From Acidobacteriota bacterium (GTDB lineage: Bacteria > Acidobacteriota > Terriglobia > Terriglobales > Acidobacteriaceae): a stretch of 64,000 bases of DNA. How positions within the stretch are numbered: position 1 is the first letter of the stretch; every line of letters begins with the position of its first letter. The stretch lies in NCBI GenBank assembly GCA_021792795.1, contig JAJYUB010000011.1:1-64000 (forward strand). Reading direction: 5' to 3'. The notes beneath the pieces were generated by a model. It saw only the letters and a list, made by a program, of their open reading frames with translations. It was not told the origin of the DNA and searched no databases. A program made the translations under genes and the position numbers. Positions 1-64,000 of this stretch are shown piece by piece.

Positions 1-289
1 CCGCATGGATCCTGTGAAACGAAAGGGCGGCATCAAGGCCAGACGGCTGATCGCCGCCACAAGCGATAACTACCGTGCCGAACTTTTCGGCCTCACTTGA
101 GGCGCTCCTTCATGCGATTGCCCTGCGAGTACTACCGGGTCACTTCTCGAAAGCGCCGAAGGTGATTATGCTTGTGTCTCTATTGGCGATGATCGTCATT
201 CGCCACCCTAGTTAATCATTCGTCTTGGGGCAGCCTCATCGGTTGCCATTTTTTGCTTTTTGCAGTCAATTGCACGTTCGCATACCAAC
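1..289. other. Intergenic or unassigned left edge
   Basis: No convincing gene is seen. A 31-codon frame on the plus strand (5-100) and an open minus-strand frame without a start codon (about 1-110) exist, but neither has a ribosome binding site or a family I recognise. The minus-strand frame could be the end of a gene that continues to the left of the window. No GC-rich hairpin followed by a T run is seen downstream of comEC. Confidence 0.4.
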
Positions 290-3040
290 TTATCTTGATA
301 TGGGCTGGATGGACATTCCGTTCAACAGAAAGCTGCTGAGCCCCAGCGTGTCGGTACGATAGACGCGCACATGCGCGGCCCCCAGCTCATCGAGCACAGA
401 CACGCGGGGATGGCCAAAGGGATTGTGACGGCCGACGGAAATGACGGCGAATTCAGGATGGACCGCGGCCAAAAAGGCCGGAACGGTCGAGGTATTGCTG
501 CCGTGATGGCCGACCTTCAAGAGGCCTGCCGCCAATGGCTCCGTTGCAACCATCTGTTCTTCCACGGGCGCTTCGGCATCTCCTTCCAGCAGCGCGGCGG
601 TTTGTCTGTAACGGACGCGCATCACCAGAGAATCATCGTTCATAGCGCGCACGCCGGGTTGATACGTTGCAGCCGGCGCAAGAATGCGAACGTGGACGCC
701 GCCGAATAAAAAACGGTCGCCGGCTCTCATCCGCCGGACTGGAATTTTCTCCTGCCCGGCCAGCGCCAGCAGCGCCCGATATTCAGGAATCATGGGATTG
801 TTGCCGACCCACAATACTTTGGGATGAAAATTCCTGAGAATCGCGGGCATGCCGCCCATGTGGTCGCTGTGCGCGTGGGTCAGCGCCACCGCATCCAAAC
901 CGCGAATGTGCCGCCACCACAGGTACTGCGAAACAACGTCCTCGCCAATATCGAATTGCGCATCCTCCGTGCGCGGGCCCCCGATCGGGCCGCCGATCGG
1001 GCCGCCGGCATCCACCAGCAATGTACGGCCGTCGGGAGTGACGATCAGCAGCGAATCGCCCTGGCCAACGTCGATCGCCGTCACCTCCAACACGCCGCGG
1101 TGGCGGGTCATGGGGACCGGCCATAGCACCAGCAGTGAGCCAACAAAAATCGCAACGAGCGTAGCCAGTTTCCAGCGACGAGGCAGGCGAACCAGCCAGA
1201 GCGCTGCAATCCAAGCCGCAGCGAAGCCGAACAGAGACCAGGTTGGGGGGTCTGGAGTGCGAAGCGAGGACGCCGCTAAATTGCCAAACAGGTGGATCAA
1301 CCAGGAGATGACGTGCAGCAGTACAGCCGTCACAACTCCGCTGGGGACCGCCAAGGCGGGGTGAACGCAGCCAAGAAGAAACGTCGCCAGCGCCAGCGGC
1401 AGCATAAACGCCAGCAATGGCAGGCCGAACAGATTCGCGGGCAGGGCCACCAGCGTGATGCGGTGGAAATAGACGGCCATTGGCAGCACCATGGCCAGTT
1501 CCACCACCAACGCCACGATCATCGCCTCGACACATCGCAGGACCCAGCGGGCGATTCCAAACGGTAGTCTCCAGCCCCAGCGCAGTCCGACAAGATATCG
1601 CAGCCTTTCCACATACATCCGCAACGCCACACGCATCTGGGCAACCTGCGGCGGCAGAAATGGGTCGAGTTGAAGCAGCCTTGGCAGTCGAACTCCTCGC
1701 AGATAGGGCGCCAGCGTGGACTCGATCAGCGGCATGGCCACGCCAGCGATCGACAGCACAGCCAGAAACGTCATCTGGAAGCTGGCATCAAACAACGCCG
1801 AAGGATTGTGAACGAGCACCCCCACGGCGGCAATTCCAATGGCATTCAGTGCGGCCCGTTCGCGATAGAGAATACGGCTGAAGAGATACACGGCGCTCAA
1901 CCATAGCGCGCGCTGTACCGGAGGGGCAAATCCGGTGAGAAAGGCATACGGCAACGCGAGCGAGATCGCCAGCAGCGTGGCTGACAACTGACCCATGCGC
2001 AGTTTGCGGGCCAGCCAGAAAATCAACCCAATCACAATCGTGATGTGCAGGCCAGAGACGACTAGGAGATGAAACGAACCGGTACGTTCAAAGGCGCTTC
2101 GCATGGAGTGTTGCAGGCGCGTTCGGTCGCCAAACAACATTGCACTCAGGACGCTGCTGTCCGCCGGAGTCAAGCGCATCGACTGCGGCAACCGACGGTA
2201 CGAAGCGCTGAGGCTCGCAATCCGATCCAGCCGCGTCCCTGCCCATGTCTGCGCGGCCGTCGCCAAGCATCCCAGCGAGGGATGACGGCTGGAAGTCGCG
2301 ATGTGGATCGCGCTTGCGTCCGCGCTACCCAGGACGGCAATGCCATGCTGGGAAAGATAGGCGGGGTAGTTCCACGCTCCTGGATCGCGATATTGCCCGG
2401 GCGCGTGAAAGCGCAGCGCCAGGTCCAGGCGCTCGCCACAGTGGAGCGGCGGAAGAATTTCTCCGCCGCGAGCATAGATGTTCAGCCGCAAGCCGCCCGC
2501 AACGGCGGCTTGCCAATCGCGGTCAGCGTTGAAGTCCTCCACGTGATCCAGCGAAAGGTCAATTTGCTGCGTCTGCTCGGTTTCTGCTGGCCTTCCAAAA
2601 GGATTGAGTTGCGTCTCGGTTCGCGCCGAGTGAATCGCGGTCACCGTTCCGCTGACATTGCGTTCGAGACCATCGGCAAGCTGAACAAGAGCCGAAGACG
2701 CTGGTTGCAGAGGAGCAACAAAGGCACAGAATTGCCCTGTGGAAAACCAGAGCAACAACAAGGGCAGCCACAGAGTCCGCACTGCCGTCCGCGCCGCGAG
2801 TAGCGTCAACCCCACAGCCAGCGACGCGCTCGCCAGGCAGAGCAGCGGAGGATGCCAGACCCAGTGCGCGTCGATGATGCCGAGAGCAAATCCGCCCGCT
2901 GCAAGCAGCATGGGCGCGGTCGCGAGCGACAAACGTTCTCGTCTAAGTCGGTGCCGCGTTGCCCGCAAGGGCGCAGGTTGATAGCCGCGCAACCTTCGCG
3001 TGGACTGCGGTGTCTTCGTTGGGGGGGCGCGCAGAACCAT
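290..3040 (-). CDS. comEC: ComEC/Rec2 family DNA internalisation protein
   Basis: Predicted inner-membrane channel that carries single-stranded DNA into the cytoplasm during natural transformation. The 916 residues have the full ComEC layout: N-terminal membrane segments and a soluble domain (to about residue 240), a central polytopic Competence domain with the SGLH-type core (LLVVSGLHITI, about residues 325-345), and a C-terminal metallo-beta-lactamase-like domain opening with DVGQGDSLL (about 656) and holding the metal-binding signature THAHSDHMGG (about 718). A tandem 12-bp duplication inserts an IGGPIGGP stretch just after the VDAGG motif. It is the last gene of the compact minus-strand run that starts with valS, 15 bp after rlmD. 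The pilus genes needed for competence are not in the window, so function in transformation is inferred from the family. Confidence 0.93.
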   Translation of the reverse strand: MVLRAPPTKTPQSTRRLRGYQPAPLRATRHRLRRERLSLATAPMLLAAGGFALGIIDAHWVWHPPLLCLASASLAVGLTLLAARTAVRTLWLPLLLLWFSTGQFCAFVAPLQPASSALVQLADGLERNVSGTVTAIHSARTETQLNPFGRPAETEQTQQIDLSLDHVEDFNADRDWQAAVAGGLRLNIYARGGEILPPLHCGERLDLALRFHAPGQYRDPGAWNYPAYLSQHGIAVLGSADASAIHIATSSRHPSLGCLATAAQTWAGTRLDRIASLSASYRRLPQSMRLTPADSSVLSAMLFGDRTRLQHSMRSAFERTGSFHLLVVSGLHITIVIGLIFWLARKLRMGQLSATLLAISLALPYAFLTGFAPPVQRALWLSAVYLFSRILYRERAALNAIGIAAVGVLVHNPSALFDASFQMTFLAVLSIAGVAMPLIESTLAPYLRGVRLPRLLQLDPFLPPQVAQMRVALRMYVERLRYLVGLRWGWRLPFGIARWVLRCVEAMIVALVVELAMVLPMAVYFHRITLVALPANLFGLPLLAFMLPLALATFLLGCVHPALAVPSGVVTAVLLHVISWLIHLFGNLAASSLRTPDPPTWSLFGFAAAWIAALWLVRLPRRWKLATLVAIFVGSLLVLWPVPMTRHRGVLEVTAIDVGQGDSLLIVTPDGRTLLVDAGGPIGGPIGGPRTEDAQFDIGEDVVSQYLWWRHIRGLDAVALTHAHSDHMGGMPAILRNFHPKVLWVGNNPMIPEYRALLALAGQEKIPVRRMRAGDRFLFGGVHVRILAPAATYQPGVRAMNDDSLVMRVRYRQTAALLEGDAEAPVEEQMVATEPLAAGLLKVGHHGSNTSTVPAFLAAVHPEFAVISVGRHNPFGHPRVSVLDELGAAHVRVYRTDTLGLSSFLLNGMSIQPISR

Positions 3041-3055
3041 GATGGGCCCGCGGAC

Positions 3056-4363
3056 TCAGCGCCCAAGCGTCGCGATGGTTTCCATGTGGTACGTTTGCGG
3101 AAACATATCGACCAACTGCAGGCGAAGGAGGCGGTAGCCGGATTGTATCAACGCGGCAAGATCGCGGCCCAGCGTCGCCGGATCGCAGGAGACGTAGACG
3201 ATCCTCCGCGGCCCAACATTCGCCAGCAATTTCGCAGCCTCCACGCCGGCTCCGGCGCGGGGAGGGTCGAGCAGAACAAGGTCGGGCGCGACCTGTCGCC
3301 GCTCGACCGCTTGGCGAAGAAAATTGAGCGTCGGCGCATGGACGTATTCCGCCTGGCTGCCACGCAGGTTGTGGCGAAGGTCCTTGCAGGCTGCCGGGCC
3401 CGATTCGACTGCAATCACGCGCTGAAATCGCTCTGCCAGCGCCACTGAAAAGAGGCCCACGCCGGCATAGAGGTCCCATGCGAGGTGGCCGCTTTCGTCG
3501 CCCGTAACAGCGACGACAAACTCATCCAGCAGCGTGCGATTCACCTGGAAAAAAGATCCTGGTCCAGCCATATATTCGCGCCCGGCCACACGATAGCTCA
3601 CTTTCTGTCGTCCCCATTGCATCTGCGGCCGGCCAGCATGAACCTTCGCTTGCGCAGCTCCGATCACTTGTGCACCGATGAGCTGTGGAATTTCCTTTTG
3701 CAGCATATCGAAGAATACCGTGCATGCATCCTGGTGGATACGGGCCTGTTGTCGAGTCCACATCGTCATGAAGAGCTCGGACTGATCGTGGTTGGTGAAA
3801 ATTTCAATCTCATGCACGGCTGCAGGAAACGCGACGCGCGAACCAAGCGAGCGCACGACGCGGATGCATCGTTCCAGCAACGGCGCCGCAACAGGGCAGC
3901 CATCGATGGATGTCATCCGATGCGATTTCGCCTGACGATAGCCGATGGAGAATTCCGGCCGCGTCTGCGCCTGGAGTCGAATGCGGTTGCGATACCCAAG
4001 CGGTTCGCCAGCCAGCAAGGAAATCGCAGGCAATTCGCGAACTCCAGCCCGCGCGAGACTTTCGCTGAGCATCTCCCGCTTCAGTTCCACCTGATAGGAA
4101 TAGACGCCATGTTGCAGTTGGCAACCGCCGCAGGTGGCGAACCACGGGCACGACGGAGTCGCGCGGAACTTGGAGGCCTGCGCGATCTGCCGCGCTTCGG
4201 CCACGCAATAACTACGGTGTTGCTGCGCAATCTCAGCTTCCACAATTTCCCCAGGCAGCGTAAACGGCACAAAGACGCGGATGCCGCCGCAGGCCTCTTC
4301 GTCCTCCGGCATTCGCGCCAGACCCTGACCGCCGTAGACCACTTTTTCAATCGTCAGCTTCAT
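3056..4363 (-). CDS. rlmD: 23S rRNA (uracil-C5)-methyltransferase, RlmD/RumA type
   Basis: SAM-dependent methyltransferase of the TrmA/RumA family, expected to make 5-methyluridine in 23S rRNA. The 435 residues show an N-terminal TRAM-like beta domain, the [4Fe-4S] cysteine cluster CPWFATCGGC (about residues 71-80), a SAM-binding DLYAGVGLFSVAL motif, the LDPPRAG motif, and the nucleophile region VSCDPATLGRDL (Cys near 391). Its start codon overlaps the stop of the preceding unknown gene by four bases (ATGA), so the two are probably translationally coupled. Assignment to RlmD rather than RlmC or TrmA rests on the FeS cysteines and the length; substrate position cannot be read from sequence. 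Confidence 0.9.
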   Translation of the reverse strand: MKLTIEKVVYGGQGLARMPEDEEACGGIRVFVPFTLPGEIVEAEIAQQHRSYCVAEARQIAQASKFRATPSCPWFATCGGCQLQHGVYSYQVELKREMLSESLARAGVRELPAISLLAGEPLGYRNRIRLQAQTRPEFSIGYRQAKSHRMTSIDGCPVAAPLLERCIRVVRSLGSRVAFPAAVHEIEIFTNHDQSELFMTMWTRQQARIHQDACTVFFDMLQKEIPQLIGAQVIGAAQAKVHAGRPQMQWGRQKVSYRVAGREYMAGPGSFFQVNRTLLDEFVVAVTGDESGHLAWDLYAGVGLFSVALAERFQRVIAVESGPAACKDLRHNLRGSQAEYVHAPTLNFLRQAVERRQVAPDLVLLDPPRAGAGVEAAKLLANVGPRRIVYVSCDPATLGRDLAALIQSGYRLLRLQLVDMFPQTYHMETIATLGR

Positions 4364-5085
4364 GTGTGGCGCATGTAGAACAGACTGAGGCGAGGAACAT
4401 TGTTTTGCTGGAACAGACAGCGACGGAGAAATTGCTGCTCAATCTGCCGGATCTGTACGGTTTGCAGGCGGCTGCGATAGGGCGCCAGTTCCTGGGTTGA
4501 CTGTTCGCGCAGGGCCAGTAGATTTTCCGGGGGTACGAATGCCTGCAACGCGGCGAACAACTGGTCCTCCAACACCAGCAACTGCCGCTCAAGAGATTCG
4601 GTCGAGATGCCCTTCTTGCTTTCTGCATTCGCACTTTCCAGCGATGCGGCGATCTCCGCCAGCCGGCGCGCGATCTCAGAAAAAATCTGCTGCGCGCTCA
4701 CAGGGCTTTTACATTTCTGAAGACGATCTGCATTCTGGCGCAGATAGGCGGCGATGCGAGAAGTCTCAAAACCGCTTTCCTCCGGTGTCGGCGTCTGTTT
4801 ACGAAGCACTCCGGTTGCCGCTTCGTGCATGTCTTCCACGGCGCGGAGCACTTCCTGCGCGCAATACGCGAGTCCGTTGATGCGCCGCGCGCGTCCCTTC
4901 GCCTGTCGCGCCGCATACTTTTCAAACGTTGCATCAATCCCGGCAAGGACCGCTTCCAGGGGAAATCCCGCCTCCTGCCACATGGCGATCAGCGACCAAT
5001 CCAGCGTCGACAGCATCAGCAGCGTGCCGCGTCGGCGCTGAAAGTGTTCCTCGATCTCCGTGTAGTAGTTGAAATAATTCTGCAA
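4360..5085 (-). CDS. Conserved-looking unknown protein in the valS-comEC operon
   Basis: A 241-residue soluble protein that I do not recognise. It is rich in Glu, Gln, Arg and Ala, has no signal peptide or membrane segment, and is predicted mostly helical, with a likely coiled coil in the second half (RRLAEIAASLESANAESK through ERQLLVLEDQLFAAL). The N-terminus (NYFNYYTEIEEHFQRRRG) is aromatic and the FNYYTEIEEHF stretch may be a conserved family signature. It lies 10 bp after coaX and overlaps rlmD by four bases, so it is co-transcribed with cofactor and rRNA-modification genes. Coding status is well supported by its tight packing and strand; function is not. Confidence 0.8.
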   Translation of the reverse strand: MQNYFNYYTEIEEHFQRRRGTLLMLSTLDWSLIAMWQEAGFPLEAVLAGIDATFEKYAARQAKGRARRINGLAYCAQEVLRAVEDMHEAATGVLRKQTPTPEESGFETSRIAAYLRQNADRLQKCKSPVSAQQIFSEIARRLAEIAASLESANAESKKGISTESLERQLLVLEDQLFAALQAFVPPENLLALREQSTQELAPYRSRLQTVQIRQIEQQFLRRCLFQQNNVPRLSLFYMRHT

Positions 5086-5095
5086 GGACGTCGTC

Positions 5096-5926
5096 TTAAG
5101 CCTTCTTCAGGTTGGCGGCATTCCGCGGACGCGAACGCGCTCCGGCGACGAGGTTGCGCTCGTAAATGATGCGCAATCCTTCCAGCGTGAGTGTGTCGTT
5201 GACCTCGGAGATGAACCTCGATTCGCCGGCCATCAATCGCGCCAGACCGCCGGTGGCGATACATTTCGTTTCCGGCCCAAGTTCCGCGATCATCCGCTCC
5301 AGGATGCCGTCCACCAGCCCGATGTGGCCATAGAACAGGCCGATTTGCAGGTTGTCCACGGTATTGGTGCCAATTACTTTTGGGGGGCGCTTGATCTCTA
5401 CCCGCGGCAAGCGCGCGGCGCGCGCAAACAGCGCCTCCGCGGCAACGTTCACTCCAGGAGCAATTGCGCCCCCGAGAAATTCTCCCTGTTTGGAAACAAC
5501 ATCGAAGTTGGTTGCCGTGCCGAAATCCACGACGATACAGGGCCCTCCGTATTGCTGAAAGGCCCCCACGCAATTCGCAACTCGGTCTGCGCCCACTTCT
5601 CCGGGGCTGTCCGTCAAAATCGGCAGGCCGGTCCTGACTCCAGGCTCGATGAACAAAGGTTTGTGGTTGAAATATCGTTCGGAAAACTGGCGCAAGATCC
5701 AATCGATGGGCGGAACGACCGACGCGATGACAATGCCGCTGATTTCTTTGCTGTCCACGCCTTCGGTTTGCAGCAGGTTGCGAATCAGAATGCCGTATTC
5801 ATCCGCGGTTTGCGCCTGGCGCGTACTGATGCGCCACGTCGCGCGCAATTCACCAATGCGGTCTCCCACCACCGGATAGATCGCGATGACCGTATTTGTA
5901 TTGTTGACGTTGAGAACCAGGAGCAT
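5096..5926 (-). CDS. coaX: Type III pantothenate kinase
   Basis: Phosphorylates pantothenate in the first step of CoA synthesis; an ASKHA-fold cytoplasmic enzyme (276 residues, slightly longer than the usual 255-260). Recognisable blocks are VLNVNNTNTVIAIY at the N-terminus, PGEVGADRVANC (with the catalytic GADR aspartate), and VVDFGTATNFDV followed by GGAIAPGV. Odd point: the first phosphate-binding motif, normally D-x-G-N-T, reads N-V-N-N-T here, so the usual leading Asp and Gly are both Asn. It sits between birA and the unknown gene, with gaps of 6 and 10 bp. The coaE gene that finishes CoA synthesis is also in this window (37446). Confidence 0.9.
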   Translation of the reverse strand: MLLVLNVNNTNTVIAIYPVVGDRIGELRATWRISTRQAQTADEYGILIRNLLQTEGVDSKEISGIVIASVVPPIDWILRQFSERYFNHKPLFIEPGVRTGLPILTDSPGEVGADRVANCVGAFQQYGGPCIVVDFGTATNFDVVSKQGEFLGGAIAPGVNVAAEALFARAARLPRVEIKRPPKVIGTNTVDNLQIGLFYGHIGLVDGILERMIAELGPETKCIATGGLARLMAGESRFISEVNDTLTLEGLRIIYERNLVAGARSRPRNAANLKKA

Positions 5927-5932
5927 GTTTCT

Positions 5933-6742
5933 TCAACCTTTCGCCGATCGGTCCCGGACCCCGCCCGACAAAACCTTGCGGACGCCATTTGCGGTTTGAA
6001 CAAGAAGAAAACCGTGTTCATCCAAGCCTGCCGTGACGCCAGTGTACCCCCCGGCTTCGTCCACAAAGACTTGTTTCCCGCAAACCCATCTGGATTTTTG
6101 CTGCATGCGCGCCAAAATCCCAGCGCGCGCATTGGCGAAGCAGGCCGGCTTCATCAGACCAACTATCTCGTCCGCCAGGCATTTCAAGACCGCGACCAGC
6201 AGATCCTGCCGTAGTGGAACGCGGTCCGTTTCCAGGCGCAGCGATGTGGCCAGGTCGCGCAGCTCAGGCGGAAATTGTCGATGGTTCACGTTGATTCCGA
6301 CACCGATGACGGCATAGCGCACCCGCGTCGCCTCGGCATTCATTTCCAACAGGATGCCGCCGACTTTTCTGCCTCCGAACAGCAAATCGTTCGGCCAACG
6401 AATATCTGCAACTAACGCTGTTACATTTTCAATCGCCTGCTGTACCGCGAGCCCGGTCGCAAGCGAAAGCCAAAGGCCGTCCGCAGCCGCCATCTGCGGC
6501 CGCAACAAAATACTGACGCAAAGACCGGCGTACGGTTCAGAATGCCACGCATGGGCGCCACGTCCCCTGCCCGCGGTCTGCTCCTCCGCAATATAGACGG
6601 AACCGTGAGCGGCGCCTTTCGCAGCTTGTTGCATGGCAAGCGTATTTGTGGAGCCGATGGAGGAAAAAATATGCAGCTTTCCGGAAAACATTGTTTCCTT
6701 TACATCTGCATCCAGAGCGTCGGAATCGAGCGTGTCCACCAT
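5933..6742 (-). CDS. birA: Biotin--[acetyl-CoA-carboxylase] ligase, no DNA-binding domain
   Basis: Attaches biotin to the carrier lysine of biotin-dependent carboxylases. The 269 residues contain the class-defining GRGRGAHAWHSEP loop (biotinyl-AMP binding), RWPNDLLFGGRKVGGIL (catalytic and substrate-binding strand) and the short C-terminal SH3-like domain. The N-terminal winged helix of the bifunctional E. coli repressor is missing; the catalytic domain begins within the first 30 residues, so this is a group I ligase that cannot act as a biotin-operon repressor. It is 12 bp after nadC and 6 bp before coaX. Confidence 0.92.
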   Translation of the reverse strand: MVDTLDSDALDADVKETMFSGKLHIFSSIGSTNTLAMQQAAKGAAHGSVYIAEEQTAGRGRGAHAWHSEPYAGLCVSILLRPQMAAADGLWLSLATGLAVQQAIENVTALVADIRWPNDLLFGGRKVGGILLEMNAEATRVRYAVIGVGINVNHRQFPPELRDLATSLRLETDRVPLRQDLLVAVLKCLADEIVGLMKPACFANARAGILARMQQKSRWVCGKQVFVDEAGGYTGVTAGLDEHGFLLVQTANGVRKVLSGGVRDRSAKG

Positions 6743-6753
6743 ACAATCGATAT

Positions 6754-7638
6754 CTAAAAGATTTCCGCAGTGATCTTCATGCTCAGATCGATCGCCGAAA
6801 CGGAATGCGTTAGCGCGCCCACGGAAATGTACGTCACCCCCGTCTGCGCATATTTCCGGACCGTTTCCAGCGTGATCCCGCCGGAAACTTCAATCGGAAT
6901 TTTTGGAATTTTCTTGCGCGCAATAGCAATGGCCTGCTTGGCTTCCGCAGGCGTCATATTGTCCAACAGCAACGAGTCGGCGCCGCCCGCCAGGGCTTCC
7001 TCAAGCTCCGGCAGAGAGCGGACTTCTATTTGAATTTTCTGCCCCGGCAGTCGCCGCTGCAGCGCAAGCGCCAGGACCTTGGCAACGCCGCCGCCCAGGG
7101 AAATGTGGTTGTTTTTAATCAGGACGCCATCGGTCAAGTCCATGCGGTGGTTTTGCCCGCCGCCACAACTGACGGCATATTTGTCAAGCAGGCGAAGCCC
7201 TGGCGCCGTCTTGCGCGTATCCAGAATCACGACGCCTGTGCCCGCGACCGCATCAACGTACTTGCGTGTCTCGGTGGCAATGCCGCACATCCTTTGCAGC
7301 AAGTTGAGCGTCACTCGCTCACAAGCCAGGATGGTGCGAGCGTTCCCTCGGATCACCGCGACCGCCTGTCCCTTACGCACCCGCACGCCGTCGAACATCT
7401 CCGGGTGATGGACAACTTCAAAGCGTTGGGTCGAGGTTTGGTCGAGTTTGCGAAAGATTTCCAGCACCCGTGGAATCGCTTCCCATCCGGCCAGAATGCA
7501 ATCCTGCTTGGCAACAATGACGGCGGAGGCGGACAGTTTTGGGTCGAGCGTCAACTCCGTTGTGGCATCATGCGTGGCGTGGTCTTCGATCAGCGCCTGC
7601 TCCAGAATTGCTGTGACCCGTTTCGTTTTCCAGTCCAT
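6754..7638 (-). CDS. nadC: Nicotinate-nucleotide pyrophosphorylase (carboxylating)
   Basis: Quinolinate phosphoribosyltransferase: converts quinolinate and PRPP to nicotinate mononucleotide in de novo NAD synthesis. The 294 residues match the family length and show RKTAPGLRLLDKYAV (PRPP and quinolinate contacts), GGGQNHRMDLTDGVLIKNNH, the SLLLDNM segment and the C-terminal EVSGGIT and ISVGALTHS phosphate-binding turns. It starts 3 bp downstream of valS and is followed by birA. nadA and nadB are not in the window. Confidence 0.95.
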   Translation of the reverse strand: MDWKTKRVTAILEQALIEDHATHDATTELTLDPKLSASAVIVAKQDCILAGWEAIPRVLEIFRKLDQTSTQRFEVVHHPEMFDGVRVRKGQAVAVIRGNARTILACERVTLNLLQRMCGIATETRKYVDAVAGTGVVILDTRKTAPGLRLLDKYAVSCGGGQNHRMDLTDGVLIKNNHISLGGGVAKVLALALQRRLPGQKIQIEVRSLPELEEALAGGADSLLLDNMTPAEAKQAIAIARKKIPKIPIEVSGGITLETVRKYAQTGVTYISVGALTHSVSAIDLSMKITAEIF

Positions 7639-7641
7639 CGC

Positions 7642-10395
7642 TTACCGGCTCCCAACGGCGTCAAGAGAATCGATGGCTGCGCGCGTTTTTTCAATCAGAG
7701 AAGTCATTTCTTCTTTATGCCGACGCATAAGCTCGACAACTTCTGGTGGGGCTTTGGAAACAAATGCGCTGTTGTCTAGCTGATTGGTGCTGCTCTGGGC
7801 AGCGCGTTGGTACATAACCAGTTCTTTTTGTAGCCTCTCTCTCAACGCTACGGGATCAATTTGGCCGACGTCGTGTATCTCAATCGAGAAATTAACGTTT
7901 CCGCGAGAGTTTGTGCCAGATGGCAGCGTAACAGTGCGTTTCATCGCTTTCACTTTTGCGCGCCGTTTGATCCACTCAGTCTCTTGCTGAAATATCTCCG
8001 CAAGTTGATTATGTGAATGGAAAGCTATGGAGACGAGCTGCTTTTCTGGAACTTTATAGTCTTTCCGAAGTGAGCGTATAGTCATGACGAAGCTATGCAG
8101 CATACTCATCGTGCCCTCTGCGTTCATATCAACTGCGCTGAGGCCAAAATCAGGATAATTTGCTAACGCGATGGAATTAAGCGGTGGATTACCATCATAA
8201 AGTGCATGCCAAATCTCTTCTGTCAGAAATGGCATAAAAGGCGAAAGTAGACGCAGGGCAGCCTCAAAGATACTAAGCAACATCGTCAGCGCAGCTATGG
8301 CTGTAGTTTGCTGCGGAGATTCTGCCGTCCCACTAAAGTCGAGGTACAGCTTAATCCCTTCTAAATACCAGTCGCAGAAGTCGCCCCAAAAAAATCGATA
8401 AATATGGTTTGCTGCCTCATCAAAACGATATCCAGCAAGTGCTCGGTTGACCTCTAAGGCGGTTGTGCTTAGGCGCGAAAGAATCCATTTCATCTCGCGT
8501 GAAGCATTTCCAGGTACGACAATTGCCTTTTGTATTGGATGTAGTTCGATGGAAACCGCAGCTTCTTTCGCGCGCTCCATCTGCATGAAGATGAATCGCG
8601 CGGCATTCCAGATTTTGTTGGCGAAGGCGCGATAGCCTTCGGTCCGGGCTTCGCTGAAGGCAATGTCCGTGCCTGGCGAGGCCATGGAAGCCAGCGTGAA
8701 GCGCACGGCGTCCGTTCCGAAGCGCTGGATGATGTCGATGGGATCGATGACGTTGCCCTTGGTCTTCGACATTTTCTGGCGGTCGGCGTCGCGCACCAGC
8801 GCGTGGATGTAGACCTCGCGAAACGGCACCGAATCCGCCAATGCGCGCTTCGACCCATCGGGCATGGGCACGTCGAGCATAAAATGACAGCCCAGCATAA
8901 TCATGCGCGCGACCCAGAAAAAAAGAATGTCGAATCCGGTGACCAGCACCTGCGTAGGATAAAAGGCCGCTAAATCCGCCGTCTGCGCCGGCCAGCCAAA
9001 AACGGTAAACGGCAGTAGTCCGGAGGAAAACCAGGTGTCCAGCACGTCGGTTTCCTGTGTCAGCTTGGCGCTGCCGCAGTGGGCGCAGACCTTTGGCGTT
9101 TCACGCGCCACGGTAATTTCGCGGCAATCCGCGCAATGCCACGCGGGGATGCGATGGCCCCACCAAAGTTGGCGCGAGATGCACCAGTCGTGGATATTAT
9201 TCATCCACTCGAAATAGGTTTTCTTGTATTGCTCCGGCGTAAAGCGGATGGCTCCGGTTTCGACGGCCTCAATGGCCTTGTCCGCGAGCGGCTGAATCTT
9301 GATGAACCACTGCGTGGACAGCCGTGGCTCGACAACTGTTTTGCAGCGGTCGCACTTGCCGATGGAGTTTACGTGGTCCTTGACGCCAGCCAGCAGGTCC
9401 TGTTGTTCCAGATCAGCCAGAATCCGCTTGCGTGCTTGGTATCGGTCGAGTCCGGCATACGATCCAGCGGCATCGTTCATGTGCGCAGTCTCGTCCATCA
9501 CCACAATCGACGGCAGCTTGTGCCGCTCGGCAATCGCGAAATCGTTGGGATCATGGGCAGGCGTCACCTTGACCGCGCCGGTGCCGAATTCTGGATTCGC
9601 CCATTCGTCCGTCAGCACGGGAATTTCCCGAGCGGTCAGCGGCAACCGCAGCTTCTTCCCGTGCATGCGCGCATAGCGGGCATCCGTTGGATTCACGACC
9701 ACCGCGACATCGCCCAGCATGGTCTCCGGACGCGTGGTCGCAATCGTAATGCTGCCGCTGCCGTCGGCCAGCGGATAGCGAATTTCGTAGAGCTTACCCG
9801 CCTGCTCCTCATGCGCCACTTCCAGGTCGCTGATGGCGGTCTGGCAACGTGGGCACCAGTTGACGATATACGCGCCGCGATAGATGAGTCCCTGCTCATG
9901 GAGGCGCACGAACGCCTCTTTGACGGCGACAGACAGCCGTTCATCCATGGTGAAGTATTCGCGGGACCAGTCCACGCTTGCGCCCAGACGCTTCATCTGG
10001 TCGAGGATCGCGCCGCCATACTCCCGCTTCCACTCCCACACGCGCTCGACGAAGGCTTCGCGGCCCAGTTGTTGCCGCGTTTTTCCTTCCTTCGCAACCT
10101 GCCGCTCCACCATCATTTGCGTGGCGATGCCAGCGTGATCGGTTCCCGGAACCCACAGGGCCAGCTCGCCGCGCATCCGGTGCCAGCGAGTCAGGATGTC
10201 CATCTCCGTCTGGTTCAGCATGTGGCCCATGTGCAGGCGGCCAGTGACGTTCGGTGGAGGCAGCAGCATCACGAAGGGATTGGAGACAGGAGCGGCAGGT
10301 GTCGGCACCTCAAAGAGGCGCTCGCGCACCCAATACTCTGCCCATCGATCTTCGATGGCAGTCGGGTCGTAGGCTTTGGGGAGTTCGCGGGGCAT
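7642..10395 (-). CDS. valS: Valyl-tRNA synthetase
   Basis: Class I aminoacyl-tRNA synthetase that charges tRNA-Val. It has the HIGH-like signature PPPNVTGRLHMGHML near the N-terminus, the CP1 editing domain, the KMSKTKGNV loop, an anticodon-binding domain and the usual C-terminal coiled-coil arm (about 917 residues). The start at 10395 (MPRELPKAYDP) is preferred because it matches where the family usually begins; an in-frame ATG at 10431 is possible and neither has a clear ribosome binding site. Odd feature: the 3' third (about 7642-8560, anticodon-binding domain and arm) is about 46-48 percent GC, clearly lower than the rest of the gene, which suggests a mosaic origin. First gene of the operon running to comEC. 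Confidence 0.95.
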   Translation of the reverse strand: MPRELPKAYDPTAIEDRWAEYWVRERLFEVPTPAAPVSNPFVMLLPPPNVTGRLHMGHMLNQTEMDILTRWHRMRGELALWVPGTDHAGIATQMMVERQVAKEGKTRQQLGREAFVERVWEWKREYGGAILDQMKRLGASVDWSREYFTMDERLSVAVKEAFVRLHEQGLIYRGAYIVNWCPRCQTAISDLEVAHEEQAGKLYEIRYPLADGSGSITIATTRPETMLGDVAVVVNPTDARYARMHGKKLRLPLTAREIPVLTDEWANPEFGTGAVKVTPAHDPNDFAIAERHKLPSIVVMDETAHMNDAAGSYAGLDRYQARKRILADLEQQDLLAGVKDHVNSIGKCDRCKTVVEPRLSTQWFIKIQPLADKAIEAVETGAIRFTPEQYKKTYFEWMNNIHDWCISRQLWWGHRIPAWHCADCREITVARETPKVCAHCGSAKLTQETDVLDTWFSSGLLPFTVFGWPAQTADLAAFYPTQVLVTGFDILFFWVARMIMLGCHFMLDVPMPDGSKRALADSVPFREVYIHALVRDADRQKMSKTKGNVIDPIDIIQRFGTDAVRFTLASMASPGTDIAFSEARTEGYRAFANKIWNAARFIFMQMERAKEAAVSIELHPIQKAIVVPGNASREMKWILSRLSTTALEVNRALAGYRFDEAANHIYRFFWGDFCDWYLEGIKLYLDFSGTAESPQQTTAIAALTMLLSIFEAALRLLSPFMPFLTEEIWHALYDGNPPLNSIALANYPDFGLSAVDMNAEGTMSMLHSFVMTIRSLRKDYKVPEKQLVSIAFHSHNQLAEIFQQETEWIKRRAKVKAMKRTVTLPSGTNSRGNVNFSIEIHDVGQIDPVALRERLQKELVMYQRAAQSSTNQLDNSAFVSKAPPEVVELMRRHKEEMTSLIEKTRAAIDSLDAVGSR

Positions 10396-10491
10396 GGGGT
10401 CAGGAGGGCCGAATGCAACATTGCAGGCCAAATTTCACGATAGCACAGCAGCGACGTTGTATCCGCAGGGCGCGGTAACGGGTCAACGCAC

Positions 10492-11688
10492 CTACTTCGG
10501 CTGAAACAATAGCTGGGAAAATTGGACCAGGTCCTTGCGCCACACCGGCCACTCATGCATCCCCGGTGTTTCCACAAACGTCACCGGAATATTGTTCGAG
10601 CGTAGCCACGCCGCCAGTTGCCGATTCAGCGTAATCAACGGGGATTTGCCGACGTAGCGGTCATCCTTGCCGCAGGCAATCCACAACAGGCGCAGGCGTG
10701 CCGCAGTGGCCGCATTCAGGGTTGGGAAATCCTGAGCAAAGTCAGGCTGCAACCCTCCGGCGCTAAAGGAACCGACCCACGCAAAGGTGTCGATGTGGTT
10801 CAGGCCTGTCAGCAGGCTTTCTGCGCCGCCCATCGACAATCCGGCAATCGCGCGGTCTTCCCGCTTGGTGGAGACGCGATACGACGACTGCACCTGCGGC
10901 ACGACTTCCGTCAGCAGCGCCTGCGTGAACAGGTCGACGTTCTTCTTCCGCAATGCCGCGTCATTGAACGACGCACGAGGGCCAGTGACGATCTCCGGCG
11001 CGCCATAGCCGAGCGGCATCACGACGATCATCGGCCTGGCTTTGCCCTCCGCAATCAGATTGTCCAGAATCACGTTGACGCGGCCCAGCGCAGTCCAGGC
11101 GCGCGCATCGTCGCTGTAGCCGTGCTGCAGGTAAAGCACCGGATATTTTTCGCGCGCCCGTGGGTCGTAGGCGGGCGGCGTGTAGACAAAGAAGTCCCGC
11201 TGGTCGCCGACAATGGCTGACTTGTAAAAGTGATGATGCACGGTCCCATGCGGGACATCCTGCACGTCCCACGGTTCGGGCTGGGTTCCCCGGACCTCGA
11301 AAACATTCGACGGGCTGCGCAGATTTGGATTGACGGTCGGATTGGAGGGGTCGAGCGTGGGCACGCCATCGGCGACGAAGATGTAGTCGTACAAGTCCGG
11401 CTGCAATGGAGGGACGGTGAGGCTCCAAACTCCCCGGTCGTCTTTGGTCATGGGCAAACCGCCTGCATGCCCGTCCATTCTCAGGTTGACTTCGCCCGCT
11501 CCTGGATCATAGAGATAGAACGTGACCGAATGGTCGGCGTGAACATCGGGAGTTTGCGGCAGTTGCGGACGGGTACGACTGCTGGCGGTTTGCTGGGCAT
11601 TTGCGCCAAGCGCCACGCCCAGCACCAGAAGGATGGTTCCCAGACAGTTGAGATGTAGGGTCGCGACAGAAGACCGGAATCGTCTCAC
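10492..11688 (-). CDS. Secreted esterase, enterochelin-esterase / feruloyl-esterase type
   Basis: A 398-residue alpha/beta hydrolase of the Esterase_D family (Fes, IroE and XynZ-like feruloyl esterases). The N-terminus holds a signal peptide ending near GANAQQ, then an immunoglobulin-like E-set domain (about 35-130, with VTFYLYDPGAGEVNLRMDG), then the hydrolase domain with YLQHGYSDD (oxyanion region), the nucleophile elbow GLSMGG and a late histidine in TPGMHEWPVW. It should act in the periplasm or outside the cell; substrate (siderophore ester, plant phenolic ester or sugar ester) cannot be told. It is separated by 97 bp from the valS group and has its own start with no strongly coupled neighbour. 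Confidence 0.85.
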   Translation of the reverse strand: MRRFRSSVATLHLNCLGTILLVLGVALGANAQQTASSRTRPQLPQTPDVHADHSVTFYLYDPGAGEVNLRMDGHAGGLPMTKDDRGVWSLTVPPLQPDLYDYIFVADGVPTLDPSNPTVNPNLRSPSNVFEVRGTQPEPWDVQDVPHGTVHHHFYKSAIVGDQRDFFVYTPPAYDPRAREKYPVLYLQHGYSDDARAWTALGRVNVILDNLIAEGKARPMIVVMPLGYGAPEIVTGPRASFNDAALRKKNVDLFTQALLTEVVPQVQSSYRVSTKREDRAIAGLSMGGAESLLTGLNHIDTFAWVGSFSAGGLQPDFAQDFPTLNAATAARLRLLWIACGKDDRYVGKSPLITLNRQLAAWLRSNNIPVTFVETPGMHEWPVWRKDLVQFSQLLFQPK

Positions 11689-11778
11689 CGGATGCCCCTT
11701 TCATCTTGCAGGAAATTGCATTTTACGCTGGCAGGCAGCATCGTCTTCGCGATGCCGCCGCCAATCTATCTGTTGGAT

Positions 11779-13506
11779 TTAGAACGGGTTCAGCTTGTGC
11801 AGGCCCTTCTTTTTCTTGTGCGTGCTGGAAGATTCCTCTTTGCCCGTAAAATGCGGCTTGGGGTTTTTCTTCTTTTTCTTGCCGGTCGTGGCTGTCGTTT
11901 GATCGACCATGTTGACCGGATGACCAGTCTGCGGGACATCGTTCACCTGGGCCGGCGCGGGGGCGGCCTTTTCTGCCGCAGGCAAAGGAGTGCTGTTCGC
12001 AGGCGCAACGGTCGGCAAACCGCCGTTGTCCTTGGTCGCGGACGGCCAGGCGGTGGGGTGTCCGGTATCGTCCACCGCGTTTGTCGCAGGGACAGCAGGA
12101 GTAGCGTTCCCGCCCCCGGAAGGTGCCGTAGACGGCGGATTGGATTGGGTATCAACGGGGGGCTGCGCAGCGTTCTGCGGCGCGGGCTGGCCCTGATCGG
12201 AATTGTTGAGCACAGTCCCGTTCACGCCGTTATCGCCGGAAACATCATTCATTTGTAGGCCGCTGGCTGCCGGGGTTGCGGACTGCGTCTCCCCGCCCGC
12301 ACCAGAGGCATTGGATTCGCCGTTGGCCGCAAGCGCGGTGTTGAGATTGTTCGACGTGCCAAGAACGCCGGGAGCGGGCTTACCATCGGGCTTGACCGCC
12401 CAGCTTACGTCTGCCATGGCCGACTTCACAAGCTCCGGAGCAATAATTTGAGGCGGATTGGTGAGGCTCGGTTCCCCCACTCGCGCTGCCTGCACCGTGG
12501 AAGGGCGCGCGGTAATCAACAGGAACGCCCGATATTTCAGATTTACCGGCGCGCGACTCTGTTCAATCGCCGCACTGTTGGCAACCTGTTCTTGACTCGG
12601 ATCTGGAACGGGCAAATTCATCGCTTCCAAGCGATCCCGCGCATCGTCGGCGTGCGGCGCCATCGGATACTCCAGTACCACGCGGTCATACGCGTGGGCG
12701 GCACGGCCCTGGAACAGTTTCTCCAGGCGTTCTTTCGCCGCGGGATCGAGGCGCATGTTGGCGATGTTCCGCGCCTGGGCGGAGTAGGCGTCGCCCACAT
12801 CGAGTAACGCCTCATCCACGCGACTGTAGAGCGGATAGGTATCGATGACAGATTGCAGGCGGGCGATGGCAGCGGCATAGTTCATCCGCGTCTCATAGAA
12901 CGAGCCAATGTCGAATTCGTGGTCGCCGAGGACTTCCTGCACTTCCCGCAGCCGCTGCTTGGCCTGGGGGATCAGGCTGGAATCGGGGTATTGCAGAATC
13001 ATCGCCCGGTATTCTTCCTGCGCGCGGGTGGCATTGGTCGGGTCGCGGTCCGGCTTTTCCATCTGCTTGTAGTAGATGTCGGCCACCTTCATCTGCGCTT
13101 CCGCGGCTTCCGGCTTGTCCGGAAAGAAGGTGATGAAATCCTTGTATTCCTCTTCCGCCTGCTGCATCGCGGCCGTGCCGCCCTCTTTGTACCAGGTATC
13201 GCCAATGGCCAGCTTGGCGCGCATCTGGTATTCGGAGTCCGGATAGGTATTCAGCAGCGTCTGAAGGTCCAGGCGGGCAATGTCGAATTTGCCCTTCTTC
13301 ATGGCGATCATGGCGCGGTCGAAGAGCTCTTTGTCCGGCTGGCTGCTGGTCACACTGGCCAGCGCGTCGTCTTTTTGCGAAAGCGGCTTTTGCTTGCGGT
13401 GGAAAATTCCCGCATGGGCCAGGCTGCCGCCCAGGACCGCCAGCGTGCCGACGGCAACGCAGCGCTGCAGAATACGTTGACTGGAACAACGGATGAAACG
13501 ACTCAT
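11779..13506 (-). CDS. BamD/YfiO-like outer-membrane assembly protein with long tail
   Basis: Tetratricopeptide-type protein of the BamD (YfiO) family, expected to support beta-barrel insertion at the outer membrane. A signal peptide (residues 1-32, cleaved near AHAG) is followed by TPR units (about 55-300) with typical signatures such as FDIARLDLQTLLNTYPDS and YPDSSLIPQAKQRL. From about residue 310 the protein is a Pro/Ala/Asn/Gly-rich low-complexity extension of some 260 residues ending in two lysine runs. Two oddities: BamD is normally a lipoprotein of about 250 residues, whereas no lipobox cysteine is visible here and the length is 575. The start at 13506 is chosen because AGGGGAAG precedes it at good spacing; an upstream ATG at 13530 lies inside a tandem repeat. 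Confidence 0.8.
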   Translation of the reverse strand: MSRFIRCSSQRILQRCVAVGTLAVLGGSLAHAGIFHRKQKPLSQKDDALASVTSSQPDKELFDRAMIAMKKGKFDIARLDLQTLLNTYPDSEYQMRAKLAIGDTWYKEGGTAAMQQAEEEYKDFITFFPDKPEAAEAQMKVADIYYKQMEKPDRDPTNATRAQEEYRAMILQYPDSSLIPQAKQRLREVQEVLGDHEFDIGSFYETRMNYAAAIARLQSVIDTYPLYSRVDEALLDVGDAYSAQARNIANMRLDPAAKERLEKLFQGRAAHAYDRVVLEYPMAPHADDARDRLEAMNLPVPDPSQEQVANSAAIEQSRAPVNLKYRAFLLITARPSTVQAARVGEPSLTNPPQIIAPELVKSAMADVSWAVKPDGKPAPGVLGTSNNLNTALAANGESNASGAGGETQSATPAASGLQMNDVSGDNGVNGTVLNNSDQGQPAPQNAAQPPVDTQSNPPSTAPSGGGNATPAVPATNAVDDTGHPTAWPSATKDNGGLPTVAPANSTPLPAAEKAAPAPAQVNDVPQTGHPVNMVDQTTATTGKKKKKNPKPHFTGKEESSSTHKKKKGLHKLNPF

Positions 13507-13519
13507 ACTGTACTTCCCC

Positions 13520-13566
13520 TCAGCAGACATTTTCGCTTATTTGCTTTTCAGCAGACTTTTCGCTTA
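13520..13566. repeat. Tandem 19-20 bp duplication at the rpe-bamD junction
   Basis: Two near-identical copies, 13520-13539 and 13548-13566, differ by one base insertion and repeat with a 28-bp period. On the minus strand each contains TAAGCGAAAA and GTCTGCTGA. One copy forms the last codons and stop of rpe; the other lies in the gap before bamD and supplies a spurious upstream ATG. Confidence 0.85.
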
Positions 13567-14312
13567 CCTGTAGTCCTGTGAATGGGTCTGGCATTTTCCC
13601 GTACATTCTTTCCAAGGTTTAGTTGCTTCGCGACCGGCTTCAATCGCTCGCCGGCAGCGGCCCGTGCCATCTGCAGCAACCGCCGCGCATTCTCTTCCGG
13701 ATGACCGTCGCCAAAAACCGCATTTCCTGCCACCAGCAGGTCGGCGCCAGCTTCCACTACTTGCGCAATGGTATCTTGGGCAATGCCACCGTCCACTTCC
13801 ACACGATACTCCAACCCCAGCTCTGCGCGCACAGCGCATAAATGCCGAATCTTTTCCAGCGTAAATGGAATGAACTTCTGCCCGCCAAACCCCGGATTGA
13901 CGCTCATCACCAGAACATGATGCACCATCGGTAAAATATCAAGCAGCAGATTGACCCGCGTGGCCGGATTGATCACCACCGCCGGCTTCATTCCATGCTG
14001 GTCAATCAGTTCCAGCGACCGATGCAGATGCCGGCAGGCTTCGTAATGCACACTCACCCAATTCGCGCCCGCCTCGGCCAGCGCGGGAATAAATTCGTCC
14101 GGATTCGCGATCATCAAATGGCAATCGAGCGGCAACTTTGTCGCTTTGCGCAGCGACGCCACGACAGGCGGGCCGATCGTAATGTTGGGCACAAAATGGC
14201 CATCCATCACATCGACATGGATGACAGTTCCGCCACCCCGCTCGGCGGCCTGAATCTGCTCGGCCAGATGGGCAAAGTCTGCGGAAAGTATTGAAGGCGC
14301 CAGTTCCACCAC
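13548..14312 (-). CDS. rpe: Ribulose-phosphate 3-epimerase
   Basis: Interconverts ribulose 5-phosphate and xylulose 5-phosphate in the pentose phosphate pathway. TIM-barrel signatures are all present: APSILSADFAHL at the N-terminus, HVDVMDGHFVPNIT, CHLMI, VMSVNPGFGGQKFI, and EVDGGI with the metal-binding Asp. At 254 residues it is 25-30 longer than usual; the extra piece is a basic C-terminal tail (after about 222). The very end of that tail (TGKRKVC) is encoded by one copy of a tandem repeat, so the tail may have grown by duplication. The gap to the BamD-like gene downstream is 41 bp. Confidence 0.95.
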   Translation of the reverse strand: MVELAPSILSADFAHLAEQIQAAERGGGTVIHVDVMDGHFVPNITIGPPVVASLRKATKLPLDCHLMIANPDEFIPALAEAGANWVSVHYEACRHLHRSLELIDQHGMKPAVVINPATRVNLLLDILPMVHHVLVMSVNPGFGGQKFIPFTLEKIRHLCAVRAELGLEYRVEVDGGIAQDTIAQVVEAGADLLVAGNAVFGDGHPEENARRLLQMARAAAGERLKPVAKQLNLGKNVRENARPIHRTTGKRKVC

Positions 14313-14343
14313 GGTCTTTTTAGTCTATCAGCGGCGCGGGAGG

Positions 14344-15957
14344 TTAGTCAGAGGGGCAGGCGGTTTCTCCGCCGGTTTCAAGCAGCGTCCACCCTTGGGC
14401 GATCGCCAATCCCTGCTCCCGGCATGGCAGCAGAAAATACGTCGGATGCGGACCGAAAGGGTCGCCGACACCACTGCCCGGCACGATACCCACAATGGGA
14501 TAGCGCCGTATCAGGTCCGCGGGCAGCCAAGGTTGGCTTGGCAAAATGTCTTCCGGCAGGCCATCCAGCACAATTGCGTCGAATTTCTCTTGATCGACTT
14601 CCGCGGCAATTTCCGACACCACGGTCTCAGCCACTCCAGGCACATTTGGACGTAACGCGTCGTGGAGCGCGGCATTGTCCGGATGCCACTGCTTGCCCGC
14701 CAGCACGCCCTCATACGGATGGGCCGGAAGGAAGACGTCGCCGGGAATAGTCCGCAACCAGGCGATCAATTCTTCCTGGGAGGCGATGAAATCGCGGTGC
14801 GGCATGAAGTCATGTGGGTTATAGACCCAACTGACCAACGGAATGGCGACCGCGCCCAGCAGAAAAACGCGGGCCGTTTCACGGGAAGCGACGGCGAACG
14901 CAGCATCCAGGCGAGCGAACGAGATTCCAAAGATCACCGCGAGGATTGCGTAGGCGGGCATGGGCGTGTTGCTGGTCGCTCCTCCGTGCGCCTGCAAAAA
15001 CCAGCAGAGTCCAAAGAGAACAGCACCGGCAAGCAGGTAAAACTGCGTCCTGGAGTTGGCAAGCGATGGCCGCGTCCAGACCCATGCCACAGCGACGAGC
15101 AACAGCGCGACACCAAACGGCGCGATCAATTTCGAAGGAACAAAGAACACCGCCGGACGCAGCAACAAATCCGCGTTGGCGCGCGGAACGGTGAAGGCAT
15201 ACAACCAGAACCAGCCATGGGTGGCGCGGCCCAGCAGCCGGCAACTGGCCGCGGTCATCAACAGGAAACTTCCCACACCAAGCAGCAGCCTGCGCGGACG
15301 TTTCCAGTCCAGGCAAAGCATGACCAGCGCGACCGGAAAAACGGTTTGTTTCGCAAGGAATGCCAGTACCCAAACGACAGCGGCCGCCACGGGGTGCAGA
15401 TAGCGCGTCGACATCAACGCCAGCAAAAGCAGAAAAATGTAGAACGAATCCAGCCGTCCCAGGTCGAACCATTCGCGCGTCCAGGGATACGCCGCAGCAT
15501 ACAGGCCCGCTCCAGCCAACGCCGCGAGATGCCGGCGTTTCCGCGTGCCCGGCGTATCCAACAGGACAAAAAGATAAATGACGGCCATCGATGCGCAGGC
15601 ACTCAGCAGAGAAACCAATCGTAGCGCCAGTAAACGAGGCCCCAGTAGCCGCACCGCCCACCCGGAAACGTAATAGAAGGCGGGCGCATACATATAGGGG
15701 ATGAAGGTAAAATTCGGCCGCGCGTAAATCGGCAGCCCGCGTGCGACACGCTCCGCCGCCAGCAGCATGGGGCCTTCCAGTTGCTCCAATGGAAATGGGT
15801 AGGTAAGGCGACCGAGGCTGGCTGCCAGAAATAACGCAATCGGAATCAGCGCCGTCAGCACAAGCAGTGCTTCGATCCGCGGACGCCAGCGCGCCCACGG
15901 ATTCGGAGAGAGAGCTTCTTCAGTAGAGAATGCATTTTGTGACGGCTGTCCAGTCAC
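14344..15957 (-). CDS. Polytopic membrane glycosyltransferase-like protein (GT39/DUF2029 style)
   Basis: A 537-residue integral membrane protein with about ten hydrophobic segments, starting with one near residues 30-50. The first periplasmic loop carries LEQLEGPMLLAAERVARGLPIYARPNF, resembling the acidic loop-1 pattern of GT-C lipid-linked sugar transferases (ArnT, PMT and DUF2029 mannosyltransferases). The last 120 residues are soluble. This suggests transfer of a sugar from polyprenyl phosphate to an envelope acceptor, but donor and acceptor are unknown. It stands between rpe and the S9 peptidase on the same strand with short gaps (31 and 36 bp). Confidence 0.7.
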   Translation of the reverse strand: MTGQPSQNAFSTEEALSPNPWARWRPRIEALLVLTALIPIALFLAASLGRLTYPFPLEQLEGPMLLAAERVARGLPIYARPNFTFIPYMYAPAFYYVSGWAVRLLGPRLLALRLVSLLSACASMAVIYLFVLLDTPGTRKRRHLAALAGAGLYAAAYPWTREWFDLGRLDSFYIFLLLLALMSTRYLHPVAAAVVWVLAFLAKQTVFPVALVMLCLDWKRPRRLLLGVGSFLLMTAASCRLLGRATHGWFWLYAFTVPRANADLLLRPAVFFVPSKLIAPFGVALLLVAVAWVWTRPSLANSRTQFYLLAGAVLFGLCWFLQAHGGATSNTPMPAYAILAVIFGISFARLDAAFAVASRETARVFLLGAVAIPLVSWVYNPHDFMPHRDFIASQEELIAWLRTIPGDVFLPAHPYEGVLAGKQWHPDNAALHDALRPNVPGVAETVVSEIAAEVDQEKFDAIVLDGLPEDILPSQPWLPADLIRRYPIVGIVPGSGVGDPFGPHPTYFLLPCREQGLAIAQGWTLLETGGETACPSD

Positions 15958-15993
15958 GCTATGCTGCCTTCTCGCGACTCAAAACGGACGCGG

Positions 15994-18129
15994 CTATTTG
16001 CTGGCATGATCATACTTTTCCAACCATAAAAGCTCGTCACGAACTTTGATATAGCCGTGCCAGGGATTGTTGGCCAGTCCGTGGCCCTCCCCCGGAAACA
16101 CCAGAAACCGATGCGGGATCTTCTGGGTTTCGAGCGCCCGCTCAAACAAATACCCCTCCTCGGCGGCGACCCGGATGTCCGCTCCGCCGATCACGTCGTG
16201 GACCGGCGTCTTCACCTTGTCGAACTGGAACAGGGCCGCTTCGCTTCGATATCGCGCCGGGTTCTGCCACGGAGTTCCGCCCAGCATCCATGCATCGTCG
16301 AACGACATATCGTCGTTCCCCCAATTGGCGGCATGTTCCACCGCGCCCGCGCCCGAAACCGCCGAGCGGAAACGCGTCGTCTGCGTGATCAGCCAGTTGG
16401 TCATGTAGCCACCGTAGCTGTATCCGCCCACCGCCAAGTGGTCGGGATCGGCAATGCCGTCCGCGACCAGCTTATCGACACCCGCGAGAATATCTTTTCC
16501 AGGCAGCGACACGATCACCGGCGAAATCTGCAGCTGAAATTTGTCTCCATAGCCACTCGAGCCGCGATAGTTCGGCCGAAACACAAGCCAGTTATTGTCG
16601 GCGGCAAGAATCGCCCAGTCATACCAGTCTGCGCCGAACCGGTCGCCGTCCGCATCCGCGGGGCCGCCGTGGATCAGCGTGAACATGCGCAAATGTTTTT
16701 GTCCAAATTTACCCGGCGGATACAGGAGCACACCTTCCACCGTCGTGCCGTCCGGCGACTTCCAGCGATACGGCGTCCACTTCGGCAACGCGCGCTCCGT
16801 AAACAATTTGTTGAACTGCGTAATCGGTTTGGCCTGGTCAAGATGCGCGGAATCATCCGCGATATAAACCTCGGTGGGTTCATCAATGGTGGAGTGGGTG
16901 AACAGTAGCCGCGACGAATTCAGCGCGGTGTGCATCTTGCCGTAGCTGCCTGCAATACCCGCGAGTTTGCTGGCCTTCGGGCCATCGACGTTGTATATCT
17001 GCGTTTGCAGACCGCTCATCCCTCGCCCCAGAAGTCTGCCATTGGACTGGATGGAATAACCCTCCCAGCTTCCGGCGTAATCCCCGCCCAGACGACTGAG
17101 TTTTCCTGTCGATATATCCAATCCGTACAGGCGGCCTTGTACATCCTGATAGGCTTGCTCGGCCGACCCGGCAGCCGCTGGAACGGTAAAGTACAGCGTC
17201 TTGCTGTCCCGGCCCCAGTGAAGGCCCTCTTCATAGGCCTGATTGTGTGTCAGTTGTTGCGGAGTGGCCGCGGTGGCGTTGGCCGCAACTGTGAAGACTT
17301 CATAATCTGCTGGGTTTTCCTGGCGATTCAACAGCGAGCGGCTCTCAAACGCCAGCTTGCTGCCATCGGGCGCAGCGACCAACTCCGTGATTGCGAGCGG
17401 GCTCTGCGCGACCACCGCCGCGTCGGAGGGTAATTGCGGCTTCTTGTCCGCATCGGATTTCGGCTTCGTGTCGGAGGCCAGCAGCGGTTTCGGCTGGGGA
17501 ATGGCTGCGGCGATAGGCACGCGCAGGATGTCGTCTCCGCGCCGCTGGACACGCCAGCGAACGGTGTCCTTCCACGCCTGTTTCTCCGCTGTTTCCGCGT
17601 CTTGGGAGATGGGCTGCTGGGTCGCAATAAAAATCGCCTTGCCGTCGCCCGACCAGGTAAAGGCGTCGACACTCAACGGTTCCCTATAGAGGGGAAACGC
17701 GCCGCCACCATGGACCGGCAAAATCCACACTCGCTCGACGGCATCCTTGGCGGCTTCTCCTTCCGCGATCAACGGGCGGTTGGACAGAAACGCAATGTAG
17801 TTTCCGTCGGGCGAAAAATGAGGACCGCTGTCATGCCCAGTCGTAGAAAGCGGCGTAAGGGAATTGTCCTTGGCGCGCCACATCCACAAATCGTCGCGGA
17901 ATCGATTCTGCTTCCAGTCGGCCCGCTCGGTGCCAATGACGGCCGTGTTGCCGTCGGGAGAGAGCGCCAGGCCATGAATCTCTACGAAACTGAAAAACTC
18001 GTCCAGGCTGATGGGCGGCTTCTCGCCGGAGGCCGCACACCACGCGAGAGGAGAGCATGCGATCGCGGCCAGTAACATCGGCAGAAGCATTTGTAGAGGA
18101 ACAGAAGAGGACGTTCGATGGCCATTCAT
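15994..18129 (-). CDS. Secreted prolyl-oligopeptidase-family (S9) peptidase
   Basis: A 711-residue exported serine peptidase of clan SC. A signal peptide (about 1-32, ending SPLAWCAA) leads into a WD40/TolB-like beta-propeller (about 40-430, repeated units such as SPDGNYIAFLSNRP) and a C-terminal alpha/beta hydrolase. The catalytic serine lies in GGYSYGGYM (Ser571), an acidic residue in GGADIRVAAEEG and the histidine in FPGEGHGLANN. The family cleaves oligopeptides, often dipeptidyl or acylaminoacyl; specificity is not predictable here. The start is supported by the signal peptide. It is probably a scavenging enzyme in the periplasm. Confidence 0.9.
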   Translation of the reverse strand: MNGHRTSSSVPLQMLLPMLLAAIACSPLAWCAASGEKPPISLDEFFSFVEIHGLALSPDGNTAVIGTERADWKQNRFRDDLWMWRAKDNSLTPLSTTGHDSGPHFSPDGNYIAFLSNRPLIAEGEAAKDAVERVWILPVHGGGAFPLYREPLSVDAFTWSGDGKAIFIATQQPISQDAETAEKQAWKDTVRWRVQRRGDDILRVPIAAAIPQPKPLLASDTKPKSDADKKPQLPSDAAVVAQSPLAITELVAAPDGSKLAFESRSLLNRQENPADYEVFTVAANATAATPQQLTHNQAYEEGLHWGRDSKTLYFTVPAAAGSAEQAYQDVQGRLYGLDISTGKLSRLGGDYAGSWEGYSIQSNGRLLGRGMSGLQTQIYNVDGPKASKLAGIAGSYGKMHTALNSSRLLFTHSTIDEPTEVYIADDSAHLDQAKPITQFNKLFTERALPKWTPYRWKSPDGTTVEGVLLYPPGKFGQKHLRMFTLIHGGPADADGDRFGADWYDWAILAADNNWLVFRPNYRGSSGYGDKFQLQISPVIVSLPGKDILAGVDKLVADGIADPDHLAVGGYSYGGYMTNWLITQTTRFRSAVSGAGAVEHAANWGNDDMSFDDAWMLGGTPWQNPARYRSEAALFQFDKVKTPVHDVIGGADIRVAAEEGYLFERALETQKIPHRFLVFPGEGHGLANNPWHGYIKVRDELLWLEKYDHASK

Positions 18130-18147
18130 AGAGTGGAAAAAATCGTA

Positions 18148-19572
18148 TCATAAGTCGGGGGAAACGCTGGCGGCTTGCGGTGGACTGGCATTCTCGTCCG
18201 CGTCCGAAATGTCTTTTTGTCCGCAAAAAACGCGTGAAATGCCACGCAAGATTCGAGACAGAGGAAATGACCAGCCGTCTTCTGAAGCCACGGCAGATTT
18301 TTCATCGCGAAAGAAGATTTCTCCAACCCGTCGGTGCGATGGCCGATAGTACCAGCGCGCCAGCAACGACAAGTGCTCACTCAACTGCTCCGGAGAAAAT
18401 TTTTCCGAACGCGCTTGCGATTCCAGTTGCTCCAGGACCGCCTGCAGCCGCAGTTCCAGTTGCCCTCTGGCAACTTTCGTCCCGGCGGGGTTAGCGCTGG
18501 AAGGTATATCGGGCGTCACTGGCAGGGCTTCCAGCGGCGTCGGCTCCAACAGCGTGGGATGCGCAAATAGCGAGGTCGATCCGGCCCGCTCATTGGGATG
18601 CCTCATGCCCTCGACAGAATAAAAACCGGGACCAAGGATTCTGCCGCCGCGAACCAGAAAAATGGCGACATGTGTAGATTCGGTCCGCAGCGTACGGTCC
18701 GATATCTTTTCCGGCTTGGCCGCCGCCGCAGAAATAGCTTGCGCCACTGCTGGCTGCACGATGACCGCGTCAAGTTCCGCCAGCGGATGCACCAGCGGCG
18801 CTGCCTGCTGCGCCACCGTCTTCATCTTTTGAATTTGCTGGTGCAGGCGGGCGGCCTTCTCAAAATCCAACGCTGCCGAGGCTGCGTTCCGCTCTTTTTC
18901 CAACCGCGCCATCGTCCATGTGCCGCGCGACGCGAAATATTCGCGGACTTTTTCCGCCTCCTCGGCGTAGCGCTCATCGCTACAGCCCTTGAAACACGGA
19001 GCCAGGCACATCTTCATTTCAGAGTAGACGCAGCCCGGAAATGTCGGGTCAGGATGCAGTTCCTCCGTGCAGCGGCGCAATTCAAAAAAATTCAACGAAT
19101 CGTCGAGATAGCGTTCTGCCGTCGTGCGCGACGGGAAAGGTCCGTAGGTTGTCGCCAGGGCGCGCTGTGTGACACGATTCGTCGTGTAAACACGGGGATA
19201 GGCATTCTCCCATGCCATCCGCAACAAGGCCGGAGAGCGCAAATGCAGGTGCTTTCGCACTCGCTCGCCGCAGTATCGCCGCACCGCCTGCAACATCAGC
19301 AGAGCCGTCGCGAACTCCGATCCCACTTCGGAGTAGTCCAGCCGCACCGCGGTCCCACCCAGGTGCAGCCGCTTGCCGCCTGCAAACGACGGGGCCAGCA
19401 ATCGATGCATTCGGCGGCGCAGGTTGGCGGTCTTGGAAATGTACGGTTCTGGCGCAGGACCGCCATCGGACGCCTCCGGACCGAACAGAGCGAAGACGGC
19501 AGGCCGCGCAGGAAGGTCGTGCAGCCACGCTTCCAAGTCATCCGGCGGAATTGGGTGGGAGTGTTCCAGCAC
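18148..19572 (-). CDS. Short UvrC-like protein with degenerate GIY-YIG domain
   Basis: A 474-residue relative of the N-terminal half of excinuclease UvrC. In order: a GIY-YIG-like domain (about 20-100) where the GVY block reads VFALFG and the YIG block reads PYISKTANLRRRMHRL; a cysteine cluster resembling that of UvrC (RRCTEELHP with GCVYSEMKMCLAPCFKGC, about 183-215); and a UVR motif for UvrB contact (AALDFEKAARLHQQIQKM, about 250). The RNase H-fold endonuclease and HhH domains of full UvrC (about 600 residues) are absent, replaced by an unrelated C-terminus. The glycine of YIG is Ser, so 3'-incision activity is doubtful, though the arginine that follows is kept. Possibly a Cho-like accessory factor or a UvrB-binding regulator. 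Confidence 0.75.
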   Translation of the reverse strand: MLEHSHPIPPDDLEAWLHDLPARPAVFALFGPEASDGGPAPEPYISKTANLRRRMHRLLAPSFAGGKRLHLGGTAVRLDYSEVGSEFATALLMLQAVRRYCGERVRKHLHLRSPALLRMAWENAYPRVYTTNRVTQRALATTYGPFPSRTTAERYLDDSLNFFELRRCTEELHPDPTFPGCVYSEMKMCLAPCFKGCSDERYAEEAEKVREYFASRGTWTMARLEKERNAASAALDFEKAARLHQQIQKMKTVAQQAAPLVHPLAELDAVIVQPAVAQAISAAAAKPEKISDRTLRTESTHVAIFLVRGGRILGPGFYSVEGMRHPNERAGSTSLFAHPTLLEPTPLEALPVTPDIPSSANPAGTKVARGQLELRLQAVLEQLESQARSEKFSPEQLSEHLSLLARWYYRPSHRRVGEIFFRDEKSAVASEDGWSFPLSRILRGISRVFCGQKDISDADENASPPQAASVSPDL

Positions 19573-19605
19573 ACGCTGATTGTAGTCAATCTGCGCGGGC
19601 TTCCA

Positions 19606-20031
19606 TCAATCGGGAATGCGAATACTTCCATCCGGCGCAATGAGGAAACATGGATTCCATGCCACCTCCCACGGAAACCCGTCGGGATCGGAGAAATAGC
19701 CCGAATAGCCGCCCCAGAATGCCTCCTGGGCCGGCTTTAGAAGTGTTGCGCCTGCGCCCTGGGCGTGCGCCAGCACTGCATCCACTTCTTCCCGGCTGCG
19801 CGCGTTGTACGCCAGCGAGATTCCACTGAACCCATGGCCTTCGGGAGAGACAGTCGCATCCTTGGCGAGTTCGTCTCGCGGATATAAAGCCAGCCCCATG
19901 CCGCCTGCCTGGAAGAACACGACGCCTTCCGCCGCAGCCATCGACCGTCGCCACCCGAGACGCTCATAGAACTCTCGGCTGCGATCGAGGTCCGCCACTC
20001 CGAGGGTGATGAGGCTAAGGCGCTGTTCCAT
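19606..20031 (-). CDS. VOC (glyoxalase/bleomycin resistance) family protein
   Basis: A 141-residue single VOC unit made of two beta-alpha-beta-beta-beta modules (SLITLGVADLDRSREFYERL and, in the second half, VLAHAQGAGATLLKPAQEAFWGGYSGYFSDPDGFPWEV). The pattern GYSGYFSDPDGFPWEV is typical of lactoylglutathione-lyase-related proteins of unknown substrate. It belongs to a large family of metal-dependent dioxygenases, isomerases and resistance proteins; without context no substrate can be assigned. It stands alone between the UvrC-like gene (33-bp gap) and the zinc-ribbon gene (69-bp gap). Confidence 0.85.
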   Translation of the reverse strand: MEQRLSLITLGVADLDRSREFYERLGWRRSMAAAEGVVFFQAGGMGLALYPRDELAKDATVSPEGHGFSGISLAYNARSREEVDAVLAHAQGAGATLLKPAQEAFWGGYSGYFSDPDGFPWEVAWNPCFLIAPDGSIRIPD

Positions 20032-20100
20032 GTTGGCTCCTCCGTCGAAGACGAATGCAAAGGTCTGCCCTTACAGGCATCAATGCCCGTCGATACGTTA

Positions 20101-20508
20101 CTACGATGGCTTCGAGCTGCTGGAGCTCCCTGCGCTTGATTTGCCGGAGCTGGAATCGTTTGACGAAGAACCGGACGAGGCGCTGCTGGAAGAAGACGAA
20201 GAGTCCGAAGTCGAGGCCGCAGGCTTGCTGCTGCCCGAGTCCGATTTGCCGTCGGAGGAGGCAGTCGATATGTCCGATTTCCCTTCAGACTTGCCGGCGG
20301 AATCGGACGAGGATGCTGTCTTGCTGCCCGACTTCGCATAGTCGTTCACGTACCAGCCGGCGCCTTTGAACTGGATGGCAGGCGCGGAAATCACCCGCTC
20401 CAGTTCGCCGCCGCAATTCGGGCACATCGTTTCATGCGGCGCGCTGAAGCTTTGGATCTTTTCAAGACGCTGACGGCACTGCTTACATTCGTACTCGTAT
20501 AACGGCAT
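20101..20508 (-). CDS. FmdB-family zinc-ribbon protein with Ser-rich tail
   Basis: A 135-residue protein. Residues 1-45 form a FmdB-type regulatory zinc ribbon: MPLYEYECKQC, then two further cysteines in MCPNCGGELERVI. The remaining part, from about residue 60, is a disordered low-complexity tail of Ser, Gly, Lys, Asp and Ala. The true start is the ATG at 20508, where the family begins; the frame is open further upstream but that part is not family-like. The neighbouring stretch FKGAGWYVNDY is the usual C-terminal end of FmdB proteins, so the Ser tail is an addition. Function is unknown; the family is linked to formamide/acetamide gene regulation only by the founding member. Confidence 0.85.
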   Translation of the reverse strand: MPLYEYECKQCRQRLEKIQSFSAPHETMCPNCGGELERVISAPAIQFKGAGWYVNDYAKSGSKTASSSDSAGKSEGKSDISTASSDGKSDSGSSKPAASTSDSSSSSSSASSGSSSNDSSSGKSSAGSSSSSKPS

Positions 20509-20639
20509 GCAAGGAAACCCTTCTACAAAGCAAGCTCTCGAACCATTGCTTTCGGTCCGCCATAGGCTCGGGCGCTGCTTTGAGATGCTACCGCAGGCGC
20601 GCTCGATGCGGCAAGATTGTCCTGGCTTCACGATTCACC

Positions 20640-22262
20640 TTACGTCAGCTTCACGAGCCGGACACTGGTAATCGCTTTCAGATCGCCCAGCGCTTCCATG
20701 GCCTTCTGGATTTGAGCCGGAGTGGTCTCGACATCCATGTGGACCACAGCCAGCGCTTGTCGTACGCCGTTGCCATCATGGCTGTCGGCACGGCCCAGCG
20801 CGAAATTGGCAATGTTCACATTGTTGTCGCCCAGGGTTGTACCGATTTTGCCGATGACACCGGGAACATCCTGGTTGCGGAGGAACAGCAGCGTTCCCTG
20901 CAGCGGCGCTTCGATATCGATGCCGTCGCAGGACAGCAGTCGCGGAGATTTGCCATTCAAGACTGTCCCACTGACCGTCATGCTGCGCTGTGCTGCGTGA
21001 AGGGTCAGTTTCAGCACGCTGCCCGCGCCACCCAAGACCGTCTCGTCCTGTTGCTCGTGGACGTGAATGCCCTGCCCGCTGGCGATGGCCGATGCATTGA
21101 TCCTGTTCGCATGTCCGGAACTGCTGAGAATGCCGCAGAGGGCCGCATTGCGAATCATCTCCGTGCGCATCTCCGCCAGCGCGCCGGAGTAAGCGATGTG
21201 GATGCTTTCCATCTTCGCCCCAAAAATCGCGTTGACGAATTTCCCCAGCCTTTCACCCAATTCGATATAGGGCGACATCGCTGCGTATTCCTCATAGGAG
21301 AGAGACGGGAAATTGACGGCGTTCTGCACCACGCCGGTGGTCAAGTAGGCGCGCACTTGTTCCGCGATCTGGATTCCGATCGCCTCCTGCGCCTCCGCAG
21401 TTGAGCCTGCAATGTGTGGCGTCAAAATCGCATTGTCGAGCCCGAAAAATGGAGAATCCTTCAGCGGCTCCTTGCAAAAAACATCGAGCGCGGCCCCGGC
21501 GACCTGCCCGCTCTTTAGCGCAGCCACCAGGTCCTCTTCAACAATCAGCTCGCCGCGAGCACAGTTCACCAGCCGCACGCCTTTTTTCATGGTGGCAAAG
21601 GCCGCCGCGTTCAGCATTCCCTCCGTTTCAGGGGTCAGTCCAGTGTGCAGCGTCAAGTAATCGGCCTGCTGCAAGACCTCTTCGATGGATGTGAGGCGTG
21701 CGCCGTATTCGCGGGCAATCGCCGTGCGTTCTTTCGGTTTCGCCGAGACAAACGGGTCGTGACAGACCAATTCCATGCCGAAAACCCGGGCGCGGCGCGC
21801 CACTTCCAAACCAACCCGGCCGAGGCCGACAATGCCGAGCGTCTTGCCGCGCAACTCAGTCCCCTGCAGCGATTTCTTTTCCCAGCTTCCGGCATGCATG
21901 GTTGCATTCGCGCGCGGAACCATGCGGGCCAGGTCGATCATCAATGCCAAGGTCAGTTCCGCCACCGCCACCGCGTTCGCTCCCGGAGTGTTCATCACCA
22001 CAATTCCGTTGCGCGTTGCGGCTTCTGTGTCGATGTTGTCCACACCCACGCCGGCACGTCCGATTACGCGCAACTTGGGCGCTTTTTCCAGCAGGGCGGC
22101 ATCCACCTGCACGGCGGAGCGGACGATCAACGCATCGGCATCCGCCAGCTCGGCGGGCAGGCCGTTCTTGATCTGATCGTGCGTGACTACTTTCCAGTCG
22201 GCAGCATTCGCAAATACGGCAATCGTAGCGGGGGAAACCTTCTCGGCAAGGACGACTTTCAT
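20640..22262 (-). CDS. serA: D-3-phosphoglycerate dehydrogenase
   Basis: Catalyses the first step of serine synthesis, 3-phosphoglycerate to 3-phosphohydroxypyruvate with NAD. The 540 residues have the long type-1 layout: substrate domain, NAD-binding Rossmann domain with GIVGLGRVGLEVARRARVFG (about 143-165), catalytic Arg/Glu/His region ending LTPHIAGSTAEAQEAIG, then the allosteric ASB domain (about 320-450) and a C-terminal ACT domain (LFLRNQDVPGVIGKIGTTLG, about 460-540) that usually binds L-serine. It is 145 bp downstream of the class V aminotransferase, which could supply the next step, although that partner is more like an alanine-glyoxylate enzyme. An intergenic hairpin separates them. 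Confidence 0.95.
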   Translation of the reverse strand: MKVVLAEKVSPATIAVFANAADWKVVTHDQIKNGLPAELADADALIVRSAVQVDAALLEKAPKLRVIGRAGVGVDNIDTEAATRNGIVVMNTPGANAVAVAELTLALMIDLARMVPRANATMHAGSWEKKSLQGTELRGKTLGIVGLGRVGLEVARRARVFGMELVCHDPFVSAKPKERTAIAREYGARLTSIEEVLQQADYLTLHTGLTPETEGMLNAAAFATMKKGVRLVNCARGELIVEEDLVAALKSGQVAGAALDVFCKEPLKDSPFFGLDNAILTPHIAGSTAEAQEAIGIQIAEQVRAYLTTGVVQNAVNFPSLSYEEYAAMSPYIELGERLGKFVNAIFGAKMESIHIAYSGALAEMRTEMIRNAALCGILSSSGHANRINASAIASGQGIHVHEQQDETVLGGAGSVLKLTLHAAQRSMTVSGTVLNGKSPRLLSCDGIDIEAPLQGTLLFLRNQDVPGVIGKIGTTLGDNNVNIANFALGRADSHDGNGVRQALAVVHMDVETTPAQIQKAMEALGDLKAITSVRLVKLT

Positions 22263-22345
22263 ATTTTCATTCCATTCTGCTGGTTCTCAAGATTTTTCGT
22301 TGCTGGGGTTCGGTATAAATTTTGCGGAGGGAACATATGGGTGCC

Positions 22346-22369
22346 CCAGGTCTCGATTTTGAGACCTGG
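22346..22369. repeat. Perfect intergenic hairpin between aminotransferase and serA
   Basis: A 9-bp perfect inverted repeat CCAGGTCTC / GAGACCTGG with a 6-base loop (GATTTT), preceded by GGGTGCC. It is about 40 bp after the aminotransferase stop and 84 bp before the serA start. No T run follows on either strand, so it looks like a palindromic extragenic repeat rather than a standard terminator. I recall similar GGGTGCCCCA-hairpin units in acidobacterial genomes, but that is memory, not a search. Confidence 0.75.
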
Positions 22370-22407
22370 AATTTCTCGGAGCATTGCATCTCGATACCGA
22401 GCAATTG

Positions 22408-23622
22408 TTAACGCACCGCCGCAATCTCTAAATGCGCTTGCGCAGCAACATGACTTCGCTCCGCGAGCACGCGTTGCGCTGCGGCAAGCGCATCGCCCAG
22501 CCGAAACTTCGATGGCGGCAGCGCGTCGGCCGTCACCTGTTCCAGCGCGCCAATCACCGCCAGCATGTCCAGCGGATCGAAAAAGCCGAGATGCGCCACC
22601 CGGAACAACTGGCCCTTCATTTCTCCCTGTCCATTCGCGACAATAGTCCCAAAGCGGGACTTCAGTTGTTTGACGATGAGGCCGGAATCTACCCCTTCGG
22701 GCGGCATCACTGCCGTCACCGCAGCCGCAGGAGCCTCCGGAGCGAACAGGCGCATTCCCATCGCTGGAGCCGCCGCACGCATCATGGCAGCGCAGGTTTC
22801 AGCATTTTCCACCAGGGACACGCGGCCCTTCGCCAAATCGCCCCCGGCCTGCGCCGCAATGTAGTCGAAGGCTGCGCCTAGCGCGGCAATCAGCGCCACT
22901 CCAGGGGTGTAGGCGGACTCACCCTTGGCGGCCACCTTCCGCTCTTTGCGCAGGTCGAAATAATAGCGCGGGTTTTTCGTGGTCTCCATCCGCTTCCAGG
23001 CGCGCTCGCTCACCGCCAGATACGCCAGACCCGGCGGGATCATCACCGCCTTTTGCGAACCGCCAATCAGCACATCGATGCCCCAGGCATCCATGTCCAG
23101 GTGCGTGGTTCCCAGGCCGGTAATGGCATCGACCACCAGCAACGCATCGCTGCCCGCCGACCGCAACATTTCCGCTACAGCCTTCACATCGTGGCGAACG
23201 CCGGTCGAGGTCTCAGTTGCCTGCATCAGCACCAGCCGCGTGTCGCTGCGCAGCGCAGCCTTCGCGGCTTCCAGCAACAATGTCTGTCCATAGGGAGCGC
23301 TCACGACGTCCGGCTGGCAGCCAAACGCCTTCGCCAGGCCAGTCCAGCGTTCGCCGAATTTGCCGGCGGTCAGCACCAGTACCCGGTCGCCTGGCGAAGT
23401 CAGGTTGGAGATCGAAGCTTCCATCGCCCCGGTGCCGGAGCTGGTGAGCAACACCACGTCATTCTGGGAGCCAACAAATGTCCGGAGTTGCTCGAGCACG
23501 CGCTGATAGAGGGCGCGAAATTCCGGAGTGCGATGGTGCAGATCGGCGGCAGCCATGGCAAACTGCGCCGCTGGCAGCAAAGGAGTCGGGCCGGGAGTGA
23601 AGAGACGCGTCTTATGGAACAT
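22408..23622 (-). CDS. Class V aminotransferase (alanine-glyoxylate / serine-pyruvate type)
   Basis: A PLP-dependent fold-type I enzyme. It opens with the family signature FTPGPTPLLP, has SSGTGAMEASISN for cofactor phosphate binding, a DAITGLG block with the pyridine-nitrogen Asp, and the Schiff-base lysine in GGSQKAVMIPPG. The length from this start is about 404 residues; ATGs at 23631 and 23697 are also in frame. The 23622 start is preferred because homologues begin M-x-H-K-T-R and GGAA lies just upstream. An inverted repeat with 8-bp arms overlaps these start codons. With serA next, a role in serine or glycine metabolism is plausible but unproved. Confidence 0.88.
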   Translation of the reverse strand: MFHKTRLFTPGPTPLLPAAQFAMAAADLHHRTPEFRALYQRVLEQLRTFVGSQNDVVLLTSSGTGAMEASISNLTSPGDRVLVLTAGKFGERWTGLAKAFGCQPDVVSAPYGQTLLLEAAKAALRSDTRLVLMQATETSTGVRHDVKAVAEMLRSAGSDALLVVDAITGLGTTHLDMDAWGIDVLIGGSQKAVMIPPGLAYLAVSERAWKRMETTKNPRYYFDLRKERKVAAKGESAYTPGVALIAALGAAFDYIAAQAGGDLAKGRVSLVENAETCAAMMRAAAPAMGMRLFAPEAPAAAVTAVMPPEGVDSGLIVKQLKSRFGTIVANGQGEMKGQLFRVAHLGFFDPLDMLAVIGALEQVTADALPPSKFRLGDALAAAQRVLAERSHVAAQAHLEIAAVR

Positions 23623-23631
23623 GTGTTCCAT
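23614..23631. promoter_or_regulatory. Inverted repeat over the aminotransferase start codons
   Basis: ATGGAACA-TG-TGTTCCAT has 8-bp perfect arms around two bases. It covers the in-frame ATGs at 23631 and 23622 of the minus-strand gene and lies about 100 bp from the divergent yqeY gene. It could be an operator for a dimeric regulator or chance within coding DNA. Confidence 0.35.
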
Positions 23632-23664
23632 TCTAGAGAAAAAACAAGGGCCCTGCTGCGCGCA

Positions 23665-23670
23665 TATAAT
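23665..23670 (+). promoter_or_regulatory. Candidate -10 box for yqeY
   Basis: A consensus TATAAT occurs 51 bp upstream of the preferred GTG start in the divergent intergenic space. No good -35 hexamer is found at 16-18 bp, so the promoter is tentative. Confidence 0.4.
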
Positions 23671-23720
23671 TGAAAGATTGCGCTCTTTTTCTTCCATAAA
23701 CTTGAGAGGCGGTGGTTCCG

Positions 23721-24188
23721 GTGAGCTTGACGGACAAAGTGCAGCAGGACATGGTGGCGGCGATGAAGGCGCGCGAAGTGGATCGCCTTTCCACGCTTCG
23801 CATGATGAAATCTGCGCTTAAGAACAAAGAAATCGACAAGCGCGCTCCGCTCACCGATGCCGAAGCCGGGCAGGTGCTGGTCACCATGGTGAAACAGCGG
23901 AAAGATTCCATCGAGCAGTTCACCAAGGGCAATCGCATGGACCTGGTGGAGAAGGAAGCCGCCGAAATTCCGATTATTGAGAGCTATCTGCCCAAGTCCG
24001 CTTCATTAGAAGACATTCGCAGCACCGTCGAAGCGGCCATTGCAGAGATGTCCGCTGCCGGTTCACGGCCAACTCCACGAGACATGGGCAGCGTGATGAA
24101 GGCGGTGCAGGCGAAATTCCAGGCCGCCGGTTTGCGCGCCGACGGCAAACAGGTCAGCGAGCAAGTGAAGGCCGCGTTGGCCGGCTAG
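23721..24188 (+). CDS. GatB/YqeY domain protein
   Basis: A 155-residue helical protein of the YqeY family, which is homologous to the C-terminal tRNA-binding tail of the amidotransferase subunit GatB. Family hallmarks are LRMMKSALKNKEIDK near the N-terminus, IIESYLPKSAS in the middle and DMGSVMKAVQAKF followed by GKQVSEQVKAAL at the end. The GTG at 23721 fits GAGAGG eleven bases upstream; an in-frame GTG at 23712 would be too close to it. The role is thought to be tRNA-linked but is not established. It is divergent from the aminotransferase and followed by a repeat element. Confidence 0.9.
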   Translation: MSLTDKVQQDMVAAMKAREVDRLSTLRMMKSALKNKEIDKRAPLTDAEAGQVLVTMVKQRKDSIEQFTKGNRMDLVEKEAAEIPIIESYLPKSASLEDIRSTVEAAIAEMSAAGSRPTPRDMGSVMKAVQAKFQAAGLRADGKQVSEQVKAALAG

Positions 24189-24224
24189 AACGAGGCCGCG
24201 CCTTCACCTCACACAGAACAATCC

Positions 24225-24432
24225 AGTCTTCCTAATGTCCTGAGTCTAAATTCGTCCATGAAACGATTCTTGGACTTATTGTCCAGCCGGGCACTTCCTT
24301 TAACAGGGCAAGACTTCAGTCGTGCCGTAAATGGCGCAAAATAGATGGGCTTCAGCCCTTGAGTGCTGCTGTTCGAATCATTTCTATTCATCGAATTTTG
24401 AATGAACTTCGGACTCAGAACACTAGGACTTC
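24225..24432. mobile_element. MITE-like palindromic element with imperfect terminal inverted repeats
   Basis: About 208 bp with matching ends: 24225-24253 (containing CCTAATGTCCTGAGTC) and, inverted, 24404-24432 (read from the right, CCTAGTGTTCTGAGTC). The ends agree at roughly 80 percent of positions. Inside are a hairpin at 24307-24326 (GGCAAGAC / GTCGTGCC around TTCA, one mismatch), a GGGC-TTCA-GCCC hairpin at 24347-24358, and a TGGAC / GTCCA stem near 24271-24286. No coding capacity. The right end contributes the final codons and the stop of the RNase HI gene. It fits a non-autonomous element or a composite extragenic palindrome; no target duplication is evident. Confidence 0.7.
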
Positions 24433-25103
24433 CCCGCTCTTTGGCCCAACGCCTTTTCCGGCATCACTACCACGATGGTTCCCTCGGGAATCGATCCTTC
24501 CAGCAAGTTGATTCTTCCGTCTTTTACGATCCCGCGCAGGGGTCGCACCGGCGGCGCCTCTGCGGCAATCGGCGAGGCGGGCAAAGCGGATACACTCGCC
24601 TTCCCCTCCGGCTTACGCCGCATCCCCCGGTCCATCGCCTGGTTCGCCAGCTCATCGGCTTTCTTGTTCTTTCCCCGCAGCACATGTTCGATCTGGAACT
24701 CCTCCAGCTTGGCGATGCGGCGCTTGGCTTCCTCATACAGCGGCCGCAGGTCGGGACTTTGCACGCGGTACTGGCCGCGGATTTGCTTGACCATCAGCTC
24801 CGAATCGGAAACGACGCGTAAGCGCGAATGACCGTTTTCCAGCGCAAATTCCAGCGCCGCCAGCAAGCCCGAGTATTCCGCAACATTGTTCGTCCGCATT
24901 CCCAGAAATTCGCTAAGTTCTCCGAGAACAGATCCATCTTCCCCCAGAATCACCACCCCATAGCCGGAGGGGCCAGGATTGCCGCGCGATCCGCCATCGG
25001 TGTACGCAATGGCCCATTTCCGTGTAGCAGGCTTGCGGCATGAATCATTCTGAAAAAAAGAGGATTGGGTGTCGCCGGAGGATCGTTGGAAAGCAGGAGT
25101 CAT
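24423..25103 (-). CDS. RNase HI-family ribonuclease with C-terminal extension
   Basis: About 226 residues. The RNase H domain begins at AIAYTDGGSRGNPGPSGYGVV (first catalytic Asp in YTDGG), continues with the Glu in NVAEYSGLLAALEFAL, the Asp in RVVSDSELMVKQIRG, and DELANQAMD near its end. It degrades RNA in RNA-DNA hybrids; this short type resembles RnhA-like RNase H of Gram-positive and archaeal lineages. A 60-residue C-terminal piece (from about 165) has an AbrB-like look (GRINLLEGSIPEGTIVVVMPEKAL). The start at 25103 is tentative; the frame stays open to 25343. The stop codon lies in the end of a repeat element, so the original C-terminus may have been altered. Confidence 0.82.
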   Translation of the reverse strand: MTPAFQRSSGDTQSSFFQNDSCRKPATRKWAIAYTDGGSRGNPGPSGYGVVILGEDGSVLGELSEFLGMRTNNVAEYSGLLAALEFALENGHSRLRVVSDSELMVKQIRGQYRVQSPDLRPLYEEAKRRIAKLEEFQIEHVLRGKNKKADELANQAMDRGMRRKPEGKASVSALPASPIAAEAPPVRPLRGIVKDGRINLLEGSIPEGTIVVVMPEKALGQRAGKS

Positions 25104-25291
25104 GTGCCCAAGTCTAATGGATTCCTCCACAATCCGGTTCCTGAGCCACGACTTCGGCGGGCGAAGCCGCAGCAAAGAAAAAGAGAAGGAAGGTGGCCGT
25201 TTCATCCATGCCAAGCACCGGCCAGGTCCATAACGCTGGGTCGGCTCACGTTTGGCTATAAATATCGTCCAAATAAAAGGAGACATACCCG

Positions 25292-25981
25292 ATGGAGTTG
25301 CAGCGATTCGCCATCCTTCCACGAGAAACCTTCGGTTCCCCACAGGGCCGATCTGGGGTCTCGCGGATACAATCTAAACCAAGGATGTACGCCGATAGCT
25401 CAGTGCGGCTGCAGGACGCCGAATTAATCCGCGAGGCGCAACAAGGCTCACGCGCGGCCTTTGATGTCCTGGTGCGCCAATACGATCAGGCAGTGCTGCG
25501 CCTGGCGCTGCACCTGACCGGCTCGGAACAGGATGCGCAGGACATCCATCAGGAAGCCTTCCTGAAAGCCTATCGCCATATTGGCAGTTTCCGCTTCGAG
25601 TGCTCCTTCTATACGTGGCTTTACAGGATCGTCACCAACCTTTGCCTGGATCTGCTGCGTCGACGCAAGACCCGGCGGGAAGACCCTTGTGTAATCGTCG
25701 ACGCCTCCGGCGAAGAGCACGATACGATGGTCAACGTCTCGGACGATCGCGCCATGGCAAATCCGGCGCGCGAGTTCGACAGAAAAATATTGGCAGAGAA
25801 GATTCAGACTGCGCTGGCGACCTTGACTCCGCGGGAGCGAACCGTATTTGAATTGAAGCATTACCAGGGTCTGCGGTTGCGGACCATTGGCGAGATGTTG
25901 AACACCACGGAAGAAACGGCGAAAAATACGCTCTTTCGTGCCACCAGAAAATTGCGGACGCAGTTATCAGTCGTGCGATAA
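25292..25981 (+). CDS. ECF-type RNA polymerase sigma factor
   Basis: A 229-residue sigma-70 family factor with only regions 2 and 4. Region 2 spans about 50-120 (FDVLVRQYDQAVLRLAL; DAQDIHQEAFLKAYRHIGSF; FYTWLYRIVTNLCLDLLRRR) and region 4 about 165-220 (TPRERTVFELKHYQGLRLRTIGEML, then a TEETAKNTLFRATRKLR recognition helix). The start at 25292 is backed by a strong AAAGGAG nine bases upstream; an internal ATG at 25385 would drop a 31-residue leader. A TATAAA at 25257 may be the -10 box. The next gene, 46 bp on, encodes a zinc-binding anti-sigma, so the pair is a classic ECF sigma / anti-sigma unit with a PDZ envelope protein following. Confidence 0.93.
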   Translation: MELQRFAILPRETFGSPQGRSGVSRIQSKPRMYADSSVRLQDAELIREAQQGSRAAFDVLVRQYDQAVLRLALHLTGSEQDAQDIHQEAFLKAYRHIGSFRFECSFYTWLYRIVTNLCLDLLRRRKTRREDPCVIVDASGEEHDTMVNVSDDRAMANPAREFDRKILAEKIQTALATLTPRERTVFELKHYQGLRLRTIGEMLNTTEETAKNTLFRATRKLRTQLSVVR

Positions 25982-26027
25982 AAGACGGTAAAAACATGAT
26001 GGATTTTCCCAACTTCAGGAGCAGGCC

Positions 26028-26996
26028 ATGAAATGCGATCACGCACAGCCGTTGATTGTGCAATACGTCTATGGGGAACTCTCCGACGAACACTGCCACA
26101 GCCTGGAACAGCATGTCGCCGGGTGCGAATTTTGCCGCGGCGAGATGCATGCATATCAAGCGCTTCGTCAGAGCCTGTCCCTGATGCCGGTCGAGGAACC
26201 CTCCCCCAATTTTCTGGCTCAAAGCCGTGTCCGGTTGGACGACGCGATCGATCTTTTGCCTCCCGCCAGCCTGTGGATGCGATTTGAAATCGGATGGCAA
26301 GGTTTCCTCGCCCAGTTGCACGCCGCGCCTGGAATGGCGATGGCGGTGGCGATTCTGGGGCTTGGGATTGGCGCCTCGGCGGGACACTACTGGAAACATG
26401 AGCTTGCACAGCGGCCGGTTGCACAACTCGCCGGGTCTGCCGTTCCCGCGGAAACAGCCGCAGCTTCCTCGGTGTTCAATGTGAGCGAAATTGTGCAGCA
26501 CCCGAATACCGACATGGTGGAAGTCCACTTCAACACCATGGTGCCCGCCACGGTGGAAGGTTCGATCGACGACCCCGAGGTACAGAAGCTGCTGCTGATG
26601 GCGACACAGAATGCCGTCGATCCAAATGTGCAAGGCAATTCCGTGGCCTTGCTGGCCGCGCAATGCAAGGCAGGCCATTACTGCGACGAAGGACCTGTAC
26701 GGACCGCGCTGATGGTGGCCCTGCGCTACGACCGCGACCCATCCGTGCGGCTGAAAGCGCTGGAGGGACTGACGCCGTACGTCGGACAGGATGTGCGGGT
26801 GCGAGATGCGGTGCTGGAATCCCTGATGCATGACCCCAGCCAGCCGGTTCGCAGCCACGCATTGCAGATGCTGGAACCGGTTCAGGCGGACAGCAGCGTG
26901 CGGCTGGTCTTGGAAACCGTCTCCACCGGGGACGACAACCAGGCCATGCGCGAGGCATCGCTGAAAGTGCTGCGGGCGATTCCTCCAACGGAATGA
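26028..26996 (+). CDS. Zinc-binding anti-sigma factor with HEAT-like C-terminus
   Basis: A 322-residue single-pass membrane protein. Residues 1-40 form a ZAS anti-sigma zinc finger with the His-x3-Cys-x2-Cys signature (His29, Cys33, Cys36) and an upstream Cys3. A transmembrane segment near 100-122 (MAVAILGLGIGASAGHYW) follows. The periplasmic part contains HEAT-type alpha repeats (about 200-315: VALRYDRDPSVRLKALEGLTP; VRDAVLESLMHDPSQPVRSHAL; REASLKVLRAIPP). A HEAT sensor on an anti-sigma is unusual; most have short or unrelated periplasmic parts. It is expected to hold the sigma of the preceding gene at the membrane. Ribosome binding site AGGAG is five bases before the ATG. Confidence 0.85.
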   Translation: MKCDHAQPLIVQYVYGELSDEHCHSLEQHVAGCEFCRGEMHAYQALRQSLSLMPVEEPSPNFLAQSRVRLDDAIDLLPPASLWMRFEIGWQGFLAQLHAAPGMAMAVAILGLGIGASAGHYWKHELAQRPVAQLAGSAVPAETAAASSVFNVSEIVQHPNTDMVEVHFNTMVPATVEGSIDDPEVQKLLLMATQNAVDPNVQGNSVALLAAQCKAGHYCDEGPVRTALMVALRYDRDPSVRLKALEGLTPYVGQDVRVRDAVLESLMHDPSQPVRSHALQMLEPVQADSSVRLVLETVSTGDDNQAMREASLKVLRAIPPTE

Positions 26997-27050
26997 CCCT
27001 GCGGAATGCGCCGCGGGGCGCTCAATCGGCAAAACTTTGGATCTATCGAT

Positions 27051-27078
27051 TTGCTGGATGGATGCGTCCTGATACAGT
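27051..27078 (+). promoter_or_regulatory. Candidate promoter for the two-PDZ gene
   Basis: TTGCTG (27051-27056) and TACAGT (27073-27078) are spaced by 16 bp, 72 bp before the ATG at 27150. This matches four of six bases at each box, so it is only tentative. Confidence 0.35.
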
Positions 27079-27149
27079 AAGGCGCGAGACCAAGTGGCGG
27101 ACTGGATTGCAGAGAAACCGCACGCTCCTCAAAACGCCGAAGTGAATGC

Positions 27150-28028
27150 ATGAAATATCGATCGTTTCCATTGACGATTGTTTGCCTTGCGCTTCTGGCC
27201 CTGTCAGTCGCAGCGTGGCCCTCTGCAATGGAACCGCTGACGGGCATGACCAGCTTTCATCGCCATGGCGGATACCTTGGGGTGGACTTCGAGAACCTGA
27301 CCCGCCAGCAAAGGGGAAAACTTCATTTAGCGCCGAATGAAGGCGTCGAGATTGCGGCTGTGGACCACGACGCGCCCGCCGGCAAAGCGGGCCTGCACTC
27401 GAACGATGTGATCGTCAAGCTGGGCGGCAAAAAGGCACAGAACGCAGAAGACCTGATCGATGCGCTGCATAAAATGAACCCAGGGCAAACGGTCGTGCTC
27501 CATATTGTGCGCGACGGCAAACCGATGGAAATTCCCGTCGTGTTGGCGGACCGCGATACTGTGGAGAAGGAAGCGTGGTCGCGGCATTACACGGTCCCCG
27601 ATCCCAGCACACAGGCGAGTGCAACCGCTCCGGCCCAACCTCCGGCGCCGACCGGCTTTTTCGGCGAAGCTTCCTCGGAGATTGGCAAGACGTTCAGTTC
27701 CAACGGCGGCCTGATGAGTTACATTCCGGGCACGCTTCCCTACACTGGCATTACGGTCGAGGTAATGAATCCGCAGATGGCCCGGCACTTCGGCTTGGAG
27801 AACTCGACCGGATTGCTGGTCAAGAGTGTCGATCCCAAAAGCCCCGGACTCCGCGCCGGACTACAGGCCGGCGATGTGATCTGCAAGGCGAATGATGCGC
27901 CGATGATTACACGCAGCCGGTGGAACCATGTGCTGCGGCAAAATAAGAACGCAGCCATCAAACTGAAGATTCTCCGCGATCGCCAGCCGCAGACTTTGAT
28001 CCTCACTCTGGCAGCCAGCAAATCCTGA
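27150..28028 (+). CDS. Exported protein with two PDZ domains
   Basis: A 292-residue protein with an N-terminal signal or anchor segment (about 8-25) and no protease domain. PDZ1 covers about 35-130 (GYLGVDFENL; GVEIAAVDHDAPAGKAGLHSNDVIVKLGGKK split over two strands; NPGQTVVLHIVRDGKP) and PDZ2 about 195-290 (GITVEVMNPQMARHFGL; GLLVKSVDPKSPGLRAGLQAG; IKLKILRDRQPQTLILTL). It resembles the PDZ halves of HtrA/DegS proteases, so it may bind unfolded protein C-termini in the periplasm. It lies 154 bp downstream of the sigma / anti-sigma pair on the same strand, suggesting an envelope-stress context; this is inference. Confidence 0.83.
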   Translation: MKYRSFPLTIVCLALLALSVAAWPSAMEPLTGMTSFHRHGGYLGVDFENLTRQQRGKLHLAPNEGVEIAAVDHDAPAGKAGLHSNDVIVKLGGKKAQNAEDLIDALHKMNPGQTVVLHIVRDGKPMEIPVVLADRDTVEKEAWSRHYTVPDPSTQASATAPAQPPAPTGFFGEASSEIGKTFSSNGGLMSYIPGTLPYTGITVEVMNPQMARHFGLENSTGLLVKSVDPKSPGLRAGLQAGDVICKANDAPMITRSRWNHVLRQNKNAAIKLKILRDRQPQTLILTLAASKS

Positions 28029-28033
28029 GCAAG

Positions 28034-28075
28034 AAGGCTTGGACAGGGCGCGGATACGCGAGCCACCGGATATCG
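28034..28075. terminator. Possible bidirectional hairpin between convergent genes
   Basis: AGGGCG near 28046 and CGCCCT near 28073 are complementary and frame the 49-bp gap between the PDZ gene (plus) and the MFS gene (minus). No T run, so it is weak. Confidence 0.3.
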
Positions 28076-28077
28076 CC

Positions 28078-29400
28078 CTATATCTGGAGTGCGCTGAGGG
28101 ATGGGGCTGGTCGGCTCAGTCCATACATGAGCGCAGCACCAAGAGCCAGCGTGATCGCTGCCGCCAGCAGGCCGGCGGAGAAAAAGTGCGTGCGGTCCAC
28201 CAGCCAGCCCATCCAGAATGGGCCAACGAACCCGCCTAAGCAGCCAATGGCATTGATGACCGCGATGCCGGCGACCCCGTTCTCTCCGAGATGTTCTGTG
28301 GCAACAGCCCAGAACAGCGGCATGGCGGAGCAAATTCCTAACGCCGCAATGGAAAATCCTGCCACGCTGATTGCGACTACATGCGTGACCGAAGCGACAT
28401 ACATGCCCAGAGCCGCTGCGAGAAATGCGAGCACCACGTGCCAGGTCTGCTCGCCCGAACTATCCGAATGCCGCGACCACAGAACCATCCCCACCGTGGC
28501 AATCACGTAGGGAAGAGCCGTCATCCAACCGGTCTGCGCGACGGGAAGCCCTTGCGAGGTGAGGATGCGTGGAATCCAGAAGCCCAGACCGTACAGTCCA
28601 ATCATCAGAATGAAGTAGCCCAGCGCGAAGCCGAGGACGGTGCGGCTGCGAAACAAATGGATCCAGGAAGCATGCGCTGTCGTTGCGCGAGATTCGGACG
28701 CGATCGCCGCCACCAGCCATGTCGACTCCTGCGACGACAACCAGTTCGCTTTTTTGGGCGAGTCCGCAAGGACCTTCGGAATCATGAGCCCAACCACGAT
28801 GGCTAGACCGCCTTCCAAAACAAACAACCACTGCCAGCCTCTCAGTCCGGCAATTCCATTCATCTTCAGGATGGCCATGGACAAAGGCGCTCCCACGACT
28901 GTGGAGAGCGGGACGGAGACGATGAACAACGACATGAGTCCGCCGCGCACCGAAGCCGGCAGCCAGAAGGTGAGATAGAGCACCACCCCAGGAAAAAATC
29001 CAGACTCCGCCGCGCCCAATAAAAACCGCATGATCATGTAAGCAGAGCTTGTGTGAACAAAGGCGAAACCGGCGGACACCAATCCCATAAGGATCAGCAG
29101 AACGGTCAGCCACAGCCGGGCGCCGACCTTCGCCAGCATGAAGTTGCTAGGCACTTCAAACGGGACATATCCCAGGAAAAAAATGCCGGCCCCAATCCCG
29201 AACAGAGCGTTGGTCAGACCGAGGTCGCTGTTCATCGTCAACGCCGCAAAGCTGACATTGACGCGATTGAGAAATGCGACCAGGTAGAGCAGCATCAGGA
29301 ACGGAATCAGCCGGAAAGTAATGCGGCGATAGATTCGTTTGAGATTCAGCTCGGTCTGTATCGGGTCGGATACGGCGAGGGAGGGATTCGATAGCGTCAT
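28078..29400 (-). CDS. MFS transporter, anion:cation symporter (ACS) type
   Basis: A 440-residue twelve-helix major facilitator of the ACS subfamily (phthalate, tartrate, hydroxyphenylacetate and hexuronate permeases). It has an N-terminal cytoplasmic stretch, RRITFRLIPFLMLLYLVAFLNRVNV split over the first helix, the loop-2/3 pattern YVPFEVPSNFMLAKVGARLW, and MRFLLGAAESGFFPGVV. The start at 29400 is chosen because MTLSNPSLAV leads directly into the conserved helix; the frame continues upstream only as overlap with the RND gene. The substrate is probably an organic acid. It stands alone, convergent with the PDZ gene. Confidence 0.88.
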   Translation of the reverse strand: MTLSNPSLAVSDPIQTELNLKRIYRRITFRLIPFLMLLYLVAFLNRVNVSFAALTMNSDLGLTNALFGIGAGIFFLGYVPFEVPSNFMLAKVGARLWLTVLLILMGLVSAGFAFVHTSSAYMIMRFLLGAAESGFFPGVVLYLTFWLPASVRGGLMSLFIVSVPLSTVVGAPLSMAILKMNGIAGLRGWQWLFVLEGGLAIVVGLMIPKVLADSPKKANWLSSQESTWLVAAIASESRATTAHASWIHLFRSRTVLGFALGYFILMIGLYGLGFWIPRILTSQGLPVAQTGWMTALPYVIATVGMVLWSRHSDSSGEQTWHVVLAFLAAALGMYVASVTHVVAISVAGFSIAALGICSAMPLFWAVATEHLGENGVAGIAVINAIGCLGGFVGPFWMGWLVDRTHFFSAGLLAAAITLALGAALMYGLSRPAPSLSALQI

Positions 29401-29534
29401 GGGTCGTCTCGCCACCTGGAGGACAGGCTTTCCCAAGTATAAGCGTCGATCCGATCCAACTGGCTCGCTGCCCGCAGCCGGAAGTTGCGACGCATCCTCC
29501 GCACCGCCAGCCAATCTTTGCTTCCGACACACCC

Positions 29535-32500
29535 TCAATCTTCCGTTACATCTTTCCTCGACCCCACAGGCAGCTTGCGCGCCAGCAACGGCGTGATAAA
29601 CAGTACCGCAAACAAGGTCGTGACCATACCGCCCACCACTACACGGGCCAGCGGTTGTTGTGCCTGGGCCCCGATGCCATTGGACAACGCTGCCGGTAAA
29701 AGTCCCAGTCCAGCCGCCATGCACGCCATCACCACCGGCCGCATTTCCACCAGACAGCCCTGCAGCAGGCCCATCTCCTCGCCCAGCTCGTATTGCATGT
29801 GACGCACGCCGCGCAAGAACACCACGGTGCCCAAAGTGTTCAGCCCTAGCACCGAGGTGAATCCAACCGCCGCCGAAATGCTGAACGGCGTATGCGCGAT
29901 CAGCAGGGAGAAGATGCCGCCAATCATGCCGAAAGGGACCACCGCCATCACGATCAGGGCATCGCGAACGGAAAGAAATAGAACATACAGCAGCCCGAGA
30001 ATGATGACCAGACTCACTGGAACGATGAATGCCAGCCGGTGCAGTTCTGCCTGCAGGCTTTCGAATTCGCCGGCCCACGCGTACTCGTAGCCCGACGGCA
30101 GTTTGACTTGTTCTTGTAGCCTGGCTTGCAGGTCCTGGATCGTGCTCTGGAGATCGCGGCCGCGAACGCTGAATTTGATGGGGACATATCGCCGCCCTCC
30201 CTCACGGTAAATCGCGAACGCTCCATCGCGAACGCCGACATCGGCGATCTCTCCCAGCGGAGCCAGGTTCCCGTCCGGTGTCGGCAGCAAAATCTTCCGG
30301 ATGACATCCGGATTGTCCCGGTCGGCCAAGGGAAACCGCACGACCAGATCGAAACGGCGGTCCCCGAGGATCATTTGCGTGATCGGGGTACCTCCCACCG
30401 CAGCCTGGATTGCGTTGTTGATGTCCTGTGCCGCGAGGCCGTAGCGAGCGGCTTTCTCGCGATCGATCTGGATGATGAGGTTCGGCTGGCCGCCCACTTT
30501 GAAGATGCCTTCGTCCTGCACGCCGGGCACAGACTTCATCACCTTCAGGATCTGCTCCGACAGCGCCGATAAAGTATCAAAGTCATTGCCGAACAACTTC
30601 AGCGAGTTTTCTCCCTTGACGCCGGACATGGCCTCTTCCACATTGTCCTGAATGTTCTGCGAGAAGCCGAGGACTACGCCGGGGTACTTGGCTAGCTTGG
30701 ATTGCATCTCTTCGATCAGCCTGTCTTTGCTGCCATGCAAATACAGCGGCCACAGCTTGACCGGCTTCAGGTCCGTATAAATCTCCACATTGTTGAATGT
30801 AGTTACGTCGGTACCATCGTCGGGACGCCCCACTTGAGAGACGGTCTGGGTGACCTCAGGAAATCGATCGAGCGTGGCGCGCATCGAGTCCGCAATGGCA
30901 ACAGCCTGCGGAAACGAAATGTCCTGCGGCAGCGTGGCGCGAATCCAGAGATTGCCCTCTTCCAGCGCGGGCATGAATTCTCCGCCGACAAAACGGAAGA
31001 TGAAGATTGTCGCCAACATCAAAAGCACAGCGCCCACCAGCACGACGCGGGAGTATCTCAGGGCGAATTTCAGCCAAGGCTCATACACGCGATGCACGTT
31101 TCGGATGAGCCACGTCTCTTTGCCCGTCGTTGGCTCTTTGGAAGCAGTGAGAAATCCAAGTACCGGCGCAAAGATCACGGCATAAATCAACGCCCCAATC
31201 AGCGCAAAACCGTAGGTCATCGACATTGGCGCGAAAATCTTGCCCGGTACACCCTCCATGGTGAAAAGAGGAAGGAACGAGGTGAGAATTATGGTGGTCG
31301 AAAAGATGACCGGAGTCGCGCCCAGTTTAATTCCTTCGACGATCAGGTCGGCGGTGGATTCACCCTCCAGCCGGTTCGTGAGCTTTCGATAAATGCTCTC
31401 CAGCACGATGATGGCGGCATGGACCAGAATTCCAAAATCGATGGCGCCGATGGAGATCAAGTTCGCCGAGTGGTCCGTCAATACCATTAGGGTTACGGCA
31501 AAGAGCACCGAAAACGGGATGGTAAGAGTGGTAAGCAGCGTGGTGCGGAAATCGCCGATCGTGACCACGAGTACCAGGGTGACCAGAATCAGACCGGTCA
31601 AAATGATGTGCTCGACCGTGTCTGTGGTGATATGGATCAGGTTGGTGCGGTCGTAGTAGGGCTTGATTTGCATCCCCGGCGGCAACAAGTTGCCGCGGTT
31701 CAGGCGGAAGACTTTCTGCTTTAGCGCACGCAGCGCCGGCAGGGATTGTTCCCCCTTTTGCAGCAACACGATCCCTTCGACGATGTTGCTGTCACTGTTC
31801 CTTCCTACGCGGCCCAAGGGCGGCTGGTGCCCTTTTTGCACGGTGGCGATGTCACGCACCAGCACGGGAACGTTATTGTGCTCGGCGACAACGATGGAGC
31901 CGATATCGTCGACGGTCTTTAGCAGTCCAATCGAACGCACGTTCACGTTCTGCGCGCCCAGGGCCAGGTAGTCGCCACCCACATTGGCATTGCTGTTCTG
32001 GATGGCATTCACCACTTGGGTCAATGTTACGTTGTGCGCCAGCAACCGGCTTGGATCGACGATGACCTGATATTGCCTTGTCGTTCCGCCGAATGTTGTT
32101 ACGTCGATGATGCCTGGGACCTGCTTGATTTCCCGCGTGACCAGCCAGTCCTGCGTTGCCTTCAGCTCATTCAGCGAATAGCCGGGGCCAGTGAGGATGT
32201 AGCGATAAATTTCTCCGATGGGCGAGGTGGGAGAGAGTTCCGGCTGCAAGTTGTTCGGCAGCGTCAATGTCTGAAGGTGGTACAGGACCTCCTCGCGATC
32301 ATGGAAGTAGTCGCTGTCGAAGCTGAAATAGAGCTTCACATCGCTCAAACCAAAAATGCTGATGGAACGTACCTGCTCCAAATGCGGAGAACCGTATACG
32401 GCATTCTCCACGGGGATCGTGACCTGCTGCTCCATCTCTTCCGCGGACCAGGCAGGGTTCTGCGTAATGATTTCCACCAATGGCGGAGAAGGGTCCGGAT

Positions 32501-32612
32501 AGGCTTCGATATCGAGCTGGGTGCAAGCGTAGCCGCCCACCAGCAGCATGGCCGCAAAGATGACCAGAACAATGACGCGGTATTCGATGAGCTTGCGAAT
32601 CAGTCCGCCCAT
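29535..32612 (-). CDS. HME-type RND efflux pump inner-membrane subunit (CusA/CzcA-like)
   Basis: A 1025-residue heavy-metal-efflux RND transporter: the proton-driven pump of a tripartite complex that exports metal cations from periplasm and cytoplasm. It has the N-terminal helix followed by QLDIEAYPDPSPPLVEI, the two large periplasmic porter domains, and 12 predicted helices. The fourth helix shows GAIDFGILVHAAIIVLES: the CzcA proton-relay acidic residues Asp402, Asp408 and Glu415 align with Asp392, His398 and Glu405, so the middle one is His. The ATG at 32612 follows the membrane-fusion gene by two bases, and the gene order pumps C-B-A is typical. The metal (Cu/Ag versus Zn/Co/Cd) cannot be fixed. 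Confidence 0.9.
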   Translation of the reverse strand: MGGLIRKLIEYRVIVLVIFAAMLLVGGYACTQLDIEAYPDPSPPLVEIITQNPAWSAEEMEQQVTIPVENAVYGSPHLEQVRSISIFGLSDVKLYFSFDSDYFHDREEVLYHLQTLTLPNNLQPELSPTSPIGEIYRYILTGPGYSLNELKATQDWLVTREIKQVPGIIDVTTFGGTTRQYQVIVDPSRLLAHNVTLTQVVNAIQNSNANVGGDYLALGAQNVNVRSIGLLKTVDDIGSIVVAEHNNVPVLVRDIATVQKGHQPPLGRVGRNSDSNIVEGIVLLQKGEQSLPALRALKQKVFRLNRGNLLPPGMQIKPYYDRTNLIHITTDTVEHIILTGLILVTLVLVVTIGDFRTTLLTTLTIPFSVLFAVTLMVLTDHSANLISIGAIDFGILVHAAIIVLESIYRKLTNRLEGESTADLIVEGIKLGATPVIFSTTIILTSFLPLFTMEGVPGKIFAPMSMTYGFALIGALIYAVIFAPVLGFLTASKEPTTGKETWLIRNVHRVYEPWLKFALRYSRVVLVGAVLLMLATIFIFRFVGGEFMPALEEGNLWIRATLPQDISFPQAVAIADSMRATLDRFPEVTQTVSQVGRPDDGTDVTTFNNVEIYTDLKPVKLWPLYLHGSKDRLIEEMQSKLAKYPGVVLGFSQNIQDNVEEAMSGVKGENSLKLFGNDFDTLSALSEQILKVMKSVPGVQDEGIFKVGGQPNLIIQIDREKAARYGLAAQDINNAIQAAVGGTPITQMILGDRRFDLVVRFPLADRDNPDVIRKILLPTPDGNLAPLGEIADVGVRDGAFAIYREGGRRYVPIKFSVRGRDLQSTIQDLQARLQEQVKLPSGYEYAWAGEFESLQAELHRLAFIVPVSLVIILGLLYVLFLSVRDALIVMAVVPFGMIGGIFSLLIAHTPFSISAAVGFTSVLGLNTLGTVVFLRGVRHMQYELGEEMGLLQGCLVEMRPVVMACMAAGLGLLPAALSNGIGAQAQQPLARVVVGGMVTTLFAVLFITPLLARKLPVGSRKDVTED

Positions 32613-32614
32613 AA

Positions 32615-33694
32615 TTATTCTCCCGCAGGCGCGCGCAGCAGCGCGGCCCCAAGCGCGACGACCTGGTCGCCATCGCGCAGACCACTGAGAACGACGACAT
32701 TCTGCTGCTGCATCTCGCCGATTTTCACGGGACGCCGTTCGTAATTGCCCGGAGAGGTCTGAACGAAGACCGAATCGAAATTGTTCTCGTGGATCACGGC
32801 GGAAGAAGGAACCAGAAATCCCTCCGTCGAGGAGCGATCGACGAGAATGTTCGCAAACATCTGCGGCTTCAATTTCATCTGGGGGTTGGCCAGCACGACA
32901 CGCACTTTCACGGCCAGCGTGGTGGGATCGAGCGATTGGGACAGATTGTCCACCTTGCCCGAGAGCGACAAACCGGAATACGCCGGGAAGGTCACTGTCA
33001 CCGGTCGCCCCACATGGATGCTGGCCAGATCGTTTTGATATGCGTCGCCCAGAATCCAAACATAGTCCAGGTTCGCGATGGTGGCCAGAGGAGTGGCATT
33101 GTCCAGCGAGCGCTGCCATTCCCCCACGGCCGTACCGGTGTCAAGTACAACGCCCGCGATGGGCGCGCGGATGGGAGCTTGATCGCTGTTGTCGTTCTCT
33201 GAAAAACCCAGCTCGTGAATCAGCTGCCGTGCCCGTTCCTGTTCAGAATGCGCCGCGTCGTCGGTCGCCACCAATTGTTCATAGTCTGCCTTCGCCAGCA
33301 CTTCATGCTGCAGCAACAGTTTGCCGCGAGTCAGCGCCTGATCGGCGAGCAGCACTTGAATTTTCGCCTTTTCAAAATCGGAGCGCGCCTGAGCGATGTC
33401 TCCGCTTTGCAGGACCGCGATCACCTGGCCAGCCTGGACCGTTTGTCCGGGCAGCACGGAAAACCGCACCAGGCGTCCGCTGAGCGGAGGAAACACCTGC
33501 ACCACTTTGGTGGGGTTGGCGACCACGCGCGCTGGAATATTGATCTGGTCAATCACCTTTTGGCTGTGAACGACGACAGTTTGCACAATGGTCCTTGAAG
33601 CCGGAGGCGGTGCGGTCGAGGCGGAATTCGAGCTGCAGCCGGCGACGCAAAGGGCGAGGGACGATGCTGCCAGGATCAGGTTGAGCGATTTCAT
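32615..33694 (-). CDS. RND efflux periplasmic adaptor (CusB/CzcB-like lipoprotein)
   Basis: A 359-residue membrane-fusion protein that bridges the pump and the outer-membrane channel. The N-terminus is a lipoprotein signal with lipobox VAGC (Cys20) followed by a Ser/Pro-rich linker. The HlyD-type core follows: barrel-sandwich (VFPPLSGRLVRFSVLPGQTVQAG split over two strands), alpha-hairpin of about 60 residues, the lipoyl return, beta-barrel and C-terminal membrane-proximal domain. It starts inside the end of the TolC-like gene (ATGA overlap) and ends two bases before cusA. No extra N-terminal metal-binding Met cluster is seen. Confidence 0.9.
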   Translation of the reverse strand: MKSLNLILAASSLALCVAGCSSNSASTAPPPASRTIVQTVVVHSQKVIDQINIPARVVANPTKVVQVFPPLSGRLVRFSVLPGQTVQAGQVIAVLQSGDIAQARSDFEKAKIQVLLADQALTRGKLLLQHEVLAKADYEQLVATDDAAHSEQERARQLIHELGFSENDNSDQAPIRAPIAGVVLDTGTAVGEWQRSLDNATPLATIANLDYVWILGDAYQNDLASIHVGRPVTVTFPAYSGLSLSGKVDNLSQSLDPTTLAVKVRVVLANPQMKLKPQMFANILVDRSSTEGFLVPSSAVIHENNFDSVFVQTSPGNYERRPVKIGEMQQQNVVVLSGLRDGDQVVALGAALLRAPAGE

Positions 33695-34953
33695 GGGAGG
33701 ATCTCCGTTGCGGTTGCATCGCTGAGTTGATGAATGCTCAACCACACCTGCGCGTTGGCGTTCAAAGCGTCTAGATTGGTTTGCCGGTCGTCGTGCAAGG
33801 CATCCAGGTAGTCGAGCAGCGTATAACTGCCGTGGCGATATCCGAACTCCAGGTTGTTCAAGATGGTCCCGGCTTCCTGCAGATAATGCGCGTTATAGCG
33901 CTGGGCCAATGTCTGCGCGGCCTGGTAAGCGGCCCAGGCTTGATCGACGTCCGACAGGACCAGGCTGCGGGCGGCGATCTCTGAAAAGCGGCTGGATCGC
34001 GCGGTGAATCGCGTCGCCTGCTTCTCGCCTTGATTGCGATCGAAAATGCGCAACGGGATGCTGACGTAGAATCCCGCCGAGTTGTAGGTGCCGGTCCGGC
34101 TATATCCCGCGTCCAACGTGGGATCTGTGGCGCCATTGGCGTCCGCCAGTTTGACATTGGCATCCGCCACCAGAATCGCCTGTTGCGTCGCGCGGTAATC
34201 CGGTCGCGCAGCCAGCGCCTTTTGCTCCAGGTCCGGCAAAGACAATGTAAGCTGCGGAGGATCCAGTGTTCCGGCAATGGCGAAGCGGCTGCTTGGATGC
34301 TCGCTGCCAAGCAGTTGCTGCAACTGGTCGCTGTTTTGCGCCAGATTGACCCGGGCATTCTCGTAATCGGACTCGAAGCCCGCCAATTGCAGGTCAATAC
34401 GATCGAAGTCGGTCTGGCTGATGGCGCCCGCTTGCAGGCGTACATGACTCAGGTCGACGGTTTTGCGATAGCTGGTGAGGTTGCTGTCCGCAAGTTGCAG
34501 CGCAGCTTTGGCCAGCAGCATGTTGGTGAACGCCTGCTTCACCGCAAGCACAGTCTGCCGTTCCAGATCGCGATACTGGCTTTCCGTGACCTGCGTGGAA
34601 GCCCGCGCGCTGTCCAATCGCCATCGGCGCTTCTGTCCGCGCTCAAAAAGACGCGAGACATCGCCGGTGTAGGTATAGGGGCTGGCGGGATTGTTGGCTG
34701 GCAAGGTGACGTCGGAACCGCTGAGCGTAAAGACCGGGTTCTGGCGCAGCCCTGCTGTGATTTCTTCCGCCCGCGTCGATTCCAGGTTCTGCTGGGCCGC
34801 CAGCAGCGTAGGGTTTTTGCGAAGAGCCAACGCAACCGCCTGCCGCAGCGTCAGCGGCATGGAAGGCGTGGTCGGCGTCTGCGCCGAGGCTTGTTGCCAA
34901 TACAGCAACAGCAGGACGCAGACCCCCAGGGTCATCCTTCGGGAGAGCTTCAT
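33691..34953 (-). CDS. Outer-membrane efflux channel, TolC family (CusC/CzcC-like)
   Basis: A 420-residue OEP-family channel with signal peptide (residues 1-24, cleaved near ASAQ). Two repeated helical-hairpin halves are visible, the first beginning MPLTLRQAVALALRKNPTLLAAQQNLE and the second at LTLSLPDLEQKALAARPDYRATQ (each read over two segments). It is the first gene of the operon and overlaps the adaptor gene by four bases, so all three are coupled. The start at 34953 is chosen because it begins the signal peptide. Expected location: outer membrane trimer joining the periplasmic adaptor. Confidence 0.88.
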   Translation of the reverse strand: MKLSRRMTLGVCVLLLLYWQQASAQTPTTPSMPLTLRQAVALALRKNPTLLAAQQNLESTRAEEITAGLRQNPVFTLSGSDVTLPANNPASPYTYTGDVSRLFERGQKRRWRLDSARASTQVTESQYRDLERQTVLAVKQAFTNMLLAKAALQLADSNLTSYRKTVDLSHVRLQAGAISQTDFDRIDLQLAGFESDYENARVNLAQNSDQLQQLLGSEHPSSRFAIAGTLDPPQLTLSLPDLEQKALAARPDYRATQQAILVADANVKLADANGATDPTLDAGYSRTGTYNSAGFYVSIPLRIFDRNQGEKQATRFTARSSRFSEIAARSLVLSDVDQAWAAYQAAQTLAQRYNAHYLQEAGTILNNLEFGYRHGSYTLLDYLDALHDDRQTNLDALNANAQVWLSIHQLSDATATEILP

Positions 34954-35055
34954 GATGGTTCCTTGCAACTCTGGATAGAAAGCGCATGGCCCGGGCATAT
35001 CGCCACAGGAAATACCTCATACTGTCAACTCGTCACGAGCTTCGTCGAAGCAGTG

Positions 35056-35084
35056 ATAAGAAACTTATAAGGAAACAATAAGAA
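35056..35084. promoter_or_regulatory. Three 11-bp spaced direct repeats upstream of the efflux operon
   Basis: ATAAGAA (35056), ATAAGGA (35067) and ATAAGAA (35078) recur at exactly 11-bp steps, one helical turn apart, 103-131 bp upstream of the first efflux gene. This spacing is typical of OmpR/PhoB-family response-regulator sites such as those controlling Cus and Czc operons. No two-component gene lies in the window. Confidence 0.6.
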
Positions 35085-35101
35085 TTGTGGGAGTAGCGCA
35101 A

Positions 35102-35518
35102 CTAGCCGGCGACGGGAGGGGCACGACCCTGGGTGGTGTGCCGATGCCAGCAAAAGGCAGGATGAAATTCTCGAACAGTCTCTAATGGATACGCAACCGG
35201 AACGGGCGCGAACAATCGATCGCGCACAGGCAAGAAAAGGGCTGTGTGAAGATGAACGGGAGAATGGCCAAGAGCGACGGCTTCAAATCGGCGCACGATT
35301 TGCTCACTGTCCGTCGGCGTGACCATGGCCTGCAGGTCGTCCGTCATGGAGATGACCGGAAACAGCATCGCGACGAGGACGAGGTAGGAGATCCAGGCTG
35401 TGGAGTGCGAATGCACGTAGTCGTGAGACACGCCTCCGCGTCTGCCTCTGGACTTGAGTAAGAGCGCGCCCAGGGCCACGGAAGCCGCCAGCCACAGAAG
35501 ATTGAGTAGTAACTCCAC
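35102..35518 (-). CDS. Small membrane protein of unknown function next to the efflux operon
   Basis: A 138-residue protein I cannot assign. It has two hydrophobic segments, residues 1-22 (LLNLLWLAASVALGALLL) and about 43-62 (WISYLVLVAMLFPVI), the second followed by SMTDDLQAM. The C-terminus has three histidine-containing segments (ALGHSPVHLHTA; CWHRHTTQ) and a Cys, which could bind a metal in the periplasm. It lies upstream of the RND operon in the same direction, with the triple repeat in the 148-bp gap. I infer a role in metal handling from location and His content only. Confidence 0.65.
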   Translation of the reverse strand: MELLLNLLWLAASVALGALLLKSRGRRGGVSHDYVHSHSTAWISYLVLVAMLFPVISMTDDLQAMVTPTDSEQIVRRFEAVALGHSPVHLHTALFLPVRDRLFAPVPVAYPLETVREFHPAFCWHRHTTQGRAPPVAG

Positions 35519-35675
35519 AGACTTACCGGTTATTGTATGTTATGGATGTGTCTTTTTAAGGAATCTCCGCGAAGAATCACTGTCCGGCTCTTTCTTTTTC
35601 TGTGGATGCAGCGACGAAGGTCCTTTTGCTGCGTCTAGTTAGACTGGTCGCGAACAGGCATCATGGAGTCACACC

Positions 35676-35951
35676 ATGGCATGGGATGAGTCGTTTATAT
35701 GTAACATCTGCGGAACCGTCAAGCTCGAGTCCAACCACTGGTGGATGATCGCGCTGGGAAATGTATTCTGCTTTGAAGAGGGCCAGCCTTCGCGACACTT
35801 CACGCTGCTGCCATGGAATGAGGAAGAATCCAGGAATCCAGACGTCTACCATGTGTGCGGAGAGGGCTGCGCCACCAAGGCGCTGGAACGTTTTATGTCT
35901 TCCGGCACTCTTGAAGGTTCAAGGGCCGATATCCGCACAACCGCCGGATGA
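35676..35951 (+). CDS. Small CxxC/CxxxC protein of unknown function
   Basis: A 91-residue soluble protein with a zinc-ribbon-like layout: FICNICGTVKLESNHWW (first Cys pair, residues 9-12) and VCGEGCATKALERF (second pair near 66-70). The spacing suits a single zinc site. GGAG lies seven bases before the ATG, supporting the start. Its neighbours are unrelated (a membrane protein upstream, a small unknown gene downstream on the other strand). I do not recognise the family. Confidence 0.7.
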   Translation: MAWDESFICNICGTVKLESNHWWMIALGNVFCFEEGQPSRHFTLLPWNEEESRNPDVYHVCGEGCATKALERFMSSGTLEGSRADIRTTAG

Positions 35952-35957
35952 CCGCGG

Positions 35958-36200
35958 CTACATGACCATCGCCAGCTTTTCAAGCTCGGCCTGTATGCCG
36001 GCGATGGAGTGCGAGATGCCTTCGCCACGCAGCACGGCGTCGCGCGCGCTCTGCCGCGAAACGCCATACCCGCGTCCAGCCAGAAAGCTGCTGATCAGGT
36101 CGGCTGCCTGCCAGCTATCCAGTCCTTGCTGCAGCAGTCCTTCCCGCAGTTCCTGCAACTCCACCGTGGGAAATTTCTCGATGTCTTTACCAGCAGGCAT
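35958..36200 (-). CDS. Small helical protein of unknown function
   Basis: About 80 residues, nearly all predicted helix, from MPAGKDIEKFPTVELQELRE onward, with ISSFLAGRGYGVSRQSARDAV in the middle. A longer form beginning at a GTG (36236) is also possible; GGAAGG lies ten bases before the ATG at 36200. It ends 6 bp from the preceding convergent gene. A weak likeness to helical regulatory modules (RecX-like) is noted but not enough to name it. Confidence 0.55.
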   Translation of the reverse strand: MPAGKDIEKFPTVELQELREGLLQQGLDSWQAADLISSFLAGRGYGVSRQSARDAVLRGEGISHSIAGIQAELEKLAMVM

Positions 36201-36490
36201 GAGGCGTCCGACCTTCCTTGTTGCGCGTCCCGTCACGGCCGCAACGTATTTCCTCGTATAGTAAGACTCATCTTCGCTTCCATTTGTTGCTAAGAAACTG
36301 CAAAAAAAACGTGTATCCGGTGAACATCTAAAATCTTCTATCGGCAGTTGTTCGACTCCGGAGAGAAACTTTCGTCATCCGAAATGGTTACGCACAGACA
36401 CACTTTCGCATTTCTACAGTCCAACAGCCGAATCGACGAGAGGAGCCATACACGTCCCCGCTTGGCATCCGGTACCATAGAAACAAGCCC

Positions 36491-37426
<936 letters not shown>

Positions 37427-37445
37427 GTCAGGAGAGAAAAGCGTT

Positions 37446-38147
37446 ATGCTGCGCGTTGGGCTTACTGGAGGACTTGCAAGCGGAAAGAGCACGGTGGCCA
37501 GCTTGTTCGCTCGCCACGACGTATACATCCTGAACGCGGACCAGATTGGCCGCGAATTGATGCAGCCGGGACAGACGGTGTACGCAGCCATTCTTTCTCA
37601 CTTCCGCCAATATCCGGATGTACCGCCTTTGATGTTGGCCGACGGACATCTCGACCGCTCCGCGCTGGCGCGCTATGTGTTGTCGACGGGCCGGCTCGAC
37701 GAATTGAGTCGAATTGTGCATCCCGCCGTGGTCGCAGAACAGCAGCATCGTATGGACGCGATCTTTCGTAATGATCCGGACGCCATCGTAATGGTCGAAT
37801 CTGCGCTGATATTTGAAGCCGACCGGGCTGGAACCATCCCCGGATTCAGCCAAAGATTTGATAAGTTGATTCTGGTGACCGCTCCGGAGGATCTCCGGCT
37901 GGCTCGCTACCTGGCGCGCAGCGGCGAAGCCTGTTCCGCGGAAGAACGCGCCGCGCTGGAGGACGATGGTCGAAAAAGGATTGCCATGCAAATGACCGAC
38001 CGGGAGAAAACTCCCTTCTGCGATTTCATCATTGAAAATTCCGGGACGGTGGAAAAACTGGAGGCCGAGGCGCAGCTTATTCTGAAAGAGTTGCAACGGG
38101 AGAATTTGCGGCTGAGAAATGAAGGAGCAACGCCTGTCGCACCTTAA
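37446..38147 (+). CDS. coaE: Dephospho-CoA kinase
   Basis: Last step of CoA synthesis: phosphorylates dephospho-CoA at the ribose 3' hydroxyl. The 233 residues (usual 200-210) contain the P-loop GLTGGLASGKSTVASLF at the N-terminus, the NADQIGRELMQPG substrate motif, VMVESALIFEADRAG and the lid arginine region DRAGTI to RLARYLARS. AGGAGAG lies eight bases before the ATG. The C-terminal 20 residues are a charged extension. Together with coaX in this window, the first and last steps of CoA synthesis are both present. Confidence 0.94.
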   Translation: MLRVGLTGGLASGKSTVASLFARHDVYILNADQIGRELMQPGQTVYAAILSHFRQYPDVPPLMLADGHLDRSALARYVLSTGRLDELSRIVHPAVVAEQQHRMDAIFRNDPDAIVMVESALIFEADRAGTIPGFSQRFDKLILVTAPEDLRLARYLARSGEACSAEERAALEDDGRKRIAMQMTDREKTPFCDFIIENSGTVEKLEAEAQLILKELQRENLRLRNEGATPVAP

Positions 38148-38223
38148 ACGCGAAACAACCGAAATGCAGCATTTGAATCCTAAGAGACATGCGCGGTAAG
38201 GGAAAACTGGTCCCATCTATTCT

Positions 38224-38258
38224 GTTGCCGTGACCTGCGAGGCACAGGTCATGGCAAC
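38224..38258. repeat. Long hairpin between coaE and htrA
   Basis: Arms of 14 bp (GTTGCCGTGACCTG and CAGGTCATGGCAAC, one G-T pair) enclose a 7-base loop. The hairpin starts 77 bp after coaE and ends 24 bp before htrA. No T run follows, so it may be an extragenic palindrome or a 5' leader structure. Confidence 0.7.
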
Positions 38259-38282
38259 GGGAGAATTGAGAGTTCTGCATCG

Positions 38283-39476
38283 ATGAAAGCACGCTTGTTG
38301 ATTTTGACCGTTGCCATTCTGGGCGGGTTCTACTTTGTCACAACGCACACCTTTTCGACCGGCGGCGACCGTGGATGGTTTACCTGGGCTGCCAGCGGTT
38401 CAGCCACGCCAAACAGCGGACCTCTGCCCGGCGGCATGCAGATTACCGCCGCTGAAGCGGCGCCGGCCCTGTTGCCCACCGAGCAGAACAACATCGCGGT
38501 CTACAAAAAAGCGCTGCCCTCGGTGGTGAATATCACCTCCAGCATGGTCACCTACGACTTTTTTTATGGCGCGGTGCCGGAGCAAGGCCAAGGCTCCGGT
38601 TTCATCCTAAATAAGAAGGGCGACATTCTCACCAATTTCCATGTGGTCTCGAACGCGCAGACGGTGGAAGTGACACTGTACAACAAACACCGTTACAAAG
38701 CCCAAGTGTTGATGACAGACCGTGCCCACGATCTCGCGCTCCTCAAGATCGAGGCGCCGGACCTGCAACCGGCCACCTTGGCCACCTCGCGTGGACTGCA
38801 AGTCGGTCAGCTTGTCTATGCCATTGGCAATCCCTTCGGCCTCAGCGGAACCATGACCCGGGGCATCATCAGCTCCATCCGCTCGATACGCGGCCCCATG
38901 GGCAATTTGATCTCCGACGCAATTCAAACCGATGCCGCCATCAATCCTGGCAACTCCGGAGGGCCGCTGTTAAATTCGCAGGGCGATGTCATCGGCATGA
39001 ATACCATGATCGACACTGGCGGCGGTGCTAACCAAAATGCCGGCATCGGCTTTGCCATCCCAATCGATGCCGCCAAGGCTGCCCTGAACGATTTTGCCCG
39101 CTACGGCAAGGTCCTGCGTCCCACACTGGGGGCCCACTACCTGTCGATCGGACCGGACATCGCCAGCCAGCTCGGATTGCCGCCTGTCCCCGGCGTCCTG
39201 GTCGAGCGAACCGTTGCAGGCGGTCCGGCGGACCGTGCCGGAATCCATGGAGGAACGCAGCAAGCGTACCTCGGCAACACGCCGATTTATATCGGCGGAG
39301 ATTTGATTGTTGCAATTGACGGCGATCAGGTGACAAACGATCAGGACATTGCGGAGATTATGGATGGCCACCAGGCAGGCCAGACCGTCACTGTCACCGT
39401 CTATCGCGGCCAGAAACGCATGGACATCAAAGTGGTCCTGGGGATTGCCGGAGATTCTGGCGACGTGCAGGTGTAG
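38283..39476 (+). CDS. HtrA/Deg-family serine protease with one PDZ domain
   Basis: A periplasmic trypsin-like protease-chaperone of 397 residues. A membrane anchor or signal segment (about 4-24) is followed by a low-complexity linker, the protease domain with triad His120 (NFHVVSNAQ), Asp150 (AHDLALLKI) and Ser225 (INPGNSGGPLL), and one C-terminal PDZ domain (about 285-390) with the carboxylate-binding strand GVLVERTVAGGPADRAG. This single-PDZ layout matches the DegS/HtrA type of Deg proteins rather than two-PDZ DegP. The first residues lack a lipobox. Likely handles misfolded envelope proteins. Confidence 0.92.
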   Translation: MKARLLILTVAILGGFYFVTTHTFSTGGDRGWFTWAASGSATPNSGPLPGGMQITAAEAAPALLPTEQNNIAVYKKALPSVVNITSSMVTYDFFYGAVPEQGQGSGFILNKKGDILTNFHVVSNAQTVEVTLYNKHRYKAQVLMTDRAHDLALLKIEAPDLQPATLATSRGLQVGQLVYAIGNPFGLSGTMTRGIISSIRSIRGPMGNLISDAIQTDAAINPGNSGGPLLNSQGDVIGMNTMIDTGGGANQNAGIGFAIPIDAAKAALNDFARYGKVLRPTLGAHYLSIGPDIASQLGLPPVPGVLVERTVAGGPADRAGIHGGTQQAYLGNTPIYIGGDLIVAIDGDQVTNDQDIAEIMDGHQAGQTVTVTVYRGQKRMDIKVVLGIAGDSGDVQV

Positions 39477-39620
39477 CGCTTCGCTGGAGAGCGCTCAGAG
39501 AAAGCACTCTCCGAGTGGCAATCTCGGACGCGCTTGTATGCATTTTTTCATCGCGATACACGCCTCCCCCCTTTCGTGGATCGCGTTCACTCCGCAGGCT
39601 GCATCCGGGACTCGATGGTC

Positions 39621-40151
39621 TCAGGGCAACCGCACGACGATGCCTGTGCTGATGGTTTTCGGGTTGAAACTGCTGCCCAAGCCGGACAATCCTCCATAGC
39701 TGAATTCGATGGTCCGCCAGTCAATCCGGGGCAGGATCGTCCAATCCAGTCCCCCAAGAAACTGGTACTGGAATTTTGTGGCGCTGACCTGGGCAACTCC
39801 TTGCCCATAGTCGGCATGACCAGCGCCGATCAGTGCCTCCACGTACGGCTGGATGGGAAGGACGTGCGGGCGAAACACAAGGCGAGGCCCAACCAGACCG
39901 CTGTCGAGCGTCGTTGCACCTGTTCCCAAGATCGCTACGCGAGCGTCCACCCCGGAACTGAAAACCCAGAGATGCCCCTTATCGAGGTAGCCGCCGAACG
40001 TCGGCCCGTAGATCCAGTTCGTGTTCGGCACATTGAGTTTGGCGGCGCTGAGTTCTCCGTAAATCCCAACCTGCGCCGTGGCTGCCATTGCAGCAGAGAT
40101 GCACACCAGCAAACAAGCGATTCTCGATGCCTTCCGTTTGAATTCCGACAA
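39621..40151 (-). CDS. Small outer-membrane beta-barrel protein
   Basis: About 176 residues starting with a signal peptide (hydrophobic RIACLLVCISAAMAATAQ) and then alternating amphipathic strands typical of an 8-stranded OmpA/OmpW-like barrel (QVGIYGELSAAKLNV; WIYGPTFGGYLDKG; WVFSSGVDARVAI; VFRPHVLPIQPYVEALIG; FQYQFLGGLDWTI; IEFSYGGLSGLG). The strand ending in a hydrophobic residue before the stop (ISTGIVVRLP) fits a barrel C-terminus. Start: TTG at 40151 with GGGGG five bases upstream; ATGs at 40178 or 40220 are alternatives but put residues before the signal. Probably surface or porin-like; no substrate is implied. Convergent with the protease gene. Confidence 0.75.
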   Translation of the reverse strand: MSEFKRKASRIACLLVCISAAMAATAQVGIYGELSAAKLNVPNTNWIYGPTFGGYLDKGHLWVFSSGVDARVAILGTGATTLDSGLVGPRLVFRPHVLPIQPYVEALIGAGHADYGQGVAQVSATKFQYQFLGGLDWTILPRIDWRTIEFSYGGLSGLGSSFNPKTISTGIVVRLP

Positions 40152-40216
40152 AACTTCCCCCTTCGTGCCGCAGCACATTTGGCGAAATTTAGGCAAAACA
40201 GGCAAGCAAACCGGGC

Positions 40217-42772
40217 TCAACGCCGATTGCGGGATTTTGTTCGCGATCGCTTCGTTTGCCTCTTTTTGCTTGGATGCGCGGCAGCAAGTTGGGTCGCCTT
40301 TTCGCGGGACGGTTTTTTTCCGGAGTCCGTTGAAACCCGCTCCACCAGGGCAAACTGCAGCTTGTTTTCCACCCCATCAATGCGGTCTAGAATCACGCGA
40401 ACGGCGTCCCCAACTGAAATTTGATGGCCGCTGCTTCCGCCGAGGATTTGACGACTGTTCTCATTGAAACGGTAGCGATCGCCCTGCAACGTCGCCAGCG
40501 GAACCAGACCCTCTACGAACAGGTCGTCCAGTTCCACGAAAAGTCCAAACTTGGTGACGTTGAGGATGATGCCGGAAAACTCCTCGCCAATCCGGTCCTG
40601 CATGAAGCGGATTTTCTTCCATTCGATCAGTTCGCGCTCGGCGTCGGCTGCCCGGCGCTCGCACTGGCTCACCTCTTGCGCGATGGCGGCCAGCTCCTGC
40701 TCCTCGATCGGAGGCTGAACGACGGATCGCTCTTGACTTTGCATTCCCTGTCGTGTCCGACTCAAAGGCGACGAATTTCTCGGCGGCGAGCCGGCCTGCG
40801 TCAATTCACGATGGCCGTCGACTCCCGCAGCCAACATGGCTTTTGCAATGCGATGTACGATCAGATCGGCGTAGCGGCGAATCGGCGACGTGAAATGCGT
40901 GTAGCTCGGCGTTGCCAGGGCAAAGTGGCCCTCGTTCTTCTCGCTGTAGCGCGCCTGCTTCAGCGATCGCAGCATCAGGTAGGTCAGAATGCGTTCTTCA
41001 GGCTTGCCCGCCAGTCGCTCCGTCAGCTTCTGATACATCTGTGGCGTCACCAGAATGTCTTCTGGAATCTCGCGCATGCGCTTTTCGCCGCCGCCACTGC
41101 GCATGCGGTCCCGGCGATCGCCCCGCAATTCAACCCGTTTGACTGGCAGTGCGCCAATGCCGAGCGAATACCCAAAATGCGCGGCGATTTCTTCGAAATT
41201 CGCCACCCGCTTGGCATCCGGTTTTTCGTGGATACGATAAATGCTGGGCACGCCCAGCGACTCAATCCAACTGGCCACGCATTCGTTGGCGGCCAGCATA
41301 AATTCTTCAATCAGACGATTCGCCCAGGTCCGCTCAGACCGCACGATGCCGCGCATCCTGCCCTGGTCGTCGAATTCGATCACCGGCTCGGGCAAGTCGA
41401 AGTCGATCGATCCACGCTGTTCTCGTCGCGCATTCATCTTCTGGGCCAGCGCAAACATGCGCTCGAACTCCGGCACCAGCGCAGCGAATTCTTCCCGCGT
41501 CCGTAGGTCGCCCTGAAGAATGTTGTGAACCTGGGTGTAGGTCATGCGCCGAGCCGAGCGAATCACGCCTTCTGCGATCTCGGACGAGAGAACGTCTCCA
41601 TCCGGCCCGAGCTGCATCACGCAGGAAAGCACCAGTCGATCCTCATTCGGACGCAGACTGCAAACGTCAGTCGACAGCTCCATTGGCAACATCGGAATGG
41701 CGCGATCGGGAAAGTACACCGAGTTGCCGCGCAGGCGCGCTTCCAGATCGAGCGCTGTGCCAGGCCGAACATAGTGGGCGACGTCGGCGATATGCACCTG
41801 CAGTTCATAACCGCCGTTTTCCAGTTCGCGGACCAACACAGCATCGTCGAAGTCTTTCGCCGTTTCGCCGTCGATGGTGACAATCGGCAAATCGCGAAAA
41901 TCGCGCCGGGCGCGGCCGCTTTGCTCCCGGCTTTTTTGGTCGCTGGTGGGCGGCACAGCGACGGCGCGGGCCTCCTGCAACACTCGATCTGGAAAGATGT
42001 GAGGCAAATAGTGTTTGCGGATCAGAATTTCAACATCCACGCCGAAGGCGTCTCGGTCGCCAAGGACTTCAATTACCCGGCCTCGCGCTGGTCGCGTTGC
42101 TGTTGGCCAATCCGTAATGGCAACATCGACGACCAGACCCTCCAGGTCATCATAGCTCTCGTGTTGTTCCGCCGCCTCCGCACCCAAAACGCGGTCTAAA
42201 GTCTCCGCGTGCTCTGGAATCTCCGCGCCAAACGGGACCAGGACCGCTTCGCTGATACGCGCGTTCAAGGGCGTCACAAAATTGCCGGGTATCCGTTCGC
42301 CCCGCTGCGTGCGCCTTCCGTTGGCATAGTGAAAGATGCCCACCACGGTAGGATTGTGGCGCTCCAGCACTCGCAGAATGCGCCCGGCACGACGCCCGTC
42401 GCCCCGCAACGGCAGCAGTTCCACCAACACCAGATCGCCCTGCATGGCGCTTTCCATGCTGTCCGGAGGAATGAAGATGTCCTCTTCCCCGGTTTTTTCC
42501 CGGGTGTCCGTGCGAACGAATCCATAGCCATCCCGGTGCATGTCCAGACGCCCGCTGACCCAGTTGTTGCGCTTGCGGGCCGCTGCGGCCACGCCCCAGA
42601 ACTCACGGTCGATTTTCACCAGTTGGCCGCTGGCGGTCAGGCGATCGAGTTGCTCCAGCAGCAGACGACGCTCCCGCCCGCCGCCCAGTCCCAGCTCCCG
42701 TACCAACTGCTTATAGCCGGCACGCTGTCCTGGGGAACGGGAAACGCGGTCAAAAAGTTCTTTGTCTGTCAT
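40217..42772 (-). CDS. rnr: Ribonuclease R
   Basis: 3'-5' exoribonuclease that degrades structured RNA; 851 residues. Order: N-terminal helix-turn-helix (LVRELGLGGGRERRLLLEQL), cold-shock domains, the RNB catalytic domain with TIDGETAKDFDDAVLV (catalytic Asp residues, about 300-315), YVRPGTALDLEARLRGNSVYFPDR split across strands, SIYRIHEKP, YTHFTSPIRRYADLIVH, and the S1 domain (FSGIILNVTKFGLFVEL). The C-terminus is a Lys/Arg/Ser-rich tail. It is unlinked to its neighbours: divergent from the bactofilin across 289 bp and 65 bp from the barrel gene. Confidence 0.95.
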   Translation of the reverse strand: MTDKELFDRVSRSPGQRAGYKQLVRELGLGGGRERRLLLEQLDRLTASGQLVKIDREFWGVAAAARKRNNWVSGRLDMHRDGYGFVRTDTREKTGEEDIFIPPDSMESAMQGDLVLVELLPLRGDGRRAGRILRVLERHNPTVVGIFHYANGRRTQRGERIPGNFVTPLNARISEAVLVPFGAEIPEHAETLDRVLGAEAAEQHESYDDLEGLVVDVAITDWPTATRPARGRVIEVLGDRDAFGVDVEILIRKHYLPHIFPDRVLQEARAVAVPPTSDQKSREQSGRARRDFRDLPIVTIDGETAKDFDDAVLVRELENGGYELQVHIADVAHYVRPGTALDLEARLRGNSVYFPDRAIPMLPMELSTDVCSLRPNEDRLVLSCVMQLGPDGDVLSSEIAEGVIRSARRMTYTQVHNILQGDLRTREEFAALVPEFERMFALAQKMNARREQRGSIDFDLPEPVIEFDDQGRMRGIVRSERTWANRLIEEFMLAANECVASWIESLGVPSIYRIHEKPDAKRVANFEEIAAHFGYSLGIGALPVKRVELRGDRRDRMRSGGGEKRMREIPEDILVTPQMYQKLTERLAGKPEERILTYLMLRSLKQARYSEKNEGHFALATPSYTHFTSPIRRYADLIVHRIAKAMLAAGVDGHRELTQAGSPPRNSSPLSRTRQGMQSQERSVVQPPIEEQELAAIAQEVSQCERRAADAERELIEWKKIRFMQDRIGEEFSGIILNVTKFGLFVELDDLFVEGLVPLATLQGDRYRFNENSRQILGGSSGHQISVGDAVRVILDRIDGVENKLQFALVERVSTDSGKKPSREKATQLAAAHPSKKRQTKRSRTKSRNRR

Positions 42773-43061
42773 GCGTGCAGCCTCTGGATTTCAACCGCCT
42801 AAGCCTCCGGAAGCAAAGGGAAAGGCATTGACCATGATGTTACCCTGCCGCCGAAGAATGCAAATTCTCGTAGGATTAGGTTCCCTATTTTGCGTTCCTG
42901 CCAGTAAAATTGAGTCACTCGACAGGACTGTGCGGCTCGCCTGGGTAGCCATTCCCCCGCGAGATTCCAATTTAAACCGAAGACCCGCTCTGCAAAGAAT
43001 GATGCCTGGGACGATCGATGGTGCGTTGGCAGACGGAAGAATGCAACAATAGAAAGGATTT
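42773..43061. other. Divergent intergenic region, rnr / bactofilin
   Basis: 289 bp between the divergent rnr and bactofilin genes. It should carry promoters for both. I see only a weak TTGACC near 42826 and a ribosome binding site AAAGG (43053-43057) for the bactofilin, and no RNA gene or strong hairpin. Confidence 0.4.
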
Positions 43062-43583
43062 ATGAACGCGATGTGGAAACCGAACCAGCCCGGCACCAGC
43101 CCCACTTCTCCTTCGGACCCGATCCGTCCGCAAACGCTTGCCCCGCTTAGTCCAGAGCCGGTGGCGCAGCGTCCCAACCCAACCCCTTCCAGCTCCACCA
43201 GCGAACAGGCGACCATTGGCAAGTCCCTCACCATTAAGGGCGAAATCACTGGCAGCGAGATGCTGTACATTGACGGCCACGTGGAAGGCTCTGTCAACCT
43301 GCCGGGAAATCGCGTCGTGGTGGGCCGCAACGGCCACGTCGCCGCCAATATTTCCGCCCGCGAAGTGGTGGTTCTTGGCAAGGTCAACGGCAATATCAAT
43401 GCCAGCGATCGTGTCGACATCCGCAACGAGGGTTCCTTGACCGGCGATGTGGTTGCGCAGCGCATCAGCATTGAGGATGGCGCCTATTTCAAAGGCGGCA
43501 TCGACATTCGCAAGCCGGCGGCTTCAGAATCCAAGGGAAACGATGCGGCGAAGCCTGCGGTTGCGACTCCCGCCCACGTGTGA
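43062..43583 (+). CDS. Bactofilin (polymer-forming cytoskeletal protein)
   Basis: A 173-residue protein with the bactofilin core: a right-handed beta-helix from about 48-155 built of short repeats (IGKSLTIKGEITGSEMLYIDG; VEGSVNLPGNRVVVGRNGHV; NISAREVVVLGKVNGNI; DRVDIRNEGSLTGDVVAQRI, each read as a strand set). The N-terminus (1-45, Pro/Ser/Thr-rich) and C-terminus (Ala/Pro-rich) are disordered. Such proteins polymerise without nucleotide and shape membranes or localise cell-wall enzymes. A 14-bp hairpin follows the stop. The N-terminal leader could carry a membrane-targeting sequence but no clear signal is visible. Confidence 0.9.
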   Translation: MNAMWKPNQPGTSPTSPSDPIRPQTLAPLSPEPVAQRPNPTPSSSTSEQATIGKSLTIKGEITGSEMLYIDGHVEGSVNLPGNRVVVGRNGHVAANISAREVVVLGKVNGNINASDRVDIRNEGSLTGDVVAQRISIEDGAYFKGGIDIRKPAASESKGNDAAKPAVATPAHV

Positions 43584-43622
43584 CCCTGGCGACCGGTGCT
43601 TCAAACGCTTGCGGCAAGATGG

Positions 43623-43658
43623 CGCAACGGTTTCGCTGCCCCCGGCGGAACCGTTGCG
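43623..43658 (+). terminator. Long stem-loop after the bactofilin gene
   Basis: Arms of 14 bp (CGCAACGGTTTCGC and GCGGAACCGTTGCG, one wobble) enclose an 8-base loop, 40 bp after the stop. It is followed by TTTGCGTTGT, only loosely T-rich, so it is either an imperfect terminator or an extragenic palindrome. Confidence 0.6.
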
Positions 43659-43771
43659 TTTGCGTTGTGCCCTCGCATTTGGCTCCCTTGCGCTTCCCGC
43701 CTTCATAAGAACCGGATGAATCTTTTTCGATCTTCCTCCATCTAAAAGTACGGGAGTTGGGAGGTATTTCG

Positions 43772-44467
43772 ATGCTTAATGTTCGTTTAAACGAGGATCG
43801 CGGCCACGCCAACCACGGCTGGCTGGACACTCATTTTACTTTTTCCTTTGCCGATTATTACGACCCGGCGCACATGGGGTTCCGCGCGCTGCGCGTGATC
43901 AATGAAGATTTCATCGCGCCCGGCATGGGCTTTGGCGCGCACCCGCATCGGGACATGGAGATTCTGTCGTATGTGCTTAGCGGAGAGCTTGGCCATAAAG
44001 ATTCGCTTGGATCCGGCGGCGTCATTCGTCACGGAGAAGTGCAGTTCATGTCGGCAGGCACCGGCATCCGCCACAGCGAGGCCAACCCGTCTGCGACGGA
44101 AACGACGCACATGCTGCAAATCTGGTTGCTGCCGGACCGGACGGGGCTCGATCCAAAATACGAGCAGAAGGTTTTCCCCGTTGAGAATCAGCCAAACCGG
44201 TTGCACTTGATCGCCTCCCGCGATGGCCGCGATGGCTCGTTTTTGATTCGCAGCGACGCGGAAGTCTATGCAGGCGAACTCGACGCTGGGACCACGATCG
44301 AGCGGCGACTAAGCGGCAACCACGGCTGGCTCCAGGTGGCCGCGGGGGACGTGACTGCGAACGGCAAGACGCTGCGCGCCGGCGACGGACTGGCGATCGA
44401 GGATGAGACGTCGGCGCGCATCGCCGCCGTCAGCGACTCAGAAATTCTGCTGTTCGATTTAGGGTAG
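43772..44467 (+). CDS. Pirin-family protein (quercetin 2,3-dioxygenase-like)
   Basis: A 231-residue bicupin of the YhhW/pirin family. The N-terminal cupin holds the metal ligands: GFGAHPHRDMEILSYVLSGEL (two His and Glu) and the later HSEANPS. The start at 43772 is chosen because GGGAGG precedes it by seven bases; an in-frame ATG at 43757 is upstream of that site. The C-terminal cupin ends DSEILLFDLG, as in other family members. E. coli YhhW cleaves quercetin, but physiological roles in bacteria are uncertain. Convergent with the GNAT gene, 21 bp apart. Confidence 0.9.
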   Translation: MLNVRLNEDRGHANHGWLDTHFTFSFADYYDPAHMGFRALRVINEDFIAPGMGFGAHPHRDMEILSYVLSGELGHKDSLGSGGVIRHGEVQFMSAGTGIRHSEANPSATETTHMLQIWLLPDRTGLDPKYEQKVFPVENQPNRLHLIASRDGRDGSFLIRSDAEVYAGELDAGTTIERRLSGNHGWLQVAAGDVTANGKTLRAGDGLAIEDETSARIAAVSDSEILLFDLG

Positions 44468-44488
44468 GTCGGTGAATTGCTCGATTGC

Positions 44489-44962
44489 CTACAGAAATCG
44501 CTCCATGAAAACAGTCGCGCGCGCGTACGGCGAAGGCGGCGCATCTTCAGCGCGAAGGTGCACAAAGCCTTCCGATTCGTAGAGTTCAATCGCGTTCTTC
44601 AGGGAATGATGCGTCACCAGATAGAGTCGCCGCGCTCCCATGCCGCGAGCGGCCGCAATCGTGCCGCGGAGCAATTGTCCTCCGATCCCCTGCCTGCGGA
44701 ATCGCTCGGCAATCGCCATCTTGGCCACCTCAAAGCAGCCTTCTTCCATCGCCAGCAAAGCGCAGCAGCCAAGCACTTCGCCTGTTTGCGGTTGCACGGC
44801 GAAATAGATATGGCCGCCAGCGTCCAGAATGTGATGTTGGGGATCGCCCAGGGTCGCAACGTCTTCGTCTTCCAGCTTGAAGAATGCGGTGATCCAGGCT
44901 TCGTTCAAGCTGCGGAAAGCGATTTCATCTCCGGGTTGAAACTCCCGAACCTGGATGTTCAT
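44489..44962 (-). CDS. GNAT-family acetyltransferase
   Basis: A 157-residue N-acetyltransferase. The acetyl-CoA motif reads VAKMAIAERFRRQGIGGQLL (about 82-102), with FVHLRAEDAPPSPYARATVFM at the end. The true start is 44962: it begins MNIQVREFQPGDEIAFRSLNE and its ATG overlaps the purF stop (ATGA), so translation is coupled to purF. Frames upstream of this point are only overlap with purF. Substrate (amine, peptide or ribosomal protein) is unknown. Confidence 0.88.
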   Translation of the reverse strand: MNIQVREFQPGDEIAFRSLNEAWITAFFKLEDEDVATLGDPQHHILDAGGHIYFAVQPQTGEVLGCCALLAMEEGCFEVAKMAIAERFRRQGIGGQLLRGTIAAARGMGARRLYLVTHHSLKNAIELYESEGFVHLRAEDAPPSPYARATVFMERFL

Positions 44963-46434
44963 ACACTGATAGCTGGCGCGGGCAGAATGTCTTCGACGTC
45001 CACCCATTGCGTTGGATACACACCGGTATAGCAGGCGGTGCAGTATCGCTTGCCGTCGGCCCCATCGCAGGCGCGCAGCAGACCATCGAGCGAAAGATAG
45101 GCCAGAGAATCGGCCTCGATGTACTCGCAAATCTCCTGCACCGACTGGTTGGCAGCGATCAATTCTCGCTTGCTGGGTGTATCGACACCGTAAAAACAGG
45201 GCGAGGTGGTCGGCGGACAACTAATGCGCAGATGAACTTCCTTCGCGCCCGCGCCGCGCACCATGCGCACGATTTTTCTGCTGGTAGTGCCGCGGATGAT
45301 GGAGTCGTCAATCAAAATGACGCGCTTGCCTTCCAGCAGATTGCGCACCGGGTTCAGTTTCAGCTTGACGCCAAAGTCGCGCACCCGCTGTTCCGGCTCA
45401 ATAAATGTGCGGCCCACATAATGATTGCGAATCAGGCCGAAGCGGAATGGGATACCGCTTTCCGCGGCATATCCAATGGCGGCGGTGACGCCGGAGTCCG
45501 GCACCGGAACCACCAGGTCCGCATCGACGCCAGATTCGCGCGCCAGATGACGCCCCATCTCCTCGCGGCTTTCCTGCACCCAGCGGCCAAACACTTTGCT
45601 GTCTGGGCGCGAGAAATAGACGTGCTCAAACACGCAGCTTGCCTGCGGAATTCCACTGGAAAATTGGCGGCACGTAACGCCCTCGCGTGAAACCATCACC
45701 AGCTCGCCCGGTTTCACTTCGCGATCGTAGGTGGCGCGCAGCAGATCGAAGGCGCAGGTTTCCGACGCAAACACAATCGTCTCGGTGCTGTCGGCGTTGG
45801 CAATGCGACCCATGGAAAGCGGACGAAAGCCGCGTGGATCGCGGGCGGCGAAGATGCTGTCCCGTGTCATCATCACGATGGAAAAAGCTCCCTCCACTTG
45901 GCGCAATGAGTCGGCGATGGCATCGATCAGCGTCGGTTCTTTCGAGTGGGCGATGAGCTGCACAATAATTTCCGAGTCGCTGGTGGTCTGAAAAATCGCG
46001 CCTTCGCGTTCCAACTGGGTCCGCAAATTTCCCAGGTGGACCAGGTTTCCGTTGTGGGCAATGGCGATCAGTCCCTTGGTGGAGTCCACCCGAATCGGCT
46101 GAGCATTCAGCAGCGCCGAGTCTCCCGTGGTCGAATAGCGCGTGTGACCGATGGCTAAGGAACCCGGCAGCTTGGCCAGAACATCGTCCGTAAAGATTTC
46201 GGCCACCAGGCCCATGCCTTTGATGTTCCACAGGTTTTCGTAGTCCGCGGTGGCGATGCCGGCAGATTCCTGCCCGCGATGCTGCAACGAGTAGAGCGCC
46301 AGGTACGCCTGGCGCGCGGCATCCGGATGGTTGTGAATGGCCACGACACCGCACTCCTCGCGGAGTTTGTCGAATGGAAGGGGGGCATGCTCGGCCATGG
46401 GCATTGGATCCATCGAAGCGTTGTATGCGTTCAT
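44959..46434 (-). CDS. purF: Amidophosphoribosyltransferase
   Basis: Commits PRPP to purine synthesis by transferring an amide from glutamine. The start at 46434 overlaps the purL stop (TAATG), giving 491 residues with a 27-residue propeptide: cleavage would expose Cys28 in REECGVVAIHNH, the Ntn-type glutaminase nucleophile. Other markers are SLQHRGQESAGI, IGHTRYSTTGDS and, in the PRTase domain, the PRPP loop VILIDDSIIRGTTSRKIV with two central Asp residues. Four C-terminal region cysteines (CPPTTSPC; RACDGADGKRYCTAC) suggest an iron-sulfur site of the B. subtilis type. Sits between purL and a GNAT gene. Confidence 0.95.
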   Translation of the reverse strand: MNAYNASMDPMPMAEHAPLPFDKLREECGVVAIHNHPDAARQAYLALYSLQHRGQESAGIATADYENLWNIKGMGLVAEIFTDDVLAKLPGSLAIGHTRYSTTGDSALLNAQPIRVDSTKGLIAIAHNGNLVHLGNLRTQLEREGAIFQTTSDSEIIVQLIAHSKEPTLIDAIADSLRQVEGAFSIVMMTRDSIFAARDPRGFRPLSMGRIANADSTETIVFASETCAFDLLRATYDREVKPGELVMVSREGVTCRQFSSGIPQASCVFEHVYFSRPDSKVFGRWVQESREEMGRHLARESGVDADLVVPVPDSGVTAAIGYAAESGIPFRFGLIRNHYVGRTFIEPEQRVRDFGVKLKLNPVRNLLEGKRVILIDDSIIRGTTSRKIVRMVRGAGAKEVHLRISCPPTTSPCFYGVDTPSKRELIAANQSVQEICEYIEADSLAYLSLDGLLRACDGADGKRYCTACYTGVYPTQWVDVEDILPAPAISV

Positions 46435-48806
46435 TATGCCTGATCCATCGCGGAAGAATCGCGATGAAATGTAGACTCCAGCGCATCCGACAATCCACGA
46501 CGCCACGGCCCGGAAAGATTTGCAATGGATTCAGAGATGATCGGTTTCCCGTTCACGCTGAGTTCGATACGATCTGCCGTCGTTACACCCAATGGACCTA
46601 CAGTGAGAAAGCCAAAATCGTCGATGATGTTCTTGATTTTTTCTACAGATTCAGGCGCGCAGGTGACAATCGCCTCACTCGCGTGCTCCGCGAACAGAAC
46701 GCACGCCATCGGGTCGTCGGAAAGGCCGCTGGGCACCGTCACGCGAATTCCAACTTGATGCGCGAAGCACCCCTCCGCCAACGCAACCGCAATACCGCCA
46801 TCGGAAATGTCGCGCGCGGAGTGCAGTAATCCGTCATCTGCCAACTTCGCGAGGCACTTATGCAACGCCGCTTCTGTGTCCAGCGAGAGCGCAGGCGGTG
46901 TGCCCCAAAGTGCTTTTAGAAAATACTTCGCGTATTCCGAGGAACCGAATTCCTTGAGGCTGGCGCTTTCCTTGGCCGGCGCTTTAGGGTGCAACAGCAA
47001 AACAGCATCGCCTGTCCGCTGAAAATCTGCAGGCACAGCCTTCGAAACATCTTCCAGAATGCCGACAATGCCAACCACGGGCGACGGATAGATGGCTTCG
47101 CCTTTGGTCTCGTTGTAGAGCGAAACATTGCCGCCGGTGATCGGCGTACCGAGTGCAGTGCAAGCTTCCGCAATGCCATCGATGGCGCTCGAAAGCTGTG
47201 CCATGATCTCCGGCTTTTCCGGGTTGCCGAAGTTCAAACAATTGGTTGCAGCAATTGGAGTGGCACCGGTACAGGCCACCTTGCGCGCTGCTTCCGCCAC
47301 GGCATGAGCAGCGCCAAGCTTCGGATCCAGATAGCACCAGCGGCTGTTGCCGTCGAGCGCCATCGCCAGCCCGCGTTGCGTGCCTTTCAGCCGCATCACG
47401 CCTGCTTCTCCGCCAGGGCCCTGCGCGGTATTGGTCTGCACCATGGTGTCGTATTGCTCAAACACCCACCGCTTATCGCAAATATTCGAGGATGCCAGCA
47501 ACTTCTTCAAATCAGTCGTAAGGTCACGTTTCGCCTGCAATTGCTTCAGGATTTCCGCCGAAGGTTCACTCGGCACCGGCGCCTTCCACGTTCCAATCGG
47601 CCGATGATAGCGCGGCGCTTCATCGGTCAACGATGCGTTGGGAATGTCCGCCACCAGCTCGCCATGATGCAAGATTTTCAGCCGCGATTCGGCAATCACC
47701 GTACCCACAGTCACCGCGTCAAGTCCCCACTTCGCGAACACGCGCAGCACTTCCTGCTCACGACCCTTGTCGGCCACCAGCAGCATGCGTTCCTGCGACT
47801 CGGAAAGCATCATCTCATAGGCGGTCATGCCGGTTTCGCGCTGCGGAACCCGGTCCAGTTCCATCTCGATGCCAACCCCGCCTCGGCTGCCCATCTCGCA
47901 GGAGGACGACGTCAACCCCGCCGCGCCCATGTCCTGAATGCCGACGATGGTGCCTGTTTGCATCGCTTCCAGGCATGCTTCCAGCAGCAGCTTTTCCATG
48001 AACGGATCGCCCATCTGAACATTGGGACGCTTCTGTTCCGAACCCTCGTGGAACTCTTCGCTGGCCATGGTCGCGCCGTGGATTCCGTCGCGGCCCGTCT
48101 TCGCGCCCACATACAGTACCGGGTTGCCGACACCGGTGGCCTTGCCATAAAAAATCTCGTCTTTGCGCACCATGCCCAGCGCAAACGCATTCACCAGCGG
48201 GTTCCCGGAATAGCACGGCTCGAAGCGAGTTTCGCCCCCCAGATTCGGAACGCCAAAACAATTGCCGTAGCCTGCGATCCCGCTGACCACCCCTTCCAGA
48301 ATTTGGTGATTCTTATTTAACAAAGAGGTCGGTGTTGAATTTTCCCCATCCACTTTCGCCGAATCCTCCGCAACAATCGGGCCAAATCGCAGCGAATCCA
48401 TCACCGCCAGCGGCCGCGCCCCCATGGTGAAAATATCGCGCAAAATTCCGCCCACTCCGGTGGCCGCGCCCTGATAGGGCTCGATATACGAAGGATGATT
48501 GTGCGACTCAATCTTGAACGCGCAGGCCCAGCCATCCCCGACGTCGATGATGCCGGCATTTTCTCCCGGCCCCTGCACCACCCGCTGGCTCTCGGTCGGC
48601 AACCGCTTCAAATGCACGCGTGACGACTTATAGGAGCAATGCTCGCTCCACATCACGCTGTAGATGCCTAACTCTGTCATGCTGGGAGTGCGCCCCAGCG
48701 CGTCCAGAATGCGCTGATATTCGTCGGCGGTAATGCCGTGCTGCGCGAGCAATTCCGGCGTGATCTGTGCCGGTAAAGGGATGGCGGAAGAGGACGCAGA
48801 TTTCAT
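46434..48806 (-). CDS. purL: Phosphoribosylformylglycinamidine synthase, small PurL subunit
   Basis: ATP-dependent synthetase subunit that makes FGAM from FGAR. At 790 residues it is the small PurL type that works with separate PurS and PurQ; neither is in the window. Motifs: [18 protein letters not shown] near the N-terminus, [45 protein letters not shown] and [13 protein letters not shown], plus a second AIRS-like half. The closing region includes [17 protein letters not shown]. It directly precedes purF (one-base overlap) and is 185 bp from the divergent tRNA-Pro. Confidence 0.95.
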
Positions 48807-48991
48807 TGTTTTCCAGGTGGAAGGACACTTTTATTGTTACATGGCCGCAACGGTTCGCGAGCAGTCCAAATCGCCGGATGGAGACGGCTTCGCGATGCAA
48901 TCTGGAACTTCAAGTTCTGGTACACTTTGGTAAGCGTCAGCGGCCAGGATTGTTCCCGCTCGCGCCCTTCCGCATTGCAATCATCGCAGTT

Positions 48992-49221
<230 letters not shown>

Positions 49222-49399
49222 CTAATAGGGAATGGCGGAGAAGAGTCCGCGCTTCTGACCGCGCGGGTCGTCGATCACTTTGGGCGCCAGGTCGAAATCC
49301 AACGTGGCGCGACGAGAAAGATCGTACGGAGGCCAATGTTGAAGTCTGGGATTGTTCGGATCTTCAAGATTGTTTTGAGCGTCTTTAGGCCGACTCCAG
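49222..49399 (-). pseudogene. Remnant of a type B carboxylesterase C-terminus
   Basis: An open stretch of about 58 codons with no start codon ends at a TAG (49222-49224). It reads SWSRPKDAQNN, then DPNNPRLQHWPPYDLSRRAT and LDFDLAPKVIDDPRGQKRGL. The HWPPYD and RATLDF pattern with a following DDPRG is characteristic of the C-terminal end of type B carboxylesterases. The rest of the gene is missing and the frame closes at about 49402. It overlaps the last codons of the RbsD gene in another frame. It looks like a leftover from a deletion or replacement beside the tRNA. Confidence 0.5.
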
Positions 49400-49774
49400 G
49401 ATTACGTTCGCGAAGTCCGTGGTGTCTCCCGTTCGGATGAGCCCGATCGCGTGAGGGACGCGCTTCCTGAATTCCGCGTGAGACTCGTAGACCACCTCTA
49501 CGCTCGCCATCGCTTCGTCGAATTGATGGACCACCACCGGAGTGTTGCGAAGCCGGAACTCCTCGGCCATAAAGAACCTGCCAACGGCGAAGTTCCTCCG
49601 GATGGCGTGCAGTACCTCCAGAACTCGAGGAATGTCGTCCACCAGGGAAAGATCGACGGTTTCGATTTCCGGCCAGAACGGAAAACCTCGATCCGCAATG
49701 ACAAGCGAGTTGGTATGCCGGACCCTGCTGAGCAGAGAGTTTACCTGTGGGTTGAGGATTCCGGATTTCAGCAC
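49385..49774 (-). CDS. RbsD/FucU-family sugar pyranase / mutarotase
   Basis: A 129-residue cytoplasmic enzyme of the RbsD/FucU family, which interconverts sugar anomers or pyranose/furanose forms. Family landmarks: MLKSGILNPQVNSLLSRV at the N-terminus, the catalytic His20 in RVRHTNSLVIADRGFP, and the C-terminal IGLIRTGDTTDFANVILESA corresponding to the substrate-contacting Tyr/Asn segment (the family Tyr is Phe here). It is 20 bp downstream of fucP on the same strand, so it probably acts on fucose as a mutarotase feeding the pathway. RbsD versus FucU cannot be decided from sequence alone; context favours fucose. Confidence 0.85.
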   Translation of the reverse strand: MLKSGILNPQVNSLLSRVRHTNSLVIADRGFPFWPEIETVDLSLVDDIPRVLEVLHAIRRNFAVGRFFMAEEFRLRNTPVVVHQFDEAMASVEVVYESHAEFRKRVPHAIGLIRTGDTTDFANVILESA

Positions 49775-49794
49775 CGATTCTCCTTTTCCGTCAG

Positions 49795-51123
49795 CTATGC
49801 TTCCGCATCCTGCGCGCCATGGACCACGATTCGCATATCCGCCAACGAATAGAACGCGATGAAGAGGTAGGCAAGCAGGGGCACGATGTAGGCCAATGCG
49901 ACGCTGCCAAGCCGGACCGAGATGAGCCCCATAATCGGCGTGAGGACGCCGCCGCCGACAATCGCCATGACAATCAGCGAGCCGCCGATTTTGGTATTGT
50001 CCCCGAGTCCGCGCAAGCCCTGGGCAAAGATGGTGGGATACATGAGAGACATGAACAAGCTAGTGAACAGCAGCGCCCCGACGCCGATCCAGCCGGGGAA
50101 TAGAATCCCAACCGCCGCCAAGAAAGCGTTGACAATGCAGTAGATGGCCATCAGCTTGCTTGGCTGGATGAACTGCATCAGCCATGCGGAGGCGAAGCGC
50201 CCAATGCCGAACGCCACCAGCGTGGTCGTAAGCAAGTAGCCCGCCGCTTTTTCCGCTTCGTGCGTATAAGACAGAATGTAGGGGATGAAATAACTCCAGG
50301 TGCCAACCTGTGCGCCGACGTATGCGAATTGGGCCGCGACTGCCAGCAGAAAATGCGGATAGGTCAGCAGGGCTCGAAAGCTGCTGCTGCCGGCTTCGTG
50401 CTCCTCGACGCGGGTTAGCCCGGCGGGAAAACGGGTGATGGCAATCAGGACCAACATGGTGAGCGTCAGCGCGCCCAGCACCAGGTAGGGACCGACCACA
50501 CGCAATGTTTCCGAGTGCAGATAGGCGGCATAGGCATGACGCGCGCGCAAAGCGGCGACCTGGTTCGGACGTAGTTCGATTCCGGAAAAGATGAAAACTG
50601 TTCCGATCAGCACCCCGGTGATGGCCCCGATCGGATTAAACGCCTGCGCCAGGTTGAGGCGGCGCGCAGCGCTGCTGGGATCGCCGAGTTGCGCGATGAA
50701 GGGATTTGCCGCGGTCTCCAGAAACGACAGTCCACTGGCAATGACAAACAGCGCCGCAAGAAAGAACGAGTAGCGACCCACGACGGCCGCGGGCCAGAAG
50801 AGAATGGCCCCCAGGCTGAACAGACCCAGCCCAATGATGAATCCCGACTTGTAGCCAAGCTTGCGCATCACCAGCGCGGCGGGCATGGCAAGCAGGAAGT
50901 AGCCCAGGTAGAACGCTGACTGGATCAGTCCGGCTTCAAACCGGGTCATGACGAAGGACTTCATGAACTGCCGGATAAGGACGTCGTTCAGGTTGTTGGG
51001 AATGCCCCACAGAAAGAAGAGCGCCGTTACCAGCGCGAAGGGAAGCCCATAGCCGGGGGGCAGCAGAGGAGCGCGGGTATTCGTCTCCTGACTCGCGGGC
51101 GCGGCATTGCTCGCAGACAACAT
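49795..51123 (-). CDS. fucP: Fucose:H+ symporter (FucP-like MFS)
   Basis: A 442-residue twelve-helix MFS protein of the FHS (fucose-galactose-glucose) subfamily. Signatures: FALVTALFFLWGIPNNLNDV in helix 1, AFYLGYFLLAMPAALVMRKLG (loop 2/3), SGLSFLETAANPFIAQLGDP and LNLAQAFNPIGAITGVLIG, which closely resemble FucP of E. coli. It imports fucose or a related sugar with a proton. Start at 51123, with GGAGG upstream. It shares the divergent promoter region and the 16-bp palindrome with the LacI gene and precedes rbsD. Confidence 0.92.
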   Translation of the reverse strand: MLSASNAAPASQETNTRAPLLPPGYGLPFALVTALFFLWGIPNNLNDVLIRQFMKSFVMTRFEAGLIQSAFYLGYFLLAMPAALVMRKLGYKSGFIIGLGLFSLGAILFWPAAVVGRYSFFLAALFVIASGLSFLETAANPFIAQLGDPSSAARRLNLAQAFNPIGAITGVLIGTVFIFSGIELRPNQVAALRARHAYAAYLHSETLRVVGPYLVLGALTLTMLVLIAITRFPAGLTRVEEHEAGSSSFRALLTYPHFLLAVAAQFAYVGAQVGTWSYFIPYILSYTHEAEKAAGYLLTTTLVAFGIGRFASAWLMQFIQPSKLMAIYCIVNAFLAAVGILFPGWIGVGALLFTSLFMSLMYPTIFAQGLRGLGDNTKIGGSLIVMAIVGGGVLTPIMGLISVRLGSVALAYIVPLLAYLFIAFYSLADMRIVVHGAQDAEA

Positions 51124-51211
51124 AATCGCTGGGTTCCTCCGTACCGGTTCTCAACCAGGTGGATCTTCCTATCTATAAAGATCGATCATGATAAGCCGAG
51201 TGCGACCCAGG

Positions 51212-51227
51212 GTGCGATATCGCACCA
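51212..51227. promoter_or_regulatory. Perfect 16-bp palindrome, candidate operator
   Basis: GGTGCGATATCGCACC is its own reverse complement. It lies 89 bp upstream of fucP and 258 bp upstream of lacI, and a GTGCGA half-site sits 11 bp to the left. LacI-family operators usually have a central CG, whereas here the centre is AT, so the binder could also be another dimeric regulator. Confidence 0.55.
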
Positions 51228-51471
51228 AACCTGGCACAATTTCCACCTTCGGGAGGTATCAGGTCCGAGGCTCCGTCTCTCCCTGCTGACGGACACTACC
51301 TTTGTCCCCCGGGCTCACGCCTATGAGTATAGGGCAGAACTGGTTACAGAAATCGATACAGTAATCCTGGCAATTTGCATCGCGAACTTGGTGTACGGGC
51401 ACGCGACCAGAAGCCGGGCCCCTGGTATCCACTGCGGCCAAGCGGCCATGCCACCGCCCTGGAATCACTTG

Positions 51472-51484
51472 TATAGTTTCATCT
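51472..51484 (+). promoter_or_regulatory. -10 box adjacent to the lacI start (possible leaderless mRNA)
   Basis: TATAGT at 51472-51477 ends seven bases before the ATG at 51485. A transcription start at the normal distance would fall on or next to the ATG, and no Shine-Dalgarno lies before it. Confidence 0.4.
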
Positions 51485-52570
51485 ATGACCGTCCGCATGA
51501 AGGACATCGCCAAGGACCTCGGCCTTTCCATCGTTACCATCTCCAAGGTGCTTCGCAATCATCCGGATATCGCCGAAGAAACGCGGGAACGGGTCCTGCA
51601 GCGGGTGAAAGAGCTGGATTACCATCCCAATCTTATGGCCCGCAGCTTGGTCACCGGGCACAGCTATCTCATCGGCCTGGTCGTTCCAGATCTACTGCAT
51701 CCATTTTTTACCGAGGTCGCCAAGGCCCTATCGGGGGCGATGAGAGGTGGAGGATACTCCCTCATCATCTCCTCGTCAGAAGAGAATCCGGAGCTCGAAG
51801 CCAGAGAGATACAACAACTGATGGGACGACAGCTCGATGCTCTGGTCATCGCATCCTGCGGAACAAACGCCGCCGCGTTTGAAAAGTTGGACCGAAACGG
51901 CATACCGTATGTGCTGATCGATCGCGAAGTCGCGGGATTGACAGCCAACTTTGTCGGCGTGAACGATACAGCGGTGGGCCGCATTGCGACCGAACACCTG
52001 ATCGACCAGGGCTGCCGCCGCGTGGCCCACATTCGCGGCCGAGACAACAGTACGGGAATCCATCGATTCGAAGGCTACAGACAGGCGCTGTTGCGCTGCG
52101 GGTTGCAGTATTCCGAGGGCCTGGTCGTGACCCGGTCCAACGTGGACACAGACACCACCATGCAAGGCGCGGAAGCCATGCGACTTTTGCTGGAGCGGAA
52201 GCCGAGGCCTGACGGCGTTTTTGCCTACAACGATCCACTGGCGATTGGGGCGATGAACGCCATCCTGGATGCTGGACTGCACATTCCGCAGGACATCGCC
52301 CTCGTGGGTAGCGGAAATCTGCATTACGACGACTCGCTCCGCGTGCCGCTTTCCAGTGTCGATCAACACAGCTCGATGATTGGAGAGCGTACAGGCGGCA
52401 TTTTGCTTCGCTTCATTGAATCGAAGGTCTGTCCTCAAACCATGAGCGTGATCCTGGATCCATCGCTGGTCGTGCGGGCTTCCAGCATGAGGATTCCGGC
52501 AAGGGGTCCCATTTCCTCCGCGAGAGAGAAGCACTCCAAACCTGTTGCCGCAGCCCGTCGCAAGCAGTGA
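51485..52570 (+). CDS. LacI-family transcriptional regulator of the fucose cassette
   Basis: A 361-residue repressor. The N-terminal helix-turn-helix reads MKDIAKDLGLSIVTISKVLRNHP (split: DLGLSIVTISKVLRNHP is the recognition part) followed by a hinge helix HPNLMARSL. The ligand domain (about 60-340) is the periplasmic-binding fold with YLIGLVVPDLLHPFF, GRIATEHLIDQGCRRVAHI and PDGVFAYNDPLAIGAMNAI. It probably senses fucose or a derivative and controls fucP and the GH29 operon. It overlaps no gene; its promoter is divergent to fucP and its coding end is 198 bp before the GH29 ATG. Confidence 0.88.
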   Translation: MTVRMKDIAKDLGLSIVTISKVLRNHPDIAEETRERVLQRVKELDYHPNLMARSLVTGHSYLIGLVVPDLLHPFFTEVAKALSGAMRGGGYSLIISSSEENPELEAREIQQLMGRQLDALVIASCGTNAAAFEKLDRNGIPYVLIDREVAGLTANFVGVNDTAVGRIATEHLIDQGCRRVAHIRGRDNSTGIHRFEGYRQALLRCGLQYSEGLVVTRSNVDTDTTMQGAEAMRLLLERKPRPDGVFAYNDPLAIGAMNAILDAGLHIPQDIALVGSGNLHYDDSLRVPLSSVDQHSSMIGERTGGILLRFIESKVCPQTMSVILDPSLVVRASSMRIPARGPISSAREKHSKPVAAARRKQ

Positions 52571-52624
52571 CCGGCAGCCGAACTCGACGGAGTCTTCCTT
52601 CGATAGACATCGGTTACTGCATCG

Positions 52625-52654
52625 TTGACAAGCGCTCCAACAGGCTTCTATAGT
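52625..52654 (+). promoter_or_regulatory. Sigma-70-like promoter for the fucosidase operon
   Basis: TTGACA (52625-52630) and TATAGT (52649-52654) are spaced by 18 bp. Both are near consensus, and they lie 115 bp before the GH29 start. The 37-bp repeat lies between the promoter and the gene. Confidence 0.65.
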
Positions 52655-52713
52655 CGCTGTTTGGCGCCCTTTCACAGAGCATCCAGGCGTCGCGTTTTTT
52701 TGCGGCCTGGATG

Positions 52714-52750
52714 GGGAAAATTGGTTCATTCCAACCGGGCCGGATCAATC
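52714..52750. repeat. Left copy of a 37-bp imperfect direct repeat
   Basis: Matches 57331-57367 at 33 of 37 positions, same orientation. The core AAAATTGGTTCATTCCAA is identical in both and holds the short inverted repeat TTGG/CCAA. It ends four bases before the fucosidase Shine-Dalgarno. It may be a regulatory site or a boundary scar of the cassette. Confidence 0.7.
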
Positions 52751-52768
52751 AACAAGGAGATGGCATTC

Positions 52769-54574
52769 ATGCAGCGACGGGATTTTTGCAAACTGATGGC
52801 AGCCGCGGCGGCAGCACGGGCTGTGCCGACGATTGGGCAAACCGGCGATGTGGCGCAATCGGCGGCATTCCATGCCCTCGATACCTACACCGAAGACTAT
52901 GCCGCGTTTTGCGCGACGCCCGCGGACCAGCGAGTGTTCTATGCCTACGAAGGCGGCGAGTTCATCCAGGATAAGCTCGACGAAAAAACATGGACACCGA
53001 CAGGCTGGGGCAAGCCGCCCAATCTGCCCATTCCCGGCGGTTCCTGGGACGGCGTGCCCATGAATTCTCCCATTCCCGACCTTAGCGGCGAGGGGCCCTA
53101 CAAGCCCACGTGGAATTCCTTATTGCAGTATGACGCGCCGGAATGGTATCGCGACGCCAAGTTCGGCATCTGGGCCCATTGGAGTCCGCAATGCGTGCCG
53201 GAAGCGGGCGACTGGTACGGGCGCAACATGTACATGCAGGGTTCCCCCCAAAACAAATATCACCTGCAGCACTATGGCGATCCTTCCCGGTTTGGATACA
53301 AAGACCTGTGTCCGCAGTGGACGCTGCTCAACTGGGACCCGGATGCGTTGATTGAGCGTTACAAAAAAGCGGGCGCAAAATTCTTCATCGCGCTTGCCAA
53401 TCATCACGACAGTTTCGATACCTGGAACTCGAAGCATCAGCCCTGGAATGCGCAGAACATCGGCCCGCATCGCGATGTTGTCGGCGTCTGGGCCGCAGCC
53501 GCGCGCAAACAGGGACTTCGACTCGGCGTCACCGTGCACCAGGCCCGCAATTGGTGGTGGTTTCAGACCTCCCACGGAGCCGATAAAACCGGACCGCTCG
53601 CAGGCGTCCCCTACGACGGCGATCTGACCTCGGCCGAGGGCAAGGACCAGTGGTGGCAGGGACTGGATCCGCAGCGCCTGTACGGCGCCAAACATCCCCT
53701 CAACGCATTGCCTGACATCTCTTATGTAAAGAATTTCTATGACCGCACCCGCGACCTGATCGATCAGCACGACCCCGACCTGCTCTACTTCGACAATCCG
53801 CTGTTTCCGCTGGGTTGGGGCGGCATGAACATCGCCTCGTATTTCTACAACCGCAACTTGCAGACCCACGGCGGCAAAATGGAGGCGGTCACCACCATCA
53901 AGGAGGTGCCCGATCGCCTGGCCAAAGCCGTCGTCGCCGATTACGAACGCGGCCTCACCAGCAAGATCATGCCGTACCCCTGGCAGTCGGAAACCTGTAT
54001 TGGAGATTGGCATTACAATCGCGCGCTGTTCGATAAGCCTGGAGAATATGGCGGCTATCTGCAGCCTCGCGACGTGATTCACTGGATGATCGATACGGTC
54101 AGCAAGAACGGCACCTTCATCCTGAACATCCCAGGCAAGCCCGACGGCACCATCGATCGCAAGGAGATCGCCGTGCTGGACGGAATCACAGCCTGGATGC
54201 AAGTGAACGGCGAGGCGATCTACGCTACCCGGCCATGGAAACTCTATGGCGAAGGGCCGGACATGGTGAAAAGCGGATCGTTCCAGGGCGCCAGCATCAA
54301 CAAGCTGAATGCGAAGGACATCCGTTTTACCTGCAACAAAACCAATACTGCGATCTACGCGATTGCCCTCGGCTGGCCGGTTGGGGAGTTCGTGATCCAG
54401 TCGCTGGGGACGGCGAGCGCCGCCCAGCCGGGAAAGATCGCGCACGTGCAACTGCTGGGCACCGGCGAAAAGCTGAAGTGGAAGCAGACCGCGGAGGGAT
54501 TGCGAGTGGAATTGCCGCGCGGCTATCAACCGGCTGCCGACTTCGCCGCGGCGCTGAAAGTGTCCCTTGCATAA
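52769..54574 (+). CDS. GH29 alpha-L-fucosidase, Tat-exported
   Basis: A 601-residue glycoside hydrolase of family GH29 that removes terminal alpha-L-fucose from glycans. It begins with a twin-arginine signal (QRRDFCKLMAAAAAARA), then the catalytic barrel: AKFGIWAHWSPQCVPE, FIALANHHDSFDTWNSKHQ, LRLGVTVHQARNWWWF and DPDLLYFDNPLFP with the nucleophile Asp342. A C-terminal beta-sandwich (about 490-601) follows. AAGGAG lies nine bases before the ATG at 52769; the first ATG (52760) overlaps that site. It should release fucose in the periplasm for fucP. The proposed acid/base residue cannot be placed without alignment. Confidence 0.92.
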   Translation: MQRRDFCKLMAAAAAARAVPTIGQTGDVAQSAAFHALDTYTEDYAAFCATPADQRVFYAYEGGEFIQDKLDEKTWTPTGWGKPPNLPIPGGSWDGVPMNSPIPDLSGEGPYKPTWNSLLQYDAPEWYRDAKFGIWAHWSPQCVPEAGDWYGRNMYMQGSPQNKYHLQHYGDPSRFGYKDLCPQWTLLNWDPDALIERYKKAGAKFFIALANHHDSFDTWNSKHQPWNAQNIGPHRDVVGVWAAAARKQGLRLGVTVHQARNWWWFQTSHGADKTGPLAGVPYDGDLTSAEGKDQWWQGLDPQRLYGAKHPLNALPDISYVKNFYDRTRDLIDQHDPDLLYFDNPLFPLGWGGMNIASYFYNRNLQTHGGKMEAVTTIKEVPDRLAKAVVADYERGLTSKIMPYPWQSETCIGDWHYNRALFDKPGEYGGYLQPRDVIHWMIDTVSKNGTFILNIPGKPDGTIDRKEIAVLDGITAWMQVNGEAIYATRPWKLYGEGPDMVKSGSFQGASINKLNAKDIRFTCNKTNTAIYAIALGWPVGEFVIQSLGTASAAQPGKIAHVQLLGTGEKLKWKQTAEGLRVELPRGYQPAADFAAALKVSLA

Positions 54575-54579
54575 ATTCG

Positions 54580-54595
54580 CGATCGATTTCGATCG
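54580..54595. repeat. Perfect palindrome between fucosidase and reductase genes
   Basis: CGATCGA-TT-TCGATCG has 7-bp arms, six bases after the fucosidase stop; a run of seven T follows about 15 bases later. It may attenuate or process the operon transcript. Confidence 0.5.
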
Positions 54596-54628
54596 ATTCA
54601 GGGATGACTTTTTTTGTAAGGCCTGGAT

Positions 54629-55672
54629 ATGCCGATGACATCTGACAGCCGACAAGCGCCCGCGGACGCTGTCGATCCCAACCTTGTCCCACAACGGACC
54701 CTCTATACGGGCGCCAAAATGCCCGCCATCGGTCTCGGCACCTTCGGGTCCGACCATATCTCCCATCAAGTGGTGGCGGAGACAGTCCTGGCCGCCGCCG
54801 AAGTTGGGTATCGGCATTTCGACTGCGCCTCGGTCTACGGCAACGAAGACCTGATCGGCCTTTCGTTCCAGAATATCTTGCGCGACGGCTTGCAACGCAA
54901 GCACCTCTGGATCACCTCCAAACTGTGGAACGACAAGCATGGCGAGGCGGATGTAATTGCCTCGTGCGAGAAATCGCTGCGCGACCTTCGCCTCGACTAC
55001 CTGGATTTGTACCTGGTGCATTGGCCCTTTCCCAACCATCATCCGCCAGGGTGCGATGTCAATGTACGGAACCCTCATGCGGTGCCCTACATCCACGAAA
55101 ACTACATGCGCACCTGGAGAAAAATGGAAGAGTTGGTGGACCGGGGGCTAGTGCGCCATATCGGGACATCGAACATGACGGTCCCAAAGATGAAACTGGT
55201 CCTACGAGATGCGCGCATCAAGCCGGCGGCGAATGAAATGGAGCTTCATCCCCACTTCCAGCAACCTGAATTCTTCCAATACCTGCTTGACAACGGAATT
55301 GCGCCCATCGGCTATTCTCCCATCGGCTCGCCGGGTCGGCCGGACCGCGACCGCACTCCGCAAGATACCTCGCCCACGGAAGATCCGGTCATTCTGAAGA
55401 TCGCCGCGCGGCTGGGCATTCACCCCGCAGTGGTGTGCCTCAAGTGGGCAGTGCAGCGCGGCCAGACGCCGATCCCATTTTCCGCCAATCGACGCAACTT
55501 GTTCGCCAACCTTCGCGGCGTTGTCGACGCGCCGTTGACAGCCGAGGACATGAAAGCCATCCAAGCCATCGATCGCAACTGCCGCCTGATCAAGGGACAG
55601 GTATTTCTCTGGAAAGATAATCAGTCCTGGGAAGATCTCTGGGACATCCACGGCGAGATCACTGCTCCGTGA
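54629..55672 (+). CDS. Aldo/keto reductase of the fucose cassette
   Basis: A 347-residue NAD(P)H-dependent oxidoreductase of the AKR superfamily. The catalytic tetrad segments are visible: YRHFDCASVYGNED (Asp, Tyr), WITSKLWNDKH (Lys) and DLYLVHWPF (His); the end PIPFSANRRNLFANL holds the cofactor phosphate contacts. In style it resembles AKR1-type aldose (xylose) reductases more than short bacterial galactose dehydrogenases. In the cassette it could reduce L-fucose to fucitol or oxidise it to the lactone; sequence alone does not decide. TAAGG lies seven bases before the ATG. It lies between GH29 and the zinc dehydrogenase. Confidence 0.88.
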   Translation: MPMTSDSRQAPADAVDPNLVPQRTLYTGAKMPAIGLGTFGSDHISHQVVAETVLAAAEVGYRHFDCASVYGNEDLIGLSFQNILRDGLQRKHLWITSKLWNDKHGEADVIASCEKSLRDLRLDYLDLYLVHWPFPNHHPPGCDVNVRNPHAVPYIHENYMRTWRKMEELVDRGLVRHIGTSNMTVPKMKLVLRDARIKPAANEMELHPHFQQPEFFQYLLDNGIAPIGYSPIGSPGRPDRDRTPQDTSPTEDPVILKIAARLGIHPAVVCLKWAVQRGQTPIPFSANRRNLFANLRGVVDAPLTAEDMKAIQAIDRNCRLIKGQVFLWKDNQSWEDLWDIHGEITAP

Positions 55673-55727
55673 TCGTCGCCTGCAACCTACCCCATGCAAT
55701 CCGTGAGGAACTGCGGAGACAGAACCG

Positions 55728-56786
55728 ATGAGCAAAACGATGAGAGCGGCCTACCTGCCGGGAAACAGCACCGTCGAGATGAGGACCGTACCGGTCCCCA
55801 CCCCGGGCCACGGCGAGGTCCTGCTCGCGGTGAAGGCTTCCACCATTTGCGGCTCGGACATCCGGTGCATTTATCACGAGCATTTGGGAAAGGGCCCGGA
55901 AGGCTATCGGGGCGTGATTGCCGGCCATGAGCCTGCCGGGCAGATTGTCGAGGCTGGCCCCGGCTGCCGCAGGTTCAAGACGGGCGACCGGGTGATTGTC
56001 TATCACATCTCGGGCTGCGGCGTATGCAATGATTGCCGCCGAGGATTCATGATTTCCTGTACCAGTCCAACCTATCGCCGCGCCTATGGATGGCAGCGCG
56101 ACGGCGGCATGGCCGAGTGCATGATCGCCGAAGAAAAGGACCTCATCCTGCTTCCCGACTCCCTGACCTATGCGGATGGGGCGCAGGTGGCGTGCGGGTT
56201 TGGCACCGTCTACGAGGGCCTGGAAAAGATCGGAATCAGCGGCAACGACGCCGTCCTGATCACGGGCCTGGGGCCGGTTGGCCTGGCCGCCGGCGCTCTC
56301 TGCCGCAAGCTTGGCGCGCAGAAAATCATCGGCATCGACATCTCCCAGGAGCGTCTTGATTTGGCCCGCAAACTTGGACTCTGCGACGTCGTTCTCGCCT
56401 CCGGCCCCGACAATGTCACGCAAGTGCGCGACCTGACGGGAGGCAACGGCGTGGAGCGCGCCATCGAATGCTCGGGCCATGCCGAAGCCCGTGCCACGGC
56501 CATTCGCGCGACGCGCAAATGGGGAAAGATGGTGATGATTGGCGAAGGCGGAACGGTCAATTTCAATCCCTCACCCGACATCATTCACGATCAGAAGACG
56601 ATCTACGGCTCCTGGGTCACCTCCACCTGGCGGATGGAAGCACTTGTCGAGCGGCTGGTCCGCTGGGGACTGCACCCGGAAGATATCATCACCCACCGCT
56701 TCGCTCTGGAACAGGCGGACGAGGCCTATGCGTTGATGGCTTCGGGCCGCTGCGGCAAGGTTGCCGTCTGTCCAGGAAAGGAGTAG
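55728..56786 (+). CDS. Zinc-dependent medium-chain alcohol / polyol dehydrogenase
   Basis: A 352-residue MDR enzyme. The catalytic zinc cysteine is in ASTICGSDIRCIYHEHLG, and the GHEPAGQIVEAG segment supplies the His-Glu pair. The structural-zinc loop keeps three cysteines in HISGCGVCNDCRRG. The Rossmann signature GLGPVGLAAGALCRKLGAQ is followed by IGIDISQERLD, which suggests NAD. It resembles sorbitol/xylitol/threonine dehydrogenases. It would suit oxidation of a polyol or a keto-deoxy sugar acid in fucose use. It follows the reductase by 55 bp and precedes the FucU-like gene by 3 bp. Confidence 0.88.
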   Translation: MSKTMRAAYLPGNSTVEMRTVPVPTPGHGEVLLAVKASTICGSDIRCIYHEHLGKGPEGYRGVIAGHEPAGQIVEAGPGCRRFKTGDRVIVYHISGCGVCNDCRRGFMISCTSPTYRRAYGWQRDGGMAECMIAEEKDLILLPDSLTYADGAQVACGFGTVYEGLEKIGISGNDAVLITGLGPVGLAAGALCRKLGAQKIIGIDISQERLDLARKLGLCDVVLASGPDNVTQVRDLTGGNGVERAIECSGHAEARATAIRATRKWGKMVMIGEGGTVNFNPSPDIIHDQKTIYGSWVTSTWRMEALVERLVRWGLHPEDIITHRFALEQADEAYALMASGRCGKVAVCPGKE

Positions 56787-56789
56787 CCC

Positions 56790-57413
56790 ATGGCGCTCGC
56801 ATCTGGCAGTTCAGACCATCCGCACGACTGGGAACTGGAATTGACCCGAAGATTGCCGCTCTTCGGTCATCGCAATTGGATTGTGGTCGCCGACGCGTCC
56901 TACCCCGCTCAATCCAATCCAGGCATCGAAACCCTGGTGGCCTGCGCGGACCAGATGCAGGCGGTGCGCAAGGTATGGGCTGTGATCGCTGCCTGCAAAC
57001 ACATCCGCGCCAACATCTATACAGACTTGGAGTTGGGATTTGTCGAGGAGAACGATGCGCCTGGGATTGCCGAATATCGGCGGCAACTCAACGCCCTGCT
57101 GAATCGCTCAAACTGCCAGCAGCTTCCCCATCAGCAGATCATTGCCAAGCTCGACCAATGCGCGCAGATGTTCCGCATCCTGATCGTCAAGACGAATCTG
57201 ACAATTCCCTACACCTCCGTTTTCTTCGAACTCGACTGCGGCTACTGGTCCGCCGAGGCGGAACAACGCCTTCGCCAGGCCATGCTCCGAGGGCCAGCAC
57301 CCTCTGCCGGTTCAGGCAGTGCATTCGGGTGGAAAAATTGGTTCATTCCAATCTGGCCGGATCCATCGGAGGCGTGCTACGTGGTACTTGCGCTCCCACT
57401 TCGAGTGGCTTAG
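56790..57413 (+). CDS. Divergent FucU/RbsD-like protein with extended C-terminus
   Basis: A 207-residue protein with a FucU-like core. The GHRNWIVVADASYPAQSNPG stretch (His27, Asp35) mirrors the GHGDEIIFSDAHFPAHSMG of E. coli FucU, and FRILIVKTNLTIPYTSVFFE mirrors the conserved C-terminal strand. Between them is an insertion of about 20 residues, and the last 40 residues (from about 167) form a tail absent in FucU. The tail contains the right copy of the 37-bp repeat, so it may be acquired sequence. Probable role: anomerisation of fucose or a pathway intermediate in the cytoplasm. It starts 3 bp after the dehydrogenase. Confidence 0.7.
   Translation: MALASGSSDHPHDWELELTRRLPLFGHRNWIVVADASYPAQSNPGIETLVACADQMQAVRKVWAVIAACKHIRANIYTDLELGFVEENDAPGIAEYRRQLNALLNRSNCQQLPHQQIIAKLDQCAQMFRILIVKTNLTIPYTSVFFELDCGYWSAEAEQRLRQAMLRGPAPSAGSGSAFGWKNWFIPIWPDPSEACYVVLALPLRVA
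57331..57367. repeat. Right copy of the 37-bp imperfect direct repeat
   Basis: The second copy lies inside the tail of the FucU-like gene, 46 bp before its stop, and 4617 bp from the left copy. The two copies enclose the GH29, AKR, dehydrogenase and FucU-like genes. Differences change amino acids in that frame, so the conservation is at DNA level. Confidence 0.7.
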
Positions 57414-57416
57414 TCA

Positions 57417-57524
57417 CATTTCTCCTGACGCTGTAGAGCGGCGAAGATCGTTTCGTGCAGCCTCTCTTTAAGGAAAGGCTGCGTGGTGTTTTTTCCCCCA
57501 CGCTATACACCTTCAGGAGAAATG
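57417..57524 (+). terminator. Nested hairpin / terminator after the fucose operon
   Basis: The inner hairpin 57457-57482 (GCAGCCT / AGGCTGC plus partial inner pairing) is followed by GTGGTGTTTTTT, an intrinsic terminator shape. An outer 12-bp perfect inverted repeat encloses it: CATTTCTCCTGA (57417-57428) and TCAGGAGAAATG (57513-57524). Confidence 0.75.
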
Positions 57525-57604
57525 CTCTATTCAGATTCTCCTTGATGTGTGTTGGCGGCCCACCTCGAAGAGTTTCTGGGTGGACTCACAAATATGTCGA
57601 ACTT

Positions 57605-58375
57605 CTACTGCCTCCCCGGCAGAGCCGGGGGTTCTCCCGGTTGGAATAGACCCGGCAATTTTTCTCCAGCTTTGCCAAGGATGACGCGCGTGAATGCGTT
57701 CGCATTCAGGGGCGCCTCGGGACCGACGTAGTATGTGCGGGCTGGGGCCCCGCGACGCACTTTCGCCCAATGGACAAAGCTTGCCGCGGGATACACCGCG
57801 CCGGAAGTACCCACCGCCACCAGAATGGAACAGCGGTCGATCTCCTGCTGAATGCGCGTCATTTCCAACGGAATTTCTCCGAACCACACGATGTGCGGCC
57901 GCAAACGCGATCCGCACGCGCAAATGGGAATTTCACGGATGAAATTGTAACTGTGACTGTCCTCTATGATGGGAGCGCCGCAGTTTGCCTCGCAGCGGGA
58001 CTTGAAAAGCTCTCCGTGCATGTGGACCATATTGCGCGATCCGCTGCGCTCATGCAGATCGTCCACGTTTTGGGAACAAAGGAAAAAACGGTCGCCAATC
58101 CTTTTCTCCAGCTCCGCCAGCGCGTAGTGGGCAGCGTTCGGCTGGCCCGCCTGCGCTTCCCTTCTGCGCTGCGAATAGAATTGCCACACCAGTTCAGGGT
58201 TCGCCTCCCAGCCTTCCGGAGTGGCGACCGTCTCCACCCGATGCCCGGCCCACAAGCCGTTGCTGTCGCGGAAGGTCCTCAGTCCGCTCTCCGCGCTGAT
58301 GCCCGCTCCTGTGAGTACAAACACTCGGTCGCTCGCGGATATCTCAATCAAATCCTGGAAAGCTTCCGTTGCCAC
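57605..58375 (-). CDS. cobB: NAD-dependent protein deacylase, sirtuin (CobB type)
   Basis: A 256-residue Sir2 enzyme that removes acyl groups from lysines using NAD. Motifs: LTGAGISAESGLRTFRDSNG (NAD binding), QNVDDLHERSG with the neighbouring catalytic His in HMHGEL, and four zinc cysteines (KSRCEANCG; ICACGSRLRPH). The YSQR pattern in QFYSQRRREA matches the Tyr-x-x-Arg pair that lets class III sirtuins accept negatively charged acyl groups (succinyl, malonyl). Located next to an ETF and acyl-CoA dehydrogenase set, it could act on acyl-CoA-derived modifications. It is transcribed in the same direction as the FeS gene, with a 44-bp gap. Confidence 0.93.
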   Translation of the reverse strand: MATEAFQDLIEISASDRVFVLTGAGISAESGLRTFRDSNGLWAGHRVETVATPEGWEANPELVWQFYSQRRREAQAGQPNAAHYALAELEKRIGDRFFLCSQNVDDLHERSGSRNMVHMHGELFKSRCEANCGAPIIEDSHSYNFIREIPICACGSRLRPHIVWFGEIPLEMTRIQQEIDRCSILVAVGTSGAVYPAASFVHWAKVRRGAPARTYYVGPEAPLNANAFTRVILGKAGEKLPGLFQPGEPPALPGRQ

Positions 58376-58419
58376 GCGATTGCTCCGAATGTAAACCCTT
58401 CAATCAACCCGCCTGCGCG

Positions 58420-60717
58420 TTATGGCTTCGACCCATCCTTCGGCCTTGGCTGCCATTTCTTGCGCTCCGGCGCCACCGGAGTTGCCGACCCATCCGAAGA
58501 TGTTGCGGCCGCTCCCGGCTCCACAGCATCAGCCGATACCTTCTCCGAGGACTCAGGCTGACTGACGGCATGAGTTGCGGTCGCCTCGTCTCGACTCAGG
58601 ACCAAGGGTACCGCTGCGCCGCCAGGGTCCATTTCCGTATCGATCGATACATCGCCAACCCTCATGCCTTTTTTCTTTTGCACGCTCTCCAACAACAGCT
58701 CCGCGACATCCTTGATCGCAATTCCGTCGGCGTCGCTTTTCCCAGGCGTACTGCCCAGCATGCTCTTGCAGAACGGGCAGCCCACGGCCAGCGTCTTCGC
58801 GCTGGTGGCCGAACTCAGCCGCTGCTCCACTTCATGGAATCGGTTCTCTGAAACTCGCTCAGTGCCCGGCTCTTCTTCCTTCCAGAATTGAGCGCCGCCT
58901 GCGCCGCAACAAAATGCATTCTCGCGGCTGCGGTCCATTTCCAGCAATTCATTTCCCAGCACGCGCAATACATTTCTAGGCGCGTCATACACTCCGTTGT
59001 GCCGCCCCAGATAACATGGGTCGTGATATGTGATGCTCGCATCCAGCTTGCCTGCATCCAGCTTGCCGGTCGATACCAACGACTCCAGATACTGCGTGTG
59101 ATGCATCGCCGTATACGATCCGCCAATCTGCCGATACTCATTGCCGATCGCGTTCATGCAGTGCGGGCAACTCGCTACAATCAGTTTCGGCTTCACAGCA
59201 TTCAACGTGGCGACATTCTTCTCCGCCAATTCCCTGTACAACACTTCATTCCCGGCGCGGCGGGCGCTGTCGCCGGTGCAGCATTCCTTCTTTCCCAGCA
59301 CTGCGAAATTTACGCCCGCATAATTCAGCAACTGCACCAGGGCGCGTGCCGTCTTCTGCGCCTGCGGATCGTAACTCGCCGCACACCCCACCCAATAGAG
59401 GACATCCACGTCTGGATTTTCCTCTGTCGTCTTCACCGCCAGTCCCTGGGCCCAATCCATGCGCTTGTCGTGATTGATGCCCCACGGGTTCTTCGACCGC
59501 TCCATGCCGCGAAATGCGGCCTGCAGTTGCGGAGGAAATTTGCCTTCCATCATCACCTGGTTGCGGCGGATGTCGATGATGTCGAGCATCTGTTCATCCT
59601 GCACCGGGCACACCTGCATGCAGGCGCCGCACGTCGTACAGCCCCACGCTGCTTCTGTCGTCATCGCAAACTGCAGCAGAGGATGCGGGCTGGCCGTTCC
59701 AGTCTCGAATCCGGAACCGCTCCCCGACAGATGGTTCAGCTCCATCCGCTTGTTGATTTCGAGCGCCGCTGGACTCAGCGATTTTCCAGTGGCCGTGGCG
59801 GGGCAAACATCTTGGCAGCGATTGCACTGGATGCACGCATAGGCGTCCAGCAGTCGAGGCCACGCCAAGTCCTCCACACGCTTCGCGCCCATCTGAGGCG
59901 GCTCCGCGTCATCGTCTTCTGCCTCCATCGCAATTTCCACCAACGGTAGAACGCCCGAGCCGGGCCGCCGCGCGATGAAATATTTCACTGGAGCCATCAA
60001 GATATGCACGTGTTTGGTGTAAGGAAAATAGGCGAGGAATAGCAGCACGCTCCCCAGCGCTCCCCAATAGCCGAAGATGCGCCATGCGTACGCATTCTGC
60101 GGCGTAAAGAAATGAGAAATCAGCGTGGCGAACGGTTGAAATTTGTCGGGGCCACGCTGCGCCAGCCGCGCGCCTGCTCCAATGGCGCGGCTTCCCACGT
60201 GGAAAAGAATAAAGGCGGAAACTATAAGCGAGTCCCGGCTGATATATCCTCGCCGCACGTCCGGATGCAACAAGGTGTTTGCATTAAAACGAAAATCCCG
60301 GCGGGCAGGAAGAAAGAATCTGCGAATAACGAGCGCAACCACTCCCACCAACACCAGGAAACTCAGGATGTCGGCCAACAAGTTATAGACTGCGCCCGGG
60401 CTCGTGCTTGAGGAAAAGTCGAAGGACGTGTAACCCGCGATTGCGTCCACAGCATTCACCAGAATGTAGAAGACGAACCCATAAAAAATAAATGCGTGGA
60501 ATGTGCTGACAATCGTTCTCTTCTGAAATGTCCGCGCCTGGCTGAGTGTGGTACGAAGCGCATACCGGAATCGCTGAAGGATGCGATCGGTTCGAACATC
60601 GCGATCGGGCTGCCCACGTCGGATGCGCAGATACAGACGATAGAAGCCATGCACTCCCCACGCCATGGTCGCCATCGCGAACAGCAGGAACACATACTTC
60701 TGAGAAAGTGGAAGCAT
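58420..60717 (-). CDS. Membrane FeS oxidoreductase linked to electron-transfer flavoprotein
   Basis: A 765-residue protein. The N-terminal third (about 1-260) contains several transmembrane helices of the nitrate-reductase-gamma-like (cytochrome b-type) kind. Two [4Fe-4S] motifs follow: CIQCNRCQDVCPATATG (about 294-310) and CTTCGACMQVCPVQDEQM (about 363-380). Two CCG (cysteine-rich) domains complete it: CPHCMNAIGNEY and CCGAGGAQFWKEEE. It is expected to pass electrons from ETF to the quinone pool, replacing ETF-quinone oxidoreductase. A low-complexity tail of about 60 residues ends it. Gene order etfB-etfA-this gene supports the link. Confidence 0.88.
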   Translation of the reverse strand: MLPLSQKYVFLLFAMATMAWGVHGFYRLYLRIRRGQPDRDVRTDRILQRFRYALRTTLSQARTFQKRTIVSTFHAFIFYGFVFYILVNAVDAIAGYTSFDFSSSTSPGAVYNLLADILSFLVLVGVVALVIRRFFLPARRDFRFNANTLLHPDVRRGYISRDSLIVSAFILFHVGSRAIGAGARLAQRGPDKFQPFATLISHFFTPQNAYAWRIFGYWGALGSVLLFLAYFPYTKHVHILMAPVKYFIARRPGSGVLPLVEIAMEAEDDDAEPPQMGAKRVEDLAWPRLLDAYACIQCNRCQDVCPATATGKSLSPAALEINKRMELNHLSGSGSGFETGTASPHPLLQFAMTTEAAWGCTTCGACMQVCPVQDEQMLDIIDIRRNQVMMEGKFPPQLQAAFRGMERSKNPWGINHDKRMDWAQGLAVKTTEENPDVDVLYWVGCAASYDPQAQKTARALVQLLNYAGVNFAVLGKKECCTGDSARRAGNEVLYRELAEKNVATLNAVKPKLIVASCPHCMNAIGNEYRQIGGSYTAMHHTQYLESLVSTGKLDAGKLDASITYHDPCYLGRHNGVYDAPRNVLRVLGNELLEMDRSRENAFCCGAGGAQFWKEEEPGTERVSENRFHEVEQRLSSATSAKTLAVGCPFCKSMLGSTPGKSDADGIAIKDVAELLLESVQKKKGMRVGDVSIDTEMDPGGAAVPLVLSRDEATATHAVSQPESSEKVSADAVEPGAAATSSDGSATPVAPERKKWQPRPKDGSKP

Positions 60718-60759
60718 CCAAACACGCCTCGAAACTAGGATGTGTACGACCCGGCAGGG

Positions 60760-61710
60760 CTATTTGCGGATTGCAGCAATCATCGCGGGAACGATCTGGT
60801 TTACGTCGCCGACAATGCCGTAGTCCGCCACTTGAAAAATCGGCGCATCCGCGTCCTTATTGATGGCGACAATGCACTTGCTTTTTCCCATGCCGGAAAG
60901 ATGCTGCACCGCGCCGGAGATGCCAATGGCAATATACGCTTTCGGCTGTACGGTCTTTCCGGTCTGCCCAACTTGCTCAGAATACGGCCGCCAACCTGTA
61001 TCCACAATTGCCCGCGTTGCGCCAACAGCAGCGCCAAGCACGTCCGCCAATCCCTCGACAAGAGTGCGAAAGCCTTCCGCACTGCCCACGCCGCGCCCGC
61101 CGGCCACCACAATCTCCGCCTCGGCCAGCGAAATGCAAGCGGCCTTTTCCAGCGATTTGCCGGTGATTTGTACGCGCCGTTCCGGCAGCGTCAGCTCAAC
61201 ATCGAACTGCTCGGCTGCTTGTGTACCCGGCGCGACTGCGGCAAACGCCGCTTGCTTCGGAGTGATAACGACGACCGGCGCGTCCGCTGCCACTTTCTCC
61301 GTGACCCGCGCCAGAAACGTGTATCGTTCCGCCGAGATGGCCCCCTCAGTAGAGGTGACTCTGACAACATCCTCCAGCAGCGGCGCGTCCAGCTTCACAG
61401 CCACGCGCGGGCTGTACTCGCGCCCGTTTCGGCTGCCGCCAATCAGGACCACATGCGCTTCCCCCTCGCTCGCGATCTGTGCAACCGCAGCTGACCATAC
61501 TTCCGGATCGTACTGCTCCAGGTCGATGTGGTCCGCCACCAACACCTGATCGACCAGCAGCGCCACTTCATTCGCAACGGCGGCAATTCCAGCTCCTAGC
61601 ACCAGCGCGGTCACCGGACCTTCCCTGCCCAGTGCGCGCGCGCACGTCGCCATCTCATACGTGCTCTTGCTGGCCTTTCCGTTCGCGTGTTCCACAACCA
61701 TCAAGATCAT
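60760..61710 (-). CDS. etfA: Electron transfer flavoprotein alpha subunit
   Basis: A 316-residue subunit that forms the FAD-containing heterodimer with etfB. The C-terminal FAD-binding motif reads [12 protein letters not shown] and [31 protein letters not shown] lies in the conserved adenosine region. Its ATG overlaps the etfB stop by four bases (ATGA). With the FeS protein next it should carry electrons from acyl-CoA dehydrogenases to the membrane. Confidence 0.95.
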
Positions 61711-62465
61711 GCGATCACCCGCGCTTCGTCCCGCAACAACTGCACCAGCTCCGCGGCGGCGGCCGTCGCATCTTTGCCATCCAATATCTTGTGCAACCGC
61801 GCCTTCACCTGGATCTCCGCGCCGATAATTTTCAACTTGGGCTCGACATGGAACGATTCCATCGACTCGACGCGAAGCTCCTTCCTTTTTGCCCGCATAA
61901 TATTGGGCACCGTAGGATATCTCGGTTCATTCAGGCCCTGCTGCGTGGTGATGACTGCGGGAAGCTGCACAGAAAACATCTCGCTACCGTCCTCCGCATC
62001 GTGCCTGCCTGTCAGCGTCTGCCCGTGAATCTCCAAAGCGTTGACCCATGTCAACTGCGGCCACTGCAACCGTTCCGCGGTCGCCGCTCCCAGCGCATGG
62101 CTGTCCCAGTCCGCCTGCTGGCCGCCGCAGAAAATCAAGTCGACATTCTCCTGCTGCGCCACCTGCGCGGCCACTTTGCTCAACGCAATAGGGTCCAGCG
62201 CCAACTCCGTCATCACGTGGATGGCGCGGTCCGCTCCCATTGCCAAAACGGTGCGCAAGGCCTCCTGATTCCGCTCCGGGCCAACAGCCAGCGCCACCAC
62301 TTCCGCGTCGACTCCCGTTTCGCGAATGCGCAGCGCCTGCTCAACTCCGTACTCATCCATGGTGTCGACCACCAGCTTGCTGGCGCTCAAGTCCACCTCG
62401 CCGGCACGAATACGCACCGTCTCTTCCGCATCCAGCACCTGGCGAATTAGCGCCAATATCCGCAT
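61707..62465 (-). CDS. etfB: Electron transfer flavoprotein beta subunit
   Basis: A 252-residue EtfB. It begins [19 protein letters not shown], where the family normally starts; an ATG at 62492 (nine residues upstream) is also open. A TATAAA at 62501-62506 would suit a leaderless start at that upstream ATG. Signature blocks are [29 protein letters not shown] and [15 protein letters not shown] (AMP/FAD region). It is coupled to etfA and divergent from the acyl-CoA dehydrogenase across about 180 bp. Confidence 0.93.
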
Positions 62466-62641
62466 CGTCCCCGTCCATTTCACGTATCGCATTGCCGCAC
62501 TTTATACTGCAAGCTGCGGCCGAATCGTCTGGCAAGACCAGGTTCGACCGTCAGCTTTCACCGCGAAATAATTGACTGCGACAGCTTAATCTACCCTTCG
62601 ATAGCGTAGCTGCGCAACCCCCGGAATAGGTTTTCTGCCCG

Positions 62642-63817
62642 ATGGAAAAGATTGCTGCTACAGACGGCGTCAGAATGCCGCTCACATCCTTGAGTCACGA
62701 CGAGCAAATCCTGCGGGATTCGGTCCGCAAGTTTGCGCAAAACAAAATCGCCCCCTTGGTCCGCGAAATGGATGAGGCGCAGAAGGTACATCCTTCCCTG
62801 CTGCCGCAAATGTTCGAAATGGGCATTCTCGGCATGGAAACCCCGGAACAGTATGGAGGGTTCAGCGGATCTTTTCTGGAGTCCATTTTGGTGGTGGAAG
62901 AAATTTCTGCAGTCGATCCCGCGATCGGCGTCTTGGTGGACGTGCAGAATACCTTGACCGTCAACGCGCTGCTGCGTTGGGGCTCGGAGGAGCAAAAGGC
63001 AAAATATCTGCCGCGCACCAACACCGATACCATCTGTTCCTATGCCCTCAGCGAAGCCGGCTCGGGCTCAGACGCCTTCAGTCTCAAAGCCCATGCGCGG
63101 CCCGATGGCGATGCCTATGTGCTGAATGGCCGCAAGCTTTGGATTTCAAACGCCGCCGAGGCCGGCCTTTTCATCGTCTTCGCGACCGTCGACCCATCGG
63201 CCGGTTACAAGGGAATTACCGCATTTATTATCGAACGCGACACGCCCGGCTTTCAGGTCGGCAAAAAGGAAGACAAGCTGGGGATTCGCGCTTCTTCCAC
63301 CTGCGAGCTGCTGCTGGACGACTGTCGCCTGCCCGCAACCAGCGTCTTGGGCTTTCCTGGCAAAGGCTACAAAATCGCCATTGAAACATTGAACGAAGGG
63401 CGCATTGGGATCGCCGCGCAGATGCTGGGCCTGGCCCAGGGAGCATGGAACCACGCCGCCAGATACAGCCAGGAACGGCAACAATTCGGGAAGTCCATCG
63501 CAACATTCCAGGCGGTCCAGTTTACGCTGGCGGAGATGGCGACCGAAATTGAGGCGGCCCGGCTGATGGTCTACAATGCGGCGCGAATGCGAGATGCCGG
63601 CTTGAATTTTGTAAAAGAAGCCGCGATGGCAAAATATTTCGTGTCTACGGTCGCGGAACGAGTCGCCAGCCAGGCAGTGGAGATCTTTGGCGGGTACGGA
63701 TTTGTCAAAGACTATCCCGTAGAAAAACTGTATCGCGATGCCAAGATCGGAAAAATCTACGAGGGTACTTCGAACATGCAGCTGGCTACCATTTCCAAGC
63801 TGCTCCTCACCGGCTAA
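62642..63817 (+). CDS. Acyl-CoA dehydrogenase
   Basis: A 391-residue FAD-dependent acyl-CoA dehydrogenase of the short-/medium-chain type. Motifs: CSYALSEAGSGSDAFSLK (FAD/acyl contacts), ITAFIIERDTPGF, QERQQFGKSIATFQAVQF and the closing QAVEIFGGYGFVKDYPVEK with YEGTSNMQLATIS. The catalytic glutamate is normally placed near the end of the third domain and may be the Glu of KIYEGTSNMQ. It oxidises acyl-CoA to enoyl-CoA and passes electrons to EtfAB, whose genes are next to it and divergent. Chain length is unknown. Its stop overlaps the end of the convergent gene. Confidence 0.92.
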   Translation: MEKIAATDGVRMPLTSLSHDEQILRDSVRKFAQNKIAPLVREMDEAQKVHPSLLPQMFEMGILGMETPEQYGGFSGSFLESILVVEEISAVDPAIGVLVDVQNTLTVNALLRWGSEEQKAKYLPRTNTDTICSYALSEAGSGSDAFSLKAHARPDGDAYVLNGRKLWISNAAEAGLFIVFATVDPSAGYKGITAFIIERDTPGFQVGKKEDKLGIRASSTCELLLDDCRLPATSVLGFPGKGYKIAIETLNEGRIGIAAQMLGLAQGAWNHAARYSQERQQFGKSIATFQAVQFTLAEMATEIEAARLMVYNAARMRDAGLNFVKEAAMAKYFVSTVAERVASQAVEIFGGYGFVKDYPVEKLYRDAKIGKIYEGTSNMQLATISKLLLTG

Positions 63818-64000
63818 ACCGTGTACCGTCCGACTTCCGTCATCGCCATCGCGATTTTCCGGCCCAGCGCCACCGTATTTTCCGGCACATGCTTCGTCAA
63901 CCGGTGGAAAATCGCCATCCGCGTGCGCAGCATATCGCCTTCCGCCACTGCGCCAAGAATCCGCTCCGCGGACGTCTCTAGAATCCGGACCGAGCGGGCC
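63814..64000 (-). CDS. C-terminus of a second acyl-CoA dehydrogenase (partial)
   Basis: The last 62 codons of a minus-strand gene cut by the right window edge. It ends EGDMLRTRMAIFHRLTKHVP and NTVALGRKIAMAMTEVGRYTV, a pattern typical of the C-terminal part of FadE/long-chain acyl-CoA dehydrogenases (ELRTQLALLRRLTKY in relatives). The stop overlaps the end of the convergent acyl-CoA dehydrogenase by four bases. The start and the catalytic domain lie outside the window. Confidence 0.75.
   Translation of the reverse strand, partial: ARSVRILETSAERILGAVAEGDMLRTRMAIFHRLTKHVPENTVALGRKIAMAMTEVGRYTV

Follow-up and report, generated by a model that had tools for sequence, protein, structure and literature searches.

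A palindromic element that overlaps the stop codon of an RNase HI gene raises two questions: where it came from, and whether its arrival changed the encoded protein. In the window (the whole 64,000-nt stretch of DNA that was analysed), an imperfect palindrome lies between convergent yqeY and RNase HI genes. The first-pass annotation described it as a MITE-like element of 208 bp and suggested that its arrival possibly altered the C-terminus of RNase HI. Our preferred reading, to which we assign a probability of about 90%, is that a non-autonomous IS630-type MITE of ~195 bp was moved here in trans, that the CTAG holding the stop codon was retained, and that the MITE carries a captured REP doublet.

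Extent, copies and transposase of the element

The features of the locus are as follows.

23712..24188, + strand: yqeY, the convergent neighbour (Pfam YqeY); stop within CTAG 24185-24188
24232..24426, no strand: whole MITE, 195 bp; limits from comparison with copies, terminal CTAG-type tetramers (left CTAA, right CTAG) counted in
24232..24246, + strand: left terminal inverted repeat, CTAATGTCCTGAGTC; 1 mismatch to the consensus
24300..24365 (approximate), + strand: putative REP doublet within the MITE (match comparison, REP profile)
24307..24326, + strand: hairpin 1, GGCAAGAC-TTCA-GTCGTGCC
24347..24358, + strand: hairpin 2, GGGC-TTCA-GCCC
24412..24426, - strand: right terminal inverted repeat, CTAGTGTTCTGAGTC (minus-strand reading); 1 mismatch to the consensus
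24423..24426, no strand: CTAG read as the target kept at the junction; 24423-24425 is the RNase HI TAG stop on the - strand; the same CCTAG occurs in genome G006
24423..25127 as analysed (open frame to 25343), - strand: RNase HI-type gene (Pfam RVT_3 and RNase_H, ORF)

The palindrome is borne out by arm complementarity, a shuffle test and RNA folding. The arms at 24230-24246 and 24412-24428 are 88% complementary over 17 nt, none of 1000 mononucleotide shuffles aligned as well as the 60-nt end arms, and the RNA fold of 24215-24442 reaches -66.1 kcal/mol (z = -2.78; 1 of 200 shuffles is as good). The TTCA-loop hairpins noticed earlier are also present, while the copies, on comparison, place the element's limits at 24232 and 24426 and so shorten it from 208 to 195 bp. 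It is short, lacks a transposase gene of its own and has 15-bp inverted ends close to CTAGTGTCCTGAGTC, with one mismatch each. Its description as MITE-like is upheld by dispersed copies, by their common 15-bp terminal inverted repeat and by an IS630 element with matching ends.

In the element's own genome (4.04 Mb, 133 contigs), a DNA search gave 20 matches at E ≤ 10, the element itself included and the weakest at chance level; the best two non-self matches are 88% identical over 95 bp and 82% over 108 bp. The second two-ended copy in this genome lies at C94:15528-15720. The 15-mer end occurs 10 times there with up to 2 mismatches, compared to 4 times for a reversed control, a count that is weak alone. 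Across 41 genomes, the 208-bp query matched 16 at E ≤ 0.001, comprising 16 of the 25 from the same family and 0 of the 16 from outside it. Genus mates G004 and G009 had 19 and 24 matches, many of them to the core alone, and 40 stretches around matches to this query were retrieved for comparison. Two-ended copies number 17 and measure 166 to 426 bp; genus mates have 15 of them and the own genome the other 2. The copies that the first-pass annotation had proposed to look for are therefore found, dispersed through the own genome and its genus mates. At one site, two species (L064 in G009 and L075 in G004) share the same flanks around one MITE copy, and this insertion therefore seems either to descend from a shared ancestor or to have travelled together with the flanking DNA.

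The ends match those of autonomous IS630 elements in two genomes, G003 and G036. In genus mate G003, a 362-aa transposase lies between CTAGTGTCCCGAGTC and GACTCAGGACACTAG (L121:910-2070); it scores 282.4 bits against the IS630 model NF033545 (cut-off 100) and 45.9 bits against the IS481 model, below the cut-off of 224 for that family. The G003 element abuts other element ends on both sides, and in a scan of 28 DDE_3 loci that allowed up to 3 mismatches, no other locus had such ends flanking the gene on both sides. Once L121 had been found, it replaced two earlier partner candidates, a frame near L004 resembling a transposase and a stretch near L009 resembling IS630. In G036, from another family of the same order, a transposase 62% identical to that of G003 has two perfect ends (L278:1498-2659), and in G002 one perfect end adjoins a transposase split over two frames. 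The remaining transposase homologues have diverged ends; among related IS630 elements, L279, L280 and L286 carry diverged ends of the type CTAGTGTAGTG that still begin with CTAG.

Homologues of the G003 transposase were found at E ≤ 1e-20 in 15 of 61 genomes, and none at that threshold in the own genome (98.2% complete as listed). A transposase with matching ends, sought as a second check on the first-pass annotation, is thus present in a genus mate, while the own genome has no close homologue. The MITE would at present be immobile. The own genome nevertheless has other IS630-type transposases, with 14 matches to the wider DDE_3 family, and mobilization by a more distantly related enzyme of this kind could still occur.

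These copies also bear on a different view, which we consider highly improbable: that the palindrome is not mobile and chiefly serves the two convergent genes as a transcription terminator or RNA element. Its position between convergent genes, its better folding than shuffled sequence and one weak terminator-like site (24280-24293, 0.2 expected) would suit such a role. However, the copies are dispersed with fixed ends, an IS630 element has matching ends, and the ends are absent at the same place in genus mates. Rfam at gathering thresholds found no match at the element and, in the whole window, only a tRNA elsewhere. A terminator role could nevertheless coexist with a mobile origin.

The RNase HI stop codon

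RNase HI orthologues are present in 14 of 16 genomes, including 8 of 9 genus mates. In G006, which is free of the element, the RNase HI C-terminus is identical (...EKALGQRAGKS) and the stop reads CCTAG; its gene ends AAA TCC TAG where the last codons here are AAG TCC, the same residues (Lys-Ser). The G008 gene ends in ...QRSAKP with CCCTAG, and the other six genus-mate genes have TAG, TGA or TAA stops in other contexts, with slightly varying C-termini. None of 17 other RNase HI loci, genus mates accounting for 8, has the MITE end sequence at up to 3 mismatches. Because G006 and G008 have CTAG stops and the ends are absent from all 17 loci, the RNase HI stop is, on this comparison of sequences, the old CTAG target, retained at insertion.

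The first-pass annotation had held that the right end of the element supplies the last codons and the TAG. The TAG does lie within the junction CTAG, whereas AAG TCC belongs to the host, as G006 indicates. That the insertion brought a new stop and altered the C-terminus is even less probable than a terminator. The TAG is within the element's terminal repeat and the C-termini of genus mates vary slightly, as such a change would have it, but the G008 gene ends in CCCTAG and element-free G006 has the identical C-terminus with a CCTAG stop, an outcome that by the first-pass annotation's own reasoning speaks against the change.

How the stop may have survived is suggested by the chemistry of IS630. 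In 1991 Tenzen and Ohtsubo reportedly described, to judge by their title, a preference of IS630 for the TA in CTAG. A CTAG target preference of IS630 is likewise given in PMC6811581, and ISY100 inserts almost solely at TA, duplicating it (PMC2170065). In the mechanism we propose, an IS630-family transposase would have acted in trans, in the past, on ends of the type CTAGTGTCCTGAGTC, pasting the element into the TA of CTAG with duplication of the TA. The element starts with G and ends with C, so that each junction would again read CTAG from outside. Where that CTAG contains the TAG stop of a gene, its rebuilding would preserve both the stop and the protein; the survival of the RNase HI stop would follow from TA insertion and CTAG preference, the duplication here being presumed. 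Read on the RNase HI strand, an unoccupied site is predicted to have CTAG and then GAAGACTGG. An empty site of this exact insertion was not found among relatives, and G006 differs downstream of the stop. Paired elements have CTAG at both ends in 32 of 49 cases, although many had been preselected for CTAG at one end and a TA duplication is here indistinguishable from a CTAG duplication.

Both convergent genes of this locus stop within CTAG (24185-24188 for yqeY and 24423-24426 for RNase HI), and the window as a whole has 21 CTAG sites, compared to about 235 expected from base composition. If our reading is correct, a mobile element can occupy the last codon of a gene and leave the protein unchanged, and a testable rule emerges: a CTAG target combined with a terminal G gives a stop-sparing insertion.

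The inner hairpins

In other genera of the family, the inner core of ~70 bp is also found on its own; for core matches outside the genus, the full MITE is mostly absent. The core consists of many-copy short palindromes with matches in 16 of 41 genomes. A profile built from 30 core copies matched 6 of 31 Y1_Tnp loci; in two of these, L313 and L318, the gene lies between inverted copies. As controls, the profile matched 1 of 18 RNase HI loci (the window itself, which is in the profile) and, weakly, 1 of 28 DDE_3 loci. The Y1_Tnp proteins of L318 and L310, the two tested, both exceed the NF047646 cut-off and are classed as REP-associated tyrosine transposases (RAYTs), so the core is associated with RAYT genes. 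Because its copies adjoin such genes and occur without the MITE, we read the inner core as a REP doublet carried in the IS630 MITE and separate from the MITE ends. REP elements are described as having a conserved tetranucleotide head, GTAG or CGTC (PMC3733652).

The MITE would have captured the doublet and then spread it within the genus, so that a single unit would combine two kinds of repeat, the IS630 MITE and the REP. In some copies of the genus (L066, L067, L068, L069 and L085), the first REP hairpin is duplicated within the MITE or further inserts are present. That a RAYT spread the whole unit, with the IS630-like ends incidental, is as improbable as an altered C-terminus: the core does occur alone across the family and beside RAYT genes in the own and related genomes, but two-ended copies are bounded by CTAG ends and not by REP, and elements with the same ends lack the REP core in other phyla.

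Stop codons at other junctions and known systems

We scanned a genome collection for the pattern of ends, which gave at least 118 stretches, and made 80 of them into loci, an arbitrary sample that by record titles includes Actinomycetota, Acidobacteria, Proteobacteria and others. A transposase lies between paired ends in 11 loci (12 pairs, since L159 has two possible right ends), and its best pieces share 58-67% identity with the G003 protein; another 23 loci carry a short pair (<500 bp), and in the other 46 no pair was found when up to 2 mismatches were allowed. The REP core occurs in 2 of the 80, both titled Acidobacteriaceae, and next to an element end in L224 only. The host of the window is itself presumably an acidobacterium.

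At unique outward CTAG ends of these loci, the junction TAG stops an ORF of at least 100 codons in 36 of 103 cases, compared to 14 and 8 in the other frames, while background CTAG site-ends give 76, 75 and 56 of 418 in the three frames (elements versus background, P = 4e-4; frame comparison on 104 element ends, P = 8e-7); ORFs are inflated in GC-rich genomes. Among the 36 stop-junction ORFs, none matched the G003 transposase at E ≤ 1e-3. We tested 10 of them, picked for their conserved look, against NCBIfam, and 9 matched at E ≤ 1e-10 (L165 had no match; L156 and L169 matched partially). A GyrB match reaches the last profile position, and matches of DnaB, GluQRS, thiolase and RimO/MiaB type end near it.

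We also rebuilt empty sites, with crude gene calls, for 26 of 34 paired loci (8 were left out for short flanks, and in 5 of those kept the CTAG is imperfect on one side). These fall at a stop in 14 cases, between genes in 7 and inside genes in 5, compared to 6, 19 and 30 for background CTAG (P = 7e-5; stop versus intergenic, P = 0.007). Two ORFs within the genus end at the junction: one for PEP carboxylase in G003, which matches its Pfam profile as far as position 919 of 919, and one of GNAT type in G005. Taken by itself, the genus set is weak: ORFs of at least 100 codons occur at 4 of 25 ends, the counts for the other frames being 1 and 0 (P = 0.04), and the four include an IS transposase that runs into a neighbouring element end.

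Among 20 plasmid records listed, 11 have a match to the whole IS, and 9 of these list features (two being one plasmid). A neighbouring gene extends under the IS match in 4 of the 9, although the plasmid gene table is incomplete. In the 8 records examined, these 4 and another 4 picked for listing a neighbour, the neighbouring gene stops exactly on the terminal CTAG in 7, the Pseudonocardia one reading 12 bp in, and the transposase CDS ends on the terminal TAG in all 8. The IS630 transposase stop is the element's terminal TAG in G003 (L121:2056-2070) and in IS records L306-L309 and L341-L344, so it depends on the target site.

The enrichment at stop codons may reflect mere purging of gene-internal insertions. 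The broader proposal, that TAG stops across phyla are safe harbours for a widespread subgroup of IS630 and for its MITEs, beyond purging alone, with the genus MITE also spreading REP doublets, is tentative, and we would rate it somewhat below even odds. If true, elements would accumulate at gene 3' ends, those of essential genes included, with CTAG targeting and the terminal G rebuilding stops on both sides. Should proper gene calls bear the enrichment out, these elements would mark gene ends that are intact.

Our literature search found no report of stop-sparing CTAG insertion for IS630, the key 1990-91 IS630 papers lying outside its scope. It also found none on Acidobacteria IS630 MITEs or on miniature inverted-repeat and REP sequences together with IS630, and, among the matches listed for the 11-mer TGTCCTGAGTC, none was about mobile elements by title. 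IS630-linked MITEs are themselves a known kind (PMC2229807). RUP of Streptococcus pneumoniae, linked to IS630-Spn1, is likewise short and non-coding, with IS630-like ends and a TA-containing target; it differs in its 107-bp length, and the available excerpt of that source mentions neither a REP doublet nor a stop-codon location (PMC2229807). With IS630 and ISY100, of the IS630/Tc1-mariner group, the element shares its transposase family (NF033545, DDE_3) and, on our reading, CTAG preference and TA insertion (PMC6811581, PMC2170065), whereas the window copy lacks a transposase and its TA duplication is presumed.

The doublet resembles REP elements with RAYT/TnpA-REP transposases in being short palindromes near RAYT genes, inverted on both sides at two loci. 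Unlike usual REPs, it is embedded in an IS630 MITE, and it is assigned by its palindromes and RAYT association, not by a GTAG or CGTC head. MITEPsy1 of Pseudomonas syringae is also a short MITE that inserts at CTAG or YTAA, but has IS5-family ISPsy2-like ends, a 4-nt duplication and known gene disruption (PMC3189936). Stop-sparing CTAG insertion has already been published for the IS481 family: in TnRErm46/ISRe46 and ISLxc2, the CTAG target gives the transposase's TAG stop (PMC6794481, PMC2516522), and with TnRErm46 it also gives that of some target genes, which are still functional (PMC6794481). These elements differ in their family, NCTAGN direct repeats and other inverted repeats (PMC6794481, PMC2516522), and TnRErm46 is a 6.9-kb transposon and not a MITE (PMC6794481).
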